From assembly GCF_025602895.1 (NCBI RefSeq), contig NW_026516224.1:186001-250000 (forward strand): a stretch of DNA of 64,000 bases, given 5' to 3'. The notes below the pieces were generated by a model that ran no database searches, was not told where the DNA came from, and saw only the letters and a list, made by a program, of their open reading frames with translations. Positions within the stretch are counted from its first letter, which is position 1. Each line of letters starts with the position of its first letter. Source of the stretch: Polychytrium aggregatum (taxonomy: Eukaryota > Chytridiomycota > Chytridiomycetes > Polychytriales). A program made the translations under genes and the position numbers. This document shows, piece after piece, positions 1-64,000 of the stretch.

Positions 1-45
1 TCCATTAATCCATCAATCCATCAATCCATCAATCCCTCAATCCAC
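1..45. repeat. short tandem repeat, unit about 8 bp
   Basis: The first 45 bases are a run of the unit atcaatcc with slight variation. On the minus strand this lies downstream of a likely splice donor near 157 in the acyl-CoA synthetase gene, so it is probably intronic. It continues past the left edge. Confidence 0.7.
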
Positions 46-3000
46 CAGCGCCACCGTTGGCTTCTCGAGTCGTGGGGGTATATTTGTGGTGCTCATCGCT
101 GTTGCCAATGCTACAGCGAGGCCGCAGAGTTCGGGTTCTCAACCACTCAAAATCCTTTGCTATAGTACAAACCTCTCCGCGAGGGTTGGGCTGATCGTCA
201 ACGCGGTATCCCAGGTCGGCCACGTCCACCAATTTGGCCTCGTTGCAAAGGAATGGAACACCTGATCAAATGCGACCAGCATCGGATGATGCTGTTGGGT
301 CAGTATCATTCAAACAAGCTATTGTTGCTCAGTGCAGTCAACTGTATCCGCAACCGATAGTGCTACAGATGAGTTGCACTGCCACGGGTCGGTCGCATCC
401 AGACTCAACCGTGTCTCCTCAAGCGTCCTGGGACATCCAGGTTGCGTCAGCTCGCATCAGCTCGCGCCGGATTGCATACTCTTCAGTCAGACTCACCAAC
501 GTGCGCTCCAAAGGGCTGGAGGTGGTCGTACACCATCGTCACACATCCTCCTGCAAAGAGCTCCGTCAAGCCGTAGCCCTCCATGATTGGGCAGCCAAGG
601 GTAATGCGCAGGAACTCGAGGACTTTGGGCGAAATAGGAGCCGATCCCGTGAGCTGTCAAGCAATCAAAGAAGGCATGGTCAATTCCTCTCTTTGTAAGG
701 CTGTCTGTCGAAGATGGCGTCCGCACCCACGCTACTTCTCCCTCCACCTCCGCCCCCGTCTCGCGCATGTCTCGTCAATCTTGGATCTATCGGCAAGGCT
801 CGGCAGTATGCGTCGGGTCGATTCAACTCTACCATGAGACGGATCCGTCCGCCAAGCTTGTTCTGGATATTCTTGAAAACAATCTTGTCCCAGATAGTAT
901 CTCGCCTAACGCTACAACGATCAATACAACCAATAGACGATCAATACAGTCAGGCGACGGTCAGGAGCTAAGGCAAAGCCCACTTCTTCAGCCTCCCGGC
1001 TATGGCTGCGCTTGCCGACTGACGACTCACCAGCCGCTCTGAAGGAGACTGAGCTTTTGCGCGTACGCAAAGTCAAAGAGAATCTTGACGATGGGGCTGG
1101 ATTGAGAAATCTGGAGCTTCACGCGGTCATAGAGTCGAATGAGGAGGCGCGGAACGGCCGGGAAGACCTATGACACAGGCACAAAGCGTTAACTGCGGTA
1201 CGGATTCGGCGGACACAGGCCAATAATATGGTTATTACGGGTCACGGGCCGTCGCATCATTGCCCAGGGTATTGCCATCATTTAACGCGAGTCATACCGT
1301 GGGCTGACAAGCTTCAAAGTCGTCAAACAGCTGGGGAATGCTGCCGCGGTAGAACCCAATCTGCATGCCGCTATCGGTCGCCAAGGCGTAGAAGAGTGGG
1401 TCAGCTGATTCGGTTGGTCGAGGGGTAACATCGTCTCATCTATAAAGGATCCCTCGGCGTGCTAAAGCAAGCTGAGAGCTGCTGAATGGGCTTACTAGTA
1501 GGTGAAGGCGTAGGTCAAGGCTCTCTCAAGGTTGTGCGCCAAGGGCAACTGTAATCAAGACAGACGCGGGTCAGATTTGCCGATGGCTCAGGAGCCCGAA
1601 CAATGGCGTCGGTCGCAAAGGAATGGGGTCCATACAAACGATAAATGGCGATCCTGGTCGGTTAATGCCAGCTCCTTGGGGAACGTTTCGACGATGCCAA
1701 ATATGCAGGCTTGCATCGGCCATAGCCAATTTGCCAGGTGTGCGGTGTTGTGAAGCGAGAAAAGGTGGGAGTGGGTGAGGGTTTTAGTTCGGAGGAACAA
1801 CACAATCCATGCACAAATGAGTCAGGTCCTTGTGTGCGGATGTCTGATGTGCTCTGAAGGCTGCCTGAACTCACCGACGGCGTTACTGTGCAGACCAATG
1901 ACGCCCTTGGGGCTGCCGGTCGTTCCTGAGGTGAAGCAGATCTGGAACAGCGAGTCAATGTGGGTCTTAACCAACAGCAATACAGCTCCAAATACGACCG
2001 CTTGTGCTCACGATAGCCGATGCGCACGTACCGTGAAGACATCGCTAGGCTTTGGAGGCACATGTGGAAGCTGATTGCCGGCACCGATCCTGTGTTATCA
2101 TTGGAGCAAGTACATGATACATGAGTCAACTGCATCGGCGACTATCGACTTTCAAGGACAAGCTACCTTCCCTCGTTTGAGGGGAAAGAGCATCCCATGC
2201 TGCCTCAGTGTTGGGCATCGACCTGTCAAGTGCTGTGTGCCGCGACACTCACTTCTCGACCTCGGCCAGCGTCAGGATCTTGGCCGAGTCCTCGGCAGCC
2301 CTCTGAACTAGATCTGCCGATACGGTCTCCGCATCTGTAACGACGATGGCCTTTGACAAACAAGAAATCAGCCATCACAGCCAAGTTGCTGGGCGCGGCG
2401 CTGGTCATCTTGCACCGGTCATGGAGAACTTGCTCTCTAATACCCCCTCTCCATGCATGCAATCGAGCTGTATCATAATCACCTACCTTCAGTTGGGGGC
2501 ACTTCTTCAAGAGCTCAAAGATCCGATCCAGGTTCTTGGAGGAGGACACGACGATCTTCATCTCGGTCAAGTTGATGATGTACTCGAGCGAGTTTTGATC
2601 AAAGGTCTCATAGAGCGGAACCGAAACCAGGCTGTAGCTCGCGCAACCTGACGGCAGCCAAAGTGACGAGGCATCGCCAACAAGACATCAGCGACGACGG
2701 TCGAGAGCACGCCAATGCGACAGGGTGTGGTGGGATTCGAGTGCAATGCGGTTTCGAGCCCAATGCGTTTTCTGGTGCAATACGCATTCGGGTGCAATGC
2801 CCTTCCAAAAGCTGTAGCCGGTCGCTACGATTTCGACCCAAGAAGGCCATGTTCGCACACTTACTGAGATCGGTGACCAACCAGGCTGGATAGGAAAGGA
2901 GGCAGCTGCATCAGACCGCCGGGCCGATGATAGAGCAGATAGATCGTTCGGAATGCGGGTTCGCGGCCTACCTGGTGAGTTCTGCAAACAGATGCCCACA

Positions 3001-3957
3001 TTGTCGGAGCTGCCGGGCTTGAGACCAGCGACGGCGCAGAGTCCCGAGCCCAGGTTGGTGGCCCGGACGGCGACTTGGTCTGGGCGGCGAGACGAGGAAA
3101 TGGCATGATGGTCCGATGTACATTAGCATCACTCATCTGGCGGAAGCACACTGGGAATGACTCGGTTTGCGAGAGCCCTGCATAGCCATCCATCCATCCA
3201 TTCACCCATCCACCCATCATGTCTGCCTCCACGATGCCATTGCGGTACTCTCACCATAAGTAATCCATTCATATGGTCCGGCGCCAACACGATGGCCGAG
3301 ATAAGGCTTGCCAGAGTTGTTCTTCAGGGAGGACTGGAACAGCTCTGCGGGAGAAACGGAGGAGGCCCACATCAACACAATGAGGACTGCACCACAGCGG
3401 CATCTGTAATCTGCTGGCCTGAACTGGCACAAGGAGGTGGAAGTGAACGAAGATGGCTATAGCATCTTTCCGTCGCCATCGTGACCACCATCGCCAGGTC
3501 CTACCGTAGACCGTCAGACAGTCGCCTTTGCTCGAGGTTCGCAGCAGCGGAACGCCGTTTGGAGTGCCTCTGTTTCGGATGATGGCAGTTTCGCCTTGAA
3601 CTCGGGTTCGGGCAATCTGCAGATCGGCCGCATATAAAGGAGGTCAATCTTGGCTGGGCGAATGCCGTCATGGCTCGGCAGCCACGGAGTCACCGGAGCA
3701 AAGCTGCTCTCGCAAAGTGTCGCCCGCCAAGGATTGCGAGTGGGAATGTGGTCAACTCACATCGCTCTGGCTTCGGAGGTGGGCCGGGTGGATGTCCGGT
3801 TCAGGGGCAGATCTGAGGTAGGCAACCGTGCCGGCGAGGGCTGCAGCAGAACGAGTGCAACGGATGAGCAAGAGCAGCGAAACAGGGGCGGTGGATTGCC
3901 ATCGTCAAACTTGCCGACGGCGCCTCCCAGGGCGAGGGTAGCAGTGTCCAAGTTCAT
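1..3957 (-). CDS. long-chain fatty-acid CoA ligase (ACSL/FAA family), 3' end outside window
   Basis: ATP-dependent activation of long-chain fatty acids to acyl-CoA (EC 6.2.1.3), normally on ER, peroxisome or lipid-droplet membranes. Reading right to left, spliced exons give a start MNLDTATLALGG (3957), an N-terminal stretch PNGVPLLRTS (~3560), ELFQSSLKNN and YEWITYGE (~3340-3260), NVGICLQNSP (~2990), PLYETFDQ then EYIINLTEMKIVV (~2600-2530), the AMP-binding P-loop TSGTTGSPKG (~1900), and LTGSAPISP followed by GCPIMEGYGLTE (~660-560). Near 220 comes NEAKLVDVADLGY with PRGE. These are the ACSL motifs in order. At least seven introns are evident; one clear case joins TVY to ELFQ across about 3346-3515. 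The C-terminal Lys motif region lies beyond the left edge. The exact N-terminal exon structure is uncertain. A transposon deletion derivative sits about 350 bp upstream of the start. Confidence 0.9.
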
Positions 3958-4136
3958 GATGTGGGCGATGCGGGCGAGAGCGCAAAGCCTGCGCTGGCAA
4001 ACCCAAGACGGAAAATCATCCCATTGATCCAGGCCAGCCCTCCTCGGCTTGGCGGTGGGCCCTTGTGCATTGTCGCGGTGCTGGTCCGAGGCGATCCAGG
4101 GTGTCGCACCCACCACCCCAGGACGCAGCAGAGCGC

Positions 4137-4168
4137 TGTTGGCACCGCTGTTGGCACCGCTGTTGGCC
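4137..4168. repeat. 12-bp tandem repeat, about 2.7 copies
   Basis: The unit gctgttggcacc is repeated directly upstream of the acyl-CoA synthetase start region. No function is evident. Confidence 0.7.
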
Positions 4169-4302
4169 TTCCGGATCTCAAATGCGCACATGTCCAGGAG
4201 TGGTCGTCGGGGTTGGAACATCTGGACCTCTAGTCGAAAGCGCCTGTGTCGCTGCCGGCGGTGCGTGGGAAATTCTATGCCGGATCGCGGGTTCTTCTGC
4301 TA

Positions 4303-4628
4303 CTGTCATTCCAATAAAAACGGGACACCTTGGTTTTTGGTCATTGACCGAATATTTCGTTTCCAAACACCATCGCGCGCTGGTGGTGACCATTCTGTGA
4401 TGCGGTGCTTCGCCCTCATCCATGGCCTGAGAAACGTTGCCTCCATATTCAGTATGTCCAAGAGCACCACTCACCGCTGGCACTCCGGGATCAGTGTGCA
4501 TGTCGATTGTGGAGACTGGAGAGCGACCGGTGGTCTTCACTCGGAGGCTGCCAAAGTGATCTGTTTATTTCTTATGGCATAGTTAGACGCATGCCATCAC
4601 ATACTACATGTTCATGGAAGCGGGTGTG
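4303..4628 (+). mobile_element. internal-deletion derivative of the transposase-Fanzor element, right end lost
   Basis: A flanking TA at 4301-4302 is followed by ATTCCAATAAAAACGGGACA, matching the left end of the full element at 46307. The next bases match the transposase 5' region, including the codons for VASIFS and HRWH (4438-4485). Near 4497 the sequence jumps to the 3' end of the Fanzor gene (matching 49752 onward), running through the Fanzor stop region to ttcatggaa. The right terminal inverted repeat is not recognisable; similarity stops near 4628. The reading frames are broken, so the element is non-autonomous. It lies between the acyl-CoA synthetase start and the SIKE-like gene stop. 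Confidence 0.85.
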
Positions 4629-4816
4629 GTGTAGCCTCGAACGATCAGATACCCGTATTGGATGCAGGAGCGCTGTATCGTCAGCTTTGCGACTGACTTC
4701 GTGCCGAGCCGAGTAGATGTATCCATGTCGCAAGGCTCCACATGTATTTGGTGTTGAAGGCGCCGGCTTTATCATCATTGGTAGCAGAGGCATGGCCGTG
4801 TCCCAAGTGATCAGGT

Positions 4817-5888
4817 CTAAACGGATTGCTCGGGCTGCTTGAGGGCAAGCAGCTCCCGGAGTGCTTCATTCTCCCGCAACAGCGCCTGCGACGCAGCGGC
4901 CATGTCCAAGTCGCAGTCCTGGCTTAGTGCCTCTCGGATGGCTGTGTGAGCCCGACACAGATCGGCTTCGAGCAGCGCCTTCTCGGATTGTAGGGTGTGG
5001 ATTTCAGTCTGGAGGGCGACCGGTGCCGCATCATGAAGGGTCAGTCTCGCTGAATGCTGCTCGGCTCAAGCGGCGCTGTTGCGAGCGGACCCACCTGCAT
5101 TTCATCGAGCATGGCCTGGACTTGTTCCCGGACAGCTGCTTTCTCTGCGACAACAAATGCCTGGACGATATGCGATCATGAGTCTGGGTCGATGTTGTCT
5201 CTTTGCTTCGAGCACCAACCAATCCATCCGGACTCGGTCTCTGCGAGAACAGTGCCCCACCACCAGCAAATGCATACCGTCTGTTTGCGGAACTGTGTCA
5301 TGATCAGTTCGATAGCTTGCTCGTACTGCTTGACTGTTTGTTTGAGCACCATGTTTTCGCTGCGGACTTGGTCCAGGGGCGAGTCGGGAACCGCTGGGCA
5401 CGATCAACAGTTGACGATTAGTGTGCTGGTGGGATTGATGCTGCCAGGCTGCCGATTTCCGCCTCACGATACTGATAGCCCCCGAGCCGTGATATCCGAC
5501 GAGCCTATGTCGAGTGTCGATTTACCCTGAGCGGCCGGAGCTTTTGGTTTGAATGTTTTGACTTGTTCCTGCACGAGACTCTGCAGTCAGCATGCTGACC
5601 GTCAAGGGACGATCGACGGACAGCGGGTCATTCTGGCAAAGGCTGAGGTGCCAGTGCAAGCATGCGGAGAGAACAAGTGGTCTGGACGCTCACCTTGAGC
5701 GAACTGGTGACGCTGTGTAGCTGGATGATGGTTTCCTCTGCTTTGGACAAGCGGTCCGAGAGCTGGGCGGTGAGCTGCGAGAGCCGCTGGGCGACAGGGT
5801 CGGCAGCGGCTGCCTGAGACGGCAGCAGCGGTGGCTGCGACAGCGACGAGGAGGGCGAGGCGGAGACCGAAGGAGGCGACGCAGACAT
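4817..5888 (-). CDS. SIKE/FGFR1OP2-like coiled-coil protein
   Basis: A short, almost wholly coiled-coil protein built from about five exons. It starts MSASPPSVSASPSSSLSQPP (5888), then DRLSKAEETIIQLHSVTSSL (~5770-5700), SLVQEQVKTFKPKAP (~5580), SENMVLKQTVKQYEQAIELI (~5370-5300) and AFVVAEKAAVREQVQAMLDE (~5160-5100), and ends in the exon with LLRENEALRELLALKQPEQ (stop at 4817). The block resembling 'EN.L...L.QYE.AIELIM...R.QT' is characteristic of the SIKE1/FGFR1OP2 family, which are adaptors of the STRIPAK phosphatase-kinase complex. The family call rests on this block plus overall length. A generic coiled-coil protein is the alternative. It is divergent with the SAM-Sel1 gene. Confidence 0.6.
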
Positions 5889-5942
5889 GGCAGTGGCCGA
5901 CCGGCGGTGCGATGAGGGACAATCGAACGAGAGAGGAGCCGC

Positions 5943-5990
5943 GGGCTGGTCTTGGGCTGGTCTTGGGCTGGTCTTGGGCTGGTCTTGGGT
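5943..5990. repeat. 11-bp tandem repeat, about 4.3 copies
   Basis: The unit ggctggtcttg repeats perfectly upstream of the SIKE-like start. Confidence 0.85.
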
Positions 5991-6140
5991 TGCCGCCGAG
6001 ATCATGCCTGTTCCCTTGTCTCTCGTGGGGCTTGGGAGGCCGTTGGGGCGGGTTCTTGCCGCATCTGCTCCGTTGCATCTGTTGCCGGATTCGCTGCCTC
6101 CACTGCATCCATTGCATCGATCGCCGCATCGATCGCTGCG

Positions 6141-6245
6141 TCTATTGCGGAACCCCCTCTGTCTATTGCGGAACCCCCTCTGTCTATTGCGGAACCCCCT
6201 CTGTCTATTGCGGAACCCCCTCTGTCTATCGCCGAGTCCCTTTTG
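6141..6245. repeat. 21-bp tandem repeat, four exact copies plus one degenerate
   Basis: The 21-base unit begins tctattgcgg and continues aaccccctctg. Four copies are identical and a fifth (6225-6245) is diverged. Confidence 0.9.
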
Positions 6246-6771
6246 TCTATCGCACCGGTCTCGTCTGGCCTGTCGACGATCTGGCGGCGGCAGTCCCATT
6301 CGCTTCCTGTTCTCGGCCCCGTCTTTTGAATCCAACTCCAGTCTTCTGCCCACCCCCTCGCCGCTTGTTTTTTTTTTTTTTCCTCCGTGCCTGGCCTTCA
6401 CCGCAGGGCGCTGTTTCGCTTTCGGGTGTTGATCTTTACCGCACTGTCGGGCTCCCGCCCCCTGTCCATCTCCCGGACTCGCTGGGCAAACTTTTGTTCC
6501 AACTCGCACTCACCGCTCCCCTCCGACCCGCCCCCTGTGTGTCGTCTTGCCTCCGATGGTACGTTCGCAACCAGCTCCACGCATCTCTGGCTGCCGTCTC
6601 GCTCCTCGCGATGCCCGGTGCGGATTTCCGACACCAAGTTCGTCATCGTCTGCTTCGGGTTGATTCTCACCCTGCCCTCCTGCTTTCTCTCTGGATAATT
6701 CATCGACTGGACTCATTATATCTCAACAACATCGCGCTTTGATGCTCCAAATTATTCCCGCCGTCGGTTAG

Positions 6772-9700
6772 ATGCAGGACGAAACGCCCGCCGTCAGATC
6801 CTGGCTCACAAGGCACAACTTCACTCCGTACATCTCCATATTGCTAGCCCAAGGCTTCGACACCCTCGATGTGGTCAGTCTCTGTTCTTGTTTCAGCTGC
6901 GTGTGCTTCTCCAAACCGTCGCTATAGCGCCAGCCGCCACATGCCTCTGCCCTCCTACCTCAGCTGCATTGCTTACATTTATCCCGCCATCCGCTCCTTC
7001 GCCCGGATCCGAAACGCCACCATCGATCTGGTCTCTCGCGGCGGGGAATGGTAACCATCTAGTTGCTGGACATGAGCCGAGACGAGCTTTTGGGATGCGG
7101 CTTGGCTGTAGGCCACGCAAATCGGTTTCTCAAGGCTGCTCGACGCGAGCGGCTCGTCTTGGCCGCCCAGGCGGGTTTAACCAACTCTGCGTTTGCTCTA
7201 TCGGACCAACCGCCGTCCATGGTTGTGGGAAACCTGCTCGACTCTCAAATCGCAAGCAGCTCTCTGCTCTCAGCGGGCTCCATGTTCGACATCAATGTAG
7301 GCGCAGACTAGCCGAACGCTGGCGTTTCTTCCCGGCAGATTCTCCGTTGAAAAACTGCGGTCCCGCTCGATGCTCAGTTCCTTTCTGACCAACTCCTTTG
7401 CAAATAGATGCATGACTTTGGACCCGATATGCCGTCAATTTCACCTTCGGTCCTCCATGATCTCCATGATCCCCATGCTCCAGCAGCAGCTTCGATCGCG
7501 ACCCCGGAGAGCATCGTTCCAGACTCACCGGGATCTAGCTCCACAGCGAACTTGGTATCACCAGCCACAGCCATTCAGCCGCCGCATCAGCCGACCCGGC
7601 CCCAGTCGCCCGCCAGTGAACACAGCGACGCCAGCCACTCCTCGGATGGAAACCACTCGCATGACTCGAGCGAAAGCGACTCCTCGGGCGATGAATCCGA
7701 TCACGGCTCCGACTCCGCTACCGACGCTGCTGATCAGCCGATGACTCACTCAGCCCCCTGTCGCTCACCGGCCAAGCGCGCAAACCCAGAAAAAGCCCAT
7801 CGTACCGCAACAGGAGACCACGGTTCTGGATGCTCCACAATCGTGCCGGTCTTGGAGCATCCAAACGACATGAGCATGGACGACCCATCAGATGAGGTGC
7901 GTAGGCTCCGTTCGAGTGTTGTGTGCCCAAGTCGACGTTCATTAGTTCCGCCTGGATGTATGGACCCGCTGCTTGGTCGGTGCAAATCCCATGTAGGTCT
8001 CGATGGGGCCTAACCCTCTCTCTGAACTCTCTCTGGATGATACATCTGGCTTCACCCAGGAGGGTGAATTCATCGGAGCGAATGGCAAGAGCCTGTACCT
8101 CCTCAATAACCTTAGGCCGATCGAAGACTCTGAGGTAGTTCTGACTGATGGCGAGAACGAACAGGTGAGCTACCACGACTCTGGTGCTCCTGCTGAGTCA
8201 ATACATCATCTTGATCGCCACGCTGATCATAGTTTGCATTGTGTTAGAATGCTCTGAGCCGATATAACACCGTAACAAACTTTGGATTTACAAAGACGGA
8301 GTTGGAGCATGTAAGTTGGCAGATACTCGCCACCTTCCGCATTGATTTCGTCTGTGGCGGCTTCCTTACTGTTGCTTGGGATGCTATGGGGTCTGTCCGA
8401 CCATTTCGGTCGATTTCTGCACACAGCCACTACTGGCGGGTCGGGATCCGCTGCTGACTCATCGATCCGACATGGTGCCCCTTTGGATACAGCTCGGGTT
8501 CTCCACCAACCAAACTCTGAGGCAGTGGAATCCAGAGGCTCTCTTCAGGCTTTCGGTGATGCTGCTGAACGTCGACGCGCAAACAGCAGCGGACCCCAAC
8601 CCTCGAGCGCTGGCGCTGCTTTCGTACTGCTCGGAAGGGCTCAGCCACTTACAGTCACGATATATCCTAGCTTGGATGTACCTAATCGGCTGGGCGGTCA
8701 AGCAGAACATCCCCAAGGCGGTCCAGTATCTGAAGCGGCTGATTCAGAGGGCTCAGCAAGTCTCGTCGCATGAATTGACCCCCCCGTCGGCCTTTCTCAT
8801 CGGCTTCCTTTACTTCAATGGCGTCGGTGTCGAAAAGGATAGCGATCAAGCGTCCTACTACTACCGCCAGTCGCTTTGCTCGAACTTCAAGCTTGCTGAA
8901 GAGCTGTTTGCATACAGTTCTGAAGGAGATGATCCCAGAAAATTCAGCTGCGACTCTGAGATGGCCAAGGAGTTCCTTCAGTGGTGCAAACGCGGCGCCC
9001 TGCTGGACCGAGCTTTTGCCATCCATCTTCTGGGTGATTGCTCTTACTTTGGGCACGGCACCGCTTTCAACTACCGCCAAGCTGCCAAGTACTACACCGA
9101 GGCCGTCCACTCGCACTCCTTTGCGCCATCGCAGTTCTGTCTGGGCATGTGCTACGAAGAAGGTCAAGGCGTCGAGCAAGACTTTGGCTACGCCTGGAAC
9201 CTCTACCATGCAAGCGCCTTCCAGGGCGACGCCCTTGCAGAGTTCCATCTGGGGATGTATTACTACAATGGCGATGAAGCCAACGGCTGCGACACTCGTG
9301 TCGACTACACATATGTCGACGGCAGAAAAAAGAAAGCCAGTCTGGTGCTGAGGACCAAGGATATTGACAAGGCATTGGTCTGGCTCAAGCAAAGCGCCAA
9401 GCAAGGTTTCTGGAAGGCTCAAGCGCAGCTGGCCGATATCTATTTCTTCGGTGAGCCCGGCGTCACGGCCATCGTCACGCAGGCGGCTCGGTGGTATCTT
9501 CGTGCCGCCAACCATGGCTACGCACAAGCGCAGAAGGACATTGCCGAATGCTACTCCGCGGGCACGGGCGTCCGGAAGAACCACAGCGAGGCCTTCCGAT
9601 GGAATTTGATTGCTGCCTGCGAGGGCCATCCCGTTGCCCAAAACAACCTTGGCGTTAGCTACAGCGATGGAGTTGGAGTCATCCAAGATTACCAAAAGGC

Positions 9701-10376
9701 CAAGGAATGGTTCGAAAAGAGCGCGGCGCAAGGAAACGAGATGGCCAAGCGAAACTTGACCATTTATCGACAGGACATCGAAGACGATGCCTTTTTCCAG
9801 CACCACTTGAAGCTTGCCGAGCGCGGGGATACCCGAAGCATGTATGAAGTGGGCGAATGCTACTTCAGCGGCCTTCACCAAGTCAAGGAAGACCACAGTG
9901 TGGCCCTCCACTACTTCAGAAGGTGCATCGAGGCGGACGATCCGGATCCCCGTGTCTACAACGCCCTCGGAAAATGCTATCTTGATGGCAGGGGCGTAGA
10001 TGTCGACAAGGATCGAGCCGTTCAGCTCTTTCAACAAGGCCAGGCCCTCAACGACCCAGACGCCACCGTCCATCTTGGGATCTGCTACCGGGACGGGATC
10101 GTGGTTCCCAAAAACGAGGTGATCGCCGTGAAACTCTTTGAACGTGCCACCGAACTGAACAGTGCCGAGGCATGGGAGTGTCTTGGCAAGCTCTTGCAGA
10201 CCTCGTCCGATGAGAAGGAGGCGTCCAGAGCCCGGTCCTACTTGAAAATGGCCAAGAGCATGAATCCAGAAAAGTACAAGAGGATGAACACCTCGGCCCC
10301 GAGGAAGGCAAGGGTCGGTGTCACCTCGACCAGGGCGAGGGGCAAAGCCGCGGTGGGCTCCCGCAAGAAGAAATGA
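6772..10376 (+). CDS. SAM domain plus Sel1-like repeat protein
   Basis: The first exon starts MQDETPAVRSWLTRHNFTPY (6772). Splicing from GAT GTG|gtcagt (~6871) to tctag|TTGCTGGAC (~7063) creates the SAM-domain join FDTLDV-LLDMSRDELLGCGL. Later exons give a Ser/Asp-rich linker (SSDGNHSHDSSESDSSGDES, ~7640-7700), then NPLSELSLDDTSGF (~8005). The last, long exon (from about 8427) encodes at least ten Sel1-type repeats, for example FLIGFLYFNGVGVEKDSDQA, LGVSYSDGVGVIQDYQKAKE and LGKCYLDGRGVDVDKDRA. The C-terminus is basic (RKARVGVTSTRARGKAAVGS). Sel1 repeats form solvent-exposed alpha-solenoids that scaffold protein complexes. The SAM domain suggests oligomerisation. No transmembrane segment or signal peptide is visible, so HRD3/SEL1L itself is unlikely. 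The specific partner is unknown. Confidence 0.85.
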
Positions 10377-10702
10377 AGGTCTCCCAATGAAGCCGGGCTT
10401 TCTTGGCCGAGCGACGACGGTATCGTTGTTGCCCACCCAGACCGTGAATGCGGCCGAAAGGATACCCCACTCAAGCCACCACTCCAGTGTCCTTCACTCT
10501 CGTGGCTGTCCATGGTGGCCCAAACCCCACCCTTGCTTCACCATCTTTATCATCGCATGAAGTATCACTCGCCGTTGTCTGTGAACTGGAGCCGCCGACC
10601 ATGCCATGCTCGATCTTGCTTTGTGCAGCACCAAAGCTCGGCGGCCCAATGTCAAATCTGTGCACGTTGCTCTGTTTTTCTTTTCCTCCCTTATTTAGTC
10701 AT
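10377..10702. other. intergenic space between convergent genes
   Basis: This lies between the stop of the Sel1 gene and the predicted stop of the SUMO-ligase gene. Nothing recognisable is seen. It presumably holds both 3' UTRs. Confidence 0.5.
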
Positions 10703-11510
10703 TTACTCATTCATCGGCCACTGCACCCCCCTCGTGATTTCGCGCCGAGAAGACAGCAATGGTGGTAGCAGAAGCGCGGCTGTGACAAAAGCGTTCTCTG
10801 AGGCCGAACAAAAACAAGCAGTGATATTTACAATTTGATGTTTGCCAAGGGCCGGAAGGTGGTCCCGTTCGCTGATACTGAGAAGCGCGTGACGTTTGGA
10901 AACTTGAGCAAGAGATGGAAGAAGGCGCTGCTGAATCGGAGATCCTGCACGCATCATCCCGTCGACAACATCAAAAAGAGGGTGCCTTACCATCAGAAAG
11001 CTGCTCCGTGCAGGCGCGAGAACAAAACCTATATACTCCTCCTCCTTCCCCACGCTTTGACGAACCTCGTCCGGAGATATCTTGATGTGGCACACTGGAC
11101 AGCGCCGCTCGTCTTCATCATTGGCCGAGACCAGGAACGACTGATTGCTCGTCGCAACGTCGGAGCAGAAAGGAGCCGTCGCCGGTCGGTAGCCGAGTGG
11201 GTGCATACGAGAGAGGCGGTAGGGGCGGTGTAAGCACAGGTACTGTCCAGAGCCAGCAAGTCCACCAGACCGCAAGACCAACAGCTGACGCCATGGTATT
11301 GCGCCGTTGTAGATCCATACCGCCAGATCAAAGCACTGGAAGTGCCGACAGTTCATTCCGCTGACAGGGTAGAGCACACGGGTGGCGCCGATTGGGCACA
11401 CCAGCGAGACGATTTCATCTTCCAGCTCGGCCTGAGGAGCCTCTGTGGGTCTGGGTGGCGATGTGGCTATAGGAGACTGAGATTGATCGAGCGATGCTTC
11501 CGCTGGAGCC

Positions 11511-11556
<46 letters not shown>

Positions 11557-13107
11557 CTGCCGCTGCCGTTGCCGTTGCCGTTGCCGCTGCCGCTGCCGTT
11601 GCCGTTGCCGTTGCTGCTGTTGCTGCCCCTGTTACTGTTACCGCTGCGGTGGCCGGTGTTGCCGTTGCCGTGTACTCTCCGTCCGATACATCCATGGGAA
11701 CGCTACTCTCTCGGTCGTCGGCTGCAGCCTGTTCTTCTGGTTCGCTGTGCCCAAACAGCACACTCTTGGACTCTTGGGCAGTCTCCGAAACCAGTACGGG
11801 TTGCTCTGCTGGAGGCTGTGCCTGTGCCGGTGCCTGTGGTTCAGCGGCGCCGATCACTTTGGAGCTTGTTGCGCCTTCGCTCAGCAACAGCATATACTTG
11901 TCTTCGTCATAGGCAACCGAGAGCACCACCATCTTGGGCGTGTTTGGAACCCGGATCGGGCTGTTTGGAGATATCACCGAGAACAAAACCAGATCTCGTT
12001 TGTGGTGCAAGGCCTCTTCGAGTGCCTGGCCAAGATGCTGGCTCAGGTTGAAGGCCGACAAGCAGCTTCCAACGAGGATTTTTTGCGACAGTCCTTTGGC
12101 GGGCTTGGTGCAGCACAATTGTTCGAAGGTTCAAGTTGGTCGTTCGGCGGTATAGATCGTTGATTGAGAATGTGATTTCAACGTCCAGTCGTCCAGTCGA
12201 CAGTTGGATCGTCGTTCAAGATAGAGCGTGCGTCAGCGCTGCATCAAAGGCAAGGCAACTCTGATTCCCAACTCCCCTGACCAGAATCGATCAAGTTAAG
12301 TTGGTCGAGCCCACTTCAAGTTCTTCAAAATGGACACAAGCTGCTCACCAACTTGGTATCGTCGATATGAATCTCGTACAGACTGCTCCATTTGTTTCTC
12401 CGGAGGAAGGGCATTGGGTCGTTCACGCCAACGTCCCGGGCGAGATAGACCTCGATGTTGCCGTTGTACTTGCGCGCAAACCGCTGTGCGGCGATGATGT
12501 CCGATGTTCGCAGTGGGAAGACCACTCGATGGAGACCCGATACCTTTGGCTCAGCAAGCGTTGCAGCAATCTGCATTGCGCACGATGGGGCCGAGCCACA
12601 GCATGAGTTGGTCGGTGGTGTAGACATGAGCCACCAGTGAGCACGGTGGATCGATCGATCATCAGGCGGGAGTCGCCGGACATGCGAGTTCCACACCTGA
12701 TCAGGTCCGCAAGCACCAGCACACCAGACGATGGCCAGAGTCCTTACATCGATATACCGGTAAGGTGTTTTCTGATCCTGGATTCTCTCGTTGGTTCGCT
12801 CGAGTCGCAGAGCCTCCAAGAGACGAGCCAGCTCTCTTGCGTTCGCCGTGCCCGATCGCCGTTGCACCCGGACAGAGCAATCCTGGATGATGTCGGCAAG
12901 GGTCAGGTCGTCGAGGCTGCTTGGGATTTTGTTTTTGGAGCGACCCTGTTTTGCGACCCCCTTCTTGCGCTTTCCAAGCTTGAAGCCGCCTTCGTCTCGG
13001 CTGGGCGGCTCGGAGGAGCTGGAGACTCGATCCTCAGGGTTGGATGGTATCGACGAGCGAGAGCCTGCCCGTGGACGAAGCCTCGGTGTGGTGGGATGAT
13101 TTGGCAT
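10703..13107 (-). CDS. MIZ/SP-RING (PIAS/Siz-type) E3 SUMO ligase
   Basis: The start is at 13107 (MPNHPTTPRLRPRAGSRSS), followed by a basic, low-complexity N-terminus and a helical block ELARLLEALRLERTNERI (~12800). A PINIT-like segment follows, with VFPLRTSDIIAAQRFARKY (~12500), RRNKWSSLYEIHIDDTKL (~12370) and NLRTIVLHQ. The diagnostic MIZ zinc finger is VSLVCPIGATRVLYPVSGMN with CRHFQCFDLAVWIYN (~11410-11300). After a likely intron comes DERRCPVCHIKISPDEVRQS (~11120-11060). The Cys/His pattern C..H.QCFD...CPVC matches SP-RING domains that recruit Ubc9~SUMO. Between the PINIT and MIZ parts lies a long Ala-Thr dipeptide tract. The C-terminal exon after GFVLAPARSSFLM is less certain because a donor (gtaaggcacc) lies at that point. 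Expected location is nuclear. Confidence 0.82.
11511..11640. repeat. coding hexanucleotide repeat (ttgccg/ctgccg)
   Basis: About 20 tandem hexamers within the SUMO-ligase gene encode alternating Ala-Thr and Ala-Ala on the minus strand. Continuous reading of the opposite strand would give an artefactual Leu-Pro polymer. Confidence 0.9.
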
Positions 13108-13399
13108 GCTGTTGGGAAGGTTGAGTGGAGCTGCGGCTGTGGCTGTGGTTATCGAAGGGTCCGCTGCTGGTCCAGTCGATCCAAAGGTCTCGTAGGCAAC
13201 GGCGAGCTGGAGGGGTTGGGCCGATACAGACCCGAGTGAGATAGATTGGACGAGCGAGCCGGGTGAAGCAGGTCAGAATAAGCGGGGTGCGGAGAGATGC
13301 AGCACGGCAGAGCAAATGGGATCCTTGACGAAGGTCAACCGTGCGGGGAGCCAAGCGGCAGATTCGGCGACGGGAATGACGGCGCCGAGAGAGCAGACA

Positions 13400-13804
13400 T
13401 TACCACTCCCTCGCCGACCCAGGCCAGGCCATCCGATCTGTCCATCGCTGCAGCATGAGCAGTGCCATACGCACCGACACACCCATGCCGGAGGAATACT
13501 CGTGCATCAATGCGCCCCACACCTCCCCGGGACCAAGCGGATGGAGCGATGTCGGCTGGCTCAGATGGGCAGCCCACGATCCGCTGATGTGCTCGCTCCA
13601 CTGCCGATGCAGTTCCTCCCACGAGGCCATCGCGGGTGTTCGTGAACTGCTGTGGGCCAGATCGAACGGATCCAGGGGGCGTGGGTTTGGATGCTGGGTC
13701 TGGATCTGGATCTGGCTTGCTGATTGTCCATGCTCATCGAGGCGCTGTCGGACACCGTGATGCTGGTGGTGGTGGTCCAGAATGGTCTGGAAGATGTCGA
13801 CCAT
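13400..13804 (-). CDS. possible short hypothetical protein
   Basis: The open frame from an internal ATG (13804) reads MVDIFQTILDHHHQHHGVRQ, then ASWEELHRQWSEHISGSWAA, and stops at 13400. The frame stays open upstream to about 13930 but without an ATG, so a further 5' exon is possible. It is His/Gln-rich with two short amphipathic stretches. No family was recognised. It may be a real small gene, part of a 5' exon, or fortuitous. The start of the SUMO-ligase gene lies about 290 bp beyond its stop. Confidence 0.25.
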   Translation of the reverse strand: MVDIFQTILDHHHQHHGVRQRLDEHGQSASQIQIQTQHPNPRPLDPFDLAHSSSRTPAMASWEELHRQWSEHISGSWAAHLSQPTSLHPLGPGEVWGALMHEYSSGMGVSVRMALLMLQRWTDRMAWPGSAREW

Positions 13805-13980
13805 GTCCAGTCCCGGCGTTGGTTGGTCGGGATGCGATGCAGATCCAGGCTGGGCGATCAGAGGGAGATCTGGAGCAGGTTCAGCAGCAGCGAATGTGAA
13901 GCCAGCGCGCCCTCGAAAGCGGATTCCAGACACAAACTTGCTCCCGATCTCGACATGGAGAGTGTGGACTTTACACTGTA

Positions 13981-14222
13981 TTCAGGGGGAAATGGGACAC
14001 TTGCCCACAACCCATTTGTCAGCGTAGTATGCGACGGCAGGCGTCTAACTATGCCATAATAGAACAGATCACTTTGGCAGCCTCCGAGTGAAGACCACCG
14101 GTCACAGTGCAGCGATGCGGAAATCGAGGGTGCTGTGTTTGGCCATGATTGCGATGAGTGGGTGGGTGTATTCAGGTTCCAGAAGAAAACCCCGTCATGG
14201 CTCAAAACGGGGTGTCCCAGTG
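13981..14222 (-). mobile_element. 242-bp internal-deletion derivative (MITE-like) of the transposase-Fanzor element
   Basis: Both ends sit inside flanking TA dinucleotides (13979-13980 and 14223-14224). The left end TTCAGGGGGAAATGGGACAC matches the Fanzor-side terminus of the full element (TTCAG...CGGGACA). The right end, reversed, reads CACTGGGACACCCCGTTTTG. On the minus strand the element reads the terminal repeat, then ATG and 14 transposase codons (MAKHSTLDFRIAAL against MTIRHTSDFRTAAL in the full copy). It then joins directly to the Fanzor 3' end (gaccggtggtcttcactcgg). It lies 147 bp downstream of the STAND gene stop. Confidence 0.85.
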
Positions 14223-14369
14223 TATCCAAGGCCGCTGCTACTCTTCAAGGACACTCACAGCCATTGTTGAACTCACACACTGTGGAATGCCAGATGCGCG
14301 GGATGAAAGGGAAGTTGGCGAGTGTACGAAACCAACTCGCAAATGAACAGCCATTCGATCAGACAGAGT

Positions 14370-17300
14370 TCACATCGCCGGTGTGGCCCTCGGGGCCTGT
14401 TTCAGCTGGCCTGTGATGCCGCCCCACACCTTGATGGTCTTGTCATTCGAGCCAGATACAATCCACTTGCCATCGGGTGAGATCGCCACAGAGGTCACAC
14501 TGTCCGTGTGTCCCTCGAGGGTGTGCTTCGGCTGGCTGGTGGCCGAATCCCATACTCTGATGGTCGCATCATCCGAGCCAGAGACGATCCACTTGCCATC
14601 GGAGGAGAAGGTCACGGAGCTCACCCAGTCGGTGTGCCCTTCGAGGGTGTGCTTCGGCAGGCCTGTGGCGGTATCCCACACCTTGATGGTCCAGTCGTTA
14701 GAGCCAGAGATAATCCACAATCCATCGAATGAAATGACCACGACGCTCACATTACTTGTGTGCCCCTTGAGAGTGTGCTTCACTTGGCCCGAGTTGATAT
14801 CCCACACCTTGATTATATTGTCGCCGGAACCGGAGGCAATCCACTTGCCATCGGGTGAGATCGTCACGGAGTTCACAGCGCCTGTGTGTTCCTCGAGGGT
14901 GCGTTCCATCTGGCCAGTGGTGGCATCCCACACTTTGATAGTCTTGTCGTATGACCCAGAGATGATCCATTTACCATCGGGTGAGATCGCCACCGAGGTT
15001 ACGGGCTTGATGTGCCCTTCAAGGCTACGACTGACTTGACCCGTGGTAACACTACGCACCTTGACAGTTTCATCGTCTGAGGCAGAGGCAATCCACTTGC
15101 CATCGGGCGAGATTGCCACAGAATTCACTTGGCTCGAGTGACCAGTCAATGTCATCTCACACGGATCCCAGGTGGGTGCTGGACCAGCCGTGACCAGGAA
15201 CGGGATCTTGTCCTCGAGCTGGGTGGCATATGTCTTGTAGATCGCCGTCTCCTTCGGTGTGAATGCATACCCCGAGTTGTACACCTGTGGTGCACTCTTG
15301 ATGATCGGATCGGCAAACTCGCGGATGAATCGATACGTGTCCTTGACCAGTTCCTTCGTGGTGTCGTCGACGATGGTGCTGGGTGCCTTTGTGATCACTC
15401 CTCGGAGCACAGCCAGTTGCTCGATGATCGGCTTGACCACATGTGTGAGCGACCCACACTCGAGCCAGAAGAACACATGTGTCTTGACGAACCGAGTGAG
15501 CACCGCTGCCACATCGACCATCTCGACCGACTGCCACACCGGACTCGACTCGGCCACTCCACCCACACACCACACAAAGTGTGTGATCCAGTGGGCGACG
15601 CTGTATCGCAGCGACGGTGTGATCTTGGCTGCGACCCTGTCCTCTAGGTCAGCGATCTTGTCGTGAAAGTCGTAGATCTCGCAGATGTTGATCACCGGCT
15701 CGTGCGAGAGGATCACTCCGAGACATCCCTTGGCAAACACCGTGTGGAACGAGTCCGACACATGCCATGGATGGCCAGTCGATGTGTCGCCGAGGAGATA
15801 GTCCGCCACCGACTTGTGGTTGAACTTGACTTCGGTGTTGGTGGACTGGCTGTCTCGGGGACCCAGTCCATTGGCGCCAGGATCGAGGACCAGAGTGAGG
15901 CTCGTGAGACACTCGCGAACGACGCCGATCTCGAGTCCAAACACATCGGCGATGATCTGCGGGGTCAGGATCGACTGGGCCGTGGCGATCGCCGACGCCA
16001 CCGTGACCGACTCGGCCGGGTGGCTCGACTGCGAATGGATCTTGGCGAATGTCTTGTGGTACAGCTGGCCGACATCGGCGGCGCTGTCGTTGATGTCCTT
16101 GATCGTGGCGAGTGTCACCGGGCCGTCTGTGGATGCTGCATCGACGGTGTTGAGGATCAGGTTGATCCACACGAATGTCTTGGACTGGTCCAGCAGGATG
16201 GCGACTGCCTCGGTGCGGTCCGAGTCAATGAGAGTGCCGTGCACTAGCAGTCGGTGATGGATGTACACCTCGAGATCACGGATGTTCTCCTCGCTCGAGG
16301 GCTCGATCGTCTTGGTCGGGACTCCATCGAATGCTGCCTTGATATCGTCCTCGGGACGGGATGTCAGCAGCTTGAGCCACGGATGCTTTGTGTGCAGTCG
16401 CTGCAGTCCACTGGCCAGGAACCCGAGGATCTCGTCGCGGGGATGACACTCGTCCAGTCCATCCACCATGATCACGATCGCTTCCTGTGGTTTGTAGCCA
16501 CCGACAGCCGCGAGTGGATCCTCAATCAAGGCCTTGAACAGCTCGGAGATGCTCATCTTGTCGAGGTCGTCTTTCTTGTGACCGGCGTCGAGGAGCTTGC
16601 GGCCGATCGGCGAGTACCACTTGCACAGACCGTATGCGATGGTGTTTAACACCACTCGTGGATCGCTCTTGCGGATGTCGTTGTACTTGATGAACAGGGC
16701 CGACACCAGCTGTGCGTTTGCCTGGAGGATGTTGGCGATCTGGGCGGCAGCAACAGACTTGCCCACTCCAGCAACGGCATTGACCCACAGGACCCTTGTT
16801 TCTTCAGAGACCAGACGAGTCCACTCGATGGTCTGGTCGAACAGCCACTGGCGAGTGCCCTCGACAAACAGATGCTCAAGTGCTTCCCTGTCCAGGGCCG
16901 AGTCGATAGGATCAAGGAGGAGTCGCAGGGCGTGGTCCTCGTTGGCAGTGAGGACAGTCGATCCACTCGGCAGATAGGCTGGTACAGTGGCAACGAGGCT
17001 GGTCTTCTTCCAGGTCTCACGGATCTCGGGGACGAGTCTGTGGATGTGTGAGTCAGCATCTGGATGGTCTGCATCAATGGACTGATGGATGCCATCAGTA
17101 AGTCCGACACAGACACACTCACTTGGTGACGGCATAGTCGTCGGCGGCAATCAGCGCCTGCAACTTGAGCAACTCCTCGAGAGTCTGGCGCACGGTGAGG
17201 GGAGGGCTGATCTGGCCGAGTTTGGAGGGACTGGCTCTGTGGCAGTGGATGGCATTGGGAAAGTCGATTGTGTTGGGGAACCAGTCCCTGGTGTACTTGG

Positions 17301-18180
17301 TGCCGTCGATCATCGCACTGGACTTGATGAGGATCGGCAGGATCTGGACGGGAGAGCGGGTGTTCTGGGTCTCCTTCATCTGCTTCAGAGCCAGCTCGAT
17401 CTGGGATAGGATCGTCAGTGAGTGGATGGCGAGTGGATGGTGATGATGGTGCTGGACTGGATCGACGACACTCACCTCGAGGAACTGGTTGTCTGGGCAA
17501 GTGTCGGCAGTCTTGGTTCTCTCGAGTCCAGCCTCGGAGAGGAGGAGCACAAAGACCTTGGAGTTGGCCAGGCCGTTCATAAAGCCATCCTCCCAGTTCA
17601 GTCCGTTCTCGAGACAACGGACATCCAGGTAGATATGGGAGGGATGCTGCTCGCCGACACGGCCAACACTGAGGGCCGAGTGGAGTTTGACAGCAGTCAC
17701 CTCCTGACTGGCCACGCGATAGCTGGATGGATGCAATATCGATGAGATGGATGCGAGATGAATGTGAATGGATCATCGGCAACAACAAGCGCCACCGACA
17801 AACCTGATGAAAATGTCGTGGATATGGAAGCCGTTGGCACAAGTCCATTCAGGGTTGAGGACAGGCGGGTTGTATTCTCGCTCGGTGGCAGGGGCGCTAA
17901 CTGGAGCAGGGGCGGTGATGGATTGCTGTTGATGGCCTTGCTTGGCTCGTTTGATCTTGGTGACGGCCCCAGGTGTGGGGCCAATTGCTTTCATTTCATC
18001 ATCTGGCAAACGAAGGATCTTCGAATTGATAGAATCAGCCACTGGACAGCGACCACACTCGACCACTTCAGCAGCACATACCGAGTCGATGGTGTCGCAT
18101 TCGTTCTCCAGAAGTCGCTTCCTGTTCCTCCCGAGCCCATGCCGCTTGAGGAAAGCGTCAAAGTCGTCTGGTCCCGGCAA
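14370..18180 (-). CDS. SAM-TIR-NACHT-WD40 STAND (NOD-like) receptor, C-terminus frameshifted
   Basis: Domain order from splicing. (1) A SAM domain: FDAFLKRHGLGRNRKRLLEN, then TIDS-ILRLPDDEMKAIG (intron from gtatgtgc). (2) A TIR domain: HDIFISYRVASQEV, HIYLDVRCLENGLNWEDGF, SKVFVLLLSEAGLER, DNQFLE-IELALKQMKE; the Glu of IEL aligns with the NADase catalytic Glu. (3) A NACHT ATPase: Walker A NAVAGVGKSVAAAQ (~16760) and Walker B IVIMVDGLDECHPRDE (~16480). (4) A helical region. (5) Six WD40 repeats (~15150-14404), nearly identical (SVAISPDGKWIVSGSNDKTI type). After the sixth the frame runs GQLKQAPRATPAM-stop, while the +1 frame reads EGHTGDVNSV, so a seventh blade is broken. No ATG was found in frame at 18180; a short upstream exon is likely. 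By family knowledge STAND proteins oligomerise on ligand binding by WD repeats and activate the N-terminal effector. Immune or heterokaryon-like function is inference. Confidence 0.88.
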
Positions 18181-18249
18181 CCACGAGTCAGTCGTCTATT
18201 ACATATCATTTCAGTCGGCAACGCTTTCATTCACCATCAGCCATCTTGA

Positions 18250-18603
18250 GCGTCGTTGTTGCTGTTGTCAAGTTCGAGTGCAGGAAGCGAACGAGGGAGG
18301 CAAAAGACGACGGACATGTTGCATTTGGCTGTGGCTTGCTCAAACAATCATTCTCGCCCCTGTCTCGGTCCGGTCCAACATGGGCAATCTAGTTGGCCAT
18401 CTGGTGGATATTCTTTGCCAGCCAGGGTGATGTAAGTCAATGTTTGTGTTATTGGCTTCAAGTAGGAGATGCCTCGTTTCTTTTTTTTTTTTTGCCAAAC
18501 AAAAAGCTACAACATTGGGAAGGTGAAAGGGGCGACGCAAATGGAAAGAAACCAGAATGAAGCGGAATCGAAACGACAGCGCAACGAAGGCCATTCTTGT
18601 GGC
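18250..18603. other. intergenic region, nothing recognised
   Basis: This is the upstream flank of the STAND gene and the downstream flank of the reductase gene. It holds a T-run near 18481-18494 and no gene I can support. Confidence 0.4.
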
Positions 18604-21600
18604 TTAGTGACGGCCAGTTCGGCCAAACGGCTTCAAAGCGTTAGTCGGGGCATCGTCGCCGATAAGACACACATCGCCCGGCTTGGGCAAATAGCCAATC
18701 TTGATGAGATATCGGAGACACTTGGACACGGTTTCAGCAGCAGCCGGGCTGGGATGGGGATAGACCGAGCGGGTGTTGCTGTTGTCGACATCGAAGGACA
18801 TGTTCAGCATGACATGCATCAGCGGGAACAAGGCGTTTGCTTCGGCATCGCTGGCCCACGAGAGCTGCTTCTTGAACTTCTCACGGCTTTCGGTAATCAG
18901 TGTCCAGCCGTAGCTCGCGACGACGCGGAAGAGCTCTTGTTCGCTGAAACTGGAGGAAACGGCGGCGGGTGGCGTGAGCATGTTCGCACGAAAACGAGAC
19001 CGTAGCCAGCTACCAGATGCGAGCCGCTGGCTGCGTGCACCACGATATGTACCTGAATGCAGAGTCGTTGATGTGGAACACAAACTTGGACAGAGCGATC
19101 TCCGACGAGACGATTTCAGCCACGATGCGGGCGACATGGTCGACGGGACTCAGGCTGAGCTTGACGACATTTGCATGGGCCGGGGCAGTGCCAAGTTGGA
19201 TGCATCCCTTGACATAGCGCCAGATGTAGTCGTCAACGTTGGACACTGAGCAAGCGCGAGATCAGTCCGGGGGGTTGGAGGGAACCACGAGTGCATGTGA
19301 TAGGATCGGTGGTGCATGTCATTGTGGACACATACAAAGGTAAAAGAGGCGCGATGAGTTAGCAGTCTAGTGCTGTTCATGTCCGTGTGCTCGACCGGCC
19401 GAGTCTGACTCACCTCCGTGCACGCTATCGCCAGCAATGATACTAGGCCGGATGATCGTTGCAGGCACACCGCGCGAGCGAGCCTTCTCGATGAGCTGCT
19501 CAGAGACCCATTTGGTCTGCGCGTAACCGCCGGAGACGTTCCAGTCTGGATAAACCTTCTCGAGGACAAAATTGTCCGCAGGCTTGGTTTTCGGAATGGC
19601 CCCGATGGTCGAGATGTAGTGCAGCGGCTTGAGGTGGTGAGTGGTGGCAAGTCGCAGAGCCGCCTGTGTTCCTCCGACATTGACGTCCATCAGCCGCTCG
19701 TAGTTGTAGAGCCAGTGCACTTCAGCGCCGTTGTGGACGATGGCATCGACGCGCTCTGCCAATTCCGCCCATTTCTCGTCCGAGAGCCCCCACTGAGGCT
19801 TGGACAAATCGCCGCAAATAACCTCGGACTGGTCCACGAGCTGGGTTTCCAGCAGGAGGATCTCGGCGGTTTCGCGCAAACGGGCGGTCGCGTGCGCAAT
19901 GTCGGTACCGCGAATCAGACAGATGATCTTGGATGAAGGGAACTTGCGCGAGAGCTCTGCAAGTAAAAACGCTCCAAGGAACCCAGTGGCGCCGGTCAGC
20001 AGGATGGTTCGGGGAGCAGCCTGGAACTCAAACGGAGGGAGGTGCGCCGAGGTCACGGTCGAGTCGTCGAGCTTGGCGGCTTCGGCAGCCAGATCGAGCG
20101 TGGGTGGGCTGAAGGGACGGTCATCCAGCATGTCGATGATGATGTGGGCCACATTCTTGGGCGTCATGCCGTGTGAGAGCAGAACAACGGGGGAGATGTC
20201 GACATCGAACTCTCGGTGCAGAACCAGGGCCAGGCGACCGACGGTGAGAGAGTCAAAGCCGACGCCGGCAATGTAGTAGTCGCGGCCATCAAGGGCCTCG
20301 GCCTCGAGGATCTCGCTGCCGAGCCGCGAGACCTTGGCGGCGATCCGGGACTCTTTCGAGTCCTCCACAAGCAGAGGCGGGTAGTTGACGGCGAGCCCGT
20401 AGGTGTCGGTGCGCTCGGCAATCCGCTTGAGCTTCTTGAGGTCGCGCTTGCCGGACTCGTTGAAGGGCATCTCGTGCAACTCCATACAGTTGTTGATGGG
20501 CACCTTGGAGATGTTTTCGAATTTGAAGATGGTCTCGGCCATGTCGAGGATCTGGCGCGGAAGCAGGCGAGGGCCGTTGCCTTCCTTGGGGACATAGAGC
20601 ATAACAATCTTGAGCTCCAGGGTCTGCATGATGGCACAGTCCGAGATTAAGCCCGACATCTTGGACACGAGGAGGTCCTCGAGCACCTGGAGATCGACAT
20701 AGACGCCGTTGACCTTGACTTTTCTTCCAACTCTGGAGATTGTTGGGCAGCACGTGCATAAGCAACAGAATCGTCGAGTCAGCGCCTCCGTGCGTACGGT
20801 GCCATGTGCACGACCAATACGACTTACCTTCCGATCACCGAGAATGACTTTTCGCCCACCATCTCGACCCAGTCCATAGTGCAAACGCGAGGAGATCCGT
20901 CCTCCAGGAAGCCAAAGGATGCCAGCTTGTCGTTGGGGTTGGAGTGGACAAAGTTGGGGTGGTCGCGGACGGGATCCTCCTTGGGCACGGCTAGACAGAG
21001 AATGCCGGTGCTGCCGGGTTCAGGGGCTACTGGGTCGCCCTGGTCATCTACAAGAAGACAGCGCACATTTGGCTTGCGCAAGACGTACACCAGTTTGGTG
21101 GGGACCGGATCCGTTGGATGCAAAGTGCACATGGAGAACGCCTGGATAATGCCAGCCTGATGGCAGTAGCAACAGAAGGTAGAGAGATGCAAGTGCAGGA
21201 TCAGAACGGCGCGTTCCGACCAAAGTCGATGCGGACTCTCGGCACAATTAATCAGCGTCGCTACCACGAAAGCCATCCTATTTTCCCAACAACTTACCTC
21301 GCTCGAGCCGTATCCGCAGTGGATGATGCTATTGGGGCACAGGTCGCGAGCTAGCTGGACCAGAGGTACTGGAATCATCTCGGCCATGAGGACGACGTAC
21401 TTGACCTCGGGCCACTGGACGTGCTCCCGCATCGACTGGGCAGTCTTGAACACGATCCTCATAAAGGAGGGAGTCTGCATGGCGTGTGCATCAGCCGAGT
21501 CAGCTTTCGCTTGCCGCTGGTGGTCGAGCGGGCCATATCGCCCACATGGACCGTCTCTTCCCAGACATGTCGGATGATACAGCAGCTGTTGGATTCTTAC

Positions 21601-23095
21601 CGCCTTGACAAAGTCCATGCCGTCGTCCAGCAGGGCAACGACGCCCTTTGCCTTCTCGACAATATTTGGCGACGGCTTTGGGAACCACATGGAGCTCTTC
21701 ATGTTGGGCGTCAGCAGCATTGTCATCATGGCTGCGGTGAACGAGGGTGCCTGGAGGCAGTGCGGCGACAGAGGGACAGCACAGAATCGCAAGGTGATGA
21801 GAAGGGCAGTAATAGTAATGGAACGGCTGTCAGCGCTCGGAGGTGGCGCTTGGCCCGATGCCTCGACTGAATGCCCTGGGGGATCCAGGGCTGAGACCAT
21901 GCATACCTGGAATACACCTTGGCGGATGTACGGAAGATCCATCGCCGAACGGACAGACAATCCAAGCTTGTGCGCGACCGGGTATCTACAGGGGCGGGCG
22001 GGTGTGTTGGAGCATGCTGATATCGACGAAGGGAGGGCAACAGCAGTGACATGGCTGGCCATCATAGGCTACTTACGTCTTGGGAATACCTGGAAGAGAA
22101 ATCCAGGACGCTGATCGTTAGCACAAGCTTGATAAATATCAATGGTTGATTGCACCGAGGCAGCGCAGGACTCACCTGTGGTGCCGGAAGTGCTCAAGAA
22201 GCCAATAAAGTCGTTCAGGGGCGCACACACGGCGAGCGAGGGCTCGGGAATGGTCTCGAGCAAGGGGAAGGTGCGGGCGTCGATGAGCTCCGAGCCGTGG
22301 ACACGGCCGGGCTTGGATAGGCCATAGAGCACGTATTTGATGTTCAATCTGGAACGGGTGCGGTAGCCCATGTGAGTGGCTGAGTTTGGAGGTCAAGGAC
22401 GAGTCGTGGGGGGGGCAGGGAGCGACGAGCTGGAGGGGTCCAGACACTTGCCTCTGGGCGAGATGGTTGCGGACGGTGGCTGGCCAGTTGAGAGCAAAGT
22501 AGATGACCTGCCTACGAGAATGAGGAGCGAGGGTATGAGCAGAGCGGAGGGCAGAGCGGAGGGCAGAGCGGAGGGCAGACAACCAGCAGCAGCATGGCCG
22601 TGGGGAAGGGGTGGAAAGAGCCAGCGTTTCGACCAGATGGCAGGCACGGCGCAAGGAGCAAGACCCGTCGTGGGGGACAACATTGCCGTTTCTGCTGCCT
22701 GGATCATGGAGCGTTGGGCGTTGCCCCGACCATGGTTCCGGGATATGCAGCTCTGAGCCGGGCGGCTCGGGAGACGCTTACTTTCCAAGAATCCAGAGAG
22801 CGTAGGTGTAAAAGACCCAGTGGGTCTCGGGCTCACAGTAGAGCGCAACGACCTTGTCGTCCTCGGACCAGTTGGGCAGGGTCCTGAGCCCCTGTGCAAT
22901 CGAGTACGCTCGATCCCAGGTCTGGCGGTAGCTGAAGGTCTCGGTGCAGGAGTTCTCGTGGGTGTAGATTGCCAGGCAGTCGGGCTCGTCGCGGGCGAGG
23001 TTGATGAGGGCCTCGAGCGGGTGTCGCCAAGAGGCAGCGACAGCCTCGGCAGGGCTGGCGTGCTGTTGGGCCGAGGAGGAATCGGCGGTCGTCAT
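18604..23095 (-). CDS. adenylation-carrier protein-thioester reductase (NRPS-like carboxylic acid reductase)
   Basis: The start is at 23095 ([19 protein letters not shown]). The A domain includes SYRQTWDRAYSIAQGLRTLP (~22920), the P-loop FLSTSGTTG (~22200), LLTPNMKSSMWFPKPSPN (~21690) and IIHCGYGSSEV (~21310), with VGRKVKVNGVYVDLQVLEDL (~20720) at its C-terminal end. A carrier domain has the phosphopantetheine site GVGFDSLT (~20250). The C-terminal reductase has the NAD(P) motif LLTGATGFLGAFLLAELS (~19990), GGTQAALRLAT and the catalytic GGYAQTKWVSEQL (~19520). The gene ends GDDAPTNALKPFGRTGRH at 18604. The A-T-R order activates a carboxylic acid as acyl-AMP, loads it as a thioester and releases it as aldehyde. 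Fungal Lys2 has the same order but a longer N-terminus, so an NRPS-like or CAR-like enzyme of unknown substrate is preferred. At least six introns; one holds a 12-bp repeat near 22535-22580. Confidence 0.88.
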
Positions 23096-23587
23096 GGTCG
23101 GTGGCGAATACGGAGGGTTGCTGGCCGGCGATGGACCGGGCTCGTCGTCAGAGTCGAGCAGACAGCGCAGGCAGAGGAGCATTGGGCTGGCGAGGGAGAG
23201 AAAAGAGCAGCCAGGCGGGCGAGGCGGGCTGTCGGTGGACTTGCAACCCAGCGAGGGGCTTGGTGGCGCCGATGATCGTTTCGGGAGGCCAGGGGATCGA
23301 GCAAGGGACCGGGCAGCAGCCGGAAACAAAAACCGCGGCGGGCTGCGCGGGTGGACTGAACAGAGACGGACAGACCATGGGTGTCAGCCGATCGTGCGAG
23401 GGGGAGCACAAGGGCTGTCAGTCGATATCGATGCGTCGCTGGTGGACAGCAGTCGATGGATCCAACGAATCGAGGCGGGCATGGTAGTTTCCCGGACATG
23501 TGTATTCATCCAAAGCAAGATCCGGTCCATTTTGCGGCCGCCGAAAAGCCTGCCGGTCGCCCCAACGCAGCGGACCAGTTCCGAGTT

Positions 23588-25036
23588 CTAGGGCATGCCG
23601 AGCTTGTCGATGACCTTTTGGGCGATGGACCGGTACACCTTGGCGTGCTCGCTGTCGGGGCGGGCAATCACGATCGGCTGTCCTGCATCCGAGGTCTCGC
23701 AGACCGAGGCATCGAGCGGCACATCGCCCAGCATGGCGATGTTGAGGTCCTTGGAGGTCTGGGCGACGCCGTCCTTGCCAAAGATGTGTGACGGGTGCGA
23801 GCAGTTTGGACAGATAAAGTAGCTCATGTTCTGGATAAGACCCAGGATCTGCGCCGCACAAGAAGCCAGGCCATATCGATTAGCACGGCGATTGCCTGGC
23901 ACGAATGCGGATGATATAGCGAGGCCAGGTGGCAGATTGGTTGCTTCCGACCGACTCACCGGCACGTCCACCTTCTTGAACATGTTGATGCCCTTCTTGA
24001 CATCCAGCAGAGCAACATCCTGCGGGGTTGACACAATGATGGCGCCCGAGAGAGGCACCAGCTGTGTGATCGAGAGCTGGGTGTCGCCCGTGCCCGGCGG
24101 CATGTCGACGACAAGGATATCGGTGTCGGACCAGTCCACCTGCCGCACGAGCTGCTCGATCGCCTTCATAACCTGGCACGTCGGCAGCAGCGGCGACCTG
24201 GTGAGTGGGTTATCTTGTCCAACGAAGCCTCTGGTTGGCATCTCCCATCGGTCCTGGTGTAAAGGCAGGCATCACCGGGCCAAGGCGCAACGCACACCAA
24301 ACTAACCATCAAACCTCGCCAGACGATCGGGGCATCAGCGCCGACTAGGAACCCCATCGACATGCACTTGACGCCATAGTTGGTGAGCGGGCGAAGAAGC
24401 GATACTGGATACGGCACGGACGACGGGATTCGCATGTGAGCCGCATCGCATCGAGTGAGATCCGCAGCGGAAGATGCAACGGCCGTGGTCGACATTCCAC
24501 ATTCGCCCAGCAGCACGCGAGCCCTGCGACCGGCCATGCTTTGCATCTGCAGATCAAACTCGACGTACTTGGCACGCCCGGTCGTTGGACAATCTCTGGC
24601 TCGCCCTGCAGGTTCATCATCTTGGGAATCGACGGCCCAAACAGATCCGCATCGAGTAGGCCGACGCTCTTGCCCAGAGTCGACAGAGCCACGGCGAGAT
24701 TAACTGCATGGCATCGAGATGCACGAGTGAGAAGTCTGACTGCTGGGCGGTGGCGATGGTACGGCAGAGTGCACCGGCTGTAGCTGACCCACTGCAATCC
24801 TTACCGGCTGTCGTCGATTTACCAACGCCGCCCTTGCCGGATGCAACGGCAACAATGTGGCCGACGCCGTGGATCTTTGTCCGAGCCGGTAGCCCCTTGT
24901 GAGCCCGAGGCAGCGACGGTGGTGCTGATTTTGCAGCGGGGATGCCCTGGATCATGGAGCATGCAGCATGTTGGAGACTGTGAGGATGGTGACGCTGGCG
25001 GCCAGGCCGCCGATCGCACGGAGACAGCAGCACCAT
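23588..25036 (-). CDS. NUBPL/Ind1-type P-loop Fe-S assembly ATPase (Mrp/NBP35 family)
   Basis: The start is at 25036 ([20 protein letters not shown]), an Arg-rich leader consistent with a mitochondrial presequence. Next come [20 protein letters not shown] (deviant Walker A, ~24850), [20 protein letters not shown] with [10 protein letters not shown] (~24650), [11 protein letters not shown] (~24370), [20 protein letters not shown] (~24130), and [17 protein letters not shown] with the CxxC that binds a bridging Fe-S cluster (~23800). The stop after VIDKLGMP is at 23588. The MSYF.CPNC.H..HIFG signature fits NUBPL/Ind1, needed to assemble Fe-S clusters of respiratory complex I, and implies a lineage that keeps complex I. 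Four exons are inferred. Confidence 0.88.
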
Positions 25037-25093
25037 ACCAGCGGGTTGTTGTGCCAATGCGCAGGCGTTGAGGAAAGCAGCCGCCGATGGACC

Positions 25094-25142
25094 GGGGATA
25101 TCATGGGGGATATCATGGGGGATATCATGGGGGATATCATGG
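25094..25142. repeat. 12-bp tandem repeat, four copies
   Basis: The unit ggggatatcatg is repeated four times immediately upstream of the NUBPL start, in the space between divergent NUBPL (-) and eIF4E (+) genes. It contains the palindrome GATATC. Confidence 0.85.
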
Positions 25143-25662
25143 AGACAGCCTCGATGGAAGTCTTGGTGGAGATCTCGGTAACAGCCTGGACGGCAACCTG
25201 GATGGCAGCTTCGGTGACGGCCTCGGTGACGGCATGGCGATCGTCCGCGGATCGATATCGATCGCGAGCGACATGGATCTCGCCGCGCTCTCGCTCCGGC
25301 CTCGCTGCCGTCTCGCTGCCTCTCGCTGCTCGTGGGTCATCCATTGCTCTCTCTCGCTCCTCGCCCGCCGTCTCGCCCGCCGTCTCGCCGCCTCCCTGCT
25401 CTCGTGTTCGTCGTCGCCAGTCCTTTGGATGGCAAAAATTTTCTTCGTCTCCGATCGCATTTGTCGTCCATCGCCCCCCCCCACTCACCCTCCTCCTCCC
25501 CGGCCCTGGTGTCTGTCGCCCAGAGCCCTGCTGCATCCTGCCCACCCATATCCGTCGCCCGCAAGCCCCGCACAAGCCTGCCCGATCTCGCCTGTGGCCT
25601 CTCTCCCGTTTGCCCGCCCGATCTGCCCGACCAACCACCCGACCGACTCGCCCACTCAAGCC

Positions 25663-27382
25663 ATGCACTCGTCCCACAATCCGACATCGCTGTCCAACGG
25701 CTCTGCTGAAACCACCATCGCAGACTCCACCCAGCCGTCTCCAGAGCTGATAGTTCCCTTTCCATCCAAGGGCCACCTCCTGAAGTCTGGATGGGCGTTT
25801 TGGTGCGTTTCTGTCACTGCAGCCGCTGGCTTCCCCACACTGTCCCACACCAGGATTCGAGGTGCATGCTCCGGTCGATTGGCTGTACGCAATCGAAGCG
25901 CTGCCGTGTACACACCCTCTACTTCAAGGCGCTTTGGCCCAGTCCAGCCGAGTCGCCGGCGTGGCTTACTCGATGTGGCAGGATGTGATCCCCCCGACAC
26001 GAAAGGATACAACAGGATGTGCTGTGATCCGATGAGATTGGATCGGTCGGATCCACTTCCTTCATGACTCCAGGACTGCAGGACTTGTCGACGGTAGATG
26101 CTGACCGTGTGTTTGTGGCCGCTTTCGCATCCAGGTTCATGCACCGAGAACCAGGCTCCAAGCTGCAGGACTACAACTCGGCCATCAAGCGCATTGCCGG
26201 ATTTGCATCGGTGCGGAACCGTCTGTCTCGCCGCATCACCACTTCTGAGCGTCGCAGCCCTGCCGGATCGGCTGAGGGACTTTCCGGAGCATACTCTGCA
26301 TCGCTGTCTACCAACACCCTTGCCGTACATTCTGTGGCGGGAAACCTGCGGCTGACCATGTCGTCCTGCTCCTGTCCTGCCCGTGTCCTGCCCGTGTCCT
26401 GCCAGATCGAAGAGTTTTGGGCCGTGTACAGCCATCTCAACCGCCCGCACGATTTGCCCACAATCAGCGACTATCATCTCTTCAAATCGGGCTTGCGTCC
26501 CATTTGGGAAGACAACATCAAGGGTGGAAAATGGATTGTGGGTACCAGCACGGCATTTTGAGGCAGTCTCGATAGTCAAATCAGCTCGAGTCCTCATGCG
26601 AGCGTGTGCCGATCGAGCCGACGATCACACGGATGAGGGTGCGCTTTTTGGTCATCTGCGAGACCAGTGTTCCACTAACCTGTTGTTCTGCGTGGCCTCC
26701 AGGTGCGGCTAAAAAAGGGACTTGCATCTCGTTACTGGGAAAGCTTGGTACGTTGATGTACCTGCGCGGAGCAGCGTTGGATGGGCAAGGAGAGGATAAC
26801 GAGCTCGCACGCTGCAAGGTATGCGAGTGTCCTGACCAGCATACGTTCCTTGCTCTGGCCCATGTTGTGTCCATGCCCCACGCATCCCAGGTCATCTCAT
26901 TAATCGGCGACCAGTTCGATGTCGGGGATGAGATTTGTGGGGCCGTTATATCGATCCGCCACTCGGAGGACATCTTGTCCCTGTGGAACAGGAATGCTGA
27001 TGACAGCCGAGTCAATTTGAAAATCAGGTATGTTGCCGTGTTGCGCTTTTCGGATGACTCGTGCCTGTGCTCTCGCTGTGCTCTTGACCCGGACCTCTGG
27101 TCATGAACCGCCTCTGTGTCTCTGGAGGCATGCGACCCGGCGCACTGGCACACTGAATGGGCTGGAGATCCGGCCGACACAGTCCTGAGAGGCTGCCAGC
27201 ATCTACTGGGCGAGCCGACGGCTTTGCTGACCACCGTAACTTGCTGCGACACTCGGTGCTGCCATAGGGATACACTGAAGAAGGTTCTGAATCTGCCTGC
27301 AAACTGCGTTATGGAATACAAGGCCCACAAGTCGTCCATCACGGACAATTCCAGCTTTAGAAACACAGAGATGTTCCGATAG
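25663..27382 (+). CDS. eIF4E-family cap-binding protein (possibly 4EHP/eIF4E2-like)
   Basis: Spliced exons give a Ser/Thr-rich N-terminus (MHSSHNPTSLSNGSAETTIA), FPSKGHLLKSGWAFW-FMHREPGSKLQD, and then IEEFWAVYSHLNRPHDLPTI and SDYHLFKSGLRPIWEDNIKG with GKWIV (~26405-26540). RLKKGLASRYWESL follows (~26703), then VISLIGDQFDVGDEICGAVI and SEDILSLWNRNADD (~26895-27010), and finally LKKVLNLPANCVMEYKAHKS with TAG at 27380. WEDNIKGGKW supplies the Trp-Glu cap-binding pair. Introns are canonical, for example gtgcgt..cag between WAFW and FMHR. The protein binds the mRNA 5' cap. The class (canonical eIF4E or 4EHP) is unsettled: the first cap-stacking Trp position reads near SKLQDYN, which favours a class II/4EHP type. 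Confidence 0.88.
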
Positions 27383-27937
27383 GGGAGGTGCATGAGGTCA
27401 ATACAGCCCTTCGACGAAAATACCGGGCGCCCCGACTGCCCCGGGGTTTTCAGCGAACATTGCTGTAGTCACAATCCGAAATACCACTGCAATCAAAAGC
27501 ACATGATCCCATTGACGGCTGGCCACTTTGAACAAGAGGGAGAGGGGGCATGGCTCTTGGTTGAATGTGTGCCTTTGGGTACCTTGGACATCTTCGATCC
27601 GGCTGTCCCTGGAACACCCATTTCTGAGGTCCTGAATACATACAACCAGCATGTCTGCAGAAACCCAGCTTCGCCCGGGACCTTGAGCAGCCCCGCCATC
27701 GCCAATCGCACCGTTGGCCCGGGGCAGCCTGTAGACCACTCTGCTCAAGGCGGTGGTCGATGCGAGGGAACACCGCTGGGCTACCGCCATTTCGGGCACA
27801 GAACCCTCATGGCCGATCGCCCACACTTGGCCCTGATCTGTCCCGCCATCGCCGATCGCTTCAACACAACACCTGGCCTCACTCCCCCCTCCTCACGCAC
27901 ACACCGATTCGCATCTCTCCCTCACGGCCCCGTCGCC
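27383..27937. other. intergenic region, nothing recognised
   Basis: This lies between the eIF4E stop and the PIH1 start, on the same strand. A minus-strand open frame here has no recognisable motif. Confidence 0.4.
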
Positions 27938-29485
27938 ATGTCCATCGAGGATCTTCTGGCGTCCGCCACGCAGCCATCCCGCTCACAGCCAACCGACGAG
28001 ATGGCTGATCCGTCCTTCCAGGACTTTCTCAGAACCATGTCTGAGAACCCAGAGCTCGCAGCCAAGGTCCTTTCCGGCCTTCCTGCCGACCCGCTCGCCC
28101 AGCCCGACGAGCATCCAAAAGCCTTTGAAGTTGTCCCCGAGCCCGGGTTCGTCGTCAAGACCCTCAACCAAACCGAAGTTGGCGACTGGGCTGCCGGGCT
28201 GAAGGTCAGACGCATGAAGCATGCCCATTTGGCGATGGTCCTGGGCGTTGCTCGGCCGCCGAGGCGCAGATCTCGCACAAGATGTACTCGCTCGAGAAGA
28301 TAGACAGGGCTTGATAAAGAGAGACTTGGCCGACGACGGAGCTGCTGGTGTTGCCGAACGTGCTTTCGATCACTCTGGGCATGTCCTGGTGGATGCTGAT
28401 GCTCGTGCTGCTGCCCTTGTAGGTATTCATCAACCTCTGCCACAGCGAGCAAATCCCTCCGCCGCCTTTGGCATCCGACGAAGAGATTCGTCGGGCGCTG
28501 AATGCCGAAGACAACACCGCCTTCCGCGTTCCACTCTCACTCTCGGGTCCCAAGGCCGAAAAGGACAAGTGTAAGCGATCGGGCCTGAGATTCCCTCTCG
28601 AAACTGCTCTGCCGTGCTCATACTGATGCTATGGCGATCCTCCAGCCGGCAGGGCCTGCCTTGTCTTTGATGCGTGTATCAACACGCAGCCCTTCCTCAA
28701 ATGCATGGCCGACGAGGACTTCAAGCTGTTCCTGGTCGAGCTGTCGATGGAGTGGGTTGAGGAGAAGCATCGTTTGGATCTCAGTCGAGGTAATCATTGT
28801 CCTCCCTGTTGTCCCAACGACACCGATCATCACCAGGCATCGTGGGGCGATTCGAAGCGTCTTGGCCCTGTCGACACCCACCATGCCCAAGCGGCGGCTG
28901 CGCTCATTCCGTATCGTTTCGCTGGCGAATGCTATCCGTTCGCCATCAACTCCTGCAGAGTTCACATTGCCAAAGCTGAAAACCAAGGGCCAGCTCTCCA
29001 AGCACATCATTCGGCGGACGCAGCGACCCCAGATTTCTGAGATCAATCCGGTGTTGACCTCGGCGACAGCTCAGAGATTGAGAGGTTCACCGGCTGCGAC
29101 TGCATCCTCGTCATCACAAGCGTTACGTCGCCTGAAAGAGCCCAAGCACAACCTGGTCGTCAAGGGAAGCGACGTGATTGCCACCATCGAGTTGCCTGAT
29201 CTCGTAAGTAGCATCTGCGCTGGTTTGGATGCATTGTATCGAGGGATGCGTCGCCCGATCGACAAGCTCCTCATGTCTCTGTCCCAAACCTGCTCGGCAT
29301 CCACGTCCAAACAGACTTCCACCCGCAGCTGCACGGTGGACATTGAGTCCGATCGACTTTTGTTCCATTCACCCGAGCGATACGATCTGGATCTGCGTCT
29401 GCCCAGGGCCATCGACACCGAGCTCGGCGAGGCAGTCTTCAACCGCGAGACCAGGGTGCTGACCATCACCATGACGTCGGTGTAG
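27938..29485 (+). CDS. PIH1 domain protein (PIH1D1-like, R2TP complex)
   Basis: The start is MSIEDLLASATQPSRSQPTD (27938), followed by an acidic helical segment (FQDFLRTMSENPELAAKVLS). The PIH1 domain spans GRACLVFDACINTQPFLKCM (~28645-28705), DEDFKLFLVELSMEWVEEKH and FTLPKLKTKGQLSKHIIRR (~28960-29020). A C-terminal CS-like beta domain follows: RRLKEPKHNLVVKGSDVIAT, DRLLFHSPERYDLDLRLP, then VLTITMTSV and the stop at 29485. PIH1D1 links Hsp90 to the RUVBL1/2 ATPases for assembly of snoRNPs, PIKKs and RNA polymerase II. Four or five introns; the donor after GLK (~28205) and acceptor before VFINLCHSEQIPPPP (~28424) are clear. Confidence 0.88.
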
Positions 29486-29772
29486 ACGGCATTCCAATAC
29501 ACACCATGCTATCTGCACATGAGTCCTTCCTGCTCTCTTGTATCCTGGCTGTTTACCGATGGTGATGATCAGATCAAAGCGTCCCCGCACGTGAAAAGCA
29601 TGGTCCAGCAGCAGGCCCCCGTTCTGCCTGTGAGTCCCCAGCAGTCGCTGGCCGGCCATATTTGCCCGCCCGATCCGAGCCGCCAGAATCACAGATCTCA
29701 TTCTCTTATCATTTGCTTCTGGGGCCCTTCGTCCTGTGCTGTCCCTGCTCCGTCTTTGGCTTTGCCTCTGCA

Positions 29773-32700
29773 ATGTCGTCGCTGCCGTCGCGTCTCTCGA
29801 GCCCAAAGCTGCCTCGTCCCATCCACATCAACACCAGCACCAGCACCGGCATCGGCGCCAGCAACCACAATCTCGGCCCAAATGCCCACAGCGATGCCGA
29901 TCCAGCCCATCCTCTGCGGTCGTCGCAGTCCCCAACCGTCACTCTTGGCCCCGTTGTGAACAGTTCGGAAATATCGCCAGAGTCTCGGCTGGCGCTTCAT
30001 TTCCGCAACCTGCTCTCGCTCGCGGGCATGATCGTCAGCGATGTCTCAAGCTTTTGGATGAAGGTGAGGCCGGATGACCGCCGAGCCCCCAAGACAGATG
30101 ATGCGAGGGGGGTGCCATTTGTCCCCTGGATGCCGCCTCTCCGCCATTGGTGCCCTCGATGGCATCTCCCAACCCCTGAACATCAGCCCGACTGGATACT
30201 CCTGATTTATTCAACGCGGACAATGCAGTGCTGCCGTCCGGACATATTTCGGACAGGTGCCGCTGGTCACCATTTGCCTGTGGCCATCGGGTCTTGCTAA
30301 CACCCCACACCTCACACGCCAGAAAATCTACCTGGCCATGCTCCACCAAAACGATACCATCGAGTATTTCAAGCGCATACGTGTAGGTTTTGTCTGGAGC
30401 TGGCTTGGTGGTTTCGGCTCATGAGTGACTCGGCTCCACTGCTGATGAACAAGTGGAGCGGCTGACGAGCTCGGATACTCTTTAGGATCGGGCTACCAAC
30501 TATGAGCAATGGGCGGCTGCCTCGCTGGTCCTCGACGATCTCGAAGGTGTGTGCAGCGGCAATGGATGGATGAGACGATTGATTTCCTGCACACGCTCAT
30601 CCATCTTCCGACGACGAACCAAGCCCCTCATCTCGCTTGTCCGACTGATATCCATATACATCCATCCATATATACATCCGTCAATCTGCAACTTGGACTC
30701 TGATCTCGAACAGGAAATGAAAAGTGGAAATCAGATCCTGTTTCGCCGGATTACGACTACCATCTTATTCAAGAGCGCCTTGTCTCGCTGAAGAAGGCCC
30801 GCCTCTCGGGCGACATATCATCGATGATCTTTCTCCTCCGGACGAGCCTGAACAGGGATCTTGGGAACATGGGAAACCACAAAGTGAGTGAATCTGGGCT
30901 CATGTGGGAGGACGGAGGTCTTGTCTCGGACGATCCAGCAACATCATCGGCCAGCGGACCCACTGCCATATTGCCTCAATACGGACGGGGCCATCCTGCT
31001 GTCGCACTGTCGCACTATCTGGTGAGCAAATGGGATTGCTGCCTACATTCGACTCTATCGAAAGTCTCATGTCACTGTCTGTCGCCAGCTGTACGGCCAT
31101 ACGCATATTGGCACCAAGCGGCTGATCGAAGACTACATCGAAGAAGTCACCAAGCAGCTCAATATCATCTGCGACACCGAGTCGGACGACCTGCCGAATG
31201 CATCCAAGCTCGATCTCTTTCTTAGCATCCAGAAGTCATATGGACGAACTGCCCTTCTACTGAGCGGAGGGGCCATCTTTGGTGAGGTCACAAATGAGCG
31301 ACGACGAGAATATGATCGTGTGTGTGCTGGGTAGTTCGTCGATAGTAGTCAAGTAACGCATCGACCAAACAGTTACCAGTCGCATCGGCTTCCAAGATGC
31401 TGAACTCGGTTCACTCTCTCCCTATTGCGGCCCCCCCTCCCCTGGATCCTACGATCATTTCTATGACTGCCACAGGACTGACCCATGTCGGCGTCATCAA
31501 AACGCTTTATGAGACGAAGCTTCTCCCACGCATCATCAGCGGCTCTTCCTGCGGCGCCATCATCGCCGCTGTGCTATGCACCCGGACGGACTCTGAGGTC
31601 CCGTACATATTCGAGCCGGACACCCTCAATTTGGTGGGTGGAGGCTGGGTCGGCCAAAAGTTGATCCATTGGCCCTGGCCATCGGTCCCGGCCATCGGAC
31701 ACCACGATACTCTCGATACTACGATACCGAGTACTAACTGGCGCTCGTGCCGCTGTTACAGAATGTATTCGAATCGGCGGAAGATCACGGGAACATATTT
31801 AAACGACTTCTTCGGATACTGAAAGACGGTGATGGCCGATCCTGCACTTGATCATTCGCGGTGGCGGCGATGGCCGTATTCAGTTTGTTGTAAGGGGTCG
31901 GGGAGCGACTGACACTGGATGTGCCCACATCAATCCTCTCTACTTGTCTTGTTGCCTGGGGGTGTTTCTCCCTATGTTCTAGGCGTAGTATTTGACGTCC
32001 AGGTCTTTGTCCAAGCCATGCGAGACAACGTTGGCGACCTCACATTTCTGGTAACCGGCAGGAGATTTGCTGTGCCCAGCAAGCTGCTCCTTCCCACTTT
32101 GTGGTCTATATGCATGCTGATGGATCCGCCAAAATCATAGGAAGCCTTCAACAAGACCCGGAGGGTGCTGAACATTACCGTCAGCACGTCGACTGTCTTT
32201 GAAATGCCCAAGTTGCTGAATTACCTCACTGCCCCGAACGTGGTGCGTTGCCGTGGGTGTCGCATCCCGCAGAACGTACCGCGCCGGCGAGAGGCCGCCT
32301 TGTCTCGATGCCTGTACTGAGCCCAACCCATATTTGATGCGCTATTGTCGCAGATCATTTGGTCAGCTGTGTAGGTGTCTTGTCTGCTTGCGCCCAGCTC
32401 CTTGCTCCGGACTCCGTCGTTGTCTCGAGCTGACTCGTGAGTGCATTCTTCTCGGATATCAGCACGGCGTCATGTGCCATTCCATATGTGTACAAATCCG
32501 CGCCTCTGATGGCCAAGGACCGAAACGGAAAGATCATCCAGTGGAACCCGTCCGGACACAAGTGGATCGACGGGTCTGTCGAAAAGTATGTGTGGAAAGC
32601 TGCGGCTGTGATCGTGGCTTGCGGGTAGGCAGTTCGGGTTGGGCCGCCGCGACTTACGCTTTGTTACTATGTGGCCCACCCTCTGTTGCTATGCGTTTCA

Positions 32701-33738
32701 GCGACCTGCCGATCGCGCGTCTGTCTGAGCTTTTCAACGTCAACCACTTCATCGTTAGTCAAGGTGATGGTCGTTCTGCCGAGCTCAGGGCGAGACGTGG
32801 ATGCCAAAATGGTGTGATGTAGTAGAGCGACTCTTTTGCAGCACGCACCACTCGATAAGCCTCGACTGACTCCACTGGGTGTTTCCACTGATTGCTTCCA
32901 CAATCCCTTTCCATACCGTTTGCACGTGTCGCTCGACTCCATTCTGATCGCATGCGTAATGGTGGCAGTCAATCCCCATGTTGTCCCATTTATGCAGGAT
33001 ACCTTCAGCCCATCCACCGTGGACCAACTCACATCCAAGCTTTCGTATCTGATTCGGTCCGAGGCACATCACCGTCTATACCAGGTGCAGCACTCGCAGA
33101 TTCAGTGCCCGTTTATGCGCTGTTCATGCTGGGTATTCACACGCTGCCCGCCAACGACTCTGCCTGCCATATGCAGCTCTCGGAGCTTGGGCTCGGGAAC
33201 AGCCTCCTCTTCAGGGTCCAAGCGATTCTCGTGCAGCGGTACTACGGCGACATCACGATCGTTCCAGACATCTCTCCCGACGACTACACCCGGCTTGTTG
33301 GTAACCCCGACTCGGACATGCTCGTGAACTATACGATTACAGGCGAGCGAGCCACTTGGCCCAGTAAGTTTGGACAATCGGTGCTTGCCCTCAGTCACGG
33401 CAGTCCCCGTGCTCGTCGGCAGGACAAACGGCGTACTTGCCCCGGCTCGGTTGGTTGTCTGCGCTAACCGCTTTGCTTTGCCCAACTGCTTTGCCCTGAC
33501 TGGCTACTCTGCAACCTGTCCTCCAGAGGTTTCGATCATGCGGAATCACTGTCTTGTGGAGCTGTGCATCGATGAAATCATTTATCGGCTGCGTATTCGC
33601 AAGTTCGAGGCCGACTCAGACATTCCCCGGAGAGCGGGCGGCAGCGAGCGCTCATCGGTCTCGCTAGTCATGCCGTCGCAGGGTTCGAGCTCGGCGGGGC
33701 CCTCGAACCGACGAGACTCGGCGCCAACGACAACATGA
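29773..33738 (+). CDS. patatin-type triacylglycerol lipase (DUF3336 plus patatin; Tgl3/4/5, SDP1 family)
   Basis: A many-exon gene. The start is MSSLPSRLSSPKLPRPIHIN (29773). The DUF3336 region reads YFKRIRDRATNYEQWAAASL, LVLDDLEGNEKWKSD, then YDYHLIQERLVSLKKARLSG and LLRTSLNRDLGNMGN (~30370-30880). The patatin domain has the oxyanion motif ALLLSGGAIFG (~31250), TGLTHVGVIKTLYETKLLPR and the nucleophile GSSCGAII (~31540). The later KWIDGSVE (~32565) supplies the catalytic Asp of the DGx motif, followed by DLPIARLSELFNVNHFIVSQ. The end is Ser-rich (SSAGPSNRRDSAPTTT). These enzymes hydrolyse storage triacylglycerol at lipid droplets by a Ser-Asp dyad, with some acyltransferase activity in yeast. 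An intron (~30560-30700) holds an imperfect (atcc) repeat. Confidence 0.9.
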
Positions 33739-33983
33739 GCGGCTCTGCCAAGCTGCCCGGTTCCTGGAGAAAGTCACTGTCCGAGGGCGGGCAGCCCAGT
33801 TTGCATAGCCAGGAACAATGCTCGGCCCGCTGGACGCTGTGTGTTGGATGCTGGATGTACGGACATGTTGCATCTGCTGCGCTGCATTATCAACGACTAT
33901 AGTGCGATTCGCCAGCGACGAATAGATGGTGGACTCGGTTTGTATTCGGATGGCAAGGCTGCTACTACTGCCTGCCATACGAG

Positions 33984-36900
33984 CTAAGCATCGTGAGCAT
34001 CCACTGGCTCACTCGGAGCATCTTCCACGATGCCCTCAAGCCGTTGCTTCTTGTTCGGAGGGGTGCTAGCAGCCTCGTCGTCGATGGGTGCATCGACGGC
34101 CTTGGCAGCACTGTCGGCATCGCCAACATCGTCGGCAGTGCGCGACGATTCATCAACTTGATCGAGCTGAGCGGTGTCCATTGTCTCCGGCTCTGGGTCG
34201 GGAACGGAGGGTTCCTGGGCGGAGGCCGAGGCTTCGTCGCCAGGTGCGTTTGCAGATAAGTTGCTCTTGGGCGGCGGCAGCTTGAGAGGCGCACGCTTTG
34301 CGGACTCTGTCGTCGCAGCCTGGATTTTAGGCGGAGGTAGCTTGGGCGCAGTACGACCGCCAGACTCGCGATTGAAGCTGCGGATCCCATTGGGGTTGAT
34401 TTGGTTGGGAATTTGAATCAAGTCACAGAGAGCTTGCGTCTGGGGGTTGCAGCAGGGTCGGACTGGGTGACAGATGGCCAATTAAAGGAGGTCGGAGGTT
34501 CAGCGTGGGTGAGAAGGACGAGCAGGATCAAGAGATCGAGATGGCGGGTGCGCAGCCGCGGAGAGGCAGTCCTCGGCGGTACACTGGTGCTGGGAGCCCA
34601 TCCTGGCATGTTCCGGTCCTGGCATTTTCCCATTCACCCAAACAGCATCCTGGTGGATTTCATGTTCGCCAATCCCACCGTCACGGACATAAACACCAGA
34701 GCAGCCGCAATCGCAGCCAGCACCGCCATCGCTCTTCACCGCTTACGTGCTTCAAACTTCTCAGGCTGGCGCATTGGCTGGCTGGTGGGGTTGTGCTTGG
34801 GAGCAGTGTGCACAAAGTCAAGGGGGACCTTGAGACCGTTGGGCTTGGACGACACATTCTCTTTGATCCACTGCAGCTCTTGGTCGATTTTACTGGTTCG
34901 TTTTGGATGAAATCGAGTCAACGCGTGTCGGCGTGGGCGGGACATTGCCGATGCGTATGACTCCAGCATCAGAGTCTGCACTGCACTTGATGGAGTTTGT
35001 TTCATACTCACGCTCGAATCGTCGCATCGTCTGGGAGTGACTTTTGGTTATAGGCGAGCGACATGTACTCGTGGGTTGCTCGCATGATGGCCAGCCACTC
35101 TTCATCATAGTGCAGTTCGTAAGGGCCGCTTCCTTCGACCTCAGGGATGTCCATGACCTGAGCGGCATAGGCAGGGCGATCCTAGACTGTTAGTTTGTGG
35201 CGTCATCGCTTGATCGCAAGAGTTGCGCAGACAACCAGGCGGCGGCTTCAACCGACCTGGATGAAATCACGGCGAGGAAGGCATTTGTCCAGAGCCAAAA
35301 AGCGTGTGACTCGGCGGGAAGGCGCACTCGGCTGTGCTTGCTGCTCAGACGAAGTCGGCCTGGTGTCGAGGGTGGACTCTTCGCCCTCGCCCTTTTTGTT
35401 GCTGCTGGCACCTTCGTCGGGCGCTGTATTGTCGTCTCGATCCTCATTATCAGAAATGAGGATCTCGTCAGGGTTCTCTGGCTGGGCGCTCTCGGGACCT
35501 GGGTGCTCCGGCTCGTGCGGATAGACAGCGGCAAACTTGACGTGCAAGTGCGCCGAAAACCAGTAGGAGGGCTTGAGGCGCTTGAGCAGGAACTGGTTGG
35601 CATCGCTTCCCAGGGTGCCCGTCCGAACCTAAACAAACAGGCAACATGAGCCAGCGAGTCCAGGATATGGAAGAGAAGCCACTGCTCACTCCATGTGCCA
35701 TGTTATGCTGTTAACTTGCCGCGGCATCTAATAAAATGCCTGCGGCTCTGCCGAGCTGTTGTGGAGGCACGCACCTCGTCGGCAAAATACGGCTTGAGTT
35801 TCAAGAGTCGGCGCACATTACCGTAGGCCGCGATGCCATTCGGCCAGTCGTGCGAAACAAAGCAGTGGAGAGGTTGACGGATCTGCGAACAAAAGGCGAC
35901 GCGATCAACACGGGCGCATATCCTCGCCGACCTGCGGCAGCCCAGCAGCTCAAGGGTCGGATTGGGAACAGCAGCGACCCCACTGGCCAGGGATGCTTAC
36001 CTGCGCCATGCGATAAACGTTGTACTTTCGCACGTGGTAGATGCTTCGACAGCTCTTGTTGCTGAAAGGTTGGGTCTCAAAGAAGCCTAGATTGCCGATT
36101 CAGATGGTAAGTTTTCTTTGGCAGTTGCGCTGCATTTGCTCGCGGATATGCTGCATCCCTGAAGTCTGCGCCGGGCTCGTTTGAGTGCCGAGGGCGCAGC
36201 CAGCTCGTGACTGCAGCCAGTAGTAATGCAGAGCCGCACCTTTGTCGTAGTGTGCTGGGTTGTAGATTCCCGTGAGACCGCCAATGCGAAGGCCACCAAA
36301 GTTGACAACGCCGCCAAAGCCCAGGAAGTAGATGTTCGGGCAGACCCAACCGCCATGATAGCTGGCAGTGCCATTCCAAGAGCAAGAGACAAGACGTGAA
36401 CCGATGAGCAACCCGATATCTGGGCCCGATCGCTGAGCCCAGTCCACACAGGCGCTGTGTCGAAGCGATGCAGACGGTCGCCTCGTTCAGACGAGTGCGA
36501 CGGTGGTGGGCACATACAGCTCCCACAGATAGTTGGAGGCCTCGTGGTTTCCGCCGATAAAGATGGTTGGGATAGGCGCAACCTTTTCTCCGTTGTAGTA
36601 ACGGTAAAATGTGCCCATGCTTTTGTACTTATCGGGACATGCGATCACATCTAGATCGGCCAGATTCCGGATAGACTGGCGACAAAGCAAAAAGGGCACT
36701 GATCAGGCGATGCCACTGGCTGTCCGGGACAGTCATGCATCAGACCAGCAGCAGGACTAGCAAAGTGATCCGCCAGACGAGCAGACAGGACCAGGCGAGG
36801 AGCAGTTCCACCCGCCGTCTGAGCGTTTCGCATCGGGGGGAGGGGAGTGCTGGACGATCTGCCGGCGTTTGGTATCGCTTTGCTGTACCTGGAAATCGCC

Positions 36901-37011
36901 GCAGATGATCAGCAGGTCGATTTTGCACGAGTTGACATTCTGAAGATGGACCAGAGCCTCGTAGATGTTGTCGAGCTCTCCGTGGCAGCACCCCTCGATG
37001 GCGATCCTCAT
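33984..37011 (-). CDS. DBR1: RNA lariat debranching enzyme
   Basis: The start is [20 protein letters not shown] (37011), the metallophosphoesterase N-terminus. The G-C-C-H-G-E motif replaces the usual D-x-H, as is typical of Dbr1. Next come [30 protein letters not shown] (~36660), [20 protein letters not shown] (~36560), [20 protein letters not shown] (~36330), and the SHDWP-type exon reading [16 protein letters not shown] (~35850). [19 protein letters not shown] (~35560) follows. The C-terminal DBR1 domain includes [12 protein letters not shown]-like residues ([20 protein letters not shown], ~35120) and a long disordered, acidic tail ending DAHDA (33984). It cleaves 2'-5' linkages in excised intron lariats, in the nucleus, and fits an intron-dense genome. 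About nine exons. Confidence 0.92.
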
Positions 37012-37488
37012 GGGTGCGAGTCTTGAGCGGCGATGGCTGTCGATGTGGCCTGGACGTGCCTGTTGGACTGGTCGCAAGAAACGAGCTCAAACCGCACAAG
37101 AAACGGCGTGATCATGTGAGAGTCAGATTTCACTGCGCCACAGACAGTCCAAGCCCATCGGCGCGGCGGTCCCAGCCATCGGTCGTCGTGGTCGGTGGAT
37201 CGCAGATTCCTTGAGCTCGCAGGGCTCATATGGGTGTATTACAGCATGTCTAAAACGAAACAGGACACTCTGTTTTGAGCTCGGGCAGCAACGATCTCGT
37301 TTACTGTCCAGGGGCTCAAGCAGGCGCTTCGCTCACGGGCTGTCTCGGCACGGTCGATATGGGCTCTAGAATATCCCACGCCAGCGTATAGCAGTGTCCA
37401 TCAAGTCGTATAATCGGGCTGTGGGATATGGGAAGCAAGCATCCGACTCGACAAGCAGTGGTGTGTCTCGGTTTGTGGCGGTCGATGC

Positions 37489-39264
37489 TTATCCTCGCAG
37501 CTCGACACCGCACTTGTCACTGACCATCTGCCGGACACTCTCCTGGATAGAGTCCACTTCCTCATTGGTCAGGGTCCTGCCAAAGGTGTCGCAGGACGAT
37601 CAATATCGGGAAAAGGGATTCGCCCGAGTCGAGAACAAGTCGGCCTTGGCCAGCAGCCACTTGCAACTCCACTTTGCCTCGCGTCTCACCTGTCCATGGC
37701 GCGATATTGGATTCGGTAGCATCGGCTCGTTCGCTTGGTTTTCGGGTGGGTAAACTTATCGATCTGGTCAAGGGGTGGATTCAGGGAGAGATCGGGATCA
37801 AGATCAGTCGCTCAGCCGTATGGAGCATGAGCCAGTGGCCAGACAAACATAGCACTCTGGCCCACAGCTGGTCCTTGCGCCGCCGAGTTCAGCACCAGTA
37901 ACGCCACCAAGTCGGCTCTTCGGATCCATACCAGTGCGACGGTCTCGACCCGGTCGCCGGCGACCTCACGAACCACCTCCGAGAACTCGTTCTCGTGGTA
38001 GCTCTCGGGGCACCAGAACGAAATGTCCTTGTAGCACGACGGGTACTTCGAGTAGGGCTGGAACTTGACCACCGAGCTCTTGGAGGCGTTCTTGAACTGC
38101 GAGTGGAAGCGCTCGTCCATCGACCAGAAGAGTCGGATATCGGGAATCCCGTAGAGCACCATGGCGATTCGCTCGAGTCCAAAGCCAAAAGCCCATCCGA
38201 TCCGGCTCTCGTTGCCTGCGCATCAAAGTGCAGGATGGAAAAAGTCAGGACACCGATGTGCGTCATCCGTGGTAGATCGACGTTAGAGACAGACGCTTTC
38301 CACCCAGAGACGCTGGGTCGTGGTCCTTGCTACGGAGGTCGAAGCACAAGCTCCACAGACAAACGAACCTGTTTTATCCAGGATCTCCTGTTTCATCACG
38401 CCGCAGCCACAGAGCTCCATCCATCTGTCTTGGTACCACACCTCCATCTCCCAGCTCGGAGCGGTAAAAGGAAAGTAGTCATCGTTCCAGCGGATTCGGA
38501 GGTTCGGGTCGTCAAAGATGTTGCGGACCATGCACTCCAACGAGGTGCGCAGATGAGCACCGACAAGCTCGGTTTCGCGGAGGGTGTGCACATCCTGTCC
38601 TGGATTGGTCTCCGAACAGACCTTGGCACCCGTGACCTCGACGTTGGCTGGGGTTGAGAGCGATGCCGGGAGCGCAGCTTCGGTCTCCAGGTTTGCGCGA
38701 TCAAAGGTGTAGATGCCCTCCATCTGATGGAAAACGGGGTAGTGGCTTGTATCGATCTCGTCCTTGCGGTAAACATCGGCTGTGACGAGATAGCCTGGAG
38801 CATCGCGGGTGCGGAGAGCCTCGCGCTGATGGGCGGAGGTATGCGTTCGCAGCACATGGCCCTCGTTGACGTAATAGGTGTCGGTGGGGCGGCGGCCAGG
38901 ATGGTCTTTGGAGATGAAGAGATCGTCGAAATTTTGCTCGACTGTGACGATGGGATTGAGAGAGTCCTTGACACGGAAGCCCTTGGAGCCAATGTCTTTG
39001 CTGAACTTTTCAAAGTGGTCCTCGATCCTAGCCTTGAGCAGATTGAGCGGGTGTCCGGGCTGGAGGTGCAGGCGGCAGACGGTTTTTGCAAGGATCGACG
39101 GCGGAATGTTCATCCAGCTGTCGGTTGGGTACTCGCGGTCCAGGACGGTGAGGCTCTCCGGATTCTTGGCTGAAACAGAGTCGATCGTTGCTCGATTTAG
39201 CATGGAGAAGACTCGTCATCGAGCACCCATCAGCCAGCAAAAGCCTCGTTGAGTGTAAGCGCAT
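37489..39264 (-). CDS. mitochondrial phenylalanyl-tRNA synthetase (monomeric, FARS2/MSF1)
   Basis: A plausible presequence [13 protein letters not shown] begins at 39264, with an acceptor gtttcag before [10 protein letters not shown]. The body reads [59 protein letters not shown] and [20 protein letters not shown] (motif 2 region, ~38750). Then come [17 protein letters not shown] and [20 protein letters not shown] (motif 3, ~38190), and [14 protein letters not shown]. Short C-terminal exons contain [18 protein letters not shown], then [18 protein letters not shown] and VELRG-stop (37489), the anticodon-binding FDX-ACB domain. It charges mitochondrial tRNA-Phe. Alternative start: M at 39203. 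Confidence 0.9.
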
Positions 39265-39601
39265 GGCAATTGCATCTCCAGATCATACGCCGAACGGTAG
39301 CGCTGGCCAGGGAATGGTGTTGGCACCGACGACACACCTTGCGAAAAGTGGGCCAGCCCAGCAAGAATGCGAGATCGGCAGGGCTTGAAACGAGGGCACC
39401 ACGCATTGCCCGCGACAAGCGTCTGGCGGGCGCTGCCGAGAGAAGGGCAGACTCGGGACGTCAGGGCAGCCAGGATGGCCATGGTGCTCAGGGATCGCGG
39501 ACTGACCGAGCCAAACGGTGATCGACGGCGGATTTGCGATCAGAAGCAAACCCGCGCCTGCGCACGGCTCCAGCCAGCTCTGGCCGGCCACAGAGCAGCT
39601 G

Positions 39602-39667
39602 CAGACTGGCTGCATGGTACCCACAGACTGGCTGCATGGTAGCCACAGACTGGCTGCATATCAACCC
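39602..39667. repeat. 22-bp tandem repeat, three copies
   Basis: The repeated core cagactggctgcat occurs at 39602, 39624 and 39646 in the 5' flank of the aldo/keto reductase gene. Confidence 0.85.
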
Positions 39668-39772
39668 TGGTCTTGTCCTGTTCATTGGCACTTGCCTTGC
39701 CTTGACTTGCCTTTGCCATCGATCCTTACACTGGAGCCGCTATCGACCTCACTTATCCCCCCCCCGACAAAC

Positions 39773-40751
39773 ATGAGCATACCCGGCATCATCTACGGAA
39801 CGGCGTGGAAGAAGGAGCTAACCCAGGGTCTGGTCCTCAAGGCGCTGCAGGCTGGATACTCTGCCATCGACACCGCCTGCCAGCCCCGCCACTATCGCGA
39901 GGATCTCGTCTCCGAGGCCATCAAGACGGCTGCAACGACTCTTGGCATCCAGCGGAAGGACATTTTTCTGCAGACAAAGTTCACTCCGCCGGGCGGTACG
40001 CCAAATTCGATCAGGGGGTCTCGGATCCTGCGATCCTGCGATCCTGCGACACCTGGCCGCTCTCGATTCTATCACAGTTTCGTTGATGGCTTTCGGTAAC
40101 TTGACCCTCTGACCTGCCGCATTTCCCACTGTTATCTTCGTCAACCCAGGTCAGGACCCGGATACCACCCCTTACGACCGAAATGCCCCTCTCGAGGAGC
40201 AGGTGCGCCAGTCCGTCGACCTCTCGCTGGCGAGGTTCCAGTACCTCGACTCGCTTGTCCTTCATTCGCCTTTGCGCACGCACGAAGCCACCATGAGGGT
40301 CTGGAGGGTGTTCGAGGAGTACCACCAACAAGGCGTCGTCCGCATGCTCGGCATCAGCAACATCTACTCCCTCAAAGATCTTCGACAGTTGTGGACCGAT
40401 GCCTCGGTCAAGCCCCGGGTTGTCCAAAACCGATTCCACGAGTCGACTCAGCACGACCGAGAAATCCGTCGATTTTGCCGAGAGTACAACATTGTCTATC
40501 AAAGCTTCTGGACTCTGACTGGCAACCCGGAGGCAGTTCGTTCGGAGCCTGTCCGTCGGATTGCCGCACAGCGCAACGCAACGCCAGAGCAGGTCTTTCT
40601 CAAGTTTGTCATCCAGCTTGGGATCACACCCCTGACCGGCACTTCGAGCGAGACGCACATGCGACAAGATCTACAGGTTCTGTCGTGGCCCGACTTGTCA
40701 AAAGACGACATTGATTGCATCAGCGAGGTCTTTGGAGAGCCCATCTATTGA
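39773..40751 (+). CDS. aldo/keto reductase family protein
   Basis: The start is MSIPGIIYGTAWKKELTQGL (39773). The AKR barrel follows: VLKALQAGYSAIDTACQPRH, where the catalytic Asp of 'DTA' is followed by a YREDLVSEAI motif in the usual active-site Tyr place. Next are DIFLQTKFTPPGG (Lys), an intron of about 130 nt (~40016-40148), DTTPYDRNAPLEEQVRQSVD, YLDSLVLHSPLR (His), EEYHQQGVVRMLGISNIY, VVQNRFHESTQHDREIR and GITPLTGTSSETHMRQDL, with stop at 40751. NAD(P)H-dependent carbonyl reduction is the family role. The substrate is unknown. A canonical donor for the single intron was not resolved. Confidence 0.85.
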
Positions 40752-40798
40752 CACCAAGATCTCGCAGGCGAAAGAGTGCGGCACCAGCGATGCGATCC

Positions 40799-40867
40799 GC
40801 ATCCTTGTATTCTGCATCTCTGCATCCTTGTATTCTGCATCTCTGCATCCTTGTATTCTGCATCTCT
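40799..40867. repeat. 23-bp tandem repeat, three copies
   Basis: The unit begins gcatccttgtattctg and ends catctct; three exact copies follow the aldo/keto reductase stop. They lie between convergent genes. Confidence 0.9.
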
Positions 40868-41037
40868 GCATTTTGCAACTTGCTCTTTGCGGGTACAACG
40901 GAGTCGATATGCGCGGTGCATTATAGTCAGCAACTACTTCCATTCATTCAAAGAGCAGTGCTTGCGCTCTCGATCTTTTGCTGTCCGGCCAACTGGCTTG
41001 CGTTTTCCAACGCAGCTTTCTCCTGACATTGTCCTCA

Positions 41038-43924
41038 TCATTCGTCATTGACGGAGCTGGCGTCGTCATAGCCGCCATAACCAAGATCTTCGGCCGAAGG
41101 GGCAATATTCATGCTCAGTTGGTCAAATGTCCCCAGGGTCTCTGCGAAAAAGTCCTATCGGCGGATGGGTATCGTCCAAGCGATCGTGGTTGAATATCCG
41201 ATGGGGGTTAAGCGATGAGCCAGTATATCAACATCCATCCAATCCTCGCGCCTCGCCGGATTGCTTTCGAGGCTCACCGAGGTTCTTCTCTGCACACGGC
41301 GCTCGTTCTGACCCATCTTCGAAACTGGGAGTCGAGGGGCATGTCGGGGCTCCTGAGCGAGTCTGTGTGAGAATCGGCAAGCTGCGACGGCGCTGTCTCG
41401 TCGTGCAAGCCTTCACCGCTGCCAACTGAACGCTTACATCTTTTACGGGGCTGAGGTTTGCATTGGACTTTGCCCACTTGCTGGGCGAGCCCGAGGGGAC
41501 GGCCGGTGAATGCGGCCCTGGAGTAGAGTTGAAGCTTTCCTCCGTCGCAATCGTGATGCCACCGACAACCTGCGTCAAACGGAGCTTCGGGTGAGCGATT
41601 TTACCCGTTCCAGCAAAGCAACTAGGCTGCTTGAACCAAATCAAGTGCTTCGCCAACACAACCGCACCGACCAGCAACCCACTCTCCGCCCACCTTCAGG
41701 TCCAGTGCGACATCAATGTCTTCGCGGAAGAATTTAAAGTCGTGCAGCTCGGAGCGGAGCTGCTGGTGCCTGACCCAGCTGAAGAGGAACTGGGTGGCCT
41801 CGCCAGACTGCTGGTACTTCAGAAACTCCTCCAGCATCGCAATCTCGCCAAACTGCCGTTTGAGTTCGACTTCATCGCCGAGCAGAACGTTGAGCTGTGA
41901 CGGAATCGTGGAGAGTTCAGAATGTGTTTGTCCACCGTCAGTGGCCGAGGGAGGGACGGATATTATCCAAGAACATGTTGGATGGGGCATGGATGAAAGC
42001 AGGAGGGTCAGAGGCAGCAGCTTTGAGCATGGTGGGGTATCCAGGGGGGGGTTGTCAAGGTCTGGCCAGTGGCATCACTCGATCTTGGGGCACCACGTTT
42101 GAACTGGCAAATCACCACGGCCACGGCCTTCTGGAAGAAGCCCCACCTTATTCTGGGCGGCAGTCTTGAGCTCCAGCATCGCTTTCTTGTAAATCTCCTC
42201 AATCTGTCCTTCGATCACACAGGCCATTTTCTCAACAGCCCTGGCACGCGCATTGATGCAGGCGATTTGGTTGGTGATTTCGGACCTGCGGGCATGCAAA
42301 ATCGGATCGTGCTATAGGTTTGGTGCCAGAGGCCCAGGCGAGTGAGTCAAGAGGCCAAATGCGAGTCCATCCATCAAGCGACGGGCGTGCAGATGTCATT
42401 CATACCGCCTGAGCCTCCTCCAGCACCGTGTGGTATGCCTCCGAGACGCTGACGAGCTGATGCTTGGCCGCCTCTCCGTTGGCATGATTGCCAACCATCT
42501 TGCAGTAGACGCAGACTGGAACATGACATTGGCTGCAAAAGAACTCGATCTTCTTCTCGGGGTGGTGACGGCAGTGTCCAAAGACATCGGCACCCTGGTT
42601 CCCCCCCCCCAGGCATTCACAACAAAAGTCAGGGGTGAGTGCGGTGCTCGCGCTAGTAACACTGACCGGAATACGCACCGCTATTCGGTCTGCTTCAAAT
42701 AACCCCTAAGGTGTCGACGGCGCTCTCTTACCTTCCCGATCAGCGTGCGAACATGCCGCGAGGCCAGCTTGGAAACGTGGAGTTGGGCATCGCAATCTTG
42801 GCACAAGTTGGCAGCGTCGGACTGGCAGTAAACGACGGCGGCCTCCTTCTCACAATTGTCGCACTTGGATTTCTGGCGGGCGTGGACGAGGCAGACTGTG
42901 GTTCAGGACAAGCAGCTTGGGCGATCTCCTGCTGACATTATATCGATTCTGCAGCGAGCTGGCCGAACCTCGCGCGAGGCCACTTCCCGCCTGGCGTCGT
43001 AGTCGTAGTGAATCAGATACTGGGGCAAGACCTGCGCCGAAGATTTGAGATAGTACTCATGGTAGTATCCCTCGCTGGTGACAGAGTTGCTGTTCGACTG
43101 GTCGTCTGGCCGGCGCAAGGAAAGTCAATCTCGGTGATTGTCGGCACCGCTCCAATCCCCAGAGAAGCAGGCTTTGGCTCGTACCGTCATGGATGTAGAA
43201 GCTATCGTAACCATCTGGAATGGCCCTCTTGTCCAATCCAGCCTCGCTGGAGACGTACGCTCGTCCAACGCCGATGCGGCAAAAGATGGCCTTGCGCAGG
43301 TTCTTTGCCGAGTCGCCGCCTTGACCCTTAACTCCTGCAAATGTGTGCAGCGCGTGAGTTCCCACCGAGTCCCGAGGCAGCGTTGCGTTGCATGCGTTTG
43401 TTCGCTGTGGGCTCTCACCATCGACCGCGCGAATCTTCCTGAGGAGACTACCCACGGCAAACTTCATTCCTTCTTGACCAGTGAGATAAAACCCCCGTCG
43501 AATGACCTCCTCCTCAGTGTTGGATCCAATCAACTCTGAGCTCTCGACCCAGCATGGCAGCACCAAGATGTCCTATCATGGACGATCATCGCGCCCAAAC
43601 ACGATCGATCGGGAGGCAATTTGGGGCGCGGATGTTAGAAATCTGGTCACGTTGAAGCGATCGAGTTGGTGGGTTGGAAAGTCTACAGTCGGCTGGTTTT
43701 GCGAGCTGATCACCATCGTGCCAGTTGCCGGCGCGGAGCAACGCATAGCTTGCCTTGCATCTCCTTTCGAACTGATTGCCCAGGTGCGGGTTCGAGATGG
43801 CGAACGCGCTGACGATCTTGGCCGTGGAGGAATGCAGCGTGAGCTGCAGGTTGTATTCGAGATACGCAAACTCGGGCGATGTTGGGCTGATTTGGGTTTT
43901 ACCGCCTTGTTTTTCGGCCATCAT
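41038..43924 (-). CDS. double B-box zinc-finger protein with possible ADP-ribosyltransferase-like N-terminal region
   Basis: The start is MMAEKQGGKTQISPTSPEFA (43924), then YLEYNLQLTLHSSTAKIV. A GC-AG intron probably joins FERRCK to DILVLPCWVESSEL (~43565). IRRGFYLTGQEGMKFAVGSL, KAIFCRIGVGRAYVSSEAG, IPDGYDSFYIHDG, then EGYYHEYYLKSSAQ and VLPQYLIHYDYD follow (43500-43010). The last block resembles the C-terminal part of PARP-type catalytic domains, but no H-Y-E triad is evident. Two B-boxes follow: KCDNCEKEAAVVYCQSDAAN/LCQDCDAQLH (~42860-42770) and HHPEKKIEFFCSQCHVPVCV/YCKMVGNH (~42560-42480). A coiled coil (EITNQIACINARARAVEKMA) and a Ser-rich tail ending NIAPSAEDLGYGGYDDASSV come last, with the stop at 41038. 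No RING was seen, so it is not a standard TRIM ligase. Confidence 0.7.
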
Positions 43925-44531
43925 TGCGAGGGGGTAGATGCTGGGCAGTTGGGAAGGAAAGTGCGCGTGTCGGGCTCGAAGGATTGCTTCGATCAGGAGA
44001 AAGGAGAAAGCTACTTGATGGGAAGACAGGCAAGGTAAGGCAGAACGATACAGCACTGGAAGGGCAAGGCAGAACAGCACAGGAAGGGCAGACAGACAAT
44101 CAGGAAAGCGCCAATGGCGCTTCTGGGCGCCAACTTGATGGCGGGCGATGGAACCTGGTCGTGAGGTATCGAGGGGATGTCGAATCACCCCGAACGAAAC
44201 GGAACACCCGGTTATGAACCAGGGCTGTCACGTTTCTCTGGATGCGAATACAACTAGATCTGCTACCAGAGGCATCCAAGTCACAGCGAGCGACTGTCTT
44301 GACACTGAGAACAACGCTTTATCCAGACGACCGAATACGTATTGTATCTCACGACTATACTCACCCAATCCGACAGCAGGCAGGGCCGAAGTGCGAGAGT
44401 ACGCAATCAGGTGCTGTTCCGTTCTGATCACGCTGGATAATCCGACCATTACCACATATTGTCGACGAATATATTCAAGACATGCTGCTCCGAGACCGTG
44501 CTCATTCTCAGGTACAGCCTACTGCTGCAAC
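43925..44531. other. intergenic region with a weak terminal-repeat-like motif
   Basis: This lies between the B-box gene start and the phosphatase stop. Around 44192-44210 is aacgaaacggaacacccgg, loosely like the mobile-element terminus. Nothing else is recognised. Confidence 0.3.
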
Positions 44532-46094
44532 TCACTGGACCAAGCAGACTCGGCTGGGCTGCTGCTTTTGTTTATGGAAATTTGAAACCGAGCTCCGATG
44601 GATGAGGCATTCCAGGACGGCCCGAACAGGCTGGTGATCCGATCCGCGAATCTTGGGGCAGCTGGTATATATCCGCGGAGTGACCGTGACCCAGGGCTCG
44701 GAGCAAAACAGAATGCGATCGGTCCAGGAGGGAATCCGTTGCTTGGCCGAAGAATCGTATGGAGGGACCGTGTCGGTTTCCTCTGGGGCCGCCTGCGGCG
44801 GCAAAGGAGCAGCAGAGTCGCTGACGACAGCAGTTCAATCAAGAGTCGCATGTGGCCATTAGTCCAAGGCGTGCCGCAGACGATACTGCAGATTGAGGGC
44901 CCGAAAGCATCAGAGGCACATCCAATTCGTAGAGTCGCCGCCTGTGCTGCCAGGACACTGGGGGCGGTATCCATCAGCGGAAAGTGATTCCCAATCTATG
45001 GCATGAATACATACACGTCAAGCTTGTATGTGGGCAGGAAGTGAATGGGTGCCTCGATGAAGCCATGGAAGCAGTTTCCCTTCTTCATCTCAGTTTGCAG
45101 CTGGTCGTTATTGAGCAGCACTTCGAGAGCGCCGTCGGCGAGTAGCTTGTTGGCAACTGCGCGAGTTCCTTCGACTCGGTAGTTCAGGTCCCCGAACCAG
45201 ACAACAAGCGAGAATTTTTGCAAAGGTGGATGGTTCTCGAGGATGCGAAGGTAGTCCTGATTGCGCTCGACCGTCTTTTCCTGGTGCGCTACTCGACGGG
45301 GGTGGTATCAGTGTTGTGCCTACAGGGTCAGAATATAGGCCAGGGTGGCTCCGAGTGCAATCCAGGGACACAGGCGGGGTATTTACCCGTCAGATGGCTG
45401 TTGACGAACAGAAACGACGATCCGGCGAATGTGAACGAGATCGAGGCGGCGCCCTTATTGCCAAAGACGTTCCCGACGCCTGTGGGAACGCGATGTGTAT
45501 GGATGTCTGCATGTGGACGATGGATGGATGAGAATGTGTTTTTGCATCCGATCTGGAGTTTGCGGTGCAAAGAACGGATGTGGCTCCGGGGCAATGGTCC
45601 AACTGACGATGCACTGTGATCGTCGGGGTCGATGCTGAACTGTGCAAGAAACGGCGCTGGCGTCGACCTACTGGATATCAGGGCGATGTGCTCGTGTCTG
45701 GCAAACACAGCGATGTGGATTCCTCCAAGCGACTCCGACTTCACAAGGCAGTGGTCGGAGAGAATATATTCGAGGAGCTTTTTATCCCAAGCGTCCTGGG
45801 CGGACGAGGCGTCGATCGCTCTTTGGCATTCCTGCACCCCAACGACAATGAGGTCAAAGCCGTCGGTGCCATCCCTCGTCGACAGGAAACTGTCCATGTT
45901 CTGGGTTTGTGGGATCTGCATAACGAAGCGAGCAAAGAGTACAGATATCATGAGAAACAGGGAGCAGACTAATACGTTGTTTGGGACTTGCCTCGTCGTC
46001 CACCTGCATAATAGCACCCGAGTTTGGGAGAATGATATTGGAAATCGACCTTGCCGTTCATGTTCCACGTACCGACGGAGATACGGACTTTCAT
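44532..46094 (-). CDS. inositol polyphosphate 5-phosphatase (IPPc domain)
   Basis: The start is MKVRISVGTWNMNGK (46094), matching the first IPPc motif (GTWN.NG). Next are DGFDLIVVGVQECQRAIDAS (second motif, catalytic Glu; ~45860), GGIHIAVFARHEHIALISS (~45690), HRVPTGVGNVFGNKGAASIS with FLFVNSHLTG (~45490-45390) and YLRILENHPPLQKFSLVVWF with GDLNYR (~45250-45180). After further exons come YKLDV, YDSSAKQRIPSWTDRILF and SDHQPVRAVLECLI (~44600), with the stop at 44532. The motifs N.H, GDLNYR, P.W.DR and SDH.PV are the complete catalytic set. It removes the 5-phosphate from inositol phosphates or phosphoinositides. The protein is short and lacks recognisable Sac1 or SH2 regions, so it resembles a type I or stand-alone enzyme. 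Confidence 0.9.
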
Positions 46095-46391
46095 ATTTGG
46101 GTGACGAAGAGAGAGGATGGACAGAGAAGCAGGATTGAGAAACGATATGGGGAGAGGGAATAGGCATTCAGGCGACGGCCCAGGCAAAGTAGCGGGCAGC
46201 GATGAATCTGGAGAGTATCAAGCTTGCCTATGAAGGGACCTTGCTCCGGCCACGGCTCTCGAAAAATGGCCGAGTCGTGATTGGATGCTGATGATACAGC
46301 GGTTTATTACAGGCAATCCAAAAAAACGGGACACCCGGGTTTTTGACCATTCATCGAATATTTTGTTACCCAATGTTATCGCGCGCTGGCC

Positions 46392-47318
46392 ATGACCATT
46401 CGCCACACATCCGACTTTCGCACCGCCGCATTGCGATGCTACGCCCTCATCCATAGCCTGCGTAAGGTCGCCTCCATATTCAGTGTATCCAAGAGCACCA
46501 TCCATCGATGGCACCGAGGATGCAAGCTGGATGACCCATCCCGGGTCACAGCTCGCAGATCCACTTTCTTCGAGCAGGCATGTCCAGTCATTCGCACCCT
46601 GATTGAACAGGACCCGTTCCAGACTGGTCCTGTGCTGCGATGCAAGCTCGAGTCCATCCTCCAGAGGAAAGTATCACTCTCACTCTGCCACACTGCCATC
46701 CACCGAGCAGGTCACTCACACAAGAGGGCAACACACCTCTACAAGTCCAAGCGACTGGATGAGCGAGTGGCACAGTTCAGGGACCAGGTCCGCTCCATCG
46801 ACCCGCGGCGATTCGTTTTTGTCGACGAGACAGGGATCAGGAGATCCATTTTCCCTCTTTACGGATACTCGCCGAAGGGTGCTTCGCTTCGCTAGCGCAA
46901 TCACATGAAGCACAAGTCTGTCTCGGCTGCATTTGCCATCAACCACTCTGGTGTGCTGCATCGCATGTACATCCCCACATCATTCAAGACACACTCGATG
47001 GTCGAGTTCTTTGAGCGAGCGAGCTTCCCAGACGACTCTGTGATTGTGATGGACAATGTCAGCATGCACAAGACAATGCCTGTCCTGGACTGCATCGATC
47101 GCCGAGGATGGTCAGTGATCTTCACCCCACCTGCCTCGCCCGACTTCAATCCCATCGAGAACTTCTTTGGGGTTGAGTCCCCACCGATTTGGGGTTTAGT
47201 CCCCCAATCACGCCGCCATTTTCACGTTCACATCCCTGGCTTGAACCTCTCGGCGATTTTTGAACAGGGTCACTTCCCCAACCAGCCCGCAAAGACGGGT
47301 TCCTGCTCTCGGGTATAA
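46392..47318 (+). pseudogene. IS630/Tc1-mariner-type DD34E transposase with in-frame TAG
   Basis: The start is MTIRHTSDFRTAALRCYALI. A helix-turn-helix follows (LRKVASIFSVSKSTIHRWHR), then PVIRTLIEQDPFQTGPVLRC. The DDE core is RRFVFVDETGI (D145), DSVIVMDNVSMHK (D221) and SPDFNPIENFFG (E256), with 34 residues between the last two. A single TAG at codon 168 (46893-46895) lies between SPKGASLR and RNHMKHKSVS, in the same frame as both halves, so it reads as a nonsense mutation. After ENFFG the usual C-terminal region is replaced by unrelated residues ending at 47318. The enzyme would cut and paste at TA sites. As written it yields 167 residues with only the first Asp. Confidence 0.88.
47169..47204. 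repeat. two GGGGTT-AGTCCCC motifs at the transposase-Fanzor junction
   Basis: The sequence ggggttgagtcccc (47169-47182) is repeated as ggggtttagtcccc (47191-47204). It lies exactly where transposase homology ends, so it may mark the junction at which the Fanzor module joined. Confidence 0.6.
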
Positions 47319-47320
47319 AT
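47314..47320 (+). promoter_or_regulatory. putative TATA box of the Fanzor gene
   Basis: TATAAAT lies about 130 bp upstream of the Fanzor ATG (47447), after the transposase homology ends. This is consistent with an independent Fanzor promoter. Confidence 0.4.
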
Positions 47321-47446
47321 GCCGCACCTTCGTCCTGCTGCTTTCTTCCATCATCTCGCCTTGATCTGATCATCGCGCCATTGTACGATAAAAAAGTCTC
47401 TGTTCTGACCAGTACCACTGGCAGGCATCCAGCATCCTCTGTCCCC

Positions 47447-49819
47447 ATGCCTCCGAAGCGCAAGGGTACCGGTGATGGCCAGCCTCGGCCACCCAGGCCC
47501 AAGAAAGCCAAGTCACAGTCGGAGCCTGTCTCTGGTTCGTATTCTGACCCCACGCATGCTTGGTCGTCTGTTGCTCCGTCGCTCACCACCACTGCTTCTG
47601 CAGATCCAATGGATGTCGATCCCACCGAGCCTGGTCCATCTACTTCCTCGAGTACCGGCAAGCGATGTCCCAAGTGCGATGGCACCGATCACGAACGTTG
47701 CAACACCAGCAAGTGTCCAAAATACCGGCCCCTCAAGAGTTCTGTCGTCCCACTCGTGGATGGAAGGTCATCCGCCCCTCAGTTCAGCTGCTTCAAGCAG
47801 ACGATGGATGGCTGTTGTCTCAATCCCGCTCTCCGCGACAAGATCCAGGCCACCGTCGAGGCCATGACCCAGATCCAGTTCGAGGCATCCAGGCTGCTCA
47901 ACCTGCACATCCTCCGGTGCATCGAGCAGGATCTTCCCGTCCCTGTCATCTCCAGGGCCACCCCTGCATTCATCCGTCAATGCTTCAAGATCGTCCAGGA
48001 CGGTGCCCTCTCCCCGACCGGGGACAATGAGAAATACAACGAGCATCTGGTCGCTTCCTTTCGCGACTACCAGACCACTCGGCACGCAGACCTGCCTCCG
48101 GCCCCTCGTCTGCCTGATGGTGCTCACAGTCAGCTTCTCACCCTGGCTGTCAATGCCTATGCCACCAACTGCACCACCCACCTCAACCTGGCCTACTGGC
48201 GACTCCTTCGCCGCTTCTGTGCTGCCGTCTTCCCAGCCAACAAGCATAAGCACGAAGCCATCGAGGCCTGTCTCGAGCTCTTCGAGAAACCAGGGCAGAC
48301 TCCACCCAAGGCCGATCTCGAGTTCCTCTATCCAGACTTTGGCCACGTCCTGGACGAGTTTCGGTACAGCAGCGACCAGGACCGCTTCCGGGCCCTCCAC
48401 CGCCTCTCACACCATGTGGGAATCCTCGCCCGGTACAAGATGGTCGACGATGTCCACAAGTGGATCGACTGTGACATGCCCGCCCTCCGAGTCACCGAGC
48501 TGCAGCGCCAGGCCAAGCTGGACGAGCTCACTGCCCGAGGCATTCCCTCCGACGACAAGAGGTTCACCAAGGCCAAGTCTGAGCTCGGCACCACCAAGTC
48601 CAAGATCAACAAGCTGGCATCCAGGATCAAGTGGGCACTGAAGCAGCTCGCTCTCGACACTCCTCCGGCCGTGTGCACGATAGTTCCTCTATGCACTGCA
48701 AGGGCCAAGTATGTCAAGATTGACACGGTCACTCTTTGGCAACTCCTGGGTCCAAAGAAGCGCCTTGGACTCACCCGGGACAAGCTCAAGGAAGAAGGTG
48801 AGGACGGTGTCAACAACCAGGATCGTCTCTGGCGCAGTTGCTTCAAGCTGCGTAGTTCCCTCTTCCGTGACCGGGATATCAATCACAAACTGTTCAACTA
48901 CGAGATCAGCACCGATGCCATTGGATGCACCATCGGTCTCGTCAAGTTTGTGCGTCGAACCGATCGCACCGAGACCTCCGAGCCTCCTCCGACTGCCGAG
49001 TAGCGCATCCAGGCCCACATCGGTGACCCAAACCCCAACCGCACCACTTGGATTGGCATCGATCCTGGAGTCGGCTCCATCTTCACGGCGGTCATCCAAG
49101 CACCGGGCCACCAAGACGAGGTGGTCTCGTTCTCCAATGGTCACTATCAGCAAATGTGTGGCCATACGTCCAACACCGACTGGCACAACACCATGAAGTA
49201 TCGACTCAGCATCGAGACCTGGATGTCGACCACCCCCTCGCCCAAGGTGTCGTCCTCGGAGGCTTTCAAAGTCCATCTCACCCATGTCCTGCGACCGGAG
49301 CTGCGAGTGCAGCTCGACTTCCACCTTGGCAAGAAGGCCCGTCACCATCGATTCACGGGCCACAAGAGGCGCCAAGTGGCCGTTGACAAGATGTGCAAGG
49401 CCGTCCTGAAGCACACCCCGATACGGACCGATGTGGTGATCGCCTTTGGCAATGCGTCATGGCGACAGGGCAAGGGCTATGCATCCAGCCCTCGGAGGCA
49501 GCGGTTTGCTCGGTACTTTGAGCAGTTCGAGCACCACCGACGCCGTCCCAATCACCCTCACGGAAGCGTCAAGGTGGCCTCGACGAACGAGTTCAACACC
49601 TCACAGGTGTGCACCAAGTGCCTGGAGCCAGTTCGGTTGGAAGGACTCGATGCGCCCAGTGTTGCGAATTCCCACTTTGTCAGGAGCTGCAAGAATCCCA
49701 GCTGCCGGACAGTGTGGAATCGCGACGTCAATACGGCGCGCAACATGATCACAGTATGCAGGTCGATTGTGGAGATCGGAGAGCGACCGGCGGTCTTCAC
49801 TCGGAGGCTGCCAAAGTGA
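47447..49819 (+). CDS. Fanzor1 RNA-guided nuclease (eukaryotic TnpB homologue), one in-frame TAG
   Basis: The start is MPPKRKGTGDGQPRPPRPKK, a likely nuclear-localisation signal. A zinc knuckle follows (RCPKCDGTDHERCNTSKCPK), then a helical body (DKIQATVEAMTQIQFEASRL, VPLCTARAKYVKIDT). The RuvC fold has WIGIDPGVGSIFTAVI (D539), VVIAFGNASW where TnpB has its second acidic residue, the substitute Glu in STNEFNTSQVC (E715), the zinc finger VCTKC...RSCKNPSC, and WNRDVNTARNM (D760). The Glu lies 47 residues after the Gly of FGNAS, matching the rearranged active site described for Fanzors. The end is GERPAVFTRRLPK. TAG at codon 519 (49001-49003) precedes RIQAHIGD; everything else is one frame of 790 codons. 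A 54-nt in-frame intron (gtgcgtcg...gagtag, 48950-49003) could remove it. Otherwise the product is catalytically dead. Confidence 0.9.
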
Positions 49820-49913
49820 TCTGTTTTATTTCTTGTGGCTTTGCTTGACGCAAGCACAGCACATACTACATGTTCATGGAAACGGCTATATTGTCCCGTT
49901 TTTTTTTTCTGAA
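49752..49913 (+). ncRNA. putative Fanzor omega-RNA (guide RNA) scaffold region
   Basis: This covers the last codons of the Fanzor, its 3' flank and the right element end. It is the only Fanzor-side sequence kept in both deletion derivatives (common part about 49784-49885). It includes the short palindrome-like gaccggcggtc, followed by cttcactcggaggctgccaa. In TnpB and studied Fanzor loci the guide RNA spans the gene 3' end and element end, with the guide read from flanking DNA beyond the end. That this applies here is inference; no folding or RNA data were available. Confidence 0.35.
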
Positions 49914-50867
49914 TAACGTGTAGAGCCAATTCAATATAAACGGGTCGAGAAACAATCGCATGGCTTTCTCACTGGATGGATCAGCAGACTTGTGTCGCTG
50001 ATGCCAGAGATTGACTGTCCCGTTTCTTTCTAGATTGATTGTAGGCGAAATGTGTGGATTGAATGGCGTCGATCGATCGATCGTCTGCCGGATGCCATCG
50101 ATGAGCGCTCGCACTGCGGTGATGGGCTTGACCGATGATATTAGAGTCTTGGACCGACTCGATTCGACGGGCACCCAGGGATATAAGTTCCAGAGGACTA
50201 GACCCATCGGCCTCGAGCCCAATCATCCGCTATCCGTCGCTCCCAACGAGCATCTGCAGCGGATATCACTATCAATTTCGATGAGCACTCTGGCTGCGAA
50301 TCCCCTCCGTCTGCAGCCAAAGCGAGCGGCCAAAGCGAGCGAGTCCCTCCCGCTCCGTCCCGCCCCGCTCGCTGGTCACCCGAGAGACTCCCACTATCAA
50401 TTTTTTCCGGCCCCCTGGCGGCTGCTCATCTCGGTCACCTGAAAGTCACGTTGTATGTGGAGCAGCAATAGTTGGAATCCGGCCATGGTCGGTTGACGGC
50501 ATTTGGTATCACCTTGAGCCAATTGACGGTGGTGGTGGGCAATTGGTGTGGAGGAATGACCAATTGTATCATTGTTGGAAGCTCCACTCCGATTGCGGAC
50601 AAGAACCACCACCATCTGAATCTCTCTGGTTGGAAACCTAGTCAAGCGTGGCTGTGTGTCAGCGAGATGACATGATCGTTTGGCTATCAGGCAAGACTCA
50701 CCTTGACAAGATGTCTTCCCACGACTGATTGAGCGAGCGATGCGTTTCTGGATCTGAATCAAGGACGCCACTGCACAGTATCACTGCCAGCCCAAAATGC
50801 GCTGGTTTTGAGGAGAATTTTTCTTCCCCAAGGGCAGAACCAGCCATCGCTGCTATTTTCTCGCCAG
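49914..50867. other. region between the two Fanzor genes
   Basis: This holds a possible left terminus for the second element (ataaacgggtcgagaaac, ~49938) and a lone terminus-like stretch ctgtcccgtttctttctaga (50018-50038), a near-copy of that at 53446-53466. No transposase fragment and no other gene were recognised. Confidence 0.4.
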
Positions 50868-53470
50868 ATGGCTCCCAAGCGAAAGACACCCCCCGATCCC
50901 GACCCGGGATCACCCAATGACTCTCCTGTGGCCAAGAAACCCGTCATCAAATCGTGTCGTGCCTGTGGCCTGACCAACCATGTTAGGCCCTTCACCAAGA
51001 AGTGCACAGCCAGAATCGACAGCAGCCCTGCCTCGGTCGCTGAAATGGTCAGCCAAGCACCCAAGGTCCCTGTATGTGCCACGTGCGGGGAAGAGGGTCA
51101 TACCAGAAGCAACACCCCAAAGTGCCGTTTCTATAACACTCTGGAGCTCTACCTTGCCTGACTGTGGCCCAAACGAGCAAGTCAAGGCCGAGTACTCAAT
51201 CATCAAGTGCACTCTCGATGCCATCATCAAGAACGACACCTTGCACGACAAGATCGAGGAGACTGTCCGAGCCATGACTCAAGTGCAGTACGAAGCATCT
51301 CGTCTCCTGGAGCTGCATCTCAGGCGGTGCTTGGACGAGGGCATCACCCTCCCCACTGTGTCGTCGAGTGAACCCGCGTTTGTTCGAAAATGCTTCAATA
51401 TGGTGCAGACAGGAACAGTGAGTGCCAAGAAAGGCACGACTCAAGAAGACAGGCACATCCTCGACACATATGAGATGTACCGAAGTACATGGAGTGGATC
51501 GTGTATCCTGCCTCCAGTGTCCCTCCCAAAGGGCACTGGGTCACAGGTCCTTGGTTTGGCTGTCAAGACCTATGCAGTCAACTGTGAGACCCATATTCTC
51601 GATCGATACTGGTCTCTCCTCCGTCGATACTGCAACCTGGCCCTGATTGCTCCCAAGGGTGTGAAACGGCACACACACGTCGATGAGTGCATGAAGCTGA
51701 TGGAGAATCCCCTCTCCAAGACACTCCTCGGTGATCTGAGAAAATCCTTCGCCCACCATGCCGACCAGTTGTATGAGTTTCGGTACGAAAGCCACCAGGA
51801 CCTGTACAAAGTCGTACCAATTCTGGCCAGTGAAGTCTCTCGCCTGACCCACCTGAAGGAGGCCCTCTTCATGGTGGTCTTTCAGAAGATGATCATTCCC
51901 AGGCTCGCGAGGGATACCGATGTTCTGAAAGGAGAGCGCGGGCGACTGAACGAGGAGATGTGTCAACCCATCCACCACATCGGGGCTGACAGACTCGAAG
52001 CACTCCAGACCCAGCACGAGGAGGTGTGCAAGCAGATCACCATCAACACGAAGCGGATCAAGCGATTGACCGATCGACTTGCCCAGACCAAGAAGCGACA
52101 CAATGTCCCTCGAGCACAGTGCACCTTGGTCCCGCTCTGCGATGCCAGAGCCAAGTACATCAAGCTCGACACCAGAGCACTGTGGGAAATCCTTGGATAC
52201 CAGACTGGCACTGGTCTCAAGTGGGACGACCTGAAGACCAAGGTCAATGGCACCACAAAGCAAGAGACCTTCTGGCAGACCAACTTCAAGCTGGATCCGA
52301 GACTCTTTGGTGTCAGGAAAGAGGGGAAGCAGCTCTTTGGTTGCGTGATCACCACCGATGGAGTCGGGTGCTCGATCACCACACTCAAGTACAAGATCCT
52401 GGAGAAGAAGGACCCTGATGCCAAACCAAAATCCACGGACAAGACGAGCGCACTCACTCCCGAGCAGAGGATCCAGACCAGGGTCGGTCCCATTGACGAC
52501 TCTCGGACCACATGGATTGGGATCGACCCTGGAGTAGGATCGATCTTCACCGTTGTCATTCGAGCACCCGGTCAACCATCCATCCAGGAGCGAGACGGTG
52601 TCAAGGTGACCAAGGCACAGCGTGCCAACGAGAAGATCGTGTCGTTCTCCAACAAGGAGTACCAGCATCGAACTGGCACCACCCAAGCGACCAAGTGGAT
52701 CCAGAGCACCCACAAGATCCTTGGTCTGCAGAAATGGATGAGCACCACACCGAGCCCCAAGATCCCTGGAGTGCCTTCTTTCTTACGATATATTCGCCAT
52801 GTGTTCACTGGAGACATGCTGGACAAACAGCTGTACTTCAGCCTGACCCGGCGACGGCGATTCAAGCGACTCGATCTCTACGGCAAGCGACAGCGCACCG
52901 TCCACGAGATGTGCAAGCAAGTCATCGACCAGGCACTGAAGGAGACCGAAGTGGTGATTGCCTTTGGGAATGCATCTGGAAACAGGGGAAGGGATATGCT
53001 TCCAGCCCACGGAGACTCAGGTTCGCCAAGTACTTTGAGCAGTTCACCCACCACCAGAGACGACCACCAGACCGATCCGTCTCCAAGATCCATGTGTGCT
53101 CGGTGAACGAGTTCAACACGTCCCAGGTGTGCTCACATTGCCGGGAAGCCAAGCGACTCGAGTCACCCAAGTATCTTGATGTCGAGAAACCACATTATGT
53201 ACGGAGCTGTACAAGCTGCCATACGCTGTGGGATCGAGACATCAATGCAGCCAGGAATATGATCTCGGTATGCCAGTCGATCATCGCCACAGGAGATCGA
53301 CCGGGTGTATTCAAGACTGTGCTTCCCAAACCAACCAAAACAAAGCGATTGCCAACGAAGACAGGAGTGCAATGCCATGGCCTGCCCGCTGGGCCTACAA
53401 GTCAGTCAGCGGGTTCAGACATCTGAAGCCAGAAATGGGATCTGTCCCGTTTCTTTCTGGATAGACTGTA
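49936..53470 (+). mobile_element. second Fanzor element, boundaries approximate
   Basis: The right end is well supported by tgtcccgtttctttctggat (53450-53469), an inverted copy of the TCCAGAAA.AAACGGGACA-type terminus. The left end is uncertain: either the AAACGGG motif near 49940 or a lost end. It contains only a Fanzor and no transposase, so it would depend on a transposase in trans. It adjoins the right end of the first element. Confidence 0.45.
50868..53426 (+). pseudogene. second Fanzor1, disrupted by two frameshifts
   Basis: The start is MAPKRKTPPDPDPGSPNDSP, then two zinc knuckles (CRACGLTNHVRPFTKKC and CATCGEEGHTRSNTPKC). The frame shifts near 51125-51160, then runs open: DKIEETVRAMTQVQYEASRL, LVPLCDARAKYIKLDTRALW, TWIGIDPGVGSIFTVVI. 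Near 52985 it shifts back. A single base is missing relative to the first copy in the block encoding FGNAS-W, inside a G/A-rich run. The last part reads KQGKGYASSPRRLRFAKYFE, NEFNTSQVCSHC, VRSCTSCHTLWDRDINAARN, GDRPGVFKTVLPK. All three acidic RuvC residues and the zinc finger are present but in different frames. Identity to the first copy is moderate, so they are distinct family members. Assembly indel error cannot be excluded. Confidence 0.85.
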
Positions 53471-53595
53471 AGTATTTCGCACTGTTCCTTGTGCATTTCG
53501 ACAGTGGATGCCGGGTCGCCCATATTCTGGGCAGTCCACTTCGGGGTTGCCATCCCTCTTGGGATGGTCGATGGGAGGTGTTTGACTCCCTTGCA

Positions 53596-53598
<3 letters not shown>

Positions 53599-53638
<40 letters not shown>
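53599..53638. repeat. (GT)n microsatellite
   Basis: About 20 uninterrupted GT units lie 120 bp right of the second Fanzor element and upstream of the GID4 gene. Confidence 0.95.
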
Positions 53639-53644
<6 letters not shown>

Positions 53645-53895
53645 GTGTGTGTGTATGACGGCGAGAGGCTTCTCGCCTTCCCTCGGGGGTCTCTCGCCAG
53701 AGACTGCTCTTCTCGCCGACCGAGGTGGCTCCGAGAGCGCGTTTTTTCGTTCTCGCTCATTTTTTTAACAAGAAATTTTTTCATAGTGTCCTCGACCTTC
53801 CCGCCAATCGAGCCGGCTGCTCGATCGCCCCTCTCCCCAAGACCGTACCTCTGCTCAGCTTGGCACAGGCTCTCGCCTCTCTCATCCAGCCTTCG

Positions 53896-55764
53896 ATGCC
53901 CGGCACCGCAGAGCGAAAACGCCGGCTCCAGCTGCACTCCATGAACTGGAATCGCCCCTTACCACCGCCCGCGACCGATCCGTCCCCAGACACCCCACAT
54001 ACCCTCTCTCCGACCCAGAAGGCTCGGCTCCGAAACCGCGAATGCCGCCATCTCTACTCGGGCTCCCGATTTCAGGGCACCCAGAAGAGCGGTCGTTGTA
54101 GCTACAATGTTACAGTCCAGATACAGGTGTGTTGAGCGGAGCAGATACGAGAATGTCCTCGCTCCGGACATGCCGATCCTGCGATTCGGCGAAACTGTGG
54201 TCGTTCGCCAGCCGGACTCATGTGAATGCATCTCAAGGATCGATCCTGTGTCGTTCCACCGCCATGTGGGCACTCTATCGATCCATCCACACCTGATCCT
54301 CGGCTAACAATCGGAAGGTCTCCTCCACTCCACAGCATGTCGATTTGGACACGTCATTCCTCTGCGGATATCTGCATATCGAGGGACTTACAGAGGTGTG
54401 TCTGGGTGCCATGATCCAACCCAGGGAGCCCATATTTTCCTTCTCCTTTGCAGGCCCGAGTGCGATCGCCGTTCGACATTGTTGCTGCAGCCATTGTATC
54501 GCATGGAACTGTGCCTTGATCTGATCGTAGCGTCTCTGCTTTCCGGCGGCCATCCAGGAATGGCCCACGCTTTGCACGTTCTTCGAGGCAGAGATTGTCG
54601 GCGATCGCTACTCGTTTCTGACCAAGAAGTGGGATGCCGATGCCGACGTCGATCGCATGCACTGGGTATGGCTTCGTGTCATTGGAGCTCTGAGGCAGTG
54701 TCAAGGGGGGGTGAGACTCGGATTGCAGGCTGGAAGACAATTGGCCAACTTTCGATGTCTCTGTGTCCGATGCGGGCATGATAGTCCATCGGCACGTCGG
54801 CACATCGGCATCATAAGCGTGCAACTGGCTGACTCACGACACCTCTTCGCTCGCCGCTGGTGCTTCGTTGGCCGATCAACTCCATCAAACGATGCAAATC
54901 CACTAACCAACTGTCCAACGGAATGGCGATGGGATTTAATACTTCGACCGACGATTCCTGCCCGCACACCGCTATGGATAGACAAAGTTCCCAGCCTTCG
55001 AGCCCTACCAAGAGTGCTTTGCTTCAGAGAACTTTCAGTGCGACAACACGAATGCGAATGTACTCTTTATGCGATGGAAGGCAAGGCATCGCCGTGTTTG
55101 AGTGCATGGGCAACCGTAGGGACTCGTCACCACCACTTGCTCAGCCTCTAATCTCACGACAAACGGGCTGTACTTGCAGGAGCACTTTCTGGTCCCAGAC
55201 CACCGTATCGAGACCATCACCGGTGCCTCGTTTGCAGGTTTCTATTACATTGCGTACGACCGAACCGCTGGGACACTTGTTGGATACTACTATGTCGGTA
55301 TTGTCTGCGCCGCCAGCCCGAGTCTCGAAACAAATTGCCTTTGGCGAGATTTTGTCAGAGTCTGGCAAAGGCAGCACATTGACCGGATACTCCCACTCGG
55401 CGCTGGTCTTGTTGTGGCCGATCCGAGTCTTTCCAGTTTCCGCTGATACGCGCTCTGATACCCGCTACCCTTTAACTCATTATCGGTATCCAACATCTTC
55501 CTCACCACATCATCGTGGGGCGCTATCTTCTGCGACAACAGCACAAGAGCTCTGAGAAGTTCCAACGACTGAGCCTCCGCCACCAGTCCGAGCGGCACTT
55601 TGGGGGTAAGCTCGAGTGCTGTTGCTCACAGTCTGTGAGACCTTTACCCATCACACTGTCTCTGGAAACCTGGTTGACGAGCCGAGTAGATGCATCTCGG
55701 CGACGTCGTGCTGTGCTTGCGACTACTAAGAATGCTCCGTGTTACAGTATACGAGTTCCGATAG
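53896..55764 (+). CDS. GID4: GID4/Vid24 substrate receptor of the GID/CTLH ubiquitin ligase
   Basis: The start is [20 protein letters not shown] (53896), then [20 protein letters not shown], the GID4 LYxGS.F.G.Q.S signature. [20 protein letters not shown] follows (~54340-54390), then [20 protein letters not shown] with [11 protein letters not shown] (~54570-54665). [20 protein letters not shown] (~54990-55045) comes next, then [10 protein letters not shown] (~55052), [20 protein letters not shown] with [18 protein letters not shown] (~55175-55290), and [20 protein letters not shown] (~55540-55605). A last exon joins at cag|TATACGAGTTCC to give VYEFR and TAG (55762). Six or seven exons. GID4 recognises proline N-degrons, for example on gluconeogenic enzymes. 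Every conserved block is present in order, so the call is firm. Confidence 0.92.
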
Positions 55765-56530
55765 GGGCACCAGCGCGCCTGGTCACCGATGAGCATTGCA
55801 TGGACCAAACCGAGGCGGCCCGATCGCTGAGCGACACCGATCCCGGACGGATTCTCACCGACTTTGATGCGACGGATTGTGTCTGAAAGATACCAAGCAG
55901 GAACAACGCGCGCGTCCTGAAGTTGCCATCCTGTTTGCAACGGAAGATCACCTCGTCGACACCATCTCCGCACCAATGTTCATTGCGGCCGTTTTCTTTT
56001 CTTCTCTCTCTCTCATGATTCACCTGCTGCTGTGATATGCGCCCTCGACTGTGCCTTACTGCTCGATGCCGCCCGACGAGGCGTTGTTTTGCTGATGCGT
56101 TGTTTGCTGGGAGCCTTGGCGGCGGTAACCAGCGATCTTGTTTTTGCTGTATAGTCATTCCAGGAAAGAAAAAACCTAAAATCGGGACAGTGTCCCTGTT
56201 TCTCTGCCATCGGAGGCCGTTCCAAGATCAAGCCCAGGCGCATGGAGCCGCGGTCGGCCTGGCCGTCGCCATGAGCCGCCTGGGACAAGCGGCCGGCGCG
56301 CACGTGCTGCGAGCCCCGACACGCGATTCGCCCGTCCGGCGCACGCGCTCGGCGACAAAGGCCGCGACGGGCAAGGGGCGTGCCGGCATATAAAACCCGC
56401 GGCTTGCGATCTTGCATCGGTCGCCACTCGTCGCCCCGAAGCCTGTTTCGCTCCCGCCTGCTCGCCCGCCCACTCGCTCGCCCGCCCGAATCTCCAAATC
56501 GCCGAGTCGCTCAATCGTCGTCTGCCAGCC
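55765..56530. other. intergenic region with a solitary terminus-like motif
   Basis: Near 56154-56212 the stretch cattccaggaaagaaaaaac is followed by ctaaaatcgggacag and tgtccctgtttctctg, resembling two abutting element ends (CATTCCA..AAAA..CGGGACA, and its inverse TGTCCC.GTTTCT). It may be a solo-end scar. A GC-rich promoter region follows before the next gene. Confidence 0.4.
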
Positions 56531-57672
56531 ATGTTCAGCCAACTCCGGGTCCTGTGGAAGAAGCTCAGCAACAAGGTCATCCAGCCCAGGGTGGTGCGCC
56601 AGAGCTCGTCGCTGCTCGTCTACCGCCTCAACGGCCCCGAAACCCGCGACTATGTCTGGTCGGCTGTGGTCCTGTTGATCGGCCTGCTGTTTATCCTGTT
56701 TTCGACGATGCGCACCGAAAACTTTGACATCACCCGTCACTGGTGGAAGATTGCGCTGAATGCCAGCGTGGCACTGTATGTCGCCTTCGCCGTGCTCGAC
56801 GATACCTTCACCGTGACCATTAACCAGAAGAAGAACACCATCAAGGTCAAGAAGGCGGACCTCATCCGCACCAAGTGGATCAAAGGAGCGCCGGTACGTC
56901 GTCGTCCACGGGACCTCGTGCAGGGGGGGGGTGTAGCACTAAATCTGACGGTTGGAGCGATGTTGCGAGCCGAGTTTGGTCTGCGGCACCATCGTGCATC
57001 TCAGGCCAGACCTCTCCAGCCCCATGCAGTGTCTGCTTTTGGATGTCTCGCTGGGCGATGTGGCTGGCTGGCTGGCTGGCTGTGTGTCCAACATGATTCT
57101 TACGGCGTGGGCCGATCTGTCGATCCGAGATTTTGCTGACTCGATCGTCCCTCTATCCACTCCTGTTGGTATCCAGCTGGACGAGCTTGTCTCCGTATGT
57201 GTACCCTCGTTGCTTCGTCCTCCACGGCACATCCGAGCTGCGATCTCGCAACTGCAATCAGGATATTGGCTTTGGTACATCTTGCACTGGCTCTAAAGCA
57301 ACATCTGTCTGGCGATTGCTTGTCCCGCAGGTCGAAAATGTGCGCGTGGAACTTCGTCGGGGAGTCTATGGCTACAGGTAAGCAAATGACCCACAGCAAT
57401 CCACAGCAATCCACAGCAATCCACAGCAATCCATAGCCATTCTTGCACTCCCCGCCGGTCTCTGTTTGGTACTGACCCTCGCTCCTCTTGCTGCTCGCTT
57501 CAGGATCGAGTTTGCGCTGGTGTCGGAGACCGGCACAAGCTATCGCCTCCCGAGCTGCGACGTCTACTATTCTGGCGACGCCAATCTCCATGCCCTCCGC
57601 AAGCTGGTTGCGGAGCTCACCGAGTTTGCCCGCAACAAGCCCAATGGCACCGACAAGAAAAAGAAGAACTGA
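56531..57672 (+). CDS. membrane protein resembling CYBC1/EROS (cytochrome b-245 chaperone)
   Basis: The start is MFSQLRVLWKKLSNKVIQPR (56531). Two hydrophobic segments follow: YVWSAVVLLIGLLFILFS (~56650-56705) and KIALNASVALYVAFAVLDD. Then come TFTVTINQKKNTIKVKKADL and IRTKWIKGAP. Short exons splice LDELVS, VENVRVELRRGVYGYR and IEFALVSETGTSYRLPSCDV, then NLHALRKLVAELTEFARNKP and a Lys-rich end (57672). Splice sites are canonical (gcgccg|gtacgt; tacag|gtaagc). The order of two TM helices and a PH-like beta domain with 'V.V........G..Y...L.L..G....L' resembles CYBC1/EROS, an ER chaperone for NADPH oxidase. The match is from memory of the family and is moderate; an uncharacterised TM protein is the alternative. 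Confidence 0.5.
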
Positions 57673-58510
57673 GCGAAAGCTCGAAACGAGCGGAGGAGGA
57701 GGAGGTCTCTCGTCTCTCTCCTCCCTTCTTCCATCTCCTCTCCCCTCTCAAGCAAAGTTGATGATCTGTGACCCGCACCTGTCACTTGGCATACGAAGCG
57801 GGTGGATGGATTCGGGTGGGCTGTGAATTGTGGATGGTGGCCCTATCCTGCGTCCTCCTTCCCTTCTGCTTTGGTTTCTCGTTGTTGGACGACACCTTGT
57901 CTGTGGCTCGATCTGCTGTTTTCATCTGTGTCTGCCCCCATTTGTATCTGCATCCCGCACACATGCTCACGCTGCTTGGTGGCATCGAACGCCCCTGTTT
58001 TCCGCTGTTTCCTTTTCTTCCCTCTCGTCCGCGTCGATGAACCCGATTCGGTTGCCCGTCTCATCCACACAGCTCCTCTCCTTCCTCACCTTCGTTGCCA
58101 CCACGCCGCTGCAATACATCCATTTACGTCGCTCCGTTATCTTTTATTTTGGATTTGCAAGTGTACGGAAAAGAGTGCAAGCAACTTGCACACGTACATC
58201 GGCTCCGGTAACAGCTACCATGCTGGAGGGGGGGGGAGAGGCTGGATGTGTCGGTTTCTTTGCGTTCGGCAGGCTTTCCCTTCAATACCCTATACCCTGC
58301 TCACCTCCACGCACGCTTTCGATTGGATAAAGTCTCCGCCCACACAATGCTTCCCACAAATCGATGATCCGTGTTGAGTGGGTGGGGTGAAGGAGAGTAG
58401 GAATCGCTTGTGGCTTGCGGCGCGAACCAACAGTCTCCCCTCAGTTCTGGAGTTGTCACAAAAAGAAATAATACGAGCTCGGTTAGTCTCGTCCGTCGTG
58501 CGTGTGCAGT
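57673..58510. other. intergenic region between convergent genes, nothing recognised
   Basis: This lies between the CYBC1-like stop and the predicted USP7 3' end. It is pyrimidine-rich with no gene that I can support. Confidence 0.4.

Positions 58511-64000
<5,490 letters not shown>

Follow-up and report, generated by a model that had tools for sequence, protein, structure and literature searches.

A dead Tc1/mariner-IS630 transposon copy with a Fanzor1 gene, and a one-sided T at the insertion sites of its family

The window (the whole stretch of 64,000 nucleotides of Polychytrium aggregatum DNA that was analysed) contains a dead copy of a high-copy transposon family, in which a Tc1/mariner-IS630 transposase is accompanied by a Fanzor1 as second gene. 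The copies of this family have common ends, are bordered by TA on both sides and carry the two genes on the same strand; they are numerous, include relatives in which both genes are open and have given rise to derivatives that keep the right end. The core of the original prediction, a TA-flanked IS630/Tc1/mariner transposon family with a Fanzor1 on one strand, is supported by the profiles, by the residues and by the copies. The pairing of transposase and Fanzor is already known, and the new observation is a one-sided signature in the flanks, namely a T directly before the left TA. The whole explanation, in which the dead two-gene copy is combined with a model of a nuclease reading TTA and of repair from other copies, is given a probability of about 0.57.

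The window copy and its two genes

Alignment of its ends with those of further copies in this genome shows that the window copy extends from 46310 to 49920 (Table 1). In the aligned copy ends, conservation starts at CAGG and stops at GTG, and the sequences are variable outside the TA, except for the T of the left flank. The limits proposed originally were 46307-49913. The TA-flanked element was rightly recognized, whereas the right end was placed 7 bp too short (49913 lies inside the right repeat); position 46307 is the flanking T. The inverted ends had been predicted to share AAAAAAACGGGACA, and comparison of the left and right repeats confirms that they have this motif in common. The outer halves of the two ends differ.

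Table 1. Features of the window copy (positions in the window; a dot indicates a feature without strand).
Feature	Position	Strand	Remarks
Left TA target duplication	46308..46309	.	T at the preceding position 46307, as at 67/70 sites
Left terminal inverted repeat, 24 bp	46310..46333	+	26 bp in most aligned copies
Remnant of IS630/Tc1-type DD34E transposase	46392..47174	+	From frames, profiles and residues; family assigned on intact copy L039
Transposase catalytic codon D145	46824-46826	+	
Transposase catalytic codon D221	47052-47054	+	
Transposase catalytic codon E256	47157-47159	+	
Fanzor1 gene, 790 codons + stop	47447..49819	+	Broken by TAG 49001-49003; C4 zinc finger
Fanzor RuvC codon D539	49061-49063	+	
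Fanzor RuvC codon E715	49589-49591	+	
Fanzor RuvC codon D760	49724-49726	+	
Putative guide-RNA (omegaRNA) scaffold region	49820..49922	+	From Fanzor stop to right end; kept in seven short derivatives
Right terminal inverted repeat	49892..49920	+	From end comparison
Right TA target duplication	49921..49922	.	Preceded by the element's own G (GTG-TA)
Predicted guide (right flank), if the window copy made omegaRNA	49923..49942	+	Based on the available part of PMC10432273; extent assumed

The transposase of the window copy is interrupted by a TAG codon at 46893-46895, and its C-terminus lacks 105 + 21 bp (about 126 bp) relative to L039. At the position of this TAG and at that of the TAG of the Fanzor frame (49001-49003), L039 displays CAG. 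The element had been described as complete and coding for both proteins, a description that does not apply to the window copy, where neither gene is open. A reading of TAG as a sense codon was dropped; the Fanzor is open under the standard code in 29 of 40 copies.

The predicted DD34E transposase on the same strand is well founded. The catalytic residues are D145, D221 and E256, with 34 residues separating D221 and E256, and the cut-offs of both DDE_3 and IS630 are passed. The second fragment of the window transposase reaches 50.4 bits with DDE_3 (cut-off 28.6). For the intact transposase of L039 (310 aa), the scores are 85.2 bits with Pfam DDE_3 (cut-off 28.6) and 122.1 bits with NCBIfam IS630 (cut-off 100).

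The Fanzor1 residues initially named (D539, E715 and D760, together with a CxxC zinc finger) proved correct on residue check, the C4 zinc finger being formed by C722/C725 and C748/C753. The Fanzor/TnpB motif is given in the available text of PMC3627910 as D-X(125,275)-[TS][TS]XX-C4 zinc finger-X(5,50)-RD. The protein agrees with the motif in this form through the residues D539, T718 and S719, C722, C725, C748 and C753, and R759 and D760, and five residues separate C753 from R759. The Fanzor of L039 (790 aa) contains the Pfam TNB domain (39.2 bits for a cut-off of 26.3). The match to the TnpB family profile is weak (28.2 bits for a cut-off of 100), as is that to the solved structure closest to the L039 Fanzor, SpuFz1 of Spizellomyces (E 0.15, in an alignment of 49 residues close to the C-terminus). 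No close viral relative was found among the viral contigs searched.

Copies of the family and their turnover

A search of the genome for the same ends had been proposed as a check, and it recovered many further copies. In the 64.7-Mb assembly (418 contigs), 396 left-type and 279 right-type ends were detected with at most 3 mismatches, the first count including ends of the related family 2; controls with reversed patterns gave 0 matches. For pairing, all 100 listed right places were entered, together with the 78 of 100 left places listed that lie on contigs also present in the right list. Among these listed matches, at least 53 left and right ends pair up, at spans of 279 to 3786 bp, 23 of the 53 listed pairs spanning 3714-3786 bp and 10 spanning 279-1110 bp. 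At least two Fanzor families are present in the genome.

Forty long copies located at 35 distinct sites were examined, the window copy included. They are the best 40 of 1229 candidates and, since they were scored by similarity to the window copy, the sample leans to its class. Of the 40, 29 have an open Fanzor, 9 an open transposase and 8 both. Class A (more than 3700 bp, 10 copies) comprises nine copies with an open Fanzor, nine with a complete transposase and eight with both. Class B (3601-3634 bp, 18 copies) is characterized by a common deletion in the transposase, and most members of class C (3233-3498 bp, 12 copies) have a second deletion. The Fanzor is open in 12 copies of class B and in 8 copies of class C, and in neither class does any copy have an open transposase or both genes open; taken together, classes B and C count 20 open Fanzors and no intact transposase in 30 copies. 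A fused transposase frame of 308 aa was observed in L017, a copy of class B.

The transposase and Fanzor regions are both present in 40/40 long copies, and in 9/10 copies of class A a complete 310-aa transposase is localized ahead of the Fanzor region. The view that the Fanzor is a separate element lying by chance inside a mariner copy could draw on the window itself, where the Fanzor frame starts shortly after the truncated transposase; it is refuted by these two counts.

Across 36 copies, pN/pS is 0.33 for the Fanzor and 0.24 for the transposase. The value of the Fanzor is not lower than that of the transposase, even within the transposase-truncated classes, and the ratio does not separate live from truncated classes, perhaps because of sequence exchange among the copies. 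The signature of repeat-induced mutation was not seen, 31 of 159 C-to-T singletons lying at CA with no concentration there.

Seven short derivatives of 279-381 bp were read from end to end. Each fuses the beginning of the transposase region with the final Fanzor codons, and all 7 retain the right end. An older short derivative lies inside the window at 4300-4625. The deletion derivatives joining parts of both genes, which the original prediction had reported, are thus real.

Many flanks are present twice in the assembly and probably represent two haplotypes. Both lengths were measured for 19 allelic pairs, and in six of these the two alleles are more than 100 bp apart in length (3634/3498, 3476/1110, 3414/3739, 3629/308, 3496/3631 and 3614/307 bp); the pairs 3594/3471 and 3385/about 3614 were left uncounted, one end being inferred. 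Five allelic pairs were compared base by base: the elements differ at 338 of 18192 positions (1.86%) and the flanks at 14 of 9170 (0.15%). In the multiple alignment, 266 of 343 allelic differences are polymorphisms with both states present in at least two other copies. The simplest reading is that the allelic differences of the elements reflect exchange between copies. The base-level differences could be polishing errors, and artefacts of repeat assembly and polishing are a possible, if doubtful, source of the allelic differences as a whole: mis-mapped polishing reads would match both the near-identical flanks and the sharing of 266/343 differences with other copies. The length gaps of 135 to over 3000 bp in 6/19 pairs are beyond polishing, although mis-assembly could produce them. 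Such artefacts touch the turnover evidence only and are compatible with the other readings.

The one-sided flank

Of 83 insertions collected, 13 with a repeated flank were dropped, and the remaining 70 sites were compared. TA is present on the left at 70/70 sites and on the right at 68/70. Directly ahead of the left TA stands a T at 67 of the 70 sites. Its mirror image, an A following the right TA, is found at 10 of 69 sites (one site is without right flank), which corresponds to the background, as T precedes 14.1% and A follows 13.2% of the 1367 TAs of the window. Counted per site, 57 have the T only, one the A only, nine have both and two have neither (sign test 4e-16). A weaker excess of A is observed at position -2 (32/70). 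The right TA is preceded by G at 70/70 sites, these ends having been found by a pattern containing that G. At two of the three sites lacking the left T, the right flank reads TG instead of TA.

Genome-wide, the exact left end is preceded by a base other than T at only 6 places, representing at most 5 sites, and among the first 76 readable one-mismatch rows, 65 represent exact left ends with T. At -1, A or C was observed in three family-1 ends that deviate by one base, in a search where T-bearing variants are not visible. Among eight family-2-type ends the base at -1 is A in four, C in three and G in one, family-2 sites with T being likewise not visible in that search; four of these eight are followed, some 1.5 kb downstream and on the same strand, by a family-2 Fanzor. 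Because of these eight ends, T at -1 is not general across families with a nearly identical left end. The ends of family 3 were sought as a possible Fanzor-free control and gave 53 matches; in the 18 that were fetched the outer end is degraded. Several of about eight readable family-3 ends, with degraded outer ends, have T at -1.

Joined flanks with one TA were used to search for empty alleles at 69 of the 70 sites, and the candidates scored (the best 40 of 56, 187, 528 and 358) contained none. Since the empty site was not found, the aligned ends are the basis both for the TA duplication and for assigning the T to the flank. Allelic flanks differ by 0.15% and copies at different sites by several per cent, so that insertions shared by descent are expected, and the missing empty sites are not taken as evidence for homing.

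The T before the left TA could belong to the element, the duplication being of something other than TA, or absent. Its frequency of 67/70 indeed resembles that of the major base at positions within the element (mean 0.975), and the empty site was not recovered. Against this, sequence variation begins immediately beyond TA on the right side and beyond TTA on the left side, and TA on both sides (70/70 and 68/70) is as expected for the IS630/Tc1 superfamily of the transposase, whose members habitually insert at TA, as do the elements of PMC3627910. We consider this reading improbable.

A weightier alternative, although still an unlikely one, is an ordinary TA transposon where the left-only T reflects a target or end preference of the transposase with its asymmetric ends, the Fanzor being a passenger or helpful in another way. 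The two ends do differ in their outer half, and a T that is strong in family 1 and absent at the 8 family-2-type places could follow the transposase equally well. The Fanzor-less short derivatives also have the T, at 8/8 distinct sites. However, a TA transposase would be expected to have a palindromic target preference, and here the mirrored A stays at background. Moreover, in the available text of PMC10432273 the one-sided pattern of Spizellomyces coincides with a measured nuclease motif: CA is conserved only upstream of the left repeat, and the target-adjacent motif (TAM) of the Fanzor was measured as CATA.

As the CATA motif of Spizellomyces shows the same one-sided anatomy, we predict by analogy that the target-adjacent motif of the present Fanzor would be TTA (perhaps WTTA). 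The T could discriminate an empty from a filled site, since the occupied right junction reads G-TA-flank. In the literature searched, most subscription papers lying outside it, no report of a TTA-type one-sided flank was found for a mariner Fanzor.

Proposed mechanism and known systems

The preferred reading is a cycle of excision and repair. The DD34E transposase would excise the element and insert it at TA. The Fanzor would bind an RNA from the right end, with the DNA immediately to the right of the element as guide, and would recognize the emptied or uninvaded site by the one-sided 5'-TTA (perhaps WTTA) adjoining the guide, and cut it. The occupied site would be spared because the element's own GTA precedes the guide there. 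Repair of the break from another copy would then restore the element. Copies with a dead transposase and Fanzor-less ghosts would persist, being served in trans.

The right end was analysed for the structure of such an RNA. Single folds are weak (shuffle z-scores from -2.15 to 0.13), and covariation is unsupported in an alignment of 11 right ends (double changes at 2/30 consensus pairs, covariation term +0.84), which consists of the 12 fetched ends minus L134 (one difference from L131) and L137 (identical to L136), plus the ghost of the window. Zero Rfam families were matched in the window between 46000 and 54000. According to the available text of PMC10432273, the guide RNAs of the Spizellomyces ghosts are functional.

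More tentatively, the Fanzor might be the replicative engine of a transposon that itself moves by cut-and-paste, cutting TTA-guide sites once the element has been excised or where an allele is uninvaded, with repair then copying in an element from anywhere in the genome. Were this so, several observations would be accounted for, namely the TTA on one side only, the spread of ghosts and of copies that combine a dead transposase with an intact Fanzor, and the discordant alleles.

The pairing had been thought possibly undescribed. In fact, the available text of Bao and Jurka 2013 (PMC3627910) describes PGv-1 and PUl-1, in which a Mariner-like transposase and a Fanzor1 are associated in one element with TA duplications, as here, and also PUl-4, a Fanzor-only member with Mariner-type ends. 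Mariners are named among the Fanzor1 carriers in the part of PMC10711439 available. Compared with PUl-1 and PGv-1 as described there, the present genome differs by its hundreds of ends and at least two Fanzor families, by size classes with a dead transposase and an open Fanzor, by short ghosts and by the one-sided TTA.

Spu-1 of Spizellomyces punctatus, which carries SpuFz1 (Saito et al. 2023, PMC10432273, available text), resembles the present family by its inverted repeats, by conserved upstream bases on the left only and by many ghost loci retaining the right end, comparable to the short derivatives found here. It differs by its motif (CATA, measured, against the TTA predicted here) and by its ends, which according to the authors enclose zero transposases, whereas an IS630/Tc1 transposase is present here. 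The benefit of Fanzors to their carrier transposons is discussed as unresolved in the same text. Here a single genome combines a transposase with copies in which both genes are open, with ghosts and with a predicted motif, and the question of the role of the Fanzor therefore becomes a defined set of assays. The present family also suggests that Fanzor motifs could be inferred directly from insertion-site asymmetry.

With the IS630 family, the element shares a transposase that passes the IS630 cut-off in L039, the DD34E triad and TA on both sides; unlike that family, it has a Fanzor1 as second gene and a eukaryotic host. The IS200/IS605 and IS607 elements with TnpB are similar in having a RuvC nuclease gene and, by analogy, an expected guide region at the right end. 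Their transposases are HUH enzymes or serine recombinases, whereas the transposase found here is of the DDE type.

Second Fanzor and ghost-like element

Sequence comparison detected in the window a second, diverged Fanzor that possesses its own right end and belongs to family 2, the related family with its own Fanzor (see the table of window features). The identity is about 40% and 61% across the two frame pieces, and a remnant of a transposase C-terminus is located beside this gene. For family 2, at least 77 matches were found in the genome (best 74 of 655 candidates scored), and many of the matches listed under this scoring contain long open frames.

A short ghost-like element (resembling the short deletion copies) is found directly to the right of the window copy, the dead element carrying a transposase and a Fanzor1, so that the window copy occupies the TA of another element's end. 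This short element resembles the right ends found next to family-2 Fanzors.

Features of the window
Feature	Position	Strand	Remark
Older derivative	4300-4625		transposase start fused to Fanzor end
Transposase start in derivative	4394-4489
Fanzor end in derivative	4491-4556
Short related repeat	about 13974-14222	apparently minus	end like CACTGTATTCAGGGGGAAATGGGACAC
Long frame	14373-17150	minus	NPHP3-like N-terminal domain, WD40 repeats
Ghost-like element	49923-50043		about 119 bp plus TA
Transposase C-terminus remnant	50683-50751
Second Fanzor and right end	50868-53470
Right end of second Fanzor	53443-53468		TGTCCCGTTTCTTTCTGGATAGACTG
TA after right end	53469-53470

Derivatives and other ends

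The older derivative is devoid of the right repeat, and its left TA is preceded by a C. The derivative at locus L055 is adjoined by an end similar to that of the short related repeat. Ends of yet another family, the third, read GAAACGGGACAC...GATGACTTG and occur at 53 places in the genome assembly; their outer parts are degraded.

In the copies L031 and L123, the base before the left TA is not T and TG replaces TA past the right end; these flanks suggest a different route of arrival.

Long frame with WD40 repeats

The domain composition of the long minus-strand frame corresponds to an architecture that we term NLR-like.
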